A stretch of 64,000 bases of DNA, from the NCBI RefSeq assembly GCF_008831285.2, contig NW_022204507.1, positions 2,402,814-2,466,813 of the forward strand, read 5' to 3'. The notes under the pieces were generated by a model, which saw nothing but the letters and a program-made list of their open reading frames with translations, was not told where the DNA came from and made no database searches. Below, one piece after another: positions 1-64,000 of this stretch; position 1 is the stretch's first letter, and the number at the start of each line of letters is the position of its first letter. A program made the position numbers and the translations under genes. This DNA is from Nymphaea colorata. Its lineage: Eukaryota > Streptophyta > Magnoliopsida > Nymphaeales > Nymphaeaceae.

Positions 1-108
1 CCTGTGATCGCTCGATCAGTCCTGTTCATCAGTTGGTTAAATCCCAATATCCAAAGGAGGAGATAGGAGCGATAGCTGCCACCAGCGTCAATCAGTGCTT
101 GCTTCACC

Positions 109-3100
109 ATGACAGAAGATTCAAGCGTCGGAACCACCACCAGAGTGGTAGAAAAAATTATCGTGCAGGAGCAACCAAGCCCTGCAAACAAGATTACTTC
201 TGTACTTCTAAATGGCAGCAACTATTTGGCTTGGTCCAAATCGGCGATGCTCTATTTAAGTGGCAGAAACAAGCTGGATTTCGTGACCGAAGATCTTCCA
301 AGACCTGCTGAAACAGATCCGACTTATAGAGAATGGCGATCCACCAATCATCTCATAATGTCCTGGTTAATTAACTCTATGGAGCCTAAAGTCGCACGAG
401 GATTCTATTTCGCAGAAACTGCTCATCAAATTTGGAGAAAGGCAAAAGACCTCTATAGTGAAAAAAATGACATTGCTCGTATGTATCAATTCTCTCAAGG
501 TATTCGGGATCTCAAAAAGCACAACAAAAATTTTGGTGACCTGCTAGGCGACATCCAAGGTATGTGGGACGAACTTGACTATCTTATGGATATGTCTGCT
601 ACACTTAGATCTCGAGAAAAGTTGCGTGAACAACAAAAAATTTTTGAGCTTCTTGCGACTCTTGGCCCAGAGTATGAACCCATCCGAAGCCAAATTTTAA
701 TGTCCCTGGAGCTTCCTTCTCTTAGCACTGTTTGCTCAATTCTTATGAGAGACGAATCCAGAAAAAAGGTTATGTTTCAAAATTCTGATTCTTTTAAAGA
801 GAACTCTAGCAATATAGAACAGGTTGCCTTCTATGGAGCCGATAAAAGCAGTGAACATAAATGGAAGAATCGTCCAAAACGATTTTGTTCTCATTGCAAA
901 AAGGAGGGTCATACCAAGGAAAGGTGTTGGTTCCTCCACGGAAAACCCACCACCATGAGGACAGAAAAAAGAGAGAAGGGGAGCACCACTACCGTAGCCA
1001 ATGTTGCAACCAAAACTCTTGATACTTCGGATCTTCCTCAGCTGCTGAAAAAAATAAACGAACTGCTGAAAAATGTCAAGAATCACGATGATAAAGAACA
1101 TCAAAACAGTACGGCAGCTTCAGCAAGTGCTACTGGTAACGCTTTTACTTCACTCAAATCTGATTATTGGATTGTCGATTCTGGAGCTAGTGATCATATG
1201 TCTATGAACTGCCATAACCTTAGTAATTATTCTTCTATGACTAGAAAAAAATCTGTTGTTATTGCTAATGGTTCTTCTATGCATGTTCAAGGAGAAGGAG
1301 AATTAGATATTCTTAGAAATGGTGCTAAATCTAAAGTGCTCTATATGCCAGATCTCTCGACCAACTTGTTGTCCGTTTCAAAAATTGTTAGAGATTTAAA
1401 TTGTCAAGTTATTTTCTCTCCCACTAACGTTGTTTTACAGGACCCTATATCGAAGAGGAAGATTGGTGAGGGAACTCACGAAAACGGGCTATATATGCTG
1501 AAAATCAATGAATATGCCTTGACTGCCCAAATCAACCAAGAAGGTGAACTTTGGCATCGGAGACTTGGTCACCCATCACATCGTGTTTTGAATGTTTTGT
1601 TACCAAATTTGAATTATGACTCTCATGTTTGTGAAACTTGCAAGTATGCTAAAATGTCTAGACTTCCATTCCATGAATCTTTAAACAATGCTATGTTTCC
1701 TTTTGATCTTGTTCATACCGATGTATGGGGGCCGGCTCCCGTGAAATCTTACTCAAATTTTCGGTATTATCTCACTTTCATTGATGATTTTTCAAAAAAC
1801 ACTTGGATTTATCTATTAAAAACCAAGGATGAAGTTTTTTCAAAATTTCTAGAATTTTACAAAATGGTCGAAACTCAATTTGCAACTCGTATAAAATGTC
1901 TCAGATCCGACAATGGTACGGAATATAAAAACCAATTCTTTGAACAATTCAAAAAGGAGAGCGGGATGGACCATCAATTCACCTGTGTAGATACACCCCA
2001 ACAAAATGGGGTGGCAGAACGAAAAAATCGTCATCTTCTAGAAATGACTAGGTCTTTACTATTTGATATGAATGTTCCTAAACATTTTTGGAGTGATGCA
2101 GTTTTGACAGCATGTTATACTATCAATCGCACACCCACAAGAATTCTTGCTGGAAAAACTCCTTTGGAAGCCCTCATGAAAAGGAAATTTAAAGTGGACC
2201 ACATGAGAATTTTTGGATGCACTGTCTATGTCAAGAGTAAAGCTGCAGACAAACTCAGCCACAGAGCAAAAAAATGCATTTTCTTGGGCTACTCATCGAC
2301 AAAAAAGGGGTTCAGGTGTTATGATGTTACCGCCAAGCAGATCCATATCTCTCGCGATGTAGTTTTTGATGAAAAAAGGTCTTATTTCTCTCACGATGCA
2401 AGGCAAGGGGAGGATAGTTCCAAGCACGACATCATGGTCACACCCAACAGTCTATCATACAATGATTTTGATATCACCATAACCCATCATCGTAGTGACC
2501 TTGAAGGAAGAGAAACCGTTGAAAACCTTGAAACTGATCCTAACAGTACAGAAGTCTCTTTTGAGCCTCAAGCAGATCAAAGCAATGAAATTGGAGCTAT
2601 AGATCCTATTGAACCTTACTTGGAAACTTTAGAATCTCACCCGTTTGAACCCACTCTAAGGAGATCTTCTCGAAACATTCAGCCACCTAGACATTTGAAA
2701 GACTTTGTCACCAACATCGCTGTTTCTCATCCTTTGGAAAAATATTTGAGTTATAGCAATCAACCCAAACACCATGTGGCCTTCCTTAGTCGCATTGAAA
2801 AACAAAAAGATCCTACTACATACCAAGAAGCCAAAGACCAAAAAATATGGGTTGAAGCCATGCATGAAGAGCTAGATGCTCTCCACAAAAATCGTACATG
2901 GGAACTTGTAACTCTTCCAGTGGGAAAACATGCCGTTGGGTGCAAATGGATTTTCAAAACCAAGTACAAGAGCGATGGCTCCATTGAACGCCACAAGGCA
3001 CGCCTGGTTGCTAAAGGGTATACTCAAACACAAGGGTTAGACTATGAAGAAACTTTTGCTCCTGTTGCAAAAATGACTACCATCAGAATTCTCCTATCAA

Positions 3101-4356
3101 TTGCTTGCAATTTTGAATGGCCCTTGTTTCAATTAGATGTGAAGAATGCTTTTCTACAAGGCGACATTCAAGAAGAAGTATATATGAACCTGCCACCAGG
3201 CCATCTTATGGAATGCACTCCAAGTCTTGTTTGCAGACTCAAGAAGTCGATTTATGGATTGAAGCAATCTCCTAGAGCCTGGTATCAAAAATTGAGTGAT
3301 GCATTGGAAAACAAAAAATTCATCAGATGCTACTCAGATAATTCAGTGTTTATCAAGAGATCAGACGATAAAATTGTTGTTGTATTGATTTATGTGGATG
3401 ACATAATAATTACAGGCAACGATGAACAAGAGATGGATCACACAAAGTGGTATCTTCACAATACGTTTGAAATCAAAGACTTGGGGAGACTAAAGTACTT
3501 TTTGGGAATCGAAGTTGCTAGATCCAAGAAAGGTATCTTTCTAAACCAACGGAAGTACATACTTGATTTACTTAAAGAAACGAGGAAAACAAGTATCAGA
3601 CCAGCAGATACGCCCATAGAAGTCTACCCTAAACTTGACAATACCAAGGATGAATCTATTGAAAATGTGACAAGCTATCAAAGACTTGTGGGTAAATTAA
3701 TCTATCTTACGGTCACACGACCTGACATCAATTATGCCGTCAGTCTGGTAAGTCAACATATGCATTCGCCTAAAGCAGTTCATGTCAAAGCTGTGGAAAG
3801 AATTCTCAGATACTTGAAGAAGACTCCAGGACAAGGTTTGTGGTACAAAGTGAATGGGCATGTTAACATACAAGGTTACTCAGATGCAGACTGGGCTGGT
3901 GCTTCAGATAGAAGATCGATGACAGGTTATTGTGTGTATGTTGGTGATAACCTAGTTTCTTGGAAAAGCAAAAAACAACACACTGTTTCTAGATCCAGTG
4001 CTGAGGCTGAATACAGGGCAATGGCGACTACCTCAAGCGAGCTCATTTGGATAAAATCACTCATCCAAGAACTTGGATTTGTTTTCAAGTCTCCCATTCC
4101 AATGCACTGTGACAATCAAGCTGCAATTCATATAGCAGCAAATTCAGTTTTTCACGAACGCACCAAACATATAGAAATTGATTGTCATTATGTACGTGAA
4201 AAGGTCCAAAAAGGAGAGATTGAAACTCCATATACTAGAAGCACAGAGCAGCTGGCCGATGGATTTACTAAGGGACTTCCTACAAAGCAATTTGACGATA
4301 TTAAAAGCAAGTGGGGCTGTTTGAATCTCTACGCCCCACTTGAAGGGGAGTGTTGA
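109..4356 (+). CDS. copia gag-pol polyprotein (1415 aa)
   Basis: A single uninterrupted frame encodes all proteins for copia transposition in virus-like particles. The gag part has an N-terminal UBN2-like region containing NYLAWS and a CX2CX4HX4C zinc knuckle at residues 260-273. The aspartic protease motif DSGA is at 357-360. A GAG-pre-integrase HHCC region begins near H483 and ends with a CX2C pair. The integrase triad reads D538, D601, E637, with 35 residues between the last two. Reverse transcriptase carries YVDD at 1095-1098 and RNase H carries SDADW with D1259 and the AEAEY motif near 1300. The start at 109 is the first ATG of the frame and the encoded N-terminus looks like gag. The stop lies 6 bp inside the 3' LTR. 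No frameshift or stop is seen, so it could be functional if the 5' LTR is intact. Lineage within copia was not assigned. Confidence 0.95.
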   Translation: MTEDSSVGTTTRVVEKIIVQEQPSPANKITSVLLNGSNYLAWSKSAMLYLSGRNKLDFVTEDLPRPAETDPTYREWRSTNHLIMSWLINSMEPKVARGFYFAETAHQIWRKAKDLYSEKNDIARMYQFSQGIRDLKKHNKNFGDLLGDIQGMWDELDYLMDMSATLRSREKLREQQKIFELLATLGPEYEPIRSQILMSLELPSLSTVCSILMRDESRKKVMFQNSDSFKENSSNIEQVAFYGADKSSEHKWKNRPKRFCSHCKKEGHTKERCWFLHGKPTTMRTEKREKGSTTTVANVATKTLDTSDLPQLLKKINELLKNVKNHDDKEHQNSTAASASATGNAFTSLKSDYWIVDSGASDHMSMNCHNLSNYSSMTRKKSVVIANGSSMHVQGEGELDILRNGAKSKVLYMPDLSTNLLSVSKIVRDLNCQVIFSPTNVVLQDPISKRKIGEGTHENGLYMLKINEYALTAQINQEGELWHRRLGHPSHRVLNVLLPNLNYDSHVCETCKYAKMSRLPFHESLNNAMFPFDLVHTDVWGPAPVKSYSNFRYYLTFIDDFSKNTWIYLLKTKDEVFSKFLEFYKMVETQFATRIKCLRSDNGTEYKNQFFEQFKKESGMDHQFTCVDTPQQNGVAERKNRHLLEMTRSLLFDMNVPKHFWSDAVLTACYTINRTPTRILAGKTPLEALMKRKFKVDHMRIFGCTVYVKSKAADKLSHRAKKCIFLGYSSTKKGFRCYDVTAKQIHISRDVVFDEKRSYFSHDARQGEDSSKHDIMVTPNSLSYNDFDITITHHRSDLEGRETVENLETDPNSTEVSFEPQADQSNEIGAIDPIEPYLETLESHPFEPTLRRSSRNIQPPRHLKDFVTNIAVSHPLEKYLSYSNQPKHHVAFLSRIEKQKDPTTYQEAKDQKIWVEAMHEELDALHKNRTWELVTLPVGKHAVGCKWIFKTKYKSDGSIERHKARLVAKGYTQTQGLDYEETFAPVAKMTTIRILLSIACNFEWPLFQLDVKNAFLQGDIQEEVYMNLPPGHLMECTPSLVCRLKKSIYGLKQSPRAWYQKLSDALENKKFIRCYSDNSVFIKRSDDKIVVVLIYVDDIIITGNDEQEMDHTKWYLHNTFEIKDLGRLKYFLGIEVARSKKGIFLNQRKYILDLLKETRKTSIRPADTPIEVYPKLDNTKDESIENVTSYQRLVGKLIYLTVTRPDINYAVSLVSQHMHSPKAVHVKAVERILRYLKKTPGQGLWYKVNGHVNIQGYSDADWAGASDRRSMTGYCVYVGDNLVSWKSKKQHTVSRSSAEAEYRAMATTSSELIWIKSLIQELGFVFKSPIPMHCDNQAAIHIAANSVFHERTKHIEIDCHYVREKVQKGEIETPYTRSTEQLADGFTKGLPTKQFDDIKSKWGCLNLYAPLEGEC
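4342..4350 (+). promoter_or_regulatory. polypurine tract of the copia element
   Basis: The tract GAAGGGGAG sits immediately before the TGTTGAAA start of the 3' LTR. This is the usual place for the plus-strand DNA primer. It is also read as codons at the end of the polyprotein. Confidence 0.85.
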
Positions 4357-4679
4357 AAGTAATCGTTTCAGCCAGCGCAGCATACTCAACGGCTCCTCTC
4401 AATCTTGCCTTTTGAAGCCCATTGAACGTTGAAAGGATTATTGCCATTCTCGCTAGTTTCCTCAATAATATTTATTCTTGTATGTAAAGTTCATCAAACG
4501 TTCATATTGATCAGATATTATATATGCCCTTGTAAATCAAAGAAAAAAAAGAGAGAAAGAAAATAGAGGAAAGCAAAGAGCTGCTGCTCTGGTGTTCTTC
4601 GTGGATGTAGGTCTATGAACCGAACCACGTAAAATCTGTGTTTCAATTCTTCGTCTTCCTCCTCTCTCCCATTTCAACA
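4351..4679 (+). repeat. 3' LTR of the copia element (329 bp)
   Basis: The LTR begins TGTTGAAA directly after the polypurine tract and ends TTTCAACA, a perfect 8-bp terminal inverted repeat with canonical TG...CA ends. A TATA-like stretch (TTATATATGCC) lies near 4517-4527, followed by an A/G-rich stretch that could be the R region. The 5' partner is not in the window, so insertion age cannot be estimated. Confidence 0.88.
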
Positions 4680-6436
4680 CAGTGACTGTAATAGAATAGA
4701 AAAGCTCAAGGAAGTTCAGAAGTGGAGTCACTTCACCAGAGCTTCGATCAACCCCTGATTTCTGTAAATGACTTTGGGGGATGCTGGCATCGAATTGGCA
4801 ACCACGCACGCCTCTTCAAGACAGCTACTTTGCTGCAAGATCGAGCTCCAGCAGGTTCTGTTTCTTGCCTGGTTCAGCTGGAAGCCTGGAACAACCACTT
4901 ACAGGAAGACAACAATCACTGTAGGGAAATGCATGCTGTAATTGAGATATTCCAGGTTTAGGAGCGTCACCGAAGAGTAATTGAACCCCTGTTGATTAGC
5001 GAAAGGTGGAAACAGGTGCCCCGTTTAGCGCCGGCAACAGCAGGGACTGGTACGCCAACAGCAGCTCCTTGAAGATGATCTAGCTCTGGAAATAGCAAGA
5101 AATCAGAGCACAGATAATTCTAGCATGAATCCGCAACTTAGAGTCATGGAGAATGCACCAGACATCAAGAGAAACCCAAAACTGAGAAATCAGAATCGGG
5201 GAGACAAGCAGGAATCCCTCCCGCAGGTGTGCATTCAGCTTCCAGACCAGCGATCAGTCAAAAAATCATAACTCTTCAACCATAGCTCCAAAAATACTGA
5301 AATTTGGTCTAAGGATCGCCAACAAGTATAGCAATAGACGCCCTCTAGCTCAGGTCCAATGGTGCTTCACAGTAGGATCGCGTCATCCTTGATTGCTCGC
5401 CTGGTTCTGCCTTAAACAACTTGTCGCAGGGCTTAGGCGACGTTCTGGAGTCAGTCTCCTTCAAAAATTCACCAAAATTCAACCGTAGCTCAGATTGCGC
5501 TGAAATTTGGACTGTAGATAGCCAAGATGTTGAAGATCAAACGCCCAAAGTTTCAGCTTCAAATCATGCTCCAGTGAAAAACGCGTTAGGATGGAAAATG
5601 TCTCAAATTTTCTGGTATCGCCAGGCACAACTCCGCCAATTGTCGCCGCAGTTCCGTTCTGCTCTGGTGGACTGGCCAAATCAACTCCGATTGCGCTCAA
5701 ATTTTACCAGATTGTTCTTCTTTTACGAATCCAACGGATCCGTTGCCGTCCTCTGATCGGATTCCGGTTGCCGGAAATTCTGTTCTGATCAGAGAATTCT
5801 GTCACTGCTGTCACAGAAACCGTGGCCTGTCTTCTTCGCTCAGCTGCTCGATCTGCTGGATGAGTCTCCTCCGTAGCTCGATGCAGGTGTAATTTCACAA
5901 TTAACAACACAATGCATCGATTGGAATCGATTAAGCCAAAGGATTAGTTGATCTAAGTTCAGTGTTAGGTGATCTGCTGTGATCAGCAGTCGGTCTCGCC
6001 AAAGCTCGTCAGCACCTCTCCTTCTAGCCAAATCCTTCGATCTCAGACGAGTCCGATCGATCTACTCTTCACGTTAGACGAGTGTGACTCGAATCCTGCA
6101 GAGCGTCAGCATCCTCACGTTCTTTGATCGGATCAACAGAAATTTCTCACGGTAGATTATCCACGGAGAAAGATTTCTTACCGATTTGATAAATTCCTCC
6201 GGCTGTCGACGTATAGATCTGAAATCTCCCGACTGAGCTGCGAAATTGCTGATCAACCGAGCACTCTTCCCTCCGACTTCAGCCTCTAGGTGTCCCTGGG
6301 ATGAAGAACACCTGCACCGTGATCGGACTTCACTTCTGCACAGATTTCCGGCATCTGCAGTTTCGGTAGCGTTCCCGGCTCCACTCCTCTCCTCTGGTTT
6401 TACAGGCAATGCTCCTTCTTCCAGGAGCCTCCGTCG
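4680..6436 (-). other. untranslated leader-like region of a minus-strand LTR element, probably
   Basis: This stretch has no convincing coding frame on either strand. It is less AT-rich than most of the window and contains short diverged repeats of a motif like TAGCTC...CTGAAATTTGG near 5282, 5488 and 5690. Read on the minus strand, it lies downstream of a candidate LTR and primer-binding site (6437-6760), so it may be that element's leader. The left edge meets the copia 3' LTR, which suggests the copia element inserted into it. This is inference from position only. Confidence 0.3.
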
Positions 6437-6454
6437 GCCCAGGTTTTGGCGCCA
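6437..6454 (-). promoter_or_regulatory. candidate primer-binding site starting TGGCGCC
   Basis: On the minus strand TGGCGCCAAAACCTGGGC begins 6 nt after the end of the candidate LTR. TGGCGCC is the start of primer sites in several plant gypsy groups, such as the Tat/Athila branch, which prime from tRNAs other than initiator Met. The remainder is not matched here to a named tRNA. Confidence 0.35.
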
Positions 6455-6460
6455 CAGTCT

Positions 6461-6760
6461 TGCGGCTGAAATTTCTCACGTGGGAGAAAAGTTTGAATTT
6501 TATTGATACTCAAAAATTGGATACAACTTGGTTCGCGGTCTCCAGCTTTATATGTTGGACTGTCCCGGGTCGATGCCCGTCGTCTCAGTCCGAGGCAAGT
6601 ACAAATCAGAGAATCGAAACAGAAAATCAAAAGAAAATACAATGAAAACACAAACCAAAAGAAAGTACAATGAATCACTATGGGTTGGTCCCAGCCACCA
6701 CGCGCTCAAGTTGGGCTGGGCTCTTTCCCGCTGGTCCATCCTAGACTACTTCGGTCCGCA
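6461..6760 (-). repeat. candidate LTR (300 bp) of a minus-strand retroelement
   Basis: On the minus strand the segment begins TGCGGACCG and ends CAGCCGCA, giving a 5-bp TGCGG/CCGCA inverted repeat. It contains an ACATATAAAG TATA-like box (6546-6555) and a downstream AATAAA signal (about 6497-6504) before the end. The order TATA, poly(A) signal, LTR end, TGGCGCC primer site is that of a retroelement 5' LTR. No second copy is seen in the window, so the boundary is tentative. Confidence 0.35.
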
Positions 6761-8818
6761 ATAGCTCGCTACTACTGCCCCGTTGTGCGCTTATTCCTCG
6801 GCGTCGTCGGCTGTACGTGCACATAATACCCTTACTCTGCGATAAACCCTCTGCTGTGATCTGCCCACCTGATCTGTTATCCTCACCACACTGGTGCTTG
6901 TGGTCTTCCATTGTCCCGACTGTGACTGTGGCCGAGACATTTTCAACACCTTTGGCTGCCTCCTCAGCTGCTCCTGTCTGTGTTCCATGTGGGTGTGCAT
7001 CAGTCCCAATGATCCAATATCTAACTTGGTTTTGATTAAATTAAAATCTTTGGTGGACTTTCTGTTAGTTGTCTAATCTGTGTTGCCTAAATTGCAGGTT
7101 GTTTGAATATTTAGCATATAACAATCTCAACTTCCCTGTAATTTTTGGTAGCTCAACAAGTTTTGATGTTGAGTCCTTCAATAATTCATTTTTCTTTCTT
7201 CCTTGTCCTATACATACTAAAGTACCTAGTACAACATACTATTGTCTATGTTCTATTTGCTGGAGAAAGTTGTTTCTTAATGGACATATTTTTTTTTGTT
7301 GTTGGTGTAATTGACTGTAGGGGGGAAGCGCTTAGGGAGCTGATTGGAGAACCTACTTATATAAAGTGTAGTTCCAAAAAGCAAAAGGTGTGGTTGTACA
7401 TCCAGTAGGTATATAATTTTTGTTCTACCAAATTTGTTGTCTAGTGCAGAATTTGCTGCAATGATACCTGCTCTAACAATGTGGTCCTTAAGTATTAGCC
7501 CCATTCTTGTTCTACCGCTAAATCAAATTCACCATTCACTGTTATTGTTAGTGCTGCAATGGAAAACATATATCCTTAATTGCAGGAGAAAAAGCGGGTT
7601 TGTGGACCTTGGATGGTACTAACTACTAACTAAAATTAAACAGACTTACTGGTGATTTGTCAATTTTTTTCATCCAAGATTTGTCTTAGAAAGATAAGAA
7701 ACATAATTTCTTAAACTCATTTAGAGTATGATCTGTCCTCCCTACGATAAGATATTGATAAACGATCTCATAGAGACCTCCCGTACTTGCTTAAATCAGT
7801 AATTCTTACTTTTCTGTCAGTTTATAATCTAGATTCGTCTAGTCAAGTTCTCAAGCAGATATTTAAAATTGCACTGTAAAAACGTTTAAACTTTAAACTA
7901 ATATTAGTCTCGTTAGAGTAGTGGCCACATGATCTCTGTTTCATGCTTGTTGGTGATGGAACTCGCTAGGTTCATCATAACTGAGTTACGGTGCTTGACA
8001 GTTGATTGACTTGTTGACTTGGAGTGATTGACTTGTTGACTTGGAGTTTGATCTGAATGTAAACAATGATTGAACTTGAAATAGATATGTAAGAAGATGT
8101 AGTTCTTGGATGACCATATCATAGAGAAGTATCTAAGATGGATCTATCCATTAGAACTAATAGGCAATTGTGCTAATATAGAAAAAAATTGTGATTAGTG
8201 TTTGGGTCAAGCATGTGCATTTCATCATAGTCAAGTGCGTCGAAATTGACATCTATTTCCATTATTTTAGATGCAAATACTCCACATATGTGAATGTGAT
8301 CCTTAGCTTTATGTGCAGTTCGTTGGACAAGCTGGTTGAATTTCTTAACTTGGACAATGAATGCATGCTCTGCTTGGTCAACAATAATTATCAATGCGCC
8401 ATCATATGTAAGTGCTATACAAATTTTCATATGTTTCTTTATATAAGTTTTTTATTTTCAGGTTCTGTTGAGTCTCACTATACGATAATAGAAAAACTGA
8501 AAATTGCAGTTGTATTCTTTTTTGTAATCTGAGTAGTAATTGCTGTTTTTTTTTGGATATTTTCAGCAACCTTTGGTGCACTGATGGGCATGAAGAATCA
8601 AGTATTTTGAGTAGATAAAGATACAAAGTTGGAGAGCACACTGAATCAACATGCCAAGCCATCGATTTTGATCAGTTAAATAAAAGTTTCAATTTGTGAA
8701 TAAAGTTGTGGTTAAATTTTTTGGCTATGTATAACTTTTGTGTGTAATTAGACACTTAACGATAGTTTTTTTAATCAAATTTTAATTTGTCAAAACTTTT
8801 CCTTAGCTTATTTGAAAT
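6761..8818. other. noncoding or decayed DNA, no gene recognised
   Basis: Short frames occur on both strands but none matches a family I know. A minus-strand frame at 8173-8430 reads like protein, with residues such as HICGVFASKI, but has no recognisable domain, start context or neighbouring exons. Splice-like motifs near 7090-7320 are not enough to build a gene model. Confidence 0.4.

Positions 8819-8820
<2 letters not shown>

Positions 8821-8859
<39 letters not shown>
8821..8859. repeat. (AT)n microsatellite
   Basis: About 39 bp of uninterrupted AT dinucleotides. Confidence 0.98.
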
Positions 8860-8864
<5 letters not shown>

Positions 8865-8884
8865 CATTGTTACTGGTTCCAGGA

Positions 8885-9125
8885 AAGGTTAAGGCATATT
8901 ATAGGTGACGGCTTTTATTGTGGCCAATAACCACCTGGGGTGTGGCCAAATACTTTTTGGCAATGGCTTGCGTCTTGCTTGATTATTTTTTGGCACAAGA
9001 CCCATGGCAAGACCAGCCATTAGCAATTGCTAGGGCAAAGGCTGTTGCCAAAAATATTTTTCGCAACGGCTGAATTAGTTATAGGCCATGGCAAGAGCCC
9101 TAACCAATAAATTTGTCGTGGTGTA
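8885..9125. mobile_element. CACTA- or Mutator-like subterminal repeat patch
   Basis: Several short motifs around GGC(A/T)ACGGC and its complement occur in both orientations (GTGACGGC, GGCAATGGC, GGCTGTTGCC, CGCAACGGC, GGCCATGGC). Clustered motifs of this kind are typical of the subterminal regions of plant CACTA-like elements. No CACTA terminus or target duplication was found, so class and borders are uncertain. Confidence 0.35.
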
Positions 9126-12100
9126 TAATAGATTGCAAAAGATGTTCTCATCAAAGTCCAGGTATGTTTTATGCTTTAGTTCTATTCATCTTCTTTGAAA
9201 AATAATTATGGGATTTATCTCTACATGTCATCAAATATTTCCTAGAAAAATGCCTTATGATATATGCAAAGTACAACTTTAATTAATTGGTCATGTTTGG
9301 CCAAAGAAAAGAGGTACTGAATGATGTTTGCTTTGGCTGAAATTTGGCAGGACGACAGCTGGTTTGTAAAAGAACACTGCGCTTTTACGGTATTGAAAAA
9401 CAGCATCCCTACTAAAAGATATAAAGTTTAGAAGTTGGAGATTTTATCAAAACCGGATGTGGTTGGTAAAAAAACACGTAATTCTAGTATTTTTGCAGTG
9501 AAAGAAAATAGGTACCTACATTTTGGTCAATGAAGGGGTCAAACTAGGGCTTTTTGGAAAGCTAACACAGCAATACACAACTTTGCTTTAGATGACTTAG
9601 AATGATGCTACGTAGTTTGAATGCTATGATGCCTAAAAGTCTGATAAGATATGAAGACGCGATACCAAGTTTTCAAAAAATTCAATAAACATATTTCGGT
9701 GTTTGATCAAAACAGGTGGAAACATGATCTAAATTTCACAGTACCAAACGAAAGTAGATCGATGATGATTCTGACGCATAACTACTTGCAGAAAGCTCCA
9801 CCCATGGAAAAGATATGGCCTCTGCAAAGTTGGACATAGTTTCGACTATAGGAGTTCATAGTTTCTACTACAGGAGAGACAAGATGAACCAAAAAAATTG
9901 AAAACAAGTGCTATGAAATAGTGTTCCTTCGTGGGTTTTATGGCAAAAACTTGGCATGGACACATCCTAACAATTATACATGGACTAGCACATCAACACA
10001 CATATTTTGGTCTTTGGAGGACATCTAATGTATAGAATTTAAGAATGTAAAGTCAAGTTCTTGGTCCGATTACCTCTAGTAAAGGTGGTAGGAACGGTCA
10101 AACCTTATATTGACAGGCTGGGTCCTATTTCTCGAATTCCCCTAAAAGGAAAATGGAGGTGAGCATTGGTGATAAATCTCATTTATTATGGTATAAATAT
10201 AATATTAAAAAATTTACATGTAAACAACAGTACTTGCGCAATTATCTTCGATGCCAACCAAAGAAGAAAAAGAACAAGAAGGAAGAAAGTTTATCTAACT
10301 TAGATACACCTTTCACTTTAGTAACTAATTAATGTCAGGTAAATGATAATGCGATGGATTTTTTTTTTATTTCAATAAGCCTTAAAGCCTCACAACTGGA
10401 CTAGTTCAATGCACGAGACAATTCCCTTGGGGGTCTTGGGAGAAAACTTTTTCTAATTTTGATTTATAATAAGAAACAAGAGAAGTTGCCGCCTAGAAAC
10501 ATGCTTTGTCTAACTTTTACAAGTTTCAAAAACATACTTAAGATGGAGATGATCATTAGAGAATTTAGGGGTCAATTGTGAAGAAGAAAAGTTGTTTGAG
10601 CATGAAACCATTTATATTCATAGTAGAAAACTCTAAACATTACACATATCCTCCCCTTTCACACATTCTTCCCATGTTGAAGAAAGCATAACAAGACTGG
10701 AATCATGAAGTATTTTGAACATGGGAAAGCATGCACAAACTTTCATGTTTATGACCCATTTTCCTTGACAAACTGCACATCTTTGGAGTTAAATTTATCT
10801 ATTCATGTGGTACAATGTGCCTCTCATTTCCATATGAAGGTGCATTTATTCATACTATTGTAGGTATTTGTATTTTTGTTGTTTATATTTTTAAAACATG
10901 TTACTTGATCGTGTTTTTCAATTTGTCATTTTAACATTTCTTAATTATGGTGTTTTGGAGTTGTTGCTCAAAGTTGCAACAAAGTTAATATCTCTAAGAA
11001 CTCTACCTGCCTAGCCATAAGCGATGCCAATATACCCGATGTGGGTCGAATATTCGACAGAACTATTTTGAAAATTTTCAGATATGAAAATAATCTAATA
11101 TTTATTAAGAAACCAGATCAGAATCAGATATAAAAATTGACATCTAATCAGATTCAGAAGCAGATATGCATAAATATCTGAGATTTGGATACAAATACAA
11201 ATGAATTTATTTTTAAACAATTCCTACATCTAATGCCTTACATTTTGAAAGTAGGCGAAATTCAGTTCAAAATTTGGATTTAGATATGAATGTAAAAATA
11301 AGATTTAGATTGCCAAATCAGATTTCAGATTCGGATTTAGATGTAACATTTTTTTGTTTGTATTTGAACCCGGATTTGAATCTAATCCAAAAAAATGGAT
11401 ACAGTTAAGGATATAATTCTAATTCGATCCATTGACATCTACACTAGCCGTGTCACGTTTCTTTAAATGGAAGAACATAACATCTGTCTCCTTGTATCTA
11501 ATTATTTCTTATGATGTCTCCTATCTTTCTTTTTTAGATAAAGAAGATTGGCTTTCTTTTTGCCATTTTTAGGCTGAACTGCAGTATGTCTATGAACATG
11601 TGACTCTTAGCACAACTGTTGGTTTGAATCTATCCCCCCTCATAGATCTCTTAGCAACCTTTACGACAAAAACCTTGCAATTGGGGCCGAGGCAAGTTGA
11701 GATATCATCACTGAGCAAGATTCTTGTGCTTCAACACTTATTTGAAGCAATGACCACTTTATATTAATTTTGTGTGAAATTCATTTGAGAATGAAGTTAC
11801 GATGTCTGTAACTGCTGAATAAAACTAAAGTCGAGAAAAGTTCCAAAGCAGATAAGGGTCGGTTTGTAACTATTGCACAAAACTAAAGCTAAGAATGTTC
11901 CAAAGAAGATAAAGGTGGCATTGTTGAGGAATCAAGGAATTTCACTAACCAGAACACTTCCAATGTTGGTGCATCCCATGCCATTGATCCACCTTTCTTG
12001 AGTAACTATGGGAAACATTTTGCACTCTTGTAGCATCAGTTGAAGTCAACATCATTGCGTACTAACTTTGGTAGACTTGTGTTTACATGCAAATTTTTTT

Positions 12101-12506
12101 GAAATTTGCATATATTTGGGAAATAAAATTTATATTCACCTTCATTTTTCTTGTGTGGGAATCTGAAAGATGAGACTCACCCTTTTAGTACGAGAACTTA
12201 TTGTTCTTGATGCCTTTATCCGAAAAATGAGACCCAAAGAATAAGTTACGGCCTAAATCTAAATTCATATTATCATTTCGACTTATTGAAGTAGAAATAA
12301 CCATAACTTTTCAGGAAATTTTTGAATTTTAAAATCTATGCGGATCTTCAAACTTAGAAATTACATGAATTGATGATACAGTTGATGGACTAAGTTCATG
12401 CTCCTGATCATCATTAATTCATACAAACGATACCTAAGTCTATAAATGATGCAGGCAAAATTAAGTTCAAACATAGGTGAAAGATTTAAAATCTGATAAC
12501 TTTTAG
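9126..12506. other. AT-rich noncoding DNA
   Basis: No coding frame of note. A sub-stretch at about 11060-11420 repeats variations of CAGATTTGGAT/GGATTTAGAT and looks like decayed repeat DNA. The right end abuts the left LTR of the minus-strand gypsy element. Confidence 0.5.
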
Positions 12507-15418
12507 TCACACCCCAACCTTTTTACCCCCAAAATATTTTTTTTTGTTAAAACGTAAAACGTTGAGGTGTGATGACACAACGATTAAAAATGGAGCTATG
12601 CACATCAAAATGACAAGAAGGCAAACATCCTATTATGTAGTAAATTCACTTCATAAAAAATCACTTCATATTTCTTAATAACCCACATGACAAAAAATGT
12701 TTTAAAACAACAACATTAATGTCTAACAAAAACAATACATCAATAAGACCCAAAACATGACCCGCTGGCATGACAATAGACCAAAATCTCTTCAATAGGA
12801 TATGAGCGGAGCAATCTGATCAACTTGCTGCCCCTGGTCTGCCAAAACATGAAAAAAGTAGACAACAAAAAACTTAGACTTCGCAGTATAACAACAAACC
12901 AAATAAATCCCTAACCCTCTAAGGTAAGGGCTCAAATTTGGGATATAACCAGAAACATAACACTATCATATTATGATAGGAGCATGCGGTTATATAACTT
13001 GTCATGATAGTCTATCACACATACCATGACATGTAAGGATCACTCAATGCACACAATTAACACACTCAATAGTCATATCCACTTCATGCATATTCACTTC
13101 ATTCATATTTGTTTCATTTACATTCATTTTATTTACATTAGCTTTAGTAAATTGACAGCTTCAGTGGGTGCAAACATAGGTGCATGCACACCACAGGCGA
13201 CCTATAGTCAGGAGACAATCCCTGTGGTGACCCAAAACGATATGGATCTGTTCACACTGTAGTGATAGAACAATCATTCATGGATGTGTGAATTTCAATG
13301 AGAGTTGCTCAGCCTTTTTTAAGACACCTAGGTTGGAAAGGCAGGAGCCCAACGCTCCAAGCATATCACACAATGATATCATGGAGCTTTGCACCGCCTG
13401 TGCTCCGAGCAGAGAGACCAGTGGCGAGGGCAGGACATATCCCAAACATATTGCCATAACCCACTAGCCTCCCATCAATTATTCTTTCTTAACTTATCAT
13501 TGTGTGAATACATTCACAAAATGACCGGCCAACACACGATGTTGGTTCACTTCATGAGTGCACCCATGTCTCCAGATGCCTCTATACGAGGCCTAGACAC
13601 ACCATCAATACTCTTAGCTAGACATCATAATTTTATAGATATATCTACCATTCAAATTCGTTCAATTGCATTACTACCCATGGAAATACATATAAAAACT
13701 TAACCAAACCACGGAGAGTAGTCTCGATCTGTGATTGACTTGTAGTTGTCCTATGCAAATATCATTCTAGGATGCTTTCTAATATACAATCGGTGTCGAG
13801 GAGATACTCGACTCAATACCGTGTCTAATCTGTCATAAGCAATTATAATTGCTAGCTTACACATATCATTGCGTAGTAATTTAAAAACAATCAACCAATA
13901 TCATAATCATTCAATCACATGCATACATTTATTAAATACAACACAAATAGGATCCAACGATCTTAAAAAACACACATTTTAAATTTATCCTCAGGTAGGG
14001 ATTTGCCTGGAATGCCACCATACCTGTCACGCATTACCAAAAATACCTAAAATCGCATCGAGCTTTGAGGCGTAGGTCATCGCCGCAAGAGGGTGCCGAC
14101 AGGTAGTATCGGCCCATAAGGCCCTCCAATAGGTTTCTTCCCAACTCTTTAAAGTTGTGACCAAACGATAAAAAGTCGAAACTTTGATTCAACCTAACAC
14201 CAATAAACACCAATACGTTTGTTACTTGTTTTCTAAGTTGAGGGGTCATCCCCGTAATTATGATTCTCAACATAAATACTCTTTCCCAACATGCGACGTA
14301 ATATGTACTTCAACAATAGCATATGTCACGAGTTTGCTATAGCTGTTTTAAACCTTCTCAACAACAACAAAATTTCTACTATGCTTCCTAAACGCTTCAA
14401 ATATTAACCCATCATGCTAAAAAAGATAATTATATACATTCGTAGGGAAAAAATTCAATAGAATTAGGCTTGTTTAGCTCTACCCACTCCTCTTTTAGCG
14501 TCTTAGCTGTTGTAGTGTTCCCGATAGCCACCTCAAGTGCTCGATTGATCCCCAAGCAGCTAAACTTATATGCTGCCATCGCCTTTCACACCATCTATTC
14601 GTTGGTATGAGGGGAAAGGCGTGTTCTCCAAACCACAATCCAACCCAATAACATCAAATAGGGTGAGAATGAGTGAAAGAGAGATAATGAGAGAGGTATG
14701 CTATTAGAAGAGGGCATCCGATTGAGAGGGAAATGGTTTGACTGAGGGAGACACACACACAGATTAGAGAGACAACAATAGAGAGGTGAAAAGAGAAACA
14801 AAGGGTGAGAGTTCGGGCAAGGGAAAAAGACAGGCGAGAGGGAGAGTGCAGAGAGATAAGTGAGAGTTTCGATGAGAATGAGAGGAGGCTGTGGGGAGAG
14901 AGAGTGTGAGCAGAAGTCTCAAACAGAGAGGGTGAAAATCAAGAAGAGGGCGACACAACTCGAGGGAAACAAGGAAAAGCAGGAGAGAGGGAAACTGAAG
15001 ACAAGAGAGGACATGAGAAGGTGTGAGCAAGAGAGGCTACACATGGAAGGGCAGAGAGGAACAAACGAGGGGGTGAGAGCTGATAGGAGAGAGGGGGATT
15101 TAGCATAGAGGACTCAAGATAGAGGGGGAGGCAGACAAAGAACAACAAGAGGGAGAGGGACAGACATGTGATATAGGGCGAGGAAGACTGAGAAGACAAA
15201 AGAGACATTGAGAGATCGAGAGGGCTTACCTCAGCGCCGCTGCTATCCTTCACCTCCACCAGTACTGCACTTTTTTCTGCCTCCTGCTTCTCGGCATCGT
15301 GCACAAACCAGCAAGAGAGACTAAGAGGATAGTCGGCGTCAGGCCTCCTCTTCACGCGGGTGGGATTCGGGTCTGGACCCTGATCCAGCCCAACCTGCCC
15401 CACACTCCAAGCGTTACA
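12507..15418 (-). repeat. 3' LTR of the minus-strand gypsy element (about 2.9 kb)
   Basis: Collinear with 23242-26223 across its length. On the minus strand it starts TGTAACGCTTGG just after the purine tract and ends near GGTTGGGGTGTGA. It contains a long G/A-rich block (about 14640-15220) with several spurious frames. It lacks a block of about 100 bp present in the other copy near 24790-24900. None of its frames is a convincing gene. Confidence 0.88.
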
Positions 15419-15538
15419 TCCTAACCTCCTTAAATAAAATTTCGTCTTCAAAATTTTGTTCATACCTCAATGTGAGAAGAGGTGTGGATACTTCCATGTG
15501 TTCTCCTTCAACCCATGGTGTTGTCATTCCACTTTCAC
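15419..15538 (-). pseudogene. C-terminal tail of the gypsy polyprotein, left of the nested insertion
   Basis: On the minus strand this short piece encodes the last part of the gypsy chromodomain region. It opens with residues LVKV, then has a YPHLF-like patch in a shifted frame, and ends with NFEDEILFK, a tail common in plant chromodomain gypsy elements, followed by a purine tract and the LTR. It is the continuation of the piece ending at 18593; the nested transposon separates them. Confidence 0.75.
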
Positions 15539-15541
15539 TAA
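15539..15541. repeat. TAA target-site duplication, left copy
   Basis: TAA directly precedes GGGCCCGTTTGATGG; the same TAA follows the right terminus at 18591-18593. A 3-bp TTA/TAA duplication is the hallmark of PIF/Harbinger insertion. Confidence 0.8.
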
Positions 15542-15724
15542 GGGCCCGTTTGATGGGCAGGAAAAATCCTATAGCAGCAGGAAAAAAATTCAAATTTTTA
15601 AAAAATTTTCGGTTTCATCAAATGCGGAGATTTTTTTGGAGCCGTTAAACCCGTTTCCGAAAAAAAAATTCCGGAAACATGTTTCCACCTCGAGGGGTGG
15701 AAACATATTTCCGGGTATATTTTT

Positions 15725-16680
15725 TTGCCCGTTAGGGCTCGCGTCTTCCTGCCGCTGCCTCTCGCGTCTTCTTCCTGCCGCTGCCCCGTGTCTTCCTCCT
15801 GCTGCTGCCTCATCGTTCTCAACCTACTGCTGCGCTGCTGCTGCTTCAATCCCCTGGCCATCTCTCGCACTCTCTTCGGCCTTCTCTTTGTTTCTCTCTC
15901 TGTCTCGCTTTGGTGTTTCCATCGTCGCTATTCTTGGCACCCACAAACAATTTGAAGGCAACATCGCTATCGGACCTCCATATTCCCCCTGTTCACTGGA
16001 TTGTTCTCGTCGCAGGCAGGTAACTTTGCTGCTACCGATTTTCTCTCTGCCCTATTATTTCCCCTTTTTAAGCTACTGGCTATCGGACAAGTTTTGGCTT
16101 TATTCTTTTCCACTTGACAGTTTGCTTTGTTTTCCCCAAATCGACATGTTTCATTATTTTCCCCCTGTTCGCTGTCTCGTTTTGGCATATGGATAGCATT
16201 GAAAATTGGTAATCAACAAGAAAATGATTTACTGTGGTGAGATTACAGTCATGGTGCCTACCATATGTGACCAACTTCCTGCTTCTTCAACGCTCTGCCT
16301 AACCTCTGTCTCTCGCTCCCTCTGTCTCCCTCCCTTTGTCCACAAGCAAACACGCCGATCCTTCCCTCTCTCTCCCTCCCTCTGTCTCTCCCTCTGTCAT
16401 CTCGCCCTCTCACTCTCTTCCTCCCCTTGTGGTCTATGTCGCCCTCTCACTCTCCTGCTCCCCTCGTCGTCTCTCTCGCCAAGAAACTCAAGAACAAGTC
16501 TTCCCTCTCTTCCTCTCTCGTTCGTGCATCAAATCCATGTGGGGAAACACGGATTTAGGCAATTTAATCCAATTCTGAAAGTATCTTGTGGCTCGCCCTG
16601 TTACCCAGGTCAGGAAAGAGAAAGAGAGAGGACGATGATCCCGGAGAGAAGGAAAATCACGTGGCTTTCTCTGTAGGTGA
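15725..16680 (+). other. C/T-rich interior of the PIF/Harbinger-like element, possibly captured leader sequence
   Basis: The segment is rich in CTG/CCG and CTCTC runs and carries splice-like sites (for example GCAG/GTAACTTTG at 16017-16024). Several open frames exist but they are low-complexity and do not resemble a known protein. Composition differs clearly from the AT-rich flanks, which fits capture of a promoter-5' UTR region of a gene, but I cannot name a source. Confidence 0.35.
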
Positions 16681-17264
16681 GGGAAATTTTGAATTTTTTT
16701 TCCCTGTTTGTCTTTGATTTTCCCTATTGTGAATAATCGGGATTCATTTCCCTTTCCAAGCGAAAACCATTACTTGCTTTCCCAAAGTTTCCTTGTAATT
16801 GCATACATTGTATACATCTGTTAGTTGCCTTGTAATTGCGATTTCTGTGTGTCTTTTTGCACAAAACGTCTGGAAGTACTTCTAATAGCTTAGTGCTCCT
16901 GTAGAGAGTTTAGAATCAGGTGTTTCTGTAGTAACTGATGCTCGTTTCGAGGTTAGGATGATGGGTTATGCGGAGTATGGGGCTGGGCAAGGTCCAAATG
17001 TCTGGCCTGAGCTGGTTGTGCTGTCTGCATGAAACATGGTTCCCCTTGGGAGCATGTTGTGTCAAGCATTTTAACACGGGCATCATTATAATTCCTTGTT
17101 CTTTTAAACCTTTTCATGTTGGTATTTGAATTTGTAAATATGATTTTTATCCCATCTTTATGTGTATCTGTTTCACTTGACTGCATGTTTGATTTATATT
17201 GTAATATTACTTGCTACAAAATTACACTTTAAAGATGCATGGTTTTATTCTCTCTCAAGACAAC

Positions 17265-17539
17265 AGAGGGAGGAATTTTTGTGCAGAACGAAAGTGTTAT
17301 TTCAGGGGGATAGGTCTTTATTCTCCAAGATGGATAAGCTAAATAATGTTCGTTCAAATGTAATGTTCTTGTTTTTCCTTGTGTTGAACTAGGAGTCATG
17401 AAATTGGAAGCAACAAAATTTCGACCAAGAGAGGTTGTGAAGCATGTACTGCAGACTGCTGTTGCGTCCTTGAGAAAGGAGCTCACTTTGGAAGGATTTG
17501 TAAAACCTCAAGTTCCAATTGAGGTTAGATCAGTATCTG
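17265..17539 (+). repeat. 275-bp tandem duplication, copy 1
   Basis: This block is followed immediately by a second copy at 17540-17814. Both copies encode identical peptides on both strands and no difference was found on reading them side by side. Each copy holds intron-like sequence and one exon-like segment. Confidence 0.95.
17393..17523 (+). pseudogene. captured exon fragment of a plant hybrid histidine kinase (AHK1-like), copy 1
   Basis: The translated piece contains [14 protein letters not shown] and [11 protein letters not shown] recognise this as the linker between the phospho-acceptor and ATPase domains of plant hybrid histidine kinases of the AHK1 type, membrane osmosensor-like kinases of two-component signalling. 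It is bounded by an intron-like acceptor (TTGAACTAG) before GAGTCATG and a donor-like GTTAGA after ATTGAG, so it looks like one exon with flanking intron, copied from genomic DNA and not from mRNA. No kinase domains are present, so it cannot encode an active kinase. Family recognition is from memory of the motif. Confidence 0.65.
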
Positions 17540-17814
17540 AGAGGGAGGAATTTTTGTGCAGAACGAAAGTGTTATTTCAGGGGGATAGGTCTTTATTCTC
17601 CAAGATGGATAAGCTAAATAATGTTCGTTCAAATGTAATGTTCTTGTTTTTCCTTGTGTTGAACTAGGAGTCATGAAATTGGAAGCAACAAAATTTCGAC
17701 CAAGAGAGGTTGTGAAGCATGTACTGCAGACTGCTGTTGCGTCCTTGAGAAAGGAGCTCACTTTGGAAGGATTTGTAAAACCTCAAGTTCCAATTGAGGT
17801 TAGATCAGTATCTG
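17540..17814 (+). repeat. 275-bp tandem duplication, copy 2
   Basis: Direct repeat of 17265-17539 with no spacer. Copy 1 runs straight into AGAGGGAGGAA of copy 2, and copy 2 runs into TGAAAATGG, the unduplicated flank. Confidence 0.95.
17668..17798 (+). pseudogene. captured histidine kinase exon fragment, copy 2
   Basis: Second copy of the exon-like segment described at 17393-17523, with the same intron-like acceptor and donor on either side. No base differences were noticed between the two. After this copy the sequence leaves the duplicated block and no further kinase-like exon follows. Confidence 0.65.
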
Positions 17815-18590
17815 TGAAAATGGACATATTCTCAGTGTTGAATTTCATAATCCTGTCATCAAAACTATGCTGGCAAAATGTTCCAACTTTTTGTTGTAAA
17901 TGTGATGTATGTGCAACTAGAAGATTGTCCATGTTACAAATTTTCTTTACGTCAACAACATCTGCAACTGCTCCATTAAATAAATGGTCAGTGTCATGTT
18001 TTTACATTACCTCTTAGTTTTAAGCACAGTTTCTTTTTCTTCTAAGCTTTTTATGATTAGTATGCAACCATTTCATGACTGCCTGTAACATGGCAACCCT
18101 TGAATTACTTGAGTTTCCAGTTCCATGGTAGCCCCTAGTCATGGTAGCTCCTCGGATCCTTTTCATCTAATCACACACAGGTGCTCTCTTATTGCCTGAC
18201 CATTCGGGTAGTGCGTCATCAGGAAACCTGTCCCAAGCCTACCTTTATATTAAAACTGCTAAGATTTAACACAAATGGGTTTGACGTAGTGGCTCTTTCA
18301 ATGGAAAGCAGATAAATACTTACGTTTGGATTTTTATGAACATTTCTCTCTGCATAAACCAAAGCAGGAAATAAGTTTCTTATATCAAACTAAGAAATGT
18401 ATTTCTGGAAATCTGGAAATATGTTTCTTAAAAATCAAACACAGAAATATGTTTCTGGAAATATATTTCCTAGTTATCACACACTCACCAAAATGAGAAT
18501 CGAAAATATTTTTCTCATTCTCTTTTTCCAGGAAATATATTTCCAAAAATATATTTCTAATTCCATAATTCCATGCCATCAAACGGCCCC

Positions 18591-18593
18591 TAA
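18591..18593. repeat. TAA target-site duplication, right copy
   Basis: Matches the TAA at 15539-15541. On the minus strand this is the Leu codon TTA of the interrupted gypsy reading frame, present once on each side of the insertion. Confidence 0.8.
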
Positions 18594-21500
18594 AGAAATT
18601 CTGTTAGTGCTAAGCATTTGCTCTATTTGATCCACAATTCTAATCAGCTTTTCTTTCATCGTCAGTCATTTTGTACTTGAATACCTTGGAAATCAATCAC
18701 ATGTATAGGAACCAATATATACTTTTGAAGCATGGAGACATGAAAAACATCATGAACATGACTCAACTTAGGAGGTAGTGCCAATCTGTAGGCCACATCT
18801 CCAACCTTCTCTAATACCTCAAAGAGCTTAATGAACATTGGGCTCAACTTTCCATTAATACTAAATCAAAAAATGCCTTTAGTAGGTAAAATTTTCAAAA
18901 ACACATGATCTCCAACCTCAAAAGCCAACTCTCTACGTCGAATGTCGGTATAACTCTTCTGTCTACTCTAAGCCATGAATAACTTTTTCCTTATCAATTG
19001 TACTTAGTCTGTGTAATGCTGCAATACCAAAGGGTGTTCGATCTTGCCATCACCCATTTCGATCCAACAAGTTAGTAAGATGCATGACCTTCCATACAAG
19101 GCCTCGAAAGGTGTCATCCTGATACTAGAGCAGTAACTGTTATTATATGCAAACTCTGTCAATTTGACATGTTTATCTCATTCTTCCTTCCAATCTAAAA
19201 TATAAGCATGTAGCATGTCCTTTAAGGTCTGAACGGTCTTCTCAGATTGCCTATCAGTTTGAAGGTGGAACGCTATGCTCAGCTTAAACTTGGTACCCAA
19301 TGCCTTTTGCATTTTTTCAAAAAACCTAGAGGTAAAAACGTGGATCTCGATTTGCAATAGTAGACTTTGGTACTCCATGTAGTTTCACTGCCTCGCCAAT
19401 ATATAACTCTGTGAGTCTTTCCAATGATTGACTGATTTTGTTTGGCAGAAAATAAGCAAACTTCGTAAGTTGATCAATAGCCACCCATATGGTATCATGT
19501 TGTCTCTTGGTGTGAGGCAAACCAACCAGAAAATCCATCGTAATGTCTTCTCATTTCCATAGTGGAATAATCTATTTTTTGCAACAAGCCTCCTAACTGT
19601 TGATGTTCTGCTTTGACCCACTGGCAAACTAAACATTTTGTCACATATTCTGCAATATCACGCTTCATTCTAGACCACCAATAATTTTGTTTCATATATT
19701 GAAACATTTTTGTAGTGCTGAAGTGTATGAAAAATTTGGTTTTGTAAGCTTCATCAAGCAATTGACGCTTCACCCCTTCATCTCTAGGGACCCACAATCT
19801 TTGTCAAAACCATAGTAAACCATTTTCATCTTGATACCAAAGAGAATCTGTCTTCTTACTTTCTTCCATGTTTTTAACAAAATCAAGGTCTTCATTTTGC
19901 TTCAATATAAGCTCATCCAACAAAGGATATCATATCAAGGCAGTCATTGTTGCTCTATTCTCATCCCATAAGTGACGTTGTCATGCTATCACATCTTCTA
20001 TCAATGTCCAAGAGTAATCAATTGATCATACTACATGTCATTGTCTTGCCGTGTCCGCTCAATGCGTCAGACACTACATTCGGAATTCTTAGATGATATG
20101 ATATTTTGAAATCATAATCCTTTAACTACTCAATATATCTTGTTTGCCTCATTTTCTTTTAAGAGTATGTATTTCAATGGCTTGCGGTCCGTAAATGCCT
20201 CAAACATTGTCCCATAGAGATAGTATTTTCATATCTTCTGTGTCATTACTACTGCTCCCAATTTCAAATCGTGAGTGAAATAATGTCTTTCATGTCTCTT
20301 CAATTTCTAGATGCATAAGCCACCACACGGCCATGTTACATCAATACACACCCATTTCGATCTTCAGAGTTTGAAACTCTTTTCGCACTCCTCATCCCAA
20401 ACAAACTTCACTCTTTTTCTTAATAGCTTAGTCATGGGCATAGCTATTTTTGAAAGGTTTAGTATAAACCTGCGATAGTACCCTACCAATCCCAAAAAAA
20501 ATCTACATCAGTTACGTTGCATGACATCATCTAGTCCTGTACTACCGACACCTTAGCCGGATCGATGAAAACTCCATCTTTCAAGATCACATGACCAAGA
20601 AAGTTTACATTCTCTAGCCAAAATTTAGATTTCAAGTATTTGATATATAACTTATGTTTGCGCAAAATCCCCAACACACACCTTAAATGATCTTTGTGTT
20701 CTACCTCACTATCTGAGTACACCAAAATATCATCCACAAATACAATAACAAATTGTTCCAAGTAGTCTTGGAAAACCTGATTCATGAGGTCTATAATCGT
20801 TGCAGGAGTATTGGTCAACTTAAAAGGCATGACCTTGAATTCATGGTGCCCATATCTAGTTCAAAAGACAGTCTTAGCAAGATCTTCATCTCTTATCAAA
20901 AGTTGATGATAACCTGCCCTGAGATCAATCTTGAAAAATACTTTTGCAGCTGATCAAATAAATCCTCAATTTTAGGAAGCAGATCTTATTCTTGATGGTG
21001 ACTTGATTCAATATGCAGTAACTATACACAAGCGCATCATTCCATCTTTATTTTTAACAAACATAGGTGCTAGGTGCTCCTCAATGTGACACTTCTTCTT
21101 AACCTCCCCATGGTGACACTTCTTTTTAACAAACAACATGGGTGCTCCCCAAGGTGACACGCTGGGTCGAAAAAAGCCCATATCTGAGAGCTCTTGTAAT
21201 TTCTTCTTCAATTCTTCTAACTCTGCCAGTGCCATATAATATGGTGCCTTAGAAATAGGAATTGTCCCAGGTAACAACTTTATCTTGAATTCAGCTTCTC
21301 TGTTGAAAGTAAACTCGATAACTCTTAAAAACCACACCAGGAGTACTCACTCACAATGGCAACATTCTCTAATTTCACTGGCTTAGTCTCATTGGTCATC
21401 ACGTTGACCAATAATACAACACTCTTTTTTTCTAACAATCATTTAGCCTTTAGTACATACAACATTATTTTATTAGTTCAACTAGTTTTTTAAGCTTGAA

Positions 21501-22830
21501 ATTCTACCGACTGCATCTCGTGAGTCAACAACTATATCTACTTCGTTCTGCAATCTATATTGACATAGTGCATATATAACCAATCTATGTCAAGAATAAC
21601 ATCGAACCCATTGAAATTTATGATCACTAACTGTGTTGGTAAATGATGTTATGAATCCCCATGTCTACGTCAGGTAGTTACTAGCTACATGGATCTTAAG
21701 CATGCATGACTGACCACTTTTAAGACATACGACATCATCCTAGCCGACACTTCTAGTAAAGTGGCAAATCGACTAGATATGAAAGAATGAATCGCCCCTG
21801 CATCAGACAACACTTTAGCAATGTGAGAACCAACAAGTAATGTATCTTCAATGAGATCGTGTGCTTGAAGCTCCTCCACAGTAGTCGCATAGATGCATAT
21901 GTTAGTCTTTTGCGCACTTGAAGGATTGGCCTTGGGCTTCTTCAACTCCTTTCCTCATATTGTAGGGCAATCTTTGATAAAGTGTCTCATCCTTCCACAG
22001 TGTAAACATGCTCCGATCTCCCGATAACATGGCTTCTCGGAGTGCAGACGTGCGCAAGTAGGGCACCTCGATAGAGTTGGAGTAGCTACTACGTCCTGTG
22101 TGGTGTCACTGTGGGTAGGCCTCTTCTGCATGAATGCTGTCATTACGCTTCCCATAAGGCTTTGCCCCGCCTGTGAAGTTGTAGTGCTTAGCCTGCATCT
22201 ACCCACAGTGTGAGTGCTGGCTCATCTTCTTGTGATTGTCTTTCTGAGTTCTTGCCCAATCATTGTCCATGCATCTAGTCATGGTGACCGCCTCATCCAA
22301 ATCGTGAGGTATGCTAAGCATCACCTTGCTTCGCAGTCCATCACGCAATCCATGCATAAACTTTTCTGCACTGACCTCGTATGTGGTGTAGAGATGTGGG
22401 CAATACACCTCTAAGTGTCGATACTTAGTAACATGCTCTTCTAAGCTCATGTGGTTTTGTTGTGACTCACAAAAATCTTGCATTTTTTTTTTTGTTTCTG
22501 GCATGTGTTGGGAAGTAGGTGTTGAAGATTGAATCTCTGAATTGCTTCCATGAGATCGATGTTGGCCTGCAAACCAAATCTCACGGGTCGATTTCTACCA
22601 CCGTTTGACATCACCTTTCAATAAGTACAAGCCGTAGTTTACTTCGTGTCCTTCCAACATCTTGAGAAGCTCAAATATGTGTTCTACCTCTTCAATCCAC
22701 TCCTTTGGCACATTTGGGCTGCCATCTCTAGTAAAGATAGAAGGCAACATCAATATAAATTGGTTAAATGACATCGAAGTCACATTCTCCTTAGGTGGCT
22801 CAGTGGTGTCTCATCTAGGAGATGCATAGC
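18594..22830 (-). pseudogene. gypsy gag-pol remnant (minus strand)
   Basis: Reading down the minus strand: a gag retrotransposon domain (about 22780-22260) with EEWIEEVEHIFE-type sequence; a CX2CX4HX4C knuckle (CLHCGRMRHFIKDC, about 22010-21965); a protease region where the active-site motif reads DAGA where DSGA or DTGA is expected (about 21815); reverse transcriptase (21337-20531) with FVDDILVYS; RNase H remnants; integrase with an HHCC-type finger ending CLVC and a core fragment with DFLVGLP (19797-19178); and a C-terminal part with HDVFHVSML (18847-18662) and the start of a chromodomain at 18594-18650. Stops and frameshifts separate nearly all of these, so no polyprotein is made. Confidence 0.9.
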
Positions 22831-23218
22831 TCATTTGGTTATACTAGGGAGGTCAGCATCTGCAAAGTCATTAGCATATAATCTGTTGATCCACAAGTGG
22901 GGTTTGAACACTCACACTAGTTTGGGCGAACGGTTGCCCTGACGTACTATCGTCTAGTGGGATATGCGCACCTGAATGGGCCAAACTTGGCTCTCTCTGT
23001 GCTTCTATAGCCAGCCCACCTCACTTCTTAACCCTATGTTGGTATTCCATCTATACAAGCAAGAACCCTCATTCTTATTACAAGGTTTGTGACCATTCTT
23101 ATAAATCCAATTGCAAAGATGCATCATCACAATAATCAAAACATCAATCTATCATATATATACCTTGGCAACACAACTTCATAGATAAACTTTAGCTCAC
23201 ATCCATAGTGATGCTTTT

Positions 23219-23235
23219 CCATAGCTCTGATACCA
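23219..23235 (-). promoter_or_regulatory. primer-binding site, initiator tRNA-Met type
   Basis: TGGTATCAGAGCTATGG on the minus strand lies 6 nt after the 5' LTR end. TGGTATCAGAGC is complementary to the 3' end of plant initiator tRNA-Met, the most common primer of plant LTR retrotransposons. Confidence 0.85.
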
Positions 23236-23241
23236 AAGGAA

Positions 23242-26223
23242 TCACACCCTAACCCTTTGACCCCCAAAATATTTTTTTTTTGTTAAAACATAAAACGTCA
23301 AGGTGTGACGACACAATGATTAAAAAGGAAACTATGCACATCAAAATGACAATGAGGCAAACATTTCATATGCAGTAAATTCAGTTCATATAAAATCGCT
23401 TCATATTTCTCACTAACCCACAAGATAAAAATGCTTCAAAATAACAACATTGATGTCTAACAAAAAGAAGACATCAATGGGACCCAAAACATGATTCAAA
23501 AGCACGACATTAGATCCAAAATATCTCCAAAACGATGTGAGCAAAGCCATCTGATTAACATACTACCCTGAGTCTGCAAAAACATGAAAAAAGTAGACAA
23601 CAGAAGGCTTAACTTTTGCAATATGGCAACAAACCGGATAAATCTCTAACCTTATATGGTAAGGGCTCAAATATCAGATATAACATATATGAAAATATAA
23701 CACTATATATGATGATATGAGCATGTAGTCACATAACTTATCATGGTAGACCCTCATATATACCACGACATATAAGGACTACTCAATGACCATAATTAAC
23801 ACACTCAAAAGTCACATTCACTTCATGCATATTCACTTCATCCATATTTGTTTCATTTACATTTATTTCATTTATATTTGCTTTAGTGAATTGACAGGTC
23901 CGAAACGATACATATCTCTTCTTGTCGCAGCAGTAGAGTAATCATCCATGGATGTGTGAATTCCAAGGAGAGTTGCTCAGCCTTCCCTATGACACTCAGG
24001 TTGGGAAGGTGGGAGCCCAACACTCCAAGAATATCACACAATGATATCCTGGGGCCTTGCATCGCCTACGCTCTAAGTAGACGAGACTAATGGAGAGGGT
24101 GAAACATATCTCAAACATATTTCCATAACCCACAGGCCTCCCATCAATTATTCTTTCTTAACTTATCATTGTAAGAACATATTCACAAAATGATCGGCTA
24201 GCAAACGAGATTGGTTCACTTCACAAGTGCACCTATACCTCAAGACACCTCTATATGAGGGCTACACACAAAGTCATTACTCTTAACTAGCTGTCATAAC
24301 TTTACAAATACATTTACCCTTCAAATTCATTCAATTGCATCACTACCCATGGCAATGCATACGAAAATATTAGAGCATTCACATCAATCAAACATAACAA
24401 ACACATCATACAAAAACTTAGCCAAACCATGGAAAGTAGTCTCGAACAGTGATTGACTCGTAGCTGTCCTATGCAAATATCATTTTATGGTGCTTTTAAT
24501 GTATAGCTAGAGTTGAGGAGATACTCGACTCAATACTCTGCCTAATTTGTCTGAAACAGTTGTAATTGCTAGCATGCACATGTCATTGCGTAGTAATTTA
24601 AAAACAATCAATCAATCTCATAATCATTCAATCACATGCATGCATTCATTCAACACAACACAATCATAGGATCCAACGATCCTGAAAAGCATACATTCTA
24701 AATTTGGCCCTAGGTAGGGATTTGCCTAGAATGCTAGTATACTTGTTGCACATTACCAAAAATACCCAAAATTGCCTCGAGCTTCGAATCTAATTGCTCA
24801 AGCTCTACTCGATATGCCCGGTGTACCTCAAAATATCCAAGCAATAAGTTTTTTACTCATTTCACTTTAAAATCTATACAAGTATGAAATAGGATCATTG
24901 AGGCATAGGTCATCGTCTCAAAAGGGTGCCGACAGGTAGTATCAACCCATAAAGCCCTCCAATAGGTTTTTTCCCAACTCTTTGAGGTTGGGACCAAACG
25001 ATTAAAACTCAAAACTTCGATTCAACCTAACACCAGTATGTTTCTAACTTGTTTTCTAGGTTAAAGTGTCATTCCCACAATTATATTTTTCAACGTAAAT
25101 ACTCTTTCCCAACAAGCGACGTAATATACACATCAACAATAACATATGTCATGAGTTCGCTAAAGCGGTTTTAAACCTTCTCAACAACATCAAAATCTCT
25201 ACTATGCTTCTTAACCGCTTCAAATATTAACTTATCATGATAAAAAGATAATTATATACATTCTTAGGGAAAAATATCAATAGAGTTAGGCTTGTTTAGC
25301 CGTACTCTCTCCTCTTTTAGCATCTTACCTGCTGTAGTGTTTTCGACAGCCACCTCAAGTGCTTGATTGATCCCCAAGCGGCTAAACTTATATGTTGTTG
25401 TTGCCTCTCACACCTTCTATTCATTGGTATGAGGGGAAAGACATGTTCTTCTAACTGCAATCCAACCCAACAACATCAAATAGGGTAAGAATGAGCAAAA
25501 GAGAGATTAAAAGAAAGGTCTACCATTAGAAGAGGGCATCCGATTGAGAGCAAGATGGTTCGGCTGAGGGAGACACACACATGGGTTAGAGAGACAGCAA
25601 TGGAAAGGCAAAAAGAGAAAAAATGGGTGAGAGTTCGGGCGAGGGAAAAAGACAGGCAAGAGGGAGAGTGCAGAGAGATAAGAGAGAGTGAAAGGAGGCT
25701 GGCGGGAGAGAAAGTGTGAGTAGAAGTCTTGAAATAGAGTGCGGGGAAATCGGGAAGAGGGTGACAAGACTTGGGTGAAACAAGGAAAAGCAATAGAGAG
25801 AGAGACTGAAGACGAGAGAGGACATGAGAGGGTGTAAGCGAGAGAGGCTGCACAAGGAAGGGTAGAGAGGAATAGACAAGGGGGTGAGAGCTGGCGGGAG
25901 AGAGCGGGATTGATCAGAGAGGACTTGGGACAGAGGGGGAGATAGACGGAGAACGACGAGAGGGAGGGGTATGGAGGTGCAATATAGGGCGAGTAAGAAG
26001 GAGAAGACAAAAAAGATAGAGAGATATCAAGAGGCCTTACCTAAGCGCTGCAGCTGCCCTTCACCTCCACCGCTGCTGCACTTTCTTCCGCCTCCTGCTT
26101 CTCTGCTTCATGCATGAAGGCAGCGAGAGAGACGAAGTCAGGCCTCCTCTTCATGTGGGTGGGATTCGGGTCTGGGTCTGGACCCTGATCCAGCCCAACC
26201 TGCCCCAGACACCAAGTGTTACA
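23242..26223 (-). repeat. 5' LTR of the minus-strand gypsy element (about 3.0 kb)
   Basis: Direct copy of 12507-15418, starting TGTAACACTTGG on the minus strand and ending at GGTTAGGGTGTGA next to the primer-binding site. The G/A-rich block recurs at about 25490-26030. Differences from the other LTR are mostly C/T and G/A transitions plus a few indels, a pattern often left by decay of methylated DNA. Confidence 0.88.
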
Positions 26224-27885
26224 CTTTCAATATCTAAATCCAAGATATCAATATCCAATGTCATGATTTGTGATTCAAATTAATTTGATAGATCTAGGTC
26301 TAAATCAAGATTTGATTAACATGTAGATCAAATCCAAGATTCAAAGGTAAGTGATTTTGATCTGAATAGTTCCAGTTTGAAATTCAACTAGAGTTTGAGA
26401 TTTGGATTTAAAATCTAAGGTTCTTTTGGTCCAATTATGAGATCCATGATCCAAGTTCTGCATTGTAGATCTTAAGTTTGAGACTTGATCAAACATTTTA
26501 GAATCCAATCCAGAGTTAGGTTCCAATTCAAATTCTATGATTCGATCTTATTGATATTGTTTCATCATTAATCCAAATGAGTTGGGCTTGGGGATTTTGA
26601 GAAGACCTACCTAGGATTCATTGATGATATGCTTCACTTAAATTAGGTTAAGCTCTAACCAGTCATGATGAGCTTTACTTTACTGAGATTCGAGCTTGGG
26701 TGAAAGCAAAACTGATATGACTGAGTTAGGCTTTGAGGTTTGATCTGGGTCTAATAGGGTGAGGTTGAGTGGACCAAGACTTGGGTGGCACCAACCTAAA
26801 TAGGAAGCAATGGAACCAAATAGCAGGCCTAATATTTGGACTTAGATTAAGCATTGAGTGGGCTTAGTGGGGTCAGCCAGGTTAGGTTCTAATCCTAAGA
26901 CTTGAGATAGGTGTAGTCAAGGTGTAGGGGGCTCTAGGACCGGTTTGAGCTTGGTCCTATAAGACTCAAATTGGGTTTAATCCTAGACTAGGTCTCAATC
27001 ATGTTTTTGAACCTAGGGTTTTGGAAAGTTATTATTTTTAAATGGATTTGAGTTCTAGAAAATATGCATGTAAAAACTATGTTTTGAAGTAATCCCATAC
27101 AGAGTCTAGATTGAGCTGAGTTTCATAAGTGAGGACTGTTGTCTCATGACATGCTACAAATCAATCTTGGCATCTACAAGGTCCTAGATTTAGGTTCATA
27201 ATTCTAAAAAAATAGATGCATGTGCATGATCCTAATATACTATGATTAAACAAGAAAATAAACTACATGATGGTATGCATCAATTTCTGAAGCTTCACAA
27301 ACAGGATATTGATTTGGAAAATCTGACTTGATGGAAATGGACTTGGACTGGATCCTTCTAGATTTGGAATTTATAGTGGGGTGTAGTTGGATTTCAAAAT
27401 GGTGGCTTGGAAAATTGGATTGTTTAATTGATTGACATTGGATATGACCTTGAAAATTAGATTGTGTTTCATGATTGAGATTTTCGTCTTGAAAAATATT
27501 TGAAAACATTGTTAATGTAGCCTTCGGTCTAGCTTCAATCAATCAAGGGAATGAGCCTCGAATTAAAGCAACATTGTGAATGGAGAACTTGGCTATTTGT
27601 TCACTTCATCCTCAAGACACCAACCCAAAAGTTCTGTTAATCTAGAGATACACATACCAACACTAAGACACTCACTCAGGTTGGCTTTAGGTAGCATATC
27701 AAAGTGATAATGAAAAGGGATTTGGATGAACAATGCCATTCATTCAAATATGAACAATTAAAGAGTAAATGATCATTTAAGTTTCACAGACCACATTGTC
27801 CAGCCTGACAGGACCCAACACAAAACCTTCAAATATAAAATTCCAAGCTTACCCCCTAAAAGTCACTCAATAATGCATATACTCA
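26224..27885. other. AT-rich decayed repeat DNA flanking the gypsy element
   Basis: No coding frame of note. Motifs such as AATCCAAGATT and TCTAGGTCTAAAT recur. Read on the minus strand the base bias resembles the 51382-54193 LTR, so this may be an old LTR of a similar kind, but I could not align them. Treated as unassigned. Confidence 0.4.
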
Positions 27886-28212
27886 TTCTGCAAAACACTC
27901 TTTTTTCACTTTGTGGATGTGTGCTTTGTGCAAAGAACTCTTTTTTCGCTTTGCGAGTGCTTTGTATTGGCTTGGTAATCAAGAGCTTAAGCGCCAAACA
28001 ATCAGCCATATGATTTGTTAATATTTTTATTGCCAAAATAATGTTCTCCTTTTTTTACCTAGCTCACAAGGTGGGCCATTGGGGCAAACCATTGGCAGTA
28101 AATATAGCAGAACTAACATAATGTGTATAACTAACATGCATGTGCCTGCAACTAATGAACGTATAAAATAAGTAAAGGAATGTATGTGTTAACATCAACT
28201 ATAGATGTACAA

Positions 28213-28443
28213 AGGATGAACCATTTGTTTTTGCATCTCAATGTCAAAAGTTTTCTATGTAAATGATCTAGTAGACAACAATTGGCATGTTGTTATTAAA
28301 ACAAGACCAAGATACTTTTATGACATATTAATTCATTTGACACAGTGTGACATAGATGCACAAAACTCATCAAATAGTCAAGTTGGTAAAGAAGAAGATG
28401 ATATCTATTGGGTTAGAGATGACAATTATGTAATATTGGTATG
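28213..28443 (+). pseudogene. DUF4216-like domain of a CACTA-element gene, frameshifted
   Basis: The frame encodes VFYVNDLVDNNWHVVIKTR, the conserved core of the DUF4216 domain found beside transposase-associated domains in plant CACTA elements. The preceding motif DEPFVFASQ is also typical but lies in a different frame (28207-28240), so one indel separates them. It is part of an old transposon gene, not a host gene. The acidic stretch after the core resembles the usual DUF4216 tail. Confidence 0.75.
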
Positions 28444-28579
28444 ATTATATTAGTTATGTCTTTCATTGCATAAATCTATTTTATGAATCCATTATTTTCT
28501 CATTGTACATATTTTTTTTTGTTGTAATTTTATATTTTGTTTTGAAACTGATGTAATGTTTACGTTGTTTCTGTGGTAC

Positions 28580-29031
28580 AGATAAAGAGTACATATGAGA
28601 GAAGACATGTCATTCCTTTGACATATGAGACTAACTCACATATGGAAGAAGAATATGAGACCATGAAAAATGAAGATACAGGTGGTGAAGAGCTGACAAC
28701 TGATGCATGTCTTCTTGATAATGAATATGAAATAATTTATAGTTCATTAGTCTATTACCCAAATCGTGATTCATATGTATAAACCTTAATCGATTTTTTT
28801 ATAGGCCCATCATGTAGGAATACACACGACATTACTTGAACTTTGGTGGATGCGAACTTAAGAAATAGCTCAAAGCACAAGATTAAGATAAACCTGATAA
28901 GCCAACCAATTGAAAAAGAGATACAGTATTTGACGACATACATCGGTACACAGGCACATGATCCTGTTGTCACACATTTGTTATATCATAATATTTTCGA
29001 GCTTCTAGCATCATTCAAGAAAGATATATGA
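28580..29031 (+). pseudogene. downstream remnant of the CACTA gene
   Basis: Two short frames (28573-28782 and 28843-29031) continue on the same strand with acidic, protein-like composition (EEEYETMKNEDTGGEEL and then RNSSKHKIKINLISQP). They follow the DUF4216 piece closely and are probably the C-terminal region of the same transposon gene. I do not recognise a named domain in them. Confidence 0.4.
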
Positions 29032-30077
29032 TCACTTGTATAGGTATGTAATATTTTCATATAAATTGTTTACGTTGAAGTATTATACTGTCATCCACTT
29101 TAATAAATAAAAACATAACAAATATGAATTCTCAGACGAAGAAAGAACACTTCTACATAAGTGAGTTATGCATCATTGTACATTTATTGAAGACATGAGT
29201 GTATGAAATTATTCAAAGAAAGAACCTATAGGTCTTCAATTTGATGCCAAAGTAGCAAAATTCATAAGCACGAACAATATCTCACAATCATTGAGAGTCC
29301 AAAGTCGAAAGTATATATATCATATTCTTATATAACGAGTTTTTAATATAAAGAAAACATTATACAAAAATATGAATCTCTATTTCTTATATTAAGTTGC
29401 ATTCATGTTTCAGAAAATTAGCAAAAAAATGCACGTGTACATGCTAAGCAGAAGTACTTGCATACAACTGGCACACATAATTTTGCACATTTTACGAAAA
29501 ACGAGGACACGTTATCTTTTTTCATGTATTATATGACTGCACATATTAACTAACATATTGTATTAATTGCAATATACAATTTGGGGAAAGTTATGAGCAG
29601 CCATCACGTGTTGAGCTATTCATTGCTAGTAAGACCAATAAGAACCTCAAGTACTCCAACCCCAAAACCAATGTTGTGATTATAAGTCTCATTCAAACAA
29701 TTATATTCTTCAATCTCAACAAGATACATGTTATCATATATTCAAATAATTATATTTTTCATGATATATGTTGTATGATCAATGAAAAGGGCAAATTAAA
29801 ATGGTACCTCAAGGGATGCAAGATACTGAGAAGTAATGATGTTTACTCTAGAGTGATGGGATTGGAGAGACATGGTAGAGTACAGATGATGAGGTTTGGT
29901 GTTAGCAATTCTTAGTTTGGTTTGTGCTCGAGCAAAATACGTACTCCACGAGATGAAAGCATTATTGAAGGTTAAAGTTTTTTCGCTTGAGTCTCAGTTT
30001 CTTCAATTTCAGACTCAAGTTAAGTAGTTTATAGTACATTAGCTTGGTCAAACAAACCTAGGTTACCTGGCATTTCA

Positions 30078-30089
30078 TTTTTTGTAGTG
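30078..30089. repeat. CACTA-type terminus (TTTTTTGTAGTG)
   Basis: The complement reads CACTACAAAAAA, the usual terminal sequence of CACTA elements. It lies inside the larger remnant, so it may mark a nested or older element. A partner end was not identified. Confidence 0.45.
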
Positions 30090-30757
30090 ACATATATTTG
30101 TTAAATTTCATTTTTGATAGAACTAACATGTTTTCTTAATTTTCATTATAGTCCCACCAACACTGCCAAACTTTGTAGGATTTTCACCTCAGCGATGAGA
30201 ATATCGTGGGAGCACTTTTTTGTTCATGTTAACATTTGTTAAACATCTTTTTGTAACTTTGAACTATATTGAATCAGTTGTATTGTAATATAAGTTCGAG
30301 CATTTGTTGTACCTATATGTTTGGTTCATGAAGATGTAATTGTTTCGTTTGTTTCGTTTAATGAAATATGTAAGCAGATATGTTGTATATGTATTTCTAA
30401 TTTTCAAAAAAATTATGTCATATTCAATTAGAAAAAAGTTAAAAGACTTTCAGCGACACTTAAATTTGCATCGATTACAAGTAATAGCGACATTAGGCAG
30501 ATGTCAGTTAAAGTTTTCCCAACGTCTAGATATTTGTCGGTAAAATTTTTTACTAATGTTTAGGTCCACTATCGGTACAGACAATCTTCAAGACATTGGA
30601 AATAATACATTAGTAGTAGTCAATATTTACTTGTAGACTGCACCGTTGATACCCTAAACTGACACGTGTTAAAACCATTAACAATGAGCAACTTTGCTTC
30701 ACCGAGATTTTTTTGACATTTTTTTACCGTTGGTAATGCCTAGGTTTTTTTGTACTG

Positions 30758-31650
30758 CAAGGAAAGGGGTGGGGAGTTATTGCCAACGGGTAACGACTCA
30801 CGGAGGTGATCAGACCGAAACACAGGCATCAGACATTTGATCAAGAGACTGGATCTCGAGTATGGTGGGCAGGGAGTTGTACTTTCAAAAGAGACAAAGT
30901 AGCAGGTACCAATAAAGTCAAATCCACCTCAAAGTCGATGGAGTATTTATGTAGAAAACAAGCGATATAAAGGAGGAGGAACGGGAATGGTGAATTAAAG
31001 AAGAAGTGGGGAAGGGATGAAAGGAAAGGGACAGGGAGAGGAGAATATGAGCCGACAACTGAAACCTAGGAGACATCGATACTAAGCAGGGAAACCGAAG
31101 ATAACGACGCTGAAGGAAGGCCGCAAGAAGGCCTATAGAGTGGACGAGGGGGGACGAACGAGATGGGAGCACATGGGAAGAAAGACTTGACGAAACATGA
31201 ACAAAAATGTTCAAGGAAAGCAAGTTACGAGACCAAAGGCAGAAAACCAAAGAGGGCCTCAAGGAGACAAAAAAAGAAAGGCAAAAGAATGGGGGGAGGC
31301 AGAGGGAAATTATGACGACGAGCAAAACAGATGGAGAAGAGGAACCAATGAAGCCTGTGATCCAGGAGTTTGGCGCAGGGAGGAAATCTTTTACTTAGTT
31401 GGGATTTAATTTAGTAGTCTTTTCTACCTCTGCTCAAGATCTTTCCCAAAGACAAGAAACCCATGTGCCATAAACATGAGGCATGAAGTTATAAACAGCT
31501 CAAGAGTACGATCCTTCAAAGTTTTGAAAAGCATAGTAAATTAACAGAAGTTATCTTTTTTGCTGATCTTCAAATGTTTTTTCCGGCATTTTACCCTTTT
31601 CTATAAGCTGGCATTGGGTAACACTTTCGCATGTTGTTGTTAGATATGTT
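30758..31650. other. G/A-rich noncoding stretch
   Basis: Between 30930 and 31400 the plus strand is rich in AAGGAGG-type sequence. The 135-residue minus-strand frame at 30918-31325 is the low-complexity complement, with no known domain. It may be part of an unrecognised LTR. Confidence 0.4.
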
Positions 31651-32583
<933 letters not shown>

Positions 32584-32646
32584 TCTCTTGCTCTCTCTCT
32601 CTCTCTCTTTCACACACACATATAGAGAGAGATAGAGGGAGAGAGT
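32584..32646. repeat. (CT)n ... (GA)n simple repeats
   Basis: A CT-rich run, a short CA run and a GA-rich run lie in succession and could form a hairpin. They sit about 140 bp beyond the stop codon of the SAUR gene, possibly in or past its 3' UTR. Confidence 0.9.
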
Positions 32647-32784
32647 TTACAGAGGTGTCATGACTCAGTTGGATTTGTTAAAGCATGTACAGAAGTCGAG
32701 TGTCCATACGCTCGCGCGCCAGAGAGAGACAGAGACCATGTATCGTGATGATCACTACCATCATTACCTTCATGGTCAGTATCT

Positions 32785-33302
32785 CTATTGTCTGCACAAT
32801 GGTTTACTACGTGACTGAGATCTGGGTAACCCATGGCCAGCCAAAGAACCAACCCCAGACCTGCCACAAGAGACTTCCACCTCCTCACAGTCATCATCGA
32901 CGTCATCATCATCATCCTTCACATAGAAGCCGTCACCATCATCCTCCTCCACCATCTTCAATATCCTCTCAAACACATCAGCATCACATGGAATCCTCAG
33001 GACTCCTTCATTCTGGAACCCAAACTCTTCTTCCGCCTCCTTCAAAAGCTCAACAAATGCGTAGTGGCTCAGATAGTCTGTGGGGATGATGAACCTCTTC
33101 ATCTCCTTCCCTGCGCACACAGCAAGGTACCCTTTGGGCACGTCCCCCATCCTAGAGGCGTCAGAGAAGGACAGCGTCCTCTTCAAGAAGCTTATGCCCT
33201 TTTTGCCACTGTTTTTTGGCGCGTTTGCTAGCTTTCTCCATTTCTTGCCAAGCTGTTGCAGGCGCACAATGTCTCTGATCTTATTAGGTTTCTTGGAATC
33301 CA

Positions 33303-33303
<1 letters not shown>
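32785..33303 (-). CDS. SAUR-family auxin-responsive protein (172 aa), intact
   Basis: SAUR proteins are small plant-specific proteins, mostly auxin-induced. Many promote cell expansion by inhibiting PP2C.D phosphatases and so activating plasma-membrane H+-ATPases. Here the SAUR domain spans about residues 54-119 with the signatures VPKGYLAV, KRFIIPTDYLSH, EEEFGF and VLRIPCDADVF. The basic N-terminus (NKIRDIVRLQQLGKKWRKLA) resembles the longer SAUR37/38-type members of Arabidopsis. An acidic run (about 120-142, mostly Asp/Glu, GAT/GAC-rich) and a Ser/Arg-rich tail follow. The gene has no intron, as usual for SAURs. The ATG at 33303 fits the conserved N-terminus and directly follows a CA repeat. 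A TATA box and an AuxRE lie upstream. No defects are seen, and it is the best candidate for a working gene here. Whether the tail is typical is uncertain. Confidence 0.93.

Positions 33304-33354
<51 letters not shown>
33303..33354 (-). repeat. compound (CT)n(CA)n microsatellite in the SAUR 5' UTR
   Basis: On the minus strand about 15 CT units are followed by about 11 CA units that run directly into the start codon. On the plus strand it reads (TG)11 then (AG)15. It lies wholly between the TATA box and the ATG, so length changes would alter the leader. Confidence 0.95.
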
Positions 33355-33358
<4 letters not shown>

Positions 33359-33474
33359 CGGGGGGAGAGAGAACAATGGTAGGATAGAGAATGAGATTAA
33401 AAACCGAATAGTCCTAGCTACAGTGAGAAGGGTTTTCTGTGATCATTTTGCATGAAGAAGGGAGTCTAAGTCCC

Positions 33475-33483
33475 ATATTTATA
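33475..33483 (-). promoter_or_regulatory. TATA box of the SAUR gene
   Basis: TATAAATAT on the minus strand lies about 170 bp upstream of the start codon, in a good position for a leader of about 140 nt that includes the microsatellite. Confidence 0.65.
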
Positions 33484-33509
33484 GACAGAGGATGTCAATC
33501 AATGCGTCA

Positions 33510-33515
33510 GAGACA
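33510..33515 (-). promoter_or_regulatory. auxin response element TGTCTC
   Basis: TGTCTC on the minus strand lies 27 bp upstream of the TATA box. TGTCTC is the classic binding site for auxin response factors and common in SAUR promoters. A single 6-mer can occur by chance, but position and gene family agree. Confidence 0.5.
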
Positions 33516-35400
33516 CATGCAGGGACTCTTTGTTGTGTTTAGTCAGTTAGCTGATGGTTGCAATATTTTAAGTTGGGATTCTGTGTGCAAGTGGGAGGAT
33601 TAGCATGGTCGAGCCTAATGGTCTGTCGTTTCTGCCTTCTACACGGTTAAATTACTGCTTTTTTAGTCTTTTCTACGTTTTCCACCCAACAGTAAAACAC
33701 ATGGTTCAACTTCTTCGTGTTGTACATGTATCTTTGAGACTATGAGTGCAGTTTACTCTAGAGGGGGAACTGCGAAATTGTTGGAATACATAATAATGAA
33801 CTTAGCTTCACAAGGACATAATCATTCATTTTCAAAAGAAAAAAAAAAAGAAAAAGAAAACCTTGTTAGGATCATCCACATGTCCATTACCTTGGTTTAC
33901 GAAAAACTAGTTAGGAAGCTTACAGAATAATCTTATTGGAGTGATCTTCAGTGGCTGTTTCTGCAAACATCTTGAGATATTTCTCACATTGATAACCTTC
34001 CGTTACACGTCCCTTACAGCTGCTTCCGTTTATACATTGAATGACGCTTTGAAATTAAATCACGGCTGCCAGCACGAAAGTCGTTCGTACGCTGCAGATC
34101 TCGAAAAAGAACCTTATTTTACAGTGCGGGAGATGCCACAGTTGCAATTTTCGTTTGTGGGTAGTAGAAATTCAATAATGTTTTAGCTAAATGAGGACAA
34201 TTTTCAGGTACGATTTGACTAATTGTTTGATACAAGTTAGGATTTCTAACTAAAATATTCACTAATGATTGTGCGCGACGAATATTAAATGAGATTATGA
34301 TTGGAGAGCATGTGGGATATCAGCGTGATGTGAGGAACAAAATTTTTTATTTGGGGGTACTCGGAAGATAGGGTTAATTTGGGGAATAAATTTTAAGTGG
34401 AGTTGTTTACTTCCGGAGGTCAAGATCTCAGTTTTTCACTTTCTTTACCTTTAAAGCTGAGGTTAAGCATGTGCAATCAATCATAGAATCTAATAAAATA
34501 AGAAATCTAATAAGATCTAAGGACATCATATGGGACCGAATATTTTTGAATGCTTCTAAGTTTCTAACTGACAAAGGTACTGATTTAACTAAGAAGGCAT
34601 ATATTCTGTTTAGGAGTGCGCAGCATCATCAACCATGATGAGTTCATCTTTAGATTGGAAGGGAGGAATTTGGCATTTAAAAAAAAAGGGGATTTATGAT
34701 CTCCTTAAACGTGGAGCCAGATGGCTAGCACTATTTCAACTGTCTTAGCTAGAATATTCCTAATTCAGCAATGAAAAGCTTTCATCATTTCCATAAGATT
34801 ATATATTTTCACTGATGCTTATAATTAATTTCTTTCATAGAAGTCAATTCACTATTCTTGGAAAATGTAATTTCTTTTTCTTTATTTAGTGAAACATATG
34901 ATAAGGTTCGGCTACTCTACAAAACATGGCTTTGGTTAGAGCACAGATAGATCAAGCTTTACGATAAGGTGACAGCATGGAATGTTTCGTTTTATATCCT
35001 AACTATGACCAATGTTGAAGACTTAAATCATATTCAATGTACCAGGAATTTGCAAAAACGTTATGGATGGTATATATCCCCTACTTAAACTCGAATAGTT
35101 TACGAATATTGAGATTATATTTCTGGAAACATTTAAACCTTATGACAGGCCAGCTTGCAAATTAGTTGCAAAGTTTGATTTTTTTTTTTTTTTTCATTCA
35201 TTTCTTGCCGAATGAAGACTAATGAAGGGAGCTTTGATTCTCCAAGCACCAACTACTGTGTTGTGACACACACACACATATATATATATATCAGCATGCA
35301 CATGAATACATTGGATGGACTTGGTGAGAGGCTGACAAAGGATCCACCTTACATATATATGTGATAAAATGTCTGATTACCTTTTTCTCCTTGTTTTTCT
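33516..35400. other. AT-rich intergenic DNA upstream of the SAUR gene
   Basis: No coding frame or repeat of note apart from short A-runs and a (CA)n/(TA)n stretch near 35268-35291. It probably contains the rest of the SAUR promoter at its left edge. Confidence 0.5.
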
Positions 35401-35408
35401 TTCAACCA

Positions 35409-35532
35409 CCGATTTAAAAAAGATCAAAAGCTGAGGTTATTCATTATTCATCTACATTTAATTGTCTGTATATATCCATCTACCATTTAACTGTCTATAT
35501 ATATATATATATAGATATATGTATATATACAC

Positions 35533-35587
<55 letters not shown>

Positions 35588-35684
35588 GATTTTAAAAAGA
35601 TCAAAAGCTGAGGTTATTCAATATTCATCTACATTTAATTGTCTGTATATATCCATCTACCATTTAACTGTCTATATATATATG
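35409..35684 (+). repeat. 177-bp tandem duplication containing AT microsatellites
   Basis: The segment from CCGATTTAAAAAAGATCAAAAGCTGAGG (35409) to the TA run recurs from 35586 to about 35684 with very few changes. The long AT repeats (about 35496-35585) fill the end of the first unit. Confidence 0.9.
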
Positions 35685-35689
35685 CCACA

Positions 35690-37300
35690 AGCAGTTAGGA
35701 AGTCATCAGTAATTCAGAGTTAGGGTTTCACGTGTACAAAGCAAATGAATGACTTGAGACATAACAAATTATTGGTGTAATATTGGAAATTTCTTGAACA
35801 CTTAATTCCTTGATTTCATCCAATTTCTAGATCCATTTTTCATCTATAAAACATTTCTTCATTTATTAATTTTATGGACCTCATATTAGTTCGACATGTA
35901 AAATTTGTTAGTTTTGGATTTATGGATGCCTTAATTTGTTGAGATCCTGAATTATTGTAAACAATTTCAAAAAGAGATGAAAACAGTGACCCTTGAAATT
36001 TAGTTTTAAGGCTAGCATCTACATTATAGAATTTTATAAACTCAAAGACACATGGCATGGTTGCTCAACTGGAAATTTTCTAACTATTTTTGGAAAACAG
36101 TACATTAGTACGTAAGTTTTTTTTCTGAAATTTTAAATCAATGAAGTTCAAGTTGCAAACTTTTGGAATAACAAATAATTGCGCTGTATAAAACTACAGA
36201 AATTATTAAAATATACATAAATGTTTTCCTGCATGCCAAATCAATGTGCTTATGCATGCCATTGAGTTTGTCCGAACTTGCATATCACCATGACATAGGC
36301 TAATTAGATACACGAGCACAGAAAGCTTCCAATTCACGTATCTTTATTCCATTTGCAGCAGCAACGAAGGCTTCAATACCGCTGATATCATAGTCATGCA
36401 TGTGTGACAGTGCGATGCTCAGCTTGAATTCATAGTCATGCATGTGTGACAGTTCGATGCTCAGTTTGATTTAGCTGGATAAGTGACGAACTGCTGGATC
36501 TCTTGCAGCACTCACTGGCATCACATGTTCTTCATGTCCTTTTCTACATTTAGCTAATGAAAGTTGGCTTGCAAATTGCACATATACATGAATATGGAGC
36601 TCCACTTGATCAAGCACCTGGAATACTCATTATTTGTACAGCAGGCATGAAGACTTTATCTTAGTATCTGTTGCGGCACATAAAAAATGAAAAAGAAAAG
36701 TCCAGAATGAGTGGAGAAAACAACGATGATGCTCAAAGGAGGATTGTAACCTAGATACAGCAAAAAGTAAAAAGTATTTTAAAGATCCATATATAAGCCC
36801 AATCTAGCAGCGGGAAAACACAGATGATTTTTTTGAAAAGTATGTATGCATACATTTTTCTAATGATAAAATAGTGCTCTTTAGCAGATTGTGATTCAAC
36901 TCAGCTTGAAGCATTATATGACTCCCTAGCCATGTGCATGGAGCTTTTCATAATGGCATGTTCAACAAAGTTACGATCTCAAAGTAACTGGAAGCATATG
37001 CAGCCATTGCTTTGTACAAGTAGTTCACACAAAGACCATAATCAAGTTAAGGAAGACAGAACATTTTCTCTCCCTCTCGTGTGTGCGTGTGTGTGTGTGC
37101 ACACTCTTTTGTGTTCATTGCAATTATTAGTGAATGAGGATGATGGACGTCTATAATTGCACGTTTGATGCATGGTGAGCACCATATGAGGAATTAAATA
37201 AATTGTTGCCCAATCATTTTGGCAGCAATAACAGGTACTAATTTCCGCAAGCCCAGCTTCATTATGGCCTCAAATGGGGCAGTAAAATCCAGTCAAAAAC
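35690..37300. other. noncoding DNA, no gene recognised
   Basis: AT-rich. It contains the 42-bp repeat listed separately and a short GT repeat near 37080-37100. No frame is convincing. Confidence 0.45.
36389..36472 (+). repeat. 42-bp direct tandem repeat, two copies
   Basis: CATAGTCATGCATGTGTGACAG starts at 36389 and again at 36431. The two 42-bp units differ at only a few positions. Confidence 0.9.
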
Positions 37301-37449
37301 AGCCAGCAGCATCTTGCCCACAACCTCAAACCTGCCTTGGCATCCACGCAACATTACATGTTGTTTCTTTTATCACAAGGGACCTTAATCCCATGCCAAT
37401 ATTGCCACATAATAGGCCGATTCAGTCCTTAAAAGGGCCAAAACTTGAG

Positions 37450-37645
37450 ATGAATTGGGCATTAAAAAAAACAAATCTAGAAGAAGATTGAAGAATTAAG
37501 ATTTCGGAAGAAAGAAAGAGTGAATTGGGCATTAAAAAAAGACACTCTTCCTTACGAATTCTGCTATTTAAACACTCAAGTCACTCTTGCTTAGTTCTGA
37601 AATCTTGATTCTTGAATCTTTTTCTTGATTTGTGCTTTTCATACA
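37450..37645 (+). repeat. copia-type LTR fragment with primer-binding site
   Basis: TGGTATCAAAGCC at 37646-37658 looks like an initiator tRNA-Met primer site with one change. The preceding sequence ends in CATACA, with a TATTTAAA box near 37565 and TTCTTGATT-rich sequence between, as in a copia 5' LTR. A 70-bp-spaced direct repeat (GAATTGGGCATTAAAAAAA at 37452 and 37522) lies near its left side. The left LTR end is not defined, and no gag follows. Confidence 0.4.
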
Positions 37646-37659
37646 TGGTATCAAAGCCA

Positions 37660-40600
37660 GGGTGGCTTCGAATTCTTCTGTGCTTGGTTCAAATTCTTTA
37701 TCAGAGTTTAGAATTTTTGGAATCTGTACTATTTGCACAACTCAGGAAATCTAGGGATTGTGTTAGGGAGTGTCTGATTGGTCTGGAATTTTAAATTCCA
37801 GAATCAAAAGCCTACTAATTGAAAATGGAATTGGAATGAAGTCCATCCAATTCTAATTTCCACCTGCATTTGATAACTTAGAATCTTCATTTCAGAATTG
37901 AAAATTCTTTGTTGGAATGGAGAGACTGTTGGATTCAAATAAACTTTTGCAGCTTTCTAACTTGAAGCACAACTCCATCGCAATTTACAAATCCAACAAA
38001 AAGCAGCTGGGATAAAAACAAAGAGCATATTTGAGAAACAATTAAATAAATCTATGTGAGATGCATCCGTTTAAGATAGGAACGTGAGATGCCCATGTTT
38101 ACTATTTTTGAACATGGGAAAGTGTTGATTTACTCAGTAACCACCTTTGAGAAGAACAGCAAGCTGGTTTGCTTCTTCTCTGAACATGGTCTCCTGCAAC
38201 TAACAGAAAGGAGCTTGGTTTCTCCTCCACCTTCATGATTTCTATGATAAATCCACTGTTAGCAATCAGCTCATAATGGAGAAAGTTATAAAGGACAAGA
38301 AGAAAATTCTAGCTGTAACAAAGAGCTGGTGTCAGCTTTGAAAAAAGAACTGAAAATTCTTTCTTCTGACGGATGAGAATTTTCTTTTTTGCTTGGCCAA
38401 GGAAAAGAAAAGAACAGCCACTTTCCATTGTTGGCGTTAAAGAAAAAAGAACTGATTATTTGAATTCATAGTGTGTATAGAGAAAGAGCTTTGGACCTAC
38501 TGTTAAAACAAGTAACCCTTCAATCACTTGATGAGCAAGGCATGGCTTAACATGTGATGTACATGAAATGCCAGACAACACTATGTTAATTTTGTGTGAG
38601 TGCTTCAGATTTGAACTTATCTCCAAAGAATCATGCTAATATCAAAACTGCTTTGTATCAGCTGGATAGAAAAGACCAATAATCGCAACTTGACAATTAG
38701 AAAGCAAGAACTTTCCTTTCTCTTCCAGAATGAAAAAGCAAAACTTTCATCCATCCTATCAACTCATATGATTTAGGAGACATTTAATCGTACCAAGGAA
38801 AAAGCCACAAACTAAATTAAGCTTAAACTAGAGAGATACATCTACATATTCAGCAGGACAAGGACATCTGTTACTTCACTTGAAAAGCAAGCATCCTGCA
38901 GGTTCAGGCCCATATGCTAACTATGGATGAATACAAATTTTAAGTTTCCCACCTATTAAAAAACATGAAATAGTTTTTTACACTCTATGAAAATTGGGCT
39001 GGTAGAATTATGAAAGCATTTTAACATAAAATTCTTAAGACAAGAACCATGTTCTAAAAAGCATACCAATGTGGATCGATGGTACACCATCACCACATAA
39101 AATTCCCTGATCTAATCCAGGAATAACATGCATGCAAATGAAGTTAGAAGGATGAAAAGAGACATAACAGCTCAACTATAGCATGTTCTTATTCAAGTCA
39201 GAAGAATGAAAAGATTCCCCAAATTGAGACACATCAATTTGCCAATCAGCCTGACGTTTTACATATTTTTGTATTTTGTTAGGATTTTAGCTATCTTAAT
39301 TAGCTCACCATCAAGATCTGCTAAATAGCTGCAGTTCTTCATCCATCATAAACATTAAAAGGTAGTCAAAATGTGTTTTAGTGTGAATGATAGAAACAAA
39401 AAAAGAAATGGTCAACCTCCTAATATAGTTCATGTGTTTTCCTTTCATATGATTTTCTCCATCATAACAACCATCACCAAATGCACCAAATTAAAGTGTG
39501 AACATAATAATCATCGAATATCTTATAGCAGTTCCATCTATACAATTATAACCATGTTCCAAAACTATGGCATTAAGGCCATCCATGCAATCACAACCCT
39601 ATTCACAAACATCCATACCTAATGGAGCTGTAAACCAACATTCACTTTGTATACCATAGAATTATGTCTATAAGGAGCTGCAAAAGGGCTGCATTACAGG
39701 CGAAAATTGTTGCACCACACAACCCTAGAACCCTCTTTTGGCGTGAGGGTTTCGCCACAATCTCCTGCCAATATATTCCGCTCTCGCGAACCGTGAACCA
39801 CTGTTCATTTCCGGTGTCGGAATACCTTAAGGCTCGATGCATTTTCCGGCAATCATCTATTTATCTGGCTCTAGCAGCGTTGGGTTCGACGACGTGTTTT
39901 CCAGCGGACCACTCACTATTTGGTACCTTTTTCGATGGCATCGGGTTTTCCAGTGGTCGACCCCCCTTTTGGTTCCTCTTCTGACAACATTTGGTTTTTT
40001 AGCATCAACCCTGTCCTCAAACACTCACTCTCGCTGAAATCAAATTTTCTCACGTCTACAAGGCCACATTTGGTTGGAGCTTTCGCTAATTTGTCATTCT
40101 TCTCTACAACTCACTGAGCAAGTTCAGCAGTTTTCTGTTTATAAGAAGATTCCAGTGCTGATAGAATCAACTTGCGGCACACTGAACCCCTTCACAAAGT
40201 AGTGCCTCAAGCTTTGTTAGAGCTCCCACTACTGTTACTCCTCATCCTCTGCTAACATTGCTGGACTGATGCCCATCAAGTGAATCCTCCACTTCTTCCT
40301 ACGTAGGCCTACCTGGTTCCTCCTGAAGTCACTTCTACAATCAGATACAAATCCTGCCTCCTTCCATTGGCATTTAGGGTTTAACTTTTGGGTTTCGTAA
40401 TAGATATATGCTTCATGTCTTGTTGTTTCCCTCCTTGTAGAACTTCTTTCTACCTAATGAAGGAAATCAATAATAACTGCCTTCCAGAGAACGAAACAAT
40501 TCTTCTATGAACTCCCTTTAACAAGTATATGAAAATCATTCCTATATGTCAGTGTTCTTGATCTGTCACTCTTAAACTTGGATACATTTACCGGTGATCT

Positions 40601-42260
40601 ATAGAAAAATTGAACTCCCAACTATTTCGAGCACATTGTCTATCTGAAAATTCCCAAAACTGGCTATTGTCAGATGATCTTAAGACGACTCCATGGTTTA
40701 TAGAGAGAAAGAGATATGTCACTTTCGCTCATTGACCTATTTACCTTTCATGTAACATGGACATTCATGATTATTCCTTGGAGGCGATGAAGTTGTCCAA
40801 ACCTATTAAAATCATTATTAAGATAAGCTAATAAGAATGAAATAAGAAACTAGAATTGAGATAAGGCAGCCTTTGTCGCCTTTGGAGAGGTTGAGAAACA
40901 AGGATCCCCCATTTTGACATTTTCCTTTGGGAAAAATTAGAGTGGGAGAGGAAGAACTCCTTGGGGACTAGGAGCTTTTACATCTTGGCATGTGGAATGA
41001 GGAGAGAAAGATGACTGGACTGGCAAGACTTTGTGTAGCAGTCAAGAAACCAAAGCAGATTTTAGCAGCGGCCACTGTTTTTGTTGCAGATGTTACTCTT
41101 CTACTGCAGCTATAGTTTGACATCTCTACAGTTGCAACTGCTTCGTTGCTGCTGCTAGTGTCGCTAAACTCTATCAATTAGTTGTTGTTCCTATAATTCA
41201 TTCTTAAAGTATGCATGTCAATTGAATCCATGGTCAGTGAAGGGATGAGAAAAAATCTCATTGCATAGCAAATTGTTTTGTTTAAGAGAAGAATCTGTAA
41301 ATATGTTTAAGATAACTCTATTGTTTATTGGTTGATTATAGGAAAGCTACTCATTTCCCATGTTCATTTGTCATAAGGCATAGGCGTTCAAGTCTTCTGT
41401 AGATGAATCTTTCATATTTCTGTAAGATCTGTTCTTAGATTTTAAGTTCCTCAATCTTTTTTTTTTCTCTCTATGTTTCCTGCCTTTGTCATTTTTCGGC
41501 TCTTATTTGGGCAGTAGTGTGTTAGCTGGCTTGCTTAATGGGTACTGTGCTGACCAGCTTTGAAGAAGGCTCATTCTGTTCATCTTGCTTCTCAGCCCTA
41601 CATACTAAGGTTCCATCTTGCGTCTTCTTCTGAATGTGCATCGTTCTTGCATCTCATTTCCCGTGACAAATTTGTTCATTTAGTTTGTTTCTTTTTATTT
41701 CAGTTATTTGCTTCCTCTACCTTCTAAATATTAAGAATATCTATATTTTCTTGCCAAATGTGTTTGACTGTCATTCCCAAACGCTTGCAGTTCCTAATAG
41801 CTAGCAAGATCACAATCCCTGAAGATCAATGGATCAGACACTTAAAGTAGAAGATCAAAGGTTAGTGTATGGGCAGTTCGTGTCTACTTTTTGGGTAGTT
41901 TGCGTCTACTTTTAATTTTATCAAATTTCTCATTTTTATTTTATTTTATAGGAGCAAAGTGTGCAAATAAAATTAACTGTGCAATGCAAAACTTTCCTCA
42001 TACAATGACACGAAGAGTTTTGCTCGATTTCTGCAGAAAAAGTAGTTGTGTAGAATCCTAAGGGGGAACCGAAGCCTTCACGTGCTAAGGTATTCATGTG
42101 GACACGTAGATGTGGTACTCAAAGATCCAGCAACGAGCGAAACAATTGTAAGTTGTAAGCCGTAAGCCATCAACGAGTTAAACAATTGTAAATTGTAAGC
42201 GAAACAACTGCAAGTTGTAAGCTGTCTTGCAATGCATTTTGTAAAATAAAATTTGACTGT
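37660..42260. other. long noncoding stretch
   Basis: No recognisable gene. Near 37770-37930 a segment begins GTGTCTGATTGGTCTGGAATTTT and may be a MITE end. Segment 39660-40130 is less AT-rich, with overlapping frames on both strands and no known domain. At 42130-42235 there is a cluster of imperfect GCGAAACAA(T/C)TG(T/C)AAGTTGTAAGC repeats. Confidence 0.45.
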
Positions 42261-42269
42261 GTGACGGTG

Positions 42270-42770
42270 TTTAAGCCATCCGATCGATCGGACGACTATT
42301 ATTTTTTTTTTTTTGAAAAACATCAGGCGGTCTCACCGACCCCTTACATTTCGACGGAGAAGAGGAAAGATTGGCGGCCTTCTCCACCTCTCTTCTCCCT
42401 TCGCCCACCGTCCGCTCATTCTAGTTGCCGTCCAGTCCAGCCTCTACAGGCCGCCCGCCGTCTCCCACCCCCCTCCCCCTCCCCAAAATCTGGCCTAATT
42501 TTGTCTGACCTCATGAGGCCGACCCGCGCAAATCACACTGCCTGTTGTCTGCCCTGCTCAGGCCGCCCACTGTCTGCCCACCGTCTGTTAGCCTCAGGCC
42601 ATCCGCCTATCGTCCTGCATAACCCATGGTAAGCCCCTCTCCCATGCATTATGTTTTTTCCCTTTCGCTCTACAACCCTCTTTCACACCCACCCAACTGT
42701 GAACTTCTCATCTTCTATAGGTTGTCAGATGACGTCCCCGTCGCCGACCACCATTGCTGCTGAAAGATCA
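42270..42770. other. C-rich stretch of unknown origin
   Basis: The segment is clearly richer in C and G than its surroundings, with CCGCCC and CACCGTC motifs. Frames here (for example 42261-42632) are low-complexity. It might be the leader of a retroelement or a captured 5' UTR; I see no domain. Confidence 0.35.
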
Positions 42771-42859
42771 GCAAAATATTTCATTTCGACATTTTTTTAA
42801 TAAACATATTGTGTTTCTCACATCTCTAGTTTCCAAGTCCAAACCATAAAAGTTTGATG

Positions 42860-44532
42860 AGGGCATCAATCAGAAAGAACAGCAGGAGGCCATGAAAGCA
42901 GAAATTCGACCCCTACAAGAAAACAAGACTTGAACTATAGCAACACTCTCTAAAAGGATGAAGCCAATTGGGCTCAAATGGGCGTACAACATAAAATATA
43001 AATATGATGAATCCATAGAATGCTACGAGGCCTAATCTACTAAAGGCTAGTCATAACAAGAGGGACTTGTTTACAATGAAACCTTGAAACCTTTGCTCCT
43101 CTTGCAAAAATGGTAACAACTCATACTATCATTGCAATTGTTGTTAATTGAAATTGGATATTGTGCCAAATGGATGTGAACAATGCTTTCTTACTTAAAG
43201 ATGTACAAGAAGAGCTATACATGCAAGTATCACAAAGGTATGTCTAATGAGGGGAGAATCAAGTGTGCAAGTTACAAAATTTGCTTTATGGATTGAAGCA
43301 GTTTCCTTGGAAGCCGGTTCCACAAGGTGTCATATGCCTTGAAGAATTCAGCGATATTCAATCCAAACCTAATCATCCTTTATCTACATAGAAACAAGGA
43401 ACTATATTTCTTGTGGTTTTAGTATACATTGACGATTTAATTATTGCTGGGAGTGTAGACGATATCATTACAAAAGTCAAAGAGTTTTTATGCCAAAAGT
43501 TTCTCATAAAAGATTTAGGCAAGCCAAAGTACCTTTTGGAGATCGAACTTAACTTGCATGGTCAATCAATAGCATCTACTTATCACAACAAAAATATGTG
43601 TTGGATATTATACAAGAATAAGACCTTTTACGAGCAAATCCAGTAGACCTTCCAATAGGGTGACAACATGAATTGGCTGCAAATCAAGGAGAACTTGTTA
43701 AAAACTCTACATATTATTGATGGCTGATCACAACAAAAATGTGTGTTGAATATTATACAAGAATAAGGCCTTTTACGAGCAAATCCAGTATACCTTCCAA
43801 TAGGGCTACAACATGAATCGGATGCAAATCAGGGTGCACTTGTTAAAAACCCTACATATTATTGATGGCTTGTTGAGAGGTTGATTTACCTTAATATCAC
43901 TCTACCTAATATACATTTGTGGTGCATGTTTTAAGTCACTTCATGCAGCAACCACATCTTCAAGATCTTCAAACTACATTCTAGGTTGTTCACTATCTCA
44001 AACTTAGACCTGAACTAGGAATTATGATGACTAAACAAAACAACCTATATCTAAGTGTGTTTTATGACTCAGATTGGACAGCAAGCTAGCAAATGCGACG
44101 TTCAGTAACTGGATATCGTGTGTCCTTCGTTTCGGTCCTGGTCTTATGGAAGAGAATGAAATAACAAATTGTGTCCTAGTCCTCCACTGAAGCTGAATAT
44201 CAATCAATGGCAACATCATGTGTGAACTAACTTGGTTGAAAAATTTGTTGCTCGATCTACAAGTGAATCAGCCTCTTCCAGTCATGGTCTACTGTGATAA
44301 TCGGACAATATTACATGTTATTGCAAATCCAATTTTCCATAAGCACACAAAACATATTGAATTGGATTGTCATGTTGTTCAGGAAATCTATTACAAGGCA
44401 TAATTCAAATGTGTTATATTAGAAGTAAAGCCCAATTGGCCGATGTTCACTAAAGTGTTAAGAAGAAAAGCATTCATCACCTATTAAGCAAACTAAGCAT
44501 CAATGACCTCCACACTCCAGTTTGAGGGGGAG
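42860..44532 (+). pseudogene. copia RT-RNase H remnant
   Basis: The plus strand reads through a broken copia reverse transcriptase: a QEAMKAEI-like start (about 42890), a LKWAYNIKYKYDESIE part, MDVNNAFL near 43170, and VYIDDLIIAG (43419-43448) at the catalytic site. RNase H pieces follow, with STEAEYQSMA-like sequence near 44180 in a shifted frame, then VYCDNRTILHVIANPIFHKH (44290-44349). Stops and indels occur throughout, and a 153-bp duplication lies inside (43577-43880). It ends in a purine tract (TTTGAGGGGGAG, 44521-44532). No gag, protease or integrase is seen upstream. Confidence 0.88.
43577..43880 (+). repeat. tandem duplication of about 153 bp inside the copia remnant
   Basis: The segment from CACAACAAAAATATGTGTTGGA (43577) to ATTATTGATGGCT (43721) recurs from about 43730 to 43870 with roughly ten changes. 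The duplication breaks the polyprotein frame and must postdate loss of function, or have caused it. Confidence 0.85.
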
Positions 44533-44870
44533 TGTCAAAAGTATTAATGAAAATGGTGTAGCATTGTAATCCAACCGTTGGGACCTTCTCATGCTCGTGA
44601 ATGTCAATGGTGTGAACAGCCTTAGTTTCTATATACTTGCACAATTCCTCCATACATACATAAGACATTCCTCAGCAAGGAAACTTTTGGTTATTGGAAA
44701 GTGCATCATCCACCTTTACAAACTTTTTGTAATTGACTGTTGTAAACTATGTTAACATTGTCTCTTTGTACATATTTTGTACTTACTTTAGAAAATTAAT
44801 CAAGAAATGGAGGAACTAATTCTCACTTGTGATATTCCTTGGTTATATTTCTCAGTGCTCAACTTGTATC
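44533..44870 (+). repeat. 3' LTR of the copia remnant (right end uncertain)
   Basis: TGTCAAAAGT directly follows the purine tract. The LTR should end in CA; the best guess is near 44860-44870, because purine-synthesis pseudogene sequence begins close to 44882. No second LTR copy is in the window to fix the boundary. Confidence 0.6.
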
Positions 44871-44881
44871 AATGTCATACC

Positions 44882-45300
44882 TAAAGAGCATAGTATGGGA
44901 CTTGTTCATCATAAGGTAAATCCATCCTTTGATTGATTTCCTCCAATAAATCTTTCCCTCTCTCAATGATGGCCACCTCTGCAACTTCATCAACCACAGC
45001 CTTAGTCTTGAATGAGGCCACCTTCCTTGGGTATATACATTCAGTCATTCTATCATGCAGTATAGAAGCAATCTCCCTAACTTAATCTTCTCCTAGCCCA
45101 TTCAGTCCATCCTTGAGGTAAAGCTAATATGCTCAAGAATTCTCAATTTGCTCCACCTCCATCAAATTGCTAGACTTATGTTGGAGGATAAACATGGTCC
45201 TATCTCAATGAACACAGTAGATCCATTACCAATCTCTTGATGAAAGAAGCTTTCATCCTGTAATCTCAGGCTTGGAAGTTTTCCTAGGCAGGCATTTGAG
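44882..45300 (-). pseudogene. fragment of phosphoribosylformylglycinamidine (FGAM) synthase
   Basis: FGAM synthase uses glutamine and ATP to convert FGAR to FGAM in de novo purine synthesis, in plastids and mitochondria in plants. The minus strand encodes LHDRMTECIYPRK, AVVDEVAEVAIIERGKDLLE and MDLPYDEQVPYY, which match in order the N-terminal part of plant FGAM synthase as I know it. Before it, VFIEIGPCLS and QIENS*AY*LYLK fit the expected GPRLS and ERSRRYLLY positions. At least three stops (two in the ERSRRYLLY region, one before VREIASILHD) and frame changes disable it. Only about 130 of some 1,400 residues remain, and the piece abuts the copia LTR. Confidence 0.8.
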
Positions 45301-45530
45301 TATGCTGAACTTCTCATCAAACAGAAGATTTCAAACCAACATTGAAGCATTGATCTGTCTTGCATCTTCAGGCTAATCACATCATCAAAATAAACAATCA
45401 ATAACCATAATTACTAACAAAAATATATAATGAGGAGTATGTTTCCTATAACAATATATGATCAACAGTATATTTCCTATGCCAGTAAATCATCAACGAA
45501 ATATTTTGAGTGAAAATTTATTTCATATTG

Positions 45531-45534
<4 letters not shown>

Positions 45535-45600
<66 letters not shown>
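45535..45600. repeat. (AT)n microsatellite
   Basis: About 66 bp of uninterrupted AT/TA dinucleotides. Confidence 0.98.
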
Positions 45601-45604
<4 letters not shown>

Positions 45605-45729
45605 ACAATAAAATTTTAAGCAAAGAAAAAACATCAATTACTAACTAAAAAGAACAAAAATATATTAAAGAAATATAAAATGCCATGTCCCATATCCACA
45701 CCCATGTCCAGTCAAGTCGACATGGTGAT

Positions 45730-45753
45730 ACACACACACACACACACACACAC
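45730..45753. repeat. (CA)n microsatellite
   Basis: About 12 CA units. Confidence 0.95.
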
Positions 45754-47267
45754 TCCTTAGGATCAATATCATCCTAGATCCATGATAAACAAAATAGCAA
45801 AACAATGACCGCGGATCAATTTTATGAACAAGACAGATTTGACATTGGGAAATATTGGTTGGACCATGAACACTATTAAAAACATCAAGAAACCACACAA
45901 CATAAACATTACTGGAAATATTAAGAAGTCAAATGAACATGGCCATTGTCAGAATTGTATTAATAGTTTCAAAGGGATTAAAATTCATAAATGAGAGTGA
46001 AGAATAGACCATTGAAAAGTATCAGTCATCTATCTTTCATAAGTTGAATAGCTTTGGGCACATAGCCACTGCAATGCCATCTATCAACATCTCAAAATAA
46101 TTCAGATGATGCTAATTCAGTTTAGCCAGATTCCCGGACACTTTAATTATTTACTAGAGTCATATTTAATCATGAGAAGATCTACAAAAATGAGAACATC
46201 ACTGGCATACTACATTTAATATGCTAATGTCTGAAACAAAAGATTTAGAAATAGTTAGCTACTCTATGTTTTCTCTCTCTTGTTCTTTTTCCCTTTACAA
46301 ATACATATGACCTAAAATCCACATATTATCAAATAGGCCAGCATCCCTTTAAAGAACATTAATGTCAATTGCTGGAAGCTAGATTTGGTTTTTTCTTATT
46401 TATTACTAGTTAGAGAATAGTGCAACATATAGAGTCCCTTCACAGAAGTGACTAAATCCTCCCACTTGCATGCATTTTGTAATTCTACAACTCAAAGTGT
46501 AAATTAGTAGAACAAAACATTGAAGAAAAGAAAAAAGAAAAAAAAAGACAAACATATTTGCTCTAAGGAAGTCCATTATAGTGCGCAACACTTGCATAGG
46601 CCTTAAAGGTTTACTATTCATTGGGTTTACACCACCAACATTGCACTAAGTCTCAAGCATGGTTTCCTCATTTAAGAAAAGAAACAATGATATTCCATGG
46701 ATTCAACAACAAAAGCTTCATTTGTTTGACTGTAACAGTGCACAACCTAAGTCACAAAAAATGCACCAAAATAGCTCTACATCCCCATTCTGCACTAAAA
46801 GAGCACTACACCCCCAATGCTGCTAATTGCGCTCATTCTCTCTCTCTCTCTCTCCCTTTTTGTCTTCTACCTTTTCCCTCTTTCTTTCTTTTTTCCTTTT
46901 CTTCTTTATCTCTCCCTTCCCCCTTCCCCCCTCTCCCCTTCAAAATACTCTTTCTCTCTTTTGAGGGAAGGAGTTTTTTCAAAGGACAAGAAACATGGTA
47001 TTCTTTTCAATACACCTTATTTTTTAAAAAATGAAAGTTATAGGCCTAGTTTTCTTTTTAAAGGACAACTAAGACTATTGACTGCCCTCCTTAAAGAGGA
47101 GGACCGGGCTTCTCATCCCTTCAATATTTTATTTAATAAGATTTTTTGAAGAATTGACAAAATCTCACAAAGTATAGCATTATTATTAGTTATTAGTTTC
47201 TTTGATAATAATTGTAGAAGTTGCACCATCTTATAGCAAATAATATCAAAGTTCTTGATTTTGTACA

Positions 47268-47640
47268 CTACAACAGAGGGAACTTTTAGTAACATAGTAT
47301 TTCATTGCTAAATATTATCAGAAATGAAAACCGTGAATTGTCAGCTCTGTTACTAAAAGTCGCGTAGCTAAATACATTAATAATGAAAACTCTATTTGTT
47401 ATAAAGGATCTAGGATTATTGACAAATATTTGTGTTACTAAATATCAGCAATGGCAAAATTTTTTCATTGCTAATGACTAGTAACGATTTGTTTCATTGC
47501 CAATTGTGAAAATTGTCTAATGAAAATATGTGTGACAAAAGTAACATTAGCATTGAAATATTTTGTTACTAATTTTTTATTATTAGTAACAAAAAAATGT
47601 GTTACTATTTAAAAAAAAAAAGTAAAAATTGTGGCAACCT
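47268..47640 (+). mobile_element. CACTA terminal fragment
   Basis: Starts at 47268 CACTACAACAGAGGGAAC and then contains many short motifs such as TTAGTAAC, GTTACTAA, ATTGCTAA and TAGTAAC in both orientations, the usual subterminal pattern of CACTA elements. No opposite TAGTG end with CCCTCTGTTG was found nearby, so only one end survives or the rest is beyond recognition. Confidence 0.6.
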
Positions 47641-47702
47641 GAATTGGTATCATGTTGTTATATTAAATACGGTGCGAAAATGAATAGATACCAAAAGCAA
47701 AG

Positions 47703-47773
<71 letters not shown>

Positions 47774-49180
47774 CTGGTTCTTTTTCATGAAACTCTGCAT
47801 GAAAATTGATGCTCAGTATGACTTTAAGAAATGCTAGCTTACAAAGAAAGTCATCAAAGACATCGTGTCGTAGCATGTCTTCTTCTTTCTTGTAATTTCT
47901 GGGCACTAATTTTGTCATAGAAGACAAAACATCATCTCTTCATCATACTTTATGATGAACCAGGAATCAGAAGAGGAGGATGAAGAGAAAGAATGCAGAT
48001 CTCCCATCTTTGAATCCTTGTAGTTGGTGGAGTTTTTCCACTATTGTGAGCTTTATGTTGTCTCTTCAGTAAGCTGCACCATTACCATGAATCCATCCCT
48101 CATGCTTTCTTGGCTTTACATTTTCTTCACCATTATCTGTATCATTCTTCTACTTAAACTTCTCTAGCTTTCTTGACTCTTCGTTTTCTTCTACAAATAT
48201 TCAAGACTGTCTTGTTTGTCAGTTTTTAGGTTTAAGTGATATGGCTTTTGGCCAAAGCATTAGATGGGTTAAATGTCTCAAGCACAACAATTCAAGAGCT
48301 TTAGGCACCAAAAGTTCAATTCAAGAACAAAAACTTCATGATTACTTAAATTGCATGAATTTAGAAACTTTAACAAATGAAGTAGAATGAAATTTAACTG
48401 AATGCAGCAAGTCCCTAACTTAGTCAGTGGATTATCACATTCCCAAGGCATAGTAAGTTGATCCACTAACAACATGCTAGGCCCATAAACCTGAATCAGA
48501 AAAAAAGGATTAGATAATGGAAAGCAATGTAACTCTGTGAAGTAGCTACAATGTAGAAACTATAAAGGACTTGTGCTTGACCACTTGCTAAGGAGCAAAG
48601 AATGTTATCTTTGCAAACCTCAAGTTTGAATGCTTTCTCATCACCTCCAAACATCATTTCTATGATGGAAACCCTGCCTAAAGGCTAAGAAGAAAAAACT
48701 GAGACATTATCCAGTATGTCGAAAGGAATAGTACTGACTCAAAGAAAGTAAAATAATGTAAAAAAGTATTCCTTTTGGATGGAATAGCAAAACCATCCGT
48801 TGGATGACGACTGATATGATCTTGCAGCTTCAAAATATCAACGAAAAGGTGAAATACTTGGTTGTGTAAGCCAGCTGCAATAATTACTTTCTTTTTCCTG
48901 TAATATCTGAATTTGGCAATGCATGTAAATGTCTGAAATGTAGGGCAGGTTTAATACATAGCAAGATTAATTCTTAGAATACCTAATACCAATGGATGGA
49001 CTTGTAAGGTGGTGTATCAGGTGGACAAAATACTTAGGGAGTATTAATATGGTAACTGCCAGTCACTCTACTGCAAGAAAAGAAGCTTTGATGATGAAGA
49101 AAAATGAATCCACTAGGGAAAGAATTCCCAAAACTTTTATGGCCAATAGAGGAAATTTGACATCAGTTATCAAGAAGACT
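47641..49180. other. noncoding DNA including a long (AG)n repeat
   Basis: A (GA)n microsatellite occupies 47706-47770. The minus strand from 47658 to 48100 has a mildly coding-like composition but no recognised family. Otherwise AT-rich with no gene seen. Confidence 0.45.
47706..47770. repeat. (GA)n microsatellite
   Basis: About 65 bp of uninterrupted GA dinucleotides. Confidence 0.98.
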
Positions 49181-49239
49181 AGAAGTTGGTGAAGCACAAA
49201 CAACACATAATGTTTGTAGGAACAAGAATAAATGCTTAT

Positions 49240-49690
49240 GATGCTACGAGTACTAGAGAAGTAGAAGAGAAAAGTAAGAATTCAATCGATGATTTAGCGC
49301 TAGCTTTACAAGAAGTGTCCGTGGAGACCAATAAAGTCAAAGAAATTCTTGCTACTATTGAAGACCAACTTGCAGAGGCATGATCCCATGTTGAAGATCT
49401 GAAGTCCCATGTTGAAGATCTGAAGATGGTGCTTCAAGTGATGGAGGAAAAATATTAGGTTCTGGTTGGTGAAGCAAGGAAGGAGGTTGATCACTATAAA
49501 AATATTTCTCTGAAGAACAACCTTGAATTACAAAGATCAAGGGCAGGTTGGGAGGAAAAGGAACTTAAATTATTGAATTGTACGAAGAAATTAGAGGAAG
49601 AAATCATGCTTAAAGAAAATTCGGATAAGCTGGTTAGTTCTTTTAAAGCCACTTTCTTACTCTTGTCTAGTGAAGACGGTAAAGGATTAC
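49240..49690 (+). pseudogene. fragment of a WEB-family (DUF827) coiled-coil protein
   Basis: The frame encodes DDLALALQEVSVETNKVKEI, then after a stop LKMVLQVMEEKY, then after a second stop GEARKEVDHYKN and GWEEKELKLLNCTKKLEEE. This heptad-rich order matches the middle of plant WEB proteins related to WEAK CHLOROPLAST MOVEMENT UNDER BLUE LIGHT 1, as I recall it from Arabidopsis chloroplast-annotated members. In-frame stops at 49381-49383 and 49456-49458 disable it. A 21-bp tandem duplication (49384-49425) lies right after the first stop. No intron is visible within the fragment. The N-terminal and C-terminal parts of the protein are absent. Confidence 0.7.
49384..49425 (+). repeat. 21-bp tandem duplication in the WEB-like pseudogene
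   Basis: TCCCATGTTGAAGATCTGAAG occurs twice in a row with no difference, adding seven codons in frame. Confidence 0.97.
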
Positions 49691-49789
49691 TTAGTTTCTC
49701 ACATGGTGCCATGAGAGATTAGACCAAGTATTTGGGCTTCTTTTTAGTCAGATTTAAAAACTGGTTTTAGTATTTAGTTTTTACAAATC

Positions 49790-50160
49790 AAGAATGAATT
49801 AAAATGGTCAAGGAGCACCAGAAGAATATTATTGAAATCAAGGAGAAACATAAAGGTGTAAAATTTGTCAGGTAGTAGATACTTGTAATTGCTAGTTTGT
49901 GCTTATAGCCTTATACCCCAGTTTCATGCAGATGAATTAATTGATTCATATAAAAGTTGTTTTTCGTCTTCATTTTTTACGAATCATAAATATGAATTAA
50001 AATGGTCCAGGAGAACAGGAAGCATATCATTGAAATCAAAGGAGAAACTTAAAGGTGTAAAATCTGTCAAGCAACAGGTATGCACTTTTATGGAGGTATG
50101 TAATAAGCGCTTATAACGTAGTTTCAGGCAGATGAAATTATTTGGTTCATATAAAATGGA
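49790..50160 (+). repeat. diverged direct duplication (about 198-bp period)
   Basis: The stretch around GAATTAAAATGGTCAAGGAG (49796) recurs near 49994 with substitutions and small indels. Both units go on through AAACATAAAGGTGTAAAATTTG-like sequence, a GCTTATA...CAGTTTCA part and a GATGAATTAA...TCATATAAAA part. The units encode lysine-rich, coiled-coil-like peptides in one frame and may be duplicated exons of the neighbouring WEB-like remnant. Confidence 0.75.
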
Positions 50161-50502
50161 CAATGAAGCATATGAAAACAAATAAATGACCCATGTTAGA
50201 TCACTTAACAATCATAATCCAATAATTGAAAGTAAATTTTAGAACAAAGGAGATCTATCAAAGAAAAACCAAAATAATCAAGGGCCATGAACATAAGGAT
50301 TAAAATAAAATCAGGTATCTCCTTTTCCATGCAGTACCACAACTAGCAAAGTCCAACATTACATAAATCTACTCAACCACCACAATTCTTGATTTCATCA
50401 CCTAAGAATAATTAACTTGGTTCGCACAACACTAATTCGACAAATGAAGCATCCCCATTTGCAGAACCCTCTAATACATCCAACACAAACATACGCCACA
50501 AA

Positions 50503-50514
50503 AAGAGAGAGAAA

Positions 50515-50547
<33 letters not shown>
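50503..50547. repeat. (GA)n microsatellite
   Basis: About 45 bp of GA dinucleotides with two interruptions. Confidence 0.95.
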
Positions 50548-50739
50548 TACTTGTCTTTGTGACTGGGAGTAACGAAGAGCATGAGAAGCCTCTCCTAGAA
50601 CTAGTTGCATGGCAGGCTATCAATAACCATGTAAGCAAAATAACCGCAAAGAACAGAGGTTGGTATCATCTTGATGCTGGACATGATCCCAAGACAGCCA
50701 ACAACGAGCAAAGATTAGCAAGGTTGCTTACTCTCTGCT

Positions 50740-50905
50740 CATTGACATGGACTGGAAGATGAGCAACTGCGTGCTTCTCGGGAGCAAAACCATCGTCCTT
50801 AGCCTAATTATCTCCAAAGCTCCCCAACGCAGCTTCTTTCAAGTTCTTGATTTCTTTGGTGACTATGGTATTCTGCACCAGCTCGCTGTTAATGGATTAT
50901 GGAAT
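50740..50905 (-). pseudogene. coding-like fragment, unrecognised
   Basis: The minus strand reads SELVQNTIVTKEIKNLKEAA then GSFGDN, a stop, and KDDGFAPEKHAVAHLPVHVN, followed by a donor-like GAG/GTAAGC context. The amino-acid pattern looks like a conserved protein exon with one stop, but I cannot name the family. It may belong with the fragment at 51206-51375, which lies on the same strand and upstream. Confidence 0.35.
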
Positions 50906-51205
50906 CCTAACATATAACTACTTAATATACCTATTGGGAGACGCTAATTAACATATGATATTGCCTTTTGTTCTACAAAATTTCACTCTTTTGCTGTGAA
51001 TCTTTTCTAATTTTGTAACCTCTTGATGCTACCGAACTACTCAGTCTTAAAAAGGTCCTGTGAATTGTTTACATTATGAACATAAGAAGTGTATTGTACT
51101 AAATAATTTCTTTTGCTTCTGCAGCTCTACTAAATGATGCCCCAATCTTGATAATACTTGTAGAAATGACAGGTGCAGAACATTTCAAAAGGGGAAAGGG
51201 CAATA

Positions 51206-51375
51206 CGATTATGCAAGTAGCATAAGAGCATCCATCCCCAACCCATTCTTTCTTTTGTGCTGCAACCAAATAACATGATCGCTCTCAACATCATCTTGAA
51301 TCCACCGCTTCATCCAACCAACCATTGCTTCCCTCACCACAGAACTCCACCACCTAGTAAGAGGAACCATTGTTT
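51206..51375 (-). pseudogene. Trp-rich coding-like fragment, unrecognised
   Basis: The minus strand encodes PLTRWWSSVVREAMVGWMKR and then DHVIWLQHKRKNGLGMDALM before a stop. The density of Trp and charged residues is hard to explain by chance in AT-rich DNA, so this is probably an exon or a transposon-protein piece. Family not recognised. The left edge of the 51382 LTR abuts its 5' side, so that insertion may have cut the gene. Confidence 0.4.
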
Positions 51376-51381
51376 TCTGAC

Positions 51382-54193
51382 TGTTAACACCTCCAATTTT
51401 TTCCATTTTACGGAAGGCAATTCCAAAAATTTTACAAAGAATTTCATAAGAATGGCCATGAAAATTTCCAATTTCAAACTGAATTTCAAACGTAAACTCA
51501 ATTCAAGTTCAAATGATGGATTTAACTCGTATCACAAATCCCAATGCAGGACTACAAGTTCAAATCCCATTCCAATATACAATATCAAATCCAAATTAGG
51601 TTTGCAAACCAAACCCATTGGCAACTTTCATTTGGAATCCAAATCCAATTCTGGACTACAAATCCAATACATTATGTGGGACCCACGTCTAGGCCCCACT
51701 TGGCCTATGCGGCTGAGGCTCACCCAATAGTAGTGCCAAACCTAGTGGGCTAAATCAAACTTAAACCCATCAATCAATCTAGTCATGGACCAAAATACTT
51801 TTTTACTAAAAATATAATTCAATGTTGTCTAAGTGTCAAAATTATCAAACTTAGTGGAAATCAAACTGTGAAGTGGACATTGGCCATGGTCAAAAAATCC
51901 AATCAATTCAATTTTAGGACAAAATTATCCCTCTCAATCAAGCTCAAATGATAAAATCCTAATTAGGGTTTTAAGCAAATCAATTGCGTATTTGAACTTA
52001 TAAGCGAAAGTTAAATATACAATCGTACAATCTCAATTTGGGTTTTGACCAAGTCAAACCATTTCAATGAAAATTGAACAAAAATGTTCTTTACAATTCA
52101 ATTTAATTCCATGGATTTAAAAAAATGAATCGAATCATTGAATTTATAGATAGGGAAGTATATAATCCAATGCAATTCAAATTTAGGTCACTAGATCAAA
52201 GCCTAATAGACCCAAATCAAACTTGAACACACCCAAGATAGAGGGTGTTCGAAGTCAAAGTCAATGGATGTTCGAAGTCAAAGTTTGAATTATAATTTGA
52301 AACCAGGCATAAAACCCAAAGTTTTAAATTAAAATCACAATTGGGTTTGGTCAAAATTACGTTAAATTACCTAGCCTAAACCCACTTAGGTCATGCATGT
52401 GAACTAGGTGAGACCATTCTTGAAATAAAAAAATGATTAAAATTTCTTGACAATTAGTACGGGTGATGTGGCAGCCACATTACCCAAGCAAGGATGGCCA
52501 TCATTCCACCTGCGACCAACCATTGGTTGGTCCATGCCACCTCACAAGATGAACCAAATCAAGGACGCCACATCATGAGAATGTCTCGCAAGGAGGGGGA
52601 TTTCTTTTTTCAAAAACTTTTTGAAAAAAAAAAAGAAAAAGAAAAGGAGAAGGGGGTGCAGCCCACCCTTGCTCCTCCATTTTAGGCAAAATCAAAGTCA
52701 CAAAGAAAAAGATGAATGAAAAATCTATTTAAACCACCCTTGAGGCCTAAGGGGGGCGGGGGCAGGGGGGATGATTTTCTTTTTCTAACACTTGTGCTCT
52801 CTCTTTCCCTTCTCTTTAGTTGCAGCCAAGAGGAAGAAAAAGAAAAAGAGAAGAAGCAGCCAAGGAGATGAGGAGCTGCCATCGTCCAAGCTCTCTCCCT
52901 CTCTTTCTCTCATTTCATTGTTTCTAGATTTGCTAAGCCAGGGTACTTCATTGGACTCTTGCTTATGAAAATTGATTTTAACATCATTTACATTATTTTC
53001 ATCACTTTGATCATTTTATGTCAAGTTTCAAGCTTGTGGGCTGCACCTTTAACTCTTGTGTTTAATAATATGTCAAGTACACTTAGGGAAAGTCCTACAT
53101 TTCAATTAAAAATCAATCTTTGTGTGTGTGGATTATATAATGCATGTTTATATTATATGAATATTGTGAGATTATGAGAGAGAGAAGAATGAATGTCTCA
53201 TATAGTTTATCTTCTTTTTTCATGCATTCACATTCACCAAAATCAATTGCACATTTACACATTCTCAACGAATTAAGTGATCATATTCCAAAAATTACAA
53301 AAAGTAACCAAGTTATATTGTAATAATAATGTAGAAATCTCACTTAGTTTCAAAAGAAAACACAACCATCATATCCTAATTTGGTCAAAATATATTTGAA
53401 AACAATATGTTTACTAACATTTTAGAATCTTCATTAAAAGAGTGAGTTTTACTTGCTCCCAAATCTTCTCTAAAAGAGAACTCATTTGAAATCAAGTTCA
53501 TATATCTTAAACCTAATCATATGTTTTCACTAAAAAGATATTTCAAAATCAATCTATTTGCTGATAAAACTTAGCTATCTTTTATCAAAAATCAATACAT
53601 TTGCTAAGTAAACTTAGCCATTTTTCCAAAAAAATGTGATCACAAGTTGATGCCAATTTCAATTCAAAATCATGTATTGATCTTGAGTTCACAACAAAGA
53701 GCTAGATTTACAGCTCCAAAACCAAATTTTTCAATCAAATTTCTAAATTCTTATCCAATGTTCCAATTCAAATTGCCAAAATTATCAAGTAAAACTCTAA
53801 AATCTTGGATCAAAGCCACAATCCAAGTCAATTTTTCAATACCCTTGGCAATTTTGAAATCCAATTTAAATGACATATTTTTACCAAATCAATGGTCTTC
53901 AATTTGAACATTGTTCAATTTTTCAATTTTTATCCAAAGAATTTACCTAAATTCTCAAATAGAATTTGAATTGTCAAATAGTTTTCCAAAATAAGTTAAT
54001 TTTTCAAACAACTTGTCCAAATTTCATTCCAATTTGCCTAAAATAAGTTTAGAAATTGCTTGTTCAAAACCAATTTCAAAATGAATTTCCAATTTTGATT
54101 TGAAATTTCAATGAACAAGCATATATGACTATAGAAAATGACTTGTACATGATCTAAGAAATACTTAGTCCTTAGTCTGATCACTCCTGTTAA
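51382..54193 (+). repeat. LTR (about 2.8 kb) of a second retrotransposon
   Basis: The segment begins TGTTAACACC and ends TGTTAA directly before a TGGTATCAG primer site; TGTTAACA is its own inverse, so the ends form an inverted repeat. A TATA-like CTATTTAAACC at about 52722-52733 is followed by a G/A-rich and C/T-rich leader-like stretch (52740-52930). The plus strand is strongly A/C-biased with AATTTCAAA-type motifs. Frames inside are low-complexity. No second copy was found in the window, so the left border rests on sequence signals only. Confidence 0.55.
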
Positions 54194-54202
54194 TGGTATC
54201 AG
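54194..54202 (+). promoter_or_regulatory. primer-binding site start (TGGTATCAG)
   Basis: Nine bases match the start of the initiator tRNA-Met primer site, then the match is imperfect. It directly follows the LTR end at 54193. Confidence 0.55.
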
Positions 54203-54434
54203 GAACAGATGGACCTCGTACTGATGGGCAGATCCCTTTTTCTTAAATCCAATTTGAAATTATGCTACTTCGCATAACTCACCATAGTCAATCGACACCC
54301 CCAAGGACAGGTGAAGTGCGAACAAATGGTGATCGTGATGGAACCCATCATCTTTTGTCTAAGGATTTCTTGGATCATAACAAGTCTTCGCAATGGCGGA
54401 TATTCAATTGTATGAAAACTTTTGTGGCCATACT
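54203..54434 (+). other. internal region of the 51382 element, cut by the second gypsy copy
   Basis: These 232 bp lie between the primer site and the inserted gypsy element. They hold short frames without a recognised domain. The interrupted internal region probably resumes after about 62632. Confidence 0.45.
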
Positions 54435-56141
54435 TGTAATGAGTAGCGTCTTGGTAGGTTGCTGGATCAGGTCTAGACCCGGACCCAAACTCCACCACGT
54501 GAAAGAGGAAGGCCAGATGTCAGAGCTCTCCCTCTTCATCTTCTCGCTGGTTCGGACGTGGCACAGAGAAATAGGAGGCAGAAGAAGGTGCAGCGGAGGT
54601 GTAGGTGAAGGGCACCGGCACTGAGGTAAGCCCTCTCGATCTATCTCTGTCCCTTCTGTCTTCTCCTTCTTTCTTGCCCTCTATCACAGCTATGTTCTTC
54701 TCCTTCTTGTCGTTTTTTGTCTATCTCCCCCTCTGTTCTGAGTTCCCTCTGTTCATCCCCCTCTCTCCCACCAGCTCTCACCCTCTTGTTTATTCATCCC
54801 TAGCCTCTTCTACGTGCTGCTTATCTCGCTCACACCCTCTCACATTCTCTCTCGTCTTTAGTCTCCCTCTCTCTTGCTTTTTCATAGTTCCCCTGAGTCG
54901 TGTCACCCTTCCTTGATTTTCTCCCTCTTTGTCTCGAGTCTTCTCAGCCTCACAATGTCTCACTCTTGCATATCTCTCTTCTCTCTCCCTCAACCGAGCA
55001 CTCTTTTTACAATGTCCCTCTTGCCTATCTTTTAACCTTCCACAAATTCTCACCATTTGTTTCTCTCTTCTTCTTTCCATTTGTTGTCTCTTTCTTCTAT
55101 GCGTGTATCACCTTCAACCGGTCTTTTGTATGCTAGCCGGTCTTTTTTGAATGTATAATGATAAGTTAAGAAAGAATAATTGATGGGAGGCCAGTAGGTT
55201 ATGGCAATATATTTGAGATATGTCCTGCCCTTGCCACTAGTGTCGCATGCTCGAAGCACAGGTAGTGCAAGGCCCCAAGATATTGTTGTTTGATGTGCTT
55301 GGAGCATTAGGCTCCTACCTTCCCAAACTAGGTGTCCTAGGGAAGGCTGAGCAACTGTCATTGGAATTCACACATCCATGGATGGTTGGTCTACTACTGC
55401 AGCATGAACAAATCTGTATTGTTTCAAGCCACCACAAGGGTGGTCTCTTGACTGTAGGCCACCCATGGTGTGCACTCGTCTGTGTCTACACCTACAAGAG
55501 CTGTCAATTTATTGAATCAAATGTAAATGAAACAAATATGAATTGAGTGAATATGCATAAACTGAATGTGACTGTTAAGTGCATTAGTTGTGGTCACTGA
55601 GTGGTCCCTACATGTCGTGGAATATGTGAGGGGCTACCATGACAAGTTATGTGACTGCATGCTCCTATCATGATATGATAGTGTTTATGTTTTCGTATAC
55701 GTTATATTCTAGGTTTGAGTCCTTACCTTAGAGTGTTAGGAATTTATCCGGTTTGTTGTCACGTGAAGGCTAAACCTTTTGTTATTTACCTTTTTCAGGT
55801 TTTGATGAACTCAAGACATTAGGTTGATCAGATGGCTCCGCTCACATCCTGCTGGGGAGATTTTGGGTCCATTGTCATGTCGGCGCGTCATATTTTAGTC
55901 TCATTGATGTCATGTTTTTGTTAGAGATCAATGTTGCGGTTTGGGCCATCTTTGCCATGTGTGTTATTGAGAAATATGAAGTGATTTTGTATGAATTGAA
56001 TTTATTACGTAATGAAATGGTTGCCCTATTGTCATTTTGATGTACATAGCTCATTTTTAATCATTTTATTGTCACACTTCAACATTTTACGTTCTAACAA
56101 AAAAAAAAGTTATTTGGGTGTAAAAGTGTTAGGATGTGACA
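54435..56141 (+). repeat. 5' LTR of the plus-strand gypsy element, with internal deletion
   Basis: Starts TGTAATGAGTAG, aligns past CTGGATCAGG...AGACCC and GGTGAAGGGC to the reverse complement of 23242-26223, and ends GGATGTGACA before the primer site. A deletion near 55140 removes about 1.3 kb relative to the full 2.9-kb form. Confidence 0.82.
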
Positions 56142-56145
56142 CCTT

Positions 56146-56162
56146 TGGTATCAGAGTTATGG
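56146..56162 (+). promoter_or_regulatory. primer-binding site, initiator tRNA-Met type
   Basis: TGGTATCAGAGTTATGG differs by one base from the copy in the minus-strand element and lies 4 nt after the LTR end. Confidence 0.85.
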
Positions 56163-56659
56163 AAAAACCCCACTATGGATGTGAGCTAAAGCCTATATGT
56201 GAAGCCTGGTTGCCCAAGTATGCGCTACATGATTGAGCTCTTCATGTAATTTTGATTTTCACTGTGATATGTATACTGATATGGTGGATTGATGTTTTGA
56301 TTATTGTGATGATGCGGCTTTGCAATTTGACTTGTAAGAGTTGTCACAGATCTTGCAATAAGAATGAGGGTTCTTGCTTGTACAGATGGAGTACTAACGT
56401 ATGGGTAAGAAGCGAGGTAGGCTGGCTACAGAGGCACAGAGAGAGACAAGTTCAATCCATTCAGGTGCGCATACCCTACTAGATGATAGTACGTCAGGGC
56501 AACCATTCCCCAGACTGGTGTGGGTGCCCAAACCCCACCTGTGGATCAGTAGGTATACTGCTGATGACTTTACAGATGCTGAACTTCCTAGTACAGTCGA
56601 TGGTCAATAACTAGAAGAATCATGCATTTTCTACAAGAGACACCACTGCACTACCTAAG

Positions 56660-59600
56660 GAGAATGTGACTTTGGTGTCGTTTAAGCACTTTATATTGAT
56701 GCAGCCGCCTATTATTACCAGAGATGGCAACCCAGATGCGGCAGAGGAGTGGAATGAAGAGGTTGAACTCATCTTTGAACTTTTCAATATGCTAGAAGGA
56801 GATAAAGTAAACTACAGCCCGTACTTGTTGAAGGGTGATGCCAAACGGTGGTGGCAATCATTTTGTGAGATTTAGTTCATAGGCCATCGATCTCATGGAA
56901 GCAGTTTAGAGATTCATTCTTCAACACCTATTTCCCAGCACATGCCACAAACAAAAAAATGCAAGATTTTCTTGAGTTCCAACAAAACCATATGGGTGAT
57001 GGCTACATCTCTACACTAGTGATAAGGCCAGAGCAAACAAGTTTATTCATGGTTTGCGTGACTAACTCTGAAGCAAGGTGATGTCTAGCAGAAAGAAGCA
57101 GATACAGCTGTTGGTTTATGAGATGCAGCCAATGAAATTTTAGACTCGAAAAACCAGTCGGACTGATAAGATAATTGTGTCTGCACTAAAGGCTAAACAA
57201 TTATTAGAAAAGGAGAGTGTTGCATTGTTGGTGAACGTGTTGACTAGTGCGACTAAGCTGGTGAAGTTAGAGGATGTTGCCATTATGAATACTCCAATGT
57301 GTTTCCTGAAGAGCTATTGAGTTTGCCTCCAACACGGGAAGTTGAATTCAACATAGAGTTGTTACTAAGGACAGTTCCTATTTCTAAGGAACCATACCAT
57401 ATAGCACCAGCAGAGTTGGAAAAATTGAAGAAGCAGCTACAAGAGCTCTTAGATGAGGGTTTCATTCTACCCAACATGTCACATTGGAGAGTATCTGTGT
57501 TTTTTGTTAAGAAGGATGATGGAACGATGTACTTATGTAAAGATTACCGTATGTTGAATTAAGTCACCATCAAGAATAAGTACCCACTTCCTAGAATTGA
57601 AGATTTGTTTGATGAGCTCAATGCAAGGGTGTTCTCCAAGATTGATCCAATGACATGTTATCATCAACATCTGATACGGAAAGAAGATGTGACTAAAACT
57701 ACCTTTCGAACTAGATATGTGCACTATAAATTAGGGTCATGCCGTTTGGGTTGACCAATGCTCTTGTAGCATTTATGGCCCTCATGAATCAGGTTTTCTA
57801 AGACTACTTGAATCGATTTGTTATTTTATTTGTGGATGATATTTTGGTGTACTCAAATAGTGAGGTTGAGCACAAAGATCTTTTGAGTGTGTTGGGAATT
57901 TTGAGCAAGCATAAGTTATGTATCAAGTACTCAAAATGCAAATTTTGGATAGAGAATGTAAACTTCTTTGGTCATGTGATCTTGAAATATGGAGTTTTTG
58001 TAGATCCAGCTAAGGTATCAGCTGTACAGAACTGAAGGATGCCACACAATATAACTGAAGATGCTTCTTTGGATTGCTAGGGCACTATCATAAGTCTATA
58101 CAAGACTTTTCAAAAATAGTTACATTCATAACTAAGCTATTAAGAAAAAGGGTGAAGTTCATTTGGAATGAGGAGCGCGAAAAGATTTTTCAAACTCTGA
58201 AAGACAAGCTTACCACCGTACCTGTCTTCATGCTTTCATCTGGTAACTCTAGATTTGTGGTATACACCAATGCATTGGGAATTGGTTATGGTTGTGCATT
58301 GATGCAACATGGTAATGTGGTGGCTTATGCATCTAGACAGTTGAAGACATATGAGAAACATCGTCCTACTCATGATTTGGAATTGGGAGTGATTGTATCA
58401 CACTAAAGATATGGAGACACTATATTTATGGGGCAGTGTTTGAGGTATTTACGGACAATAAGTCATTGAAGTATATATTTTCCCAAAATAATCTTAATCT
58501 GAGACAAAGAGGATGGATTGAGTACTTAAAGGATTATGGTTTTAAAATATAATATCATCCAAGAAAAGTAAATGTAGTGGATCATACTTTGAGCAGACAT
58601 GCTAGGGCAATGATATGAAGTATGATGAATGACTCTTGGACATGGTTGCAAGATGTGATAGCATGAAACCTCACCTATGCAATAAGAATAGAGCAATAAT
58701 GACTGCCTTGATACGACACCCATTGTTAGAGGAGCTTATATTGAATCAAAAGGAAGTCCTTAATTTAATTAAAAACATGAAAGAAAGTAAGAAGACAGAT
58801 TCTCCTTGGTATTAAGATGAAGACAACTCATTGTGTTCCGAAAAAGATTATGGATCCCTAGAGATGAAGGGGTGAAGCGTTAGTTGCTTGATGAAACTCA
58901 TAAATCCAAATTTTCTATGCACTATTGCATTACAAAGATGTTTCAGGATGTGAAACGAAATTAGTGGTGGCATGGAATGAAGCACGAAATTACAAAATAT
59001 GTGGCAAAATGCTTAGTTTGCTAGTGGGTCAAAGCAAAACATCAACGGCCAGGAGGCTTGTTGCAGAGGATAGATATTCCAATGTAGAAATGGGATGACA
59101 TTACGATAGATTTTATGGTTGTATGTCTCATACCAAGAGACAATATGATGCCATTTGAGTGATTAATGTCGACTTACAAAGTCCACTCTTTTTTTGCCAA
59201 TCAAAATCAGTCAGTCATTGGAAAGTATTACAGAGTTATATATTGGTGAGATAATGAGACTACATAGGGTATCGAAGTCTATTATTATAGATTGAGATCC
59301 ACGTTTTACTTCTAGGTTTTGGAGACAACTGCAAAAAGCATTGGGTACCAAGCTCAAGCTATGCACAACATTTCCATCCCAAACTGATGGACAATCTAAA
59401 AGGACCATCCAGACCTTAGAGGACATGCTACGTGCTTGTGTTTTAGACTAAAAAGGAGAATGTGGTAAATATATCAAATTGGTAGAGTTTGTATATAATT
59501 ACAGTTACCACTTTAGTATCAGAATGACACCATTTGAGGCCCTGTATGGAAGGCCATGCACATCACCAACTTGTTTGATCAAAATGGGTGATGGCAAGAT

Positions 59601-59935
59601 ATAAAACTCTTTGGTATTGCAGTACTACACCGACCATGTACAATTGATAAGGAAAAAGTTATTAATGGCTCATAGTAGATAAAAAAAGTTATGCCGACAT
59701 TCGTCGTAGAGAGTTGGCTTTTGAGGTTGGTGATCATGTGTATTTGAAATGTTCACCTACTAAAGACATTTTTCGATTTGGTATTAAGAGAAAATTGAGC
59801 TTGAGGTTTATTGGCTCTTTTGAGATATTAGAGAAAGTTGGTGAGGTGGCACACAGATGTTCTTGACGTTTTCCACGTCTCCATGCATCGAAAGTATGTG
59901 TCGGATTCTATACACGTGATTGATTTTTAAGGTAT
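56660..59935 (+). pseudogene. gypsy gag-pol remnant (plus strand)
   Basis: Gag (56666-57060) has EEWNEEVELIFEL and a KGDAKRWWQSF motif. The protease and knuckle part is missing or unrecognisable between 57070 and 57300. RT starts at VFPEELLSLPP (57299) and has ILFVDDILVYS (57823-57855). RNase H (58230-58406) contains VVYTNALGIGYG, with Asn where a catalytic Asp is expected, and AYASRQLKT. Integrase pieces (about 58850-59450) are scattered over frames. The C-terminal part (59680-59930) stops before a chromodomain, where the deletion begins. Many stops; not functional. Confidence 0.88.
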
Positions 59936-59937
59936 CC

Positions 59938-62632
59938 AGCTTTCACCCTCTCATTTGTTCATCTCTAGCCCCTTCTATGCACTGCCTCTCTCGCTCACAC
60001 CCTCTCGTGTTCTTTCTCGTCTTCAATCTCCCTCTCTCCTGCTTTTCCCTATATTCCACAAGTCGTGTTACCCCCTTCCCGATTTTCTCCCTCTCTATCT
60101 CGAGTCTTCTCACCCTCACCGTCTCTCACTCTTGCATATCTTTCTAAACTCTCCCTCAACTGAGCACTCTCTCTGCACTCTCCCTCTCATATGTCTTTTC
60201 CCTTGCCTGAAATGTTGCCCATTGTTTCTCTCTTCGTCTCCCCATTGTTGTCTCCCTCTTATGTGTGTGTGTCTCACTTAGCCAAACCATTCCCCTCTCA
60301 ACCGGATGCGCTCTTCTAACACCAGACCTCTCTCTTGATCTCTCTTTTGCTCATTCTCTCCCTATTTGATATTGTTGGATTGGATTGCAGCTTGAGGAAT
60401 ATGACTTCCCCTCTTACTAGTAAATAGGTGTGGGAAGCGATGACGGCTTATAACTTTAGCTATTATGGGATCGATCGAACACTTGAGGTGGCTACCAGTG
60501 ACATTACAATAGCTAAGATGCTAAAAGAGGAGTGAGTACAGCTAAACAACCCTAATTCTATTAGATTTTTGTCCTAAGAATGTATATAATTATCTTTTCA
60601 CATGATCGGTTAATATTAGAAGCCAGAGCATGGTAGAGATTTTGATGATGTTGAGAATGTTTAGAACCATTTTCACAAACTCGTGACATGCTATTGTTGA
60701 TGTGTATATTATGTTCAAAAGCATAATTGTTGGGAGGATGCCTGAACTTAGAAAACAAGTGAAGAACATACTAGTGATAGGTTAAATTGAAGTCTTGGAG
60801 TTTAAATCGTTTGGTCATAACCTCAAATAGTTAGAAAAAAACCTATTGGAGGGCTTTATGGGCCGATACTACCTATCGGCACCCTTTTGAGACGATGACC
60901 TATGCCTCAATGTTCCTATTTATTACTTGTATAAATTTTAAAGTGAAATGAGTGAAAAACTTATCACTTTTAATATTTTTGCAGGTACACCGAGCACGTT
61001 GAGTGGACCTTGAGTGACAAAATTTGAAGCTCGAGGCGATTTTGGGTATTTGTGGGGAAGCACGATAGGTATGGTGACATTTCTAACAAATCTCTGCCTG
61101 GGGCCAAATTTAGAGTGTGTGCTTCTCAGGATCGTTGGATCCTATGTTGTGTTTTCTTGATTGATGTGTGTTATAATGTGCTTATTGCCACATGAATATA
61201 TGTGTGCGATTGACTAATTATGATATTGGTTGATTGTCTTTAAGGTACTATGTGATGGCATATGGATGTTAGTAATTATAACTACTTAGGACCGATTAGG
61301 GAGAGTATCGAGTCGATGATGTCATTGACCTCGATTGTGCATTAGTGAGCATTCTAGCATGATATTTTCATAGGACATCTACGAGCCAATCATTGATCAA
61401 GACTACTCTTCGTGGTTCGACTAAGTTTTTATATGATGTGATTATTATGTTTGATTGATGTGAATGTTATAATATTTTTGTCTGCATTGTTGTGGGCAGT
61501 GATGCAATTGAATGAATTTGGAGGGTAAAAGTACCCAAAAGTTATGACAGCTAGCTAAGAGCATTGATTGTATGTGTGGCCCTCGTATGGAGGCGTTTTG
61601 AGGTATCGGTGCATTCGTGAAGTGAACGAACTTCATGTGCTAGCTGTTCCTTTTTGTGAATGTGTTCTCATAGTGATAAGTTAAGAGGGTTATGGCAATA
61701 TGTTTGGGATATGTCTTGCCATCACCACTGATCTTGCTTGCTCGGAGCACAGGCAGTACAAGAGCCTAGGATATCATTGTGTGATATGCTTAAAGTGTTG
61801 AGTTCTCATGTTCCCAACCTATGTATCCAAGGGAAGGTTGTGCAACTCTCTTTAAAATTCACGAATCCATGGATGATTCCCCTACCGCTACAATGTGAGC
61901 TGATTTGTATCATTTTAGGCCACCATAGGCATTGTCTCATGTCTGTAGGTTGCCCATGATGTGCACCTGTATGTGTTTGCATCCACAGGAGCTGTCAATT
62001 CAGTAAATCAAATGTAAATGAAATAAATATGAATGAAGTGAATATGCATGAAGTAAATGTGATTATTAAGTATGTTATTTGTGGTCATTAAGTGTTCCCT
62101 ATATGTTGCAAAATATATAAGGGGCTACCATGACAAGTTATGTGACTGCATGTTCCTATCATGATATGATAGTGTTTATGTTTTTGTATGTGTTATATCC
62201 CAGGTTTGAGCCCTTACCCTAGAGAGGTAGGTATTTATCTAGTTTGTTGCCATATTGTGAAGGTTAATCCTTCTGCTGTTTACCTTTTTCAGGTTTTGGT
62301 GGACCCAAGGCAGCAGGTTGATCAGATGGCTCCGTTCACATCCTATTGAAGAGATTTTGAGTTTATTGTCATGCCAGCACATTATGTTTTTGTCTCATTG
62401 ATGTCTTGTTTTTGTTAGACATCGATGTTGTGGTTTTGGCGTATTTTTGTCATATGTGTTATTGTAAAATATAAAGTGATTTTGTATGCATTGAATTTGT
62501 TACTTAATGAAATGGTTGGCCCATTGTCATTTTGATGTGCATAGATCCTTTTTAATCATTGTGTTGTCACACCTCAATGTTTTATGTTTTAATAAAAAAA
62601 ATTATTTGGGGGTAAAATTGTTGGGGTGTGAA
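59938..62632 (+). repeat. 3' LTR of the plus-strand gypsy element, lacking its first 340 bp
   Basis: From TTCACCCTCTCATTTG it aligns to the 5' LTR from about 54775 and covers the part deleted there (60280-61640). It ends at GGGGTGTGA near 62629. The join to the polyprotein at about 59935-59942 is a deletion junction. Confidence 0.8.
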
Positions 62633-63464
62633 AACACCTACCAACATAATGTATGTGTGCATTTAGAACAAAATTGGAAAATGGCAATTGTATGCCATTC
62701 ATGCTGACCCTGACCAAAGAGTTTTGTCTTCACAAATCTCTTTCTTTGTGTTTAATGTTGAGTCTTTCGCAATGAGCCTTTTCAGTTCTTTAGTTCTATA
62801 AATTATCCTACCCCTCATCAATGTAGAGTTGTATGGAGTCTATGTATGGTCTCTAAAATTTTCAATCTATCTTTTAAGAATGTATGCAATAGAGCTATCT
62901 CTGAATTTTGAAAAACAAATCCTTACGTATATCATGTCTCCATCATCATGTTGTTGGCTATTTCATGGATACTAGTCCAAGATATAGCCTTACAACTAGA
63001 CCACCAATTGAATTGAGAAGTCCTCCCATTAGTACTGAAACAGACAATAGTCTCAGTATATCGATGGATCAACAAGGAGAATTGCAGTGCTCAAATTTAG
63101 AAAACCCTTGGAGGAGTATATGTCAATGCCATAGATTTGGTATATAGAAATACCTCAAATTTTAGGTAAATCGTGATCAATTAATCAACTAGTTTATTCT
63201 CCATAGGCTTTAAGACTAATTTTCAAAATGATGCATATAGACAAGAGTCCTCAAAAATGCATTATTAATTGTTTGATTTATTTTCAATTGCTTGCTTATA
63301 TGTATGAGATGGAATGCTCTACCTTGTCTCCAAGTATGTGTTCAAACCCAATGTCAAACTCTTCTCGTGTTTCTATTGGGTCAATTTATGTCAATATCTA
63401 ATACTTTTTTTGTCTAGATAGACTTGAAAAGTATTTTCTCCAATGACCATATCTTATTCGGGTT
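62633..63464 (+). other. AT-rich stretch, probably internal to the 51382 element
   Basis: No strong coding frame. The region lies between the end of the inserted gypsy copy and the plant mobile domain frame. It may be the leader or N-terminal gag part of the interrupted element. Confidence 0.4.
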
Positions 63465-64000
63465 GTGTCAAGGTCGATCCAGACTTCGCAGCATCCCAAG
63501 TGGAGCCTACCTACCCCAATGGTATCTTTCAACGTATCTAACCTTCTGGTGTATGTTTTCAAACCACTTAGCGGTCTCAAAGAAGCAGTCAGTCTAGTAA
63601 TGCAGCCCATCAATGGCAATCTAATCCATGCAATCGTCGAAAGATGAAACCCAATGACCAATACATTTTGGTTCCCATGGGGTGAAATGACAATCACCCT
63701 AGATAGATTTTCCAACATCCTAGGTTTGCCCGAGGAAGAAGGTGGCCCAAGACGACCAATTGAAGACCAACTACTTCTCAGTCGAGGTCAAGTCAAAACT
63801 CTAGAAGTGATTTGCAAACTCATTGAAAATAGAATTGCCATTTCTAGAGAAAGATGGACATCAATATTTCTAGTTAGAAGAACTTGGTGAAGCATATTCC
63901 CAATATGTTAATCATGCTTCATTCTCTAGAAATGTCATGGACAAGTACAAGAATTTCATGGTAATTTGTACTACAGGTCTCATCTTATTCAACAATTAAG
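63465..64000 (+). pseudogene. plant mobile domain (PMD, PF10536-type) frame, broken, runs off the window
   Basis: The frame encodes LVMQPINGNLIHAIVER, then, after a stop at 63645-63647 where Trp would be expected, TNTFWFPWGEMTITLDRFSN and ILGLPEEEGGPRR. The FWFPWGEMTITL...ILGLP pattern is the hallmark of the plant mobile domain, found in MAIN/MAIL1-like nuclear proteins and in proteins of gypsy and Mutator-like elements. A frameshift near 63880 moves the likely continuation (EELGEAYSQYVNHASF) into the next frame up to a stop at 63997-63999. Given the LTR context, a transposon origin is likelier than a host MAIN-like gene. Confidence 0.75.

Follow-up and report, generated by a model that had tools for sequence, protein, structure and literature searches.

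What kind of DNA is a 3-kb segment that carries a histidine kinase exon between short inverted repeats, where did the exon come from, and how was it acquired? The segment occupies positions 15542–18590 (3049 bp) of the window, the whole 64-kb stretch of Nymphaea colorata DNA analyzed here, and is called the C15 element after its contig. An earlier note, made from the sequence alone, had read it as a Pack-type PIF/Harbinger-like element with a captured host kinase fragment. We hold it to be very probable that the C15 element is a non-autonomous gene-carrying (Pack-type) PIF/Harbinger transposon, a reading supported by its TAA target sites, empty sites, inward-facing terminal inverted repeats (TIRs), an association with PF13359 and a donor gene free of TIRs.

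Termini and Target Site

The TIRs that the earlier note had placed at the two ends were borne out. They match at 14 of 15 positions, the extended arms are 83% complementary across 23 bp, and the pair constitutes the sole two matches (≤2 mismatches) in the window, compared with a mean of 0.01 in shuffled sequence. The terminal features are as follows.

15539–15541: TAA, left copy of the target site duplication (TSD)
15542–15556, plus strand: left TIR GGGCCCGTTTGATGG, located by a mismatch-tolerant scan
15542–15933, plus strand: left end region, 79–81% identical to five family elements and 91% to the copy on C8
18223–18590: right end region with repeated palindromic GAAATATRTTTC-like motifs, common to the family
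18576–18590, minus strand: right TIR (GGGGCCGTTTGATGG on the minus strand), one mismatch relative to the left TIR
18591–18593: TAA, right copy of the TSD, from flank comparison and empty sites

As proposed, TAA is present on both sides and directly abuts both TIRs, giving the 3-bp TWA duplication of PIF/Harbinger elements. The TIRs are short and begin with GG/GGG, a feature common to the transposase-bearing relatives; GG-rich ends are typical of the PIF/Harbinger superfamily. Palindromic subterminal motifs are likewise present near both ends, including a repeat at 15660–15725 inside the left end region, and the last 222–224 bp of the right end are 92–95% identical to five other elements.

Gene capture is a classic trait of the Mutator and CACTA superfamilies, and the bases CACTA happen to sit just before the left TIR, which might suggest a Pack element from another superfamily (Mutator, CACTA, or hAT). 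However, the only TSD is TAA, and longer duplications do not fit: flanks of 8 bp (as in hAT), 9 bp (as in Mutator), and 10 bp mismatch at 4, 7, and 9 positions, respectively. Pack-MULE and Pack-CACTA elements differ from PIF elements in their TIRs, target duplications, and transposases; here, the TIR ends differ from those of CACTA, and the TIRs adjoin matches to PF13359, the sole transposase family searched. Membership of another superfamily is therefore a very improbable reading.

Elsewhere in the genome, the right flank of the C15 element gave 39 scored matches (40 of 300 candidates scored); it belongs to a dispersed repeat that, judged by eye, is probably an LTR retrotransposon. In all nine of the 39 paralogous loci that were examined, the sequence continues through the insertion point, which is a single TAA in eight loci and TAG in one. 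Overall identity of these empty-site relatives is 76–85%. Eight have 25–27 gap positions away from the insertion point, and the alignment of the ninth (L058) covers 165 bp only. The C15 element is an insertion into this dispersed repeat.

Two other open frames were observed in the window. Positions 109–4356 hold an uninterrupted frame of 1415 residues that, judged from its translation, looks like a polyprotein of the Ty1/copia type. A 172-residue frame on the minus strand (32785–33303) looks like what we take to be a SAUR auxin-responsive gene.

The TIR Family and Its Associated Transposase

The left 15-mer occurs exactly 247 times in the genome (407.8 Mb), whereas a reversed control occurs 0 times. 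Recurrence of the two TIRs as a unit elsewhere had been set beforehand as a test of the transposon reading, and such units were found as inward-facing pairs: among 100 listed TIR places, 12 neighboring pairs lie less than 10 kb apart, 10 of them inward, one outward, and one tandem.

We compared these 100 listed TIR places with the places of PF13359 (DDE_Tnp_4), taken from a profile search of the genome in which the best 150 of 307 candidates were scored. With the 59 PF13359 places listed on contigs C1–C5, 14 pairings within 5 kb, involving 11 distinct transposase places, lay on the inner side of a TIR and zero on the outer side, compared with a chance expectation of 0.18. In one related element (C8:7148827–7153072), the TIRs are of this type, with 3 and 2 mismatches; TAA flanks it at either end, its right end is 94% identical to that of the C15 element, and it contains a transposase remnant (PF13359, E 1.7e-8). 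The evidence for the transposase thus consists of one remnant-bearing element and the coordinates of other PF13359 matches, and it associates a PIF-type DDE transposase, the candidate mobilizer, with these TIRs by genome position only. Such a transposase, supplied in trans, would recognize the TIRs and the subterminal repeats, and the unit would move by cut-and-paste.

The C15 element itself was described as lacking a transposase, with which our searches agree. Of 19 open stretches (≥75 amino acids) overlapping it, 10 were covered by a Pfam scan (E ≤ 0.1), and none of these 10 contained a transposase; their single weak match (IL33_bt, E 0.068) lies under its cut-off. Likewise, no PF13359 match within the element was present among the 150 scored candidates.

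The Kinase Fragment and Its Donor

The kinase exon lies where the earlier note had placed it, with AG and GT borders, and is part of a larger host-derived module.

16976–18199, plus strand: host module 2, an AHK5-like intron-exon-intron fragment including a 275-bp duplication, from its match to C4
17265–17539, plus strand: 275-bp perfect tandem duplication, copy 1 (100% identity)
17393–17523, plus strand: captured kinase exon, 131 bp with AG/GT borders, encoding 43 residues
17540–17814, plus strand: 275-bp perfect tandem duplication, copy 2 (100% identity)
17668–17798, plus strand: second, identical copy of the kinase exon, from sequence comparison

The exon is present twice because the 275 bp around it are duplicated head-to-tail, a feature that had been overlooked. 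Module 2 (element positions 1435–2658) matches C4:17495679–17496643 on the minus strand with 93–95% identity. Reading frames around this match at 17.49 Mb form a complete-looking hybrid histidine kinase, in which a HisKA exon (PF00512) precedes the matched piece and a receiver exon (PF00072) follows it; the 43 captured residues adjoin the HisKA match, lying just after and outside it. The donor gene sought by the earlier note is thereby located on a separate contig, and no TIR within 3 mismatches was found in 13.5 kb of the donor region. The earlier note had also named as refuting a locus at which the kinase piece would adjoin a complete kinase gene without the TIRs; in its within-genome form, covering the empty sites and the separate donor, this test went in favor of the transposon. 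Because intron sequence flanks the exon on both sides, the source of the capture was genomic DNA and not mRNA, as had been proposed.

The designation “AHK1-like kinase” stands as far as the histidine kinase is concerned, but AHK5-like fits better, judged by a receiver domain comparison in which AHK1 was not directly included. Among solved structures only (best 60 of 98 matches), the donor receiver domain scored 121.8 bits with “Histidine kinase 5” from Arabidopsis (PDB code 4euk) and 50.9 bits with the next match. By the criterion of the receiver domain, the donor would be the AHK5 orthologue, and we refer to it as AHK5-like. In the genome, a DNA search with the exon returned only C15 (twice), C8, C9 (partial), and the C4 gene; a protein search returned C15 (twice), C4, and C8, with C9 not detected. 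The 43-residue translation alone gave no match in Pfam or PDB.

Copies of the Captured DNA

Two further copies, at C8:6547630–6550355 and C9:20838316–20841015, carry the same modules between different flanks. The C9 copy has TTA on both sides; in the C8 copy, TAA is present at the right, and the left end is ragged. In an alignment of the donor with the C15, C8, and C9 elements, 18 sites unite the three elements against the donor, from which they also differ by common deletions of 8 bp and 5 bp. At the level of sequence comparison, these changes show that a single copying event took up ∼1 kb of intron-exon-intron DNA, which then spread and now resides at three sites. Between C15 and C8, 12 of 721 sites differ (K2P 0.017), and the two lie at distances of 0.0515 and 0.0520 from the donor, to which identity is ∼95% over 949 compared sites; the C9 distances are too large because the first C9 block is misaligned. 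With a donor elsewhere, a cargo multiplied together with the unit, and no transposase found, the element has the properties of the Pack-TYPE class.

Compared with the donor, only silent changes (five) were seen in the C8 exon, whereas the C15 exon shows three that alter amino acids in addition to four silent ones. The three amino acid-altering changes are private to C15, and because all three of its private changes are protein-altering, the exon looks unconstrained. Part of the exon is lost from the C9 copy, and, with an exon length of 131 bp, two tandem copies would break the frame. A working kinase function of the exon pieces is unlikely, and they would represent passive cargo.

The three amino acid changes found in neither C8 nor the donor, together with an interior that is decaying, could also be reconciled with a segment that is not a transposon at all but a kinase pseudogene in decay, or a segmental duplicate, whose inverted repeats arose by chance. 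This explanation has next to no probability in view of the empty sites, the copies elsewhere with different flanks, the abundance of the TIR compared with its reversed control, and a donor that lies elsewhere and lacks TIRs. A regulatory fragment, for instance one giving rise to a small RNA or a chimeric transcript acting on the AHK5-like gene, would be in keeping with the retained splice borders and the high identity to the donor. Nevertheless, the protein-altering nature of all private C15 changes, the partial loss of the C9 exon, and the frame-breaking 131-bp tandem unit argue against it, and we consider such a role improbable. Under the favored reading as a Pack-type PIF/Harbinger transposon, a later tandem duplication and deletions would have remodeled the C15 copy.

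A Second Host Module

The interior to the left of the kinase module contains a second host module, overlooked in the earlier note, and two further segments.

16141–16298: segment also found at C1:38856097 (92%), with 115 bp at C5:24039457 (95%)
16363–16607: TC-rich segment; its relatives include many dispersed copies as well as the C3 and C6 elements
16612–16978, plus strand: host module 1; its source lies on C2, ∼3 kb upstream of an exon (17.60 Mb) with a GAGA_bind (PF06217) match

Module 1 matches two pieces within C2:17604621–17605251, and the GAGA_bind exon (E 4.2e-17) follows downstream on the same strand. The gene at C2 is presumably of the BPC type. A TATA-like sequence and a CAG|GTGAGG border at the C2 locus, both recognized by eye, suggest that the C2 stretch may comprise the 5′ leader and first intron of the GAGA_bind gene itself. 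The earlier note had proposed a protein comparison for 15725–16680; the scanned stretches gave no protein match, but the right part of this interval belongs to host module 1.

About 930 bp of the C2 stretch are also present in elements at C3:17.83 Mb and C6:21.74 Mb, in both of which no kinase piece was found. The left breakpoint of module 1 is common to C3, C6, and C15, and its right breakpoint to C3, C6, and C8; in C15, the module is shortened by deletion relative to C8, C3, and C6. We infer that module 1 was probably captured before the kinase piece. This order is read from shared breakpoints and not from perfect units because the C3 and C6 elements are degraded, C3 retaining the right TIR only and C6 none at its own ends (≤3 mismatches). 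Host DNA would accordingly have been taken up stepwise, first from the GAGA_bind gene region and second from the AHK5-like exon.

For the remaining interior (15934–16607), no donor emerged, the genome matches being only the C8 copy, dispersed repeats, and two loci. The 158-bp segment at 16141–16298 may be a short repeat or an additional piece of captured host DNA; no TIR (≤3 mismatches) was found at its C1 and C5 relatives in 3.0 and 2.8 kb, respectively. A search of a plasmid collection gave no match.

Sister Elements with a Glycosyltransferase Fragment

Five sister elements (C4:9195691, extending to 9198440; C2:26081426; C10:8663333; C2:22412258; and C2:25523514) share their end regions with the C15 element and measure ∼1.8–2.75 kb. 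Both TIRs (≤3 mismatches) were found in three of the five and the left TIR only in the other two, with C2:25523514 scanned in part. Three sisters match a gene at C3:22.26 Mb with 95–97% identity, and the other two match the interior of the C4:9195691 element with 95–99%. Since two sister copies are 99% identical, their spread looks recent.

The gene at C3:22.26 Mb contains a glycosyl transferase 2 (GT2) piece (PF00535, E 5.8e-5) and matches cellulose synthase subunits (E 3.5e-8); we take it to be CSLC-like. A stretch of 306 bp of its coding frame is absent from the C4 and C10 sister elements. Intron loss, and with it an RNA source of the GT2/CSLC-like fragment, was considered and rejected, as the missing 306 bp lie inside the open coding frame of the donor. 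A stretch of ∼251 bp between two coding pieces, probably an intron, is retained in the sister fragment. The 306-bp gap being a deletion and the probable intron being kept, the GT2 fragment also derives from genomic DNA.

Route of Capture

How the host DNA entered the elements is open to two explanations, for which the edges of the kinase module are informative.

18199–18219: imperfect direct repeat (21 columns), right partner, located at the right-hand edge of the captured kinase DNA

According to the published Pack-TYPE model, two neighboring elements that flank a host sequence fuse and move as one unit (PMC8903248, in the portion of the article available). Fusion around the kinase piece would account for captured DNA that is internal and for element ends that are conserved. 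In contrast, no internal TIR remnant (≤4 mismatches) was found in the C15, C8, and C9 elements, or in any of the five elements scanned, and no TIR lies near the donor. The model, as set out in that portion, lets remnants be deleted or mutated (PMC8903248), and we retain fusion as a tentative possibility, somewhat below an even chance.

Alternatively, a break within an element may have been repaired by copying donor DNA as a template, leaving a short flanking repeat. The donor is still in place, internal TIR remnants were not found, and in C8 the kinase module lies between the two partners of an imperfect direct repeat (element positions 1475–1494 and 2339–2359; 18 matches, 2 mismatches, and one gap); the left partner was also recognized in C9, though not in C15. 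Against templated repair, an unfilled acceptor was not found. The repeat was spotted by eye first and tested afterward: its score was reached by none of 2000 single-base shuffles and 1 of 5000 dinucleotide shuffles, but 14 of 2616 window pairs drawn at random within C8 reached it as well, so that the repeat is a weak hint for templated repair and no proof. We put templated repair at about an even chance.

Taken further, the C15 element may belong to a serially capturing PIF lineage that copied pieces from at least three host loci (near a GAGA_bind gene, AHK5-like, and GT2/CSLC-like) by repair from donors that persist, and not through the fusion of adjacent insertions, leaving a short direct repeat as a scar; we advance this as a speculative reading, with a little over one chance in three.

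Relation to Known Elements

The earlier note regarded PIF/Harbinger elements with captured signaling genes as less often described, a view not upheld by the portions of two reports available. In 2008, Benjak et al. reported the capture of exons and introns by PIF elements of grapevine (PMC2528002), and Pack-PIF elements of maize and rice, among them a subgroup that had taken up a second gene piece, were described by Gisby and Catoni in 2022 (PMC8903248). Among the matches listed in our literature search, no report of histidine kinase capture by PIF elements was found.

Similar to the C15 element, Zm-Pack-PIF cluster #18 and other maize and rice Pack-PIF elements are described as non-autonomous, with 15-nt TIRs, TSDs that are mostly TTA/TAA, internal host gene fragments, and, in a subgroup, a second piece (PMC8903248). 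The 72 elements of group B in cluster #18 have a mean length of 535 bp and a gene piece of 163 bp, to which four of them add another of 58 bp (PMC8903248, in the portion available), whereas the Nymphaea element is ∼3 kb long and holds ∼1-kb genomic pieces from two loci, with three copies found. Pifvine-3 also carries captured exons and introns, some common to several copies, and its TSDs are mostly TAA or TTA; in contrast to the Nymphaea element, in which no transposase was found, the DNA captured by Pifvine-3 is described as part of a long 5′ region next to those of ORF1 and the transposase (PMC2528002, in the portion available). The transposase-free movement of gene fragments further resembles Pack-MULE and Pack-CACTA elements of rice and Arabidopsis, as they are presented in the available part of the 2022 report (PMC8903248).

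The C15 element is therefore a clear and traceable example of a kind of element that is already known. Because donors, one-module elements, and two-module elements coexist in one genome, the order and the breakpoints of capture can be read directly. For annotation, the exon copies are a warning, since they can be miscalled as kinase gene models. The published model of gene acquisition by TIR transposons rests on cluster examples, and the stages that survive in Nymphaea allow this acquisition to be put to the test.
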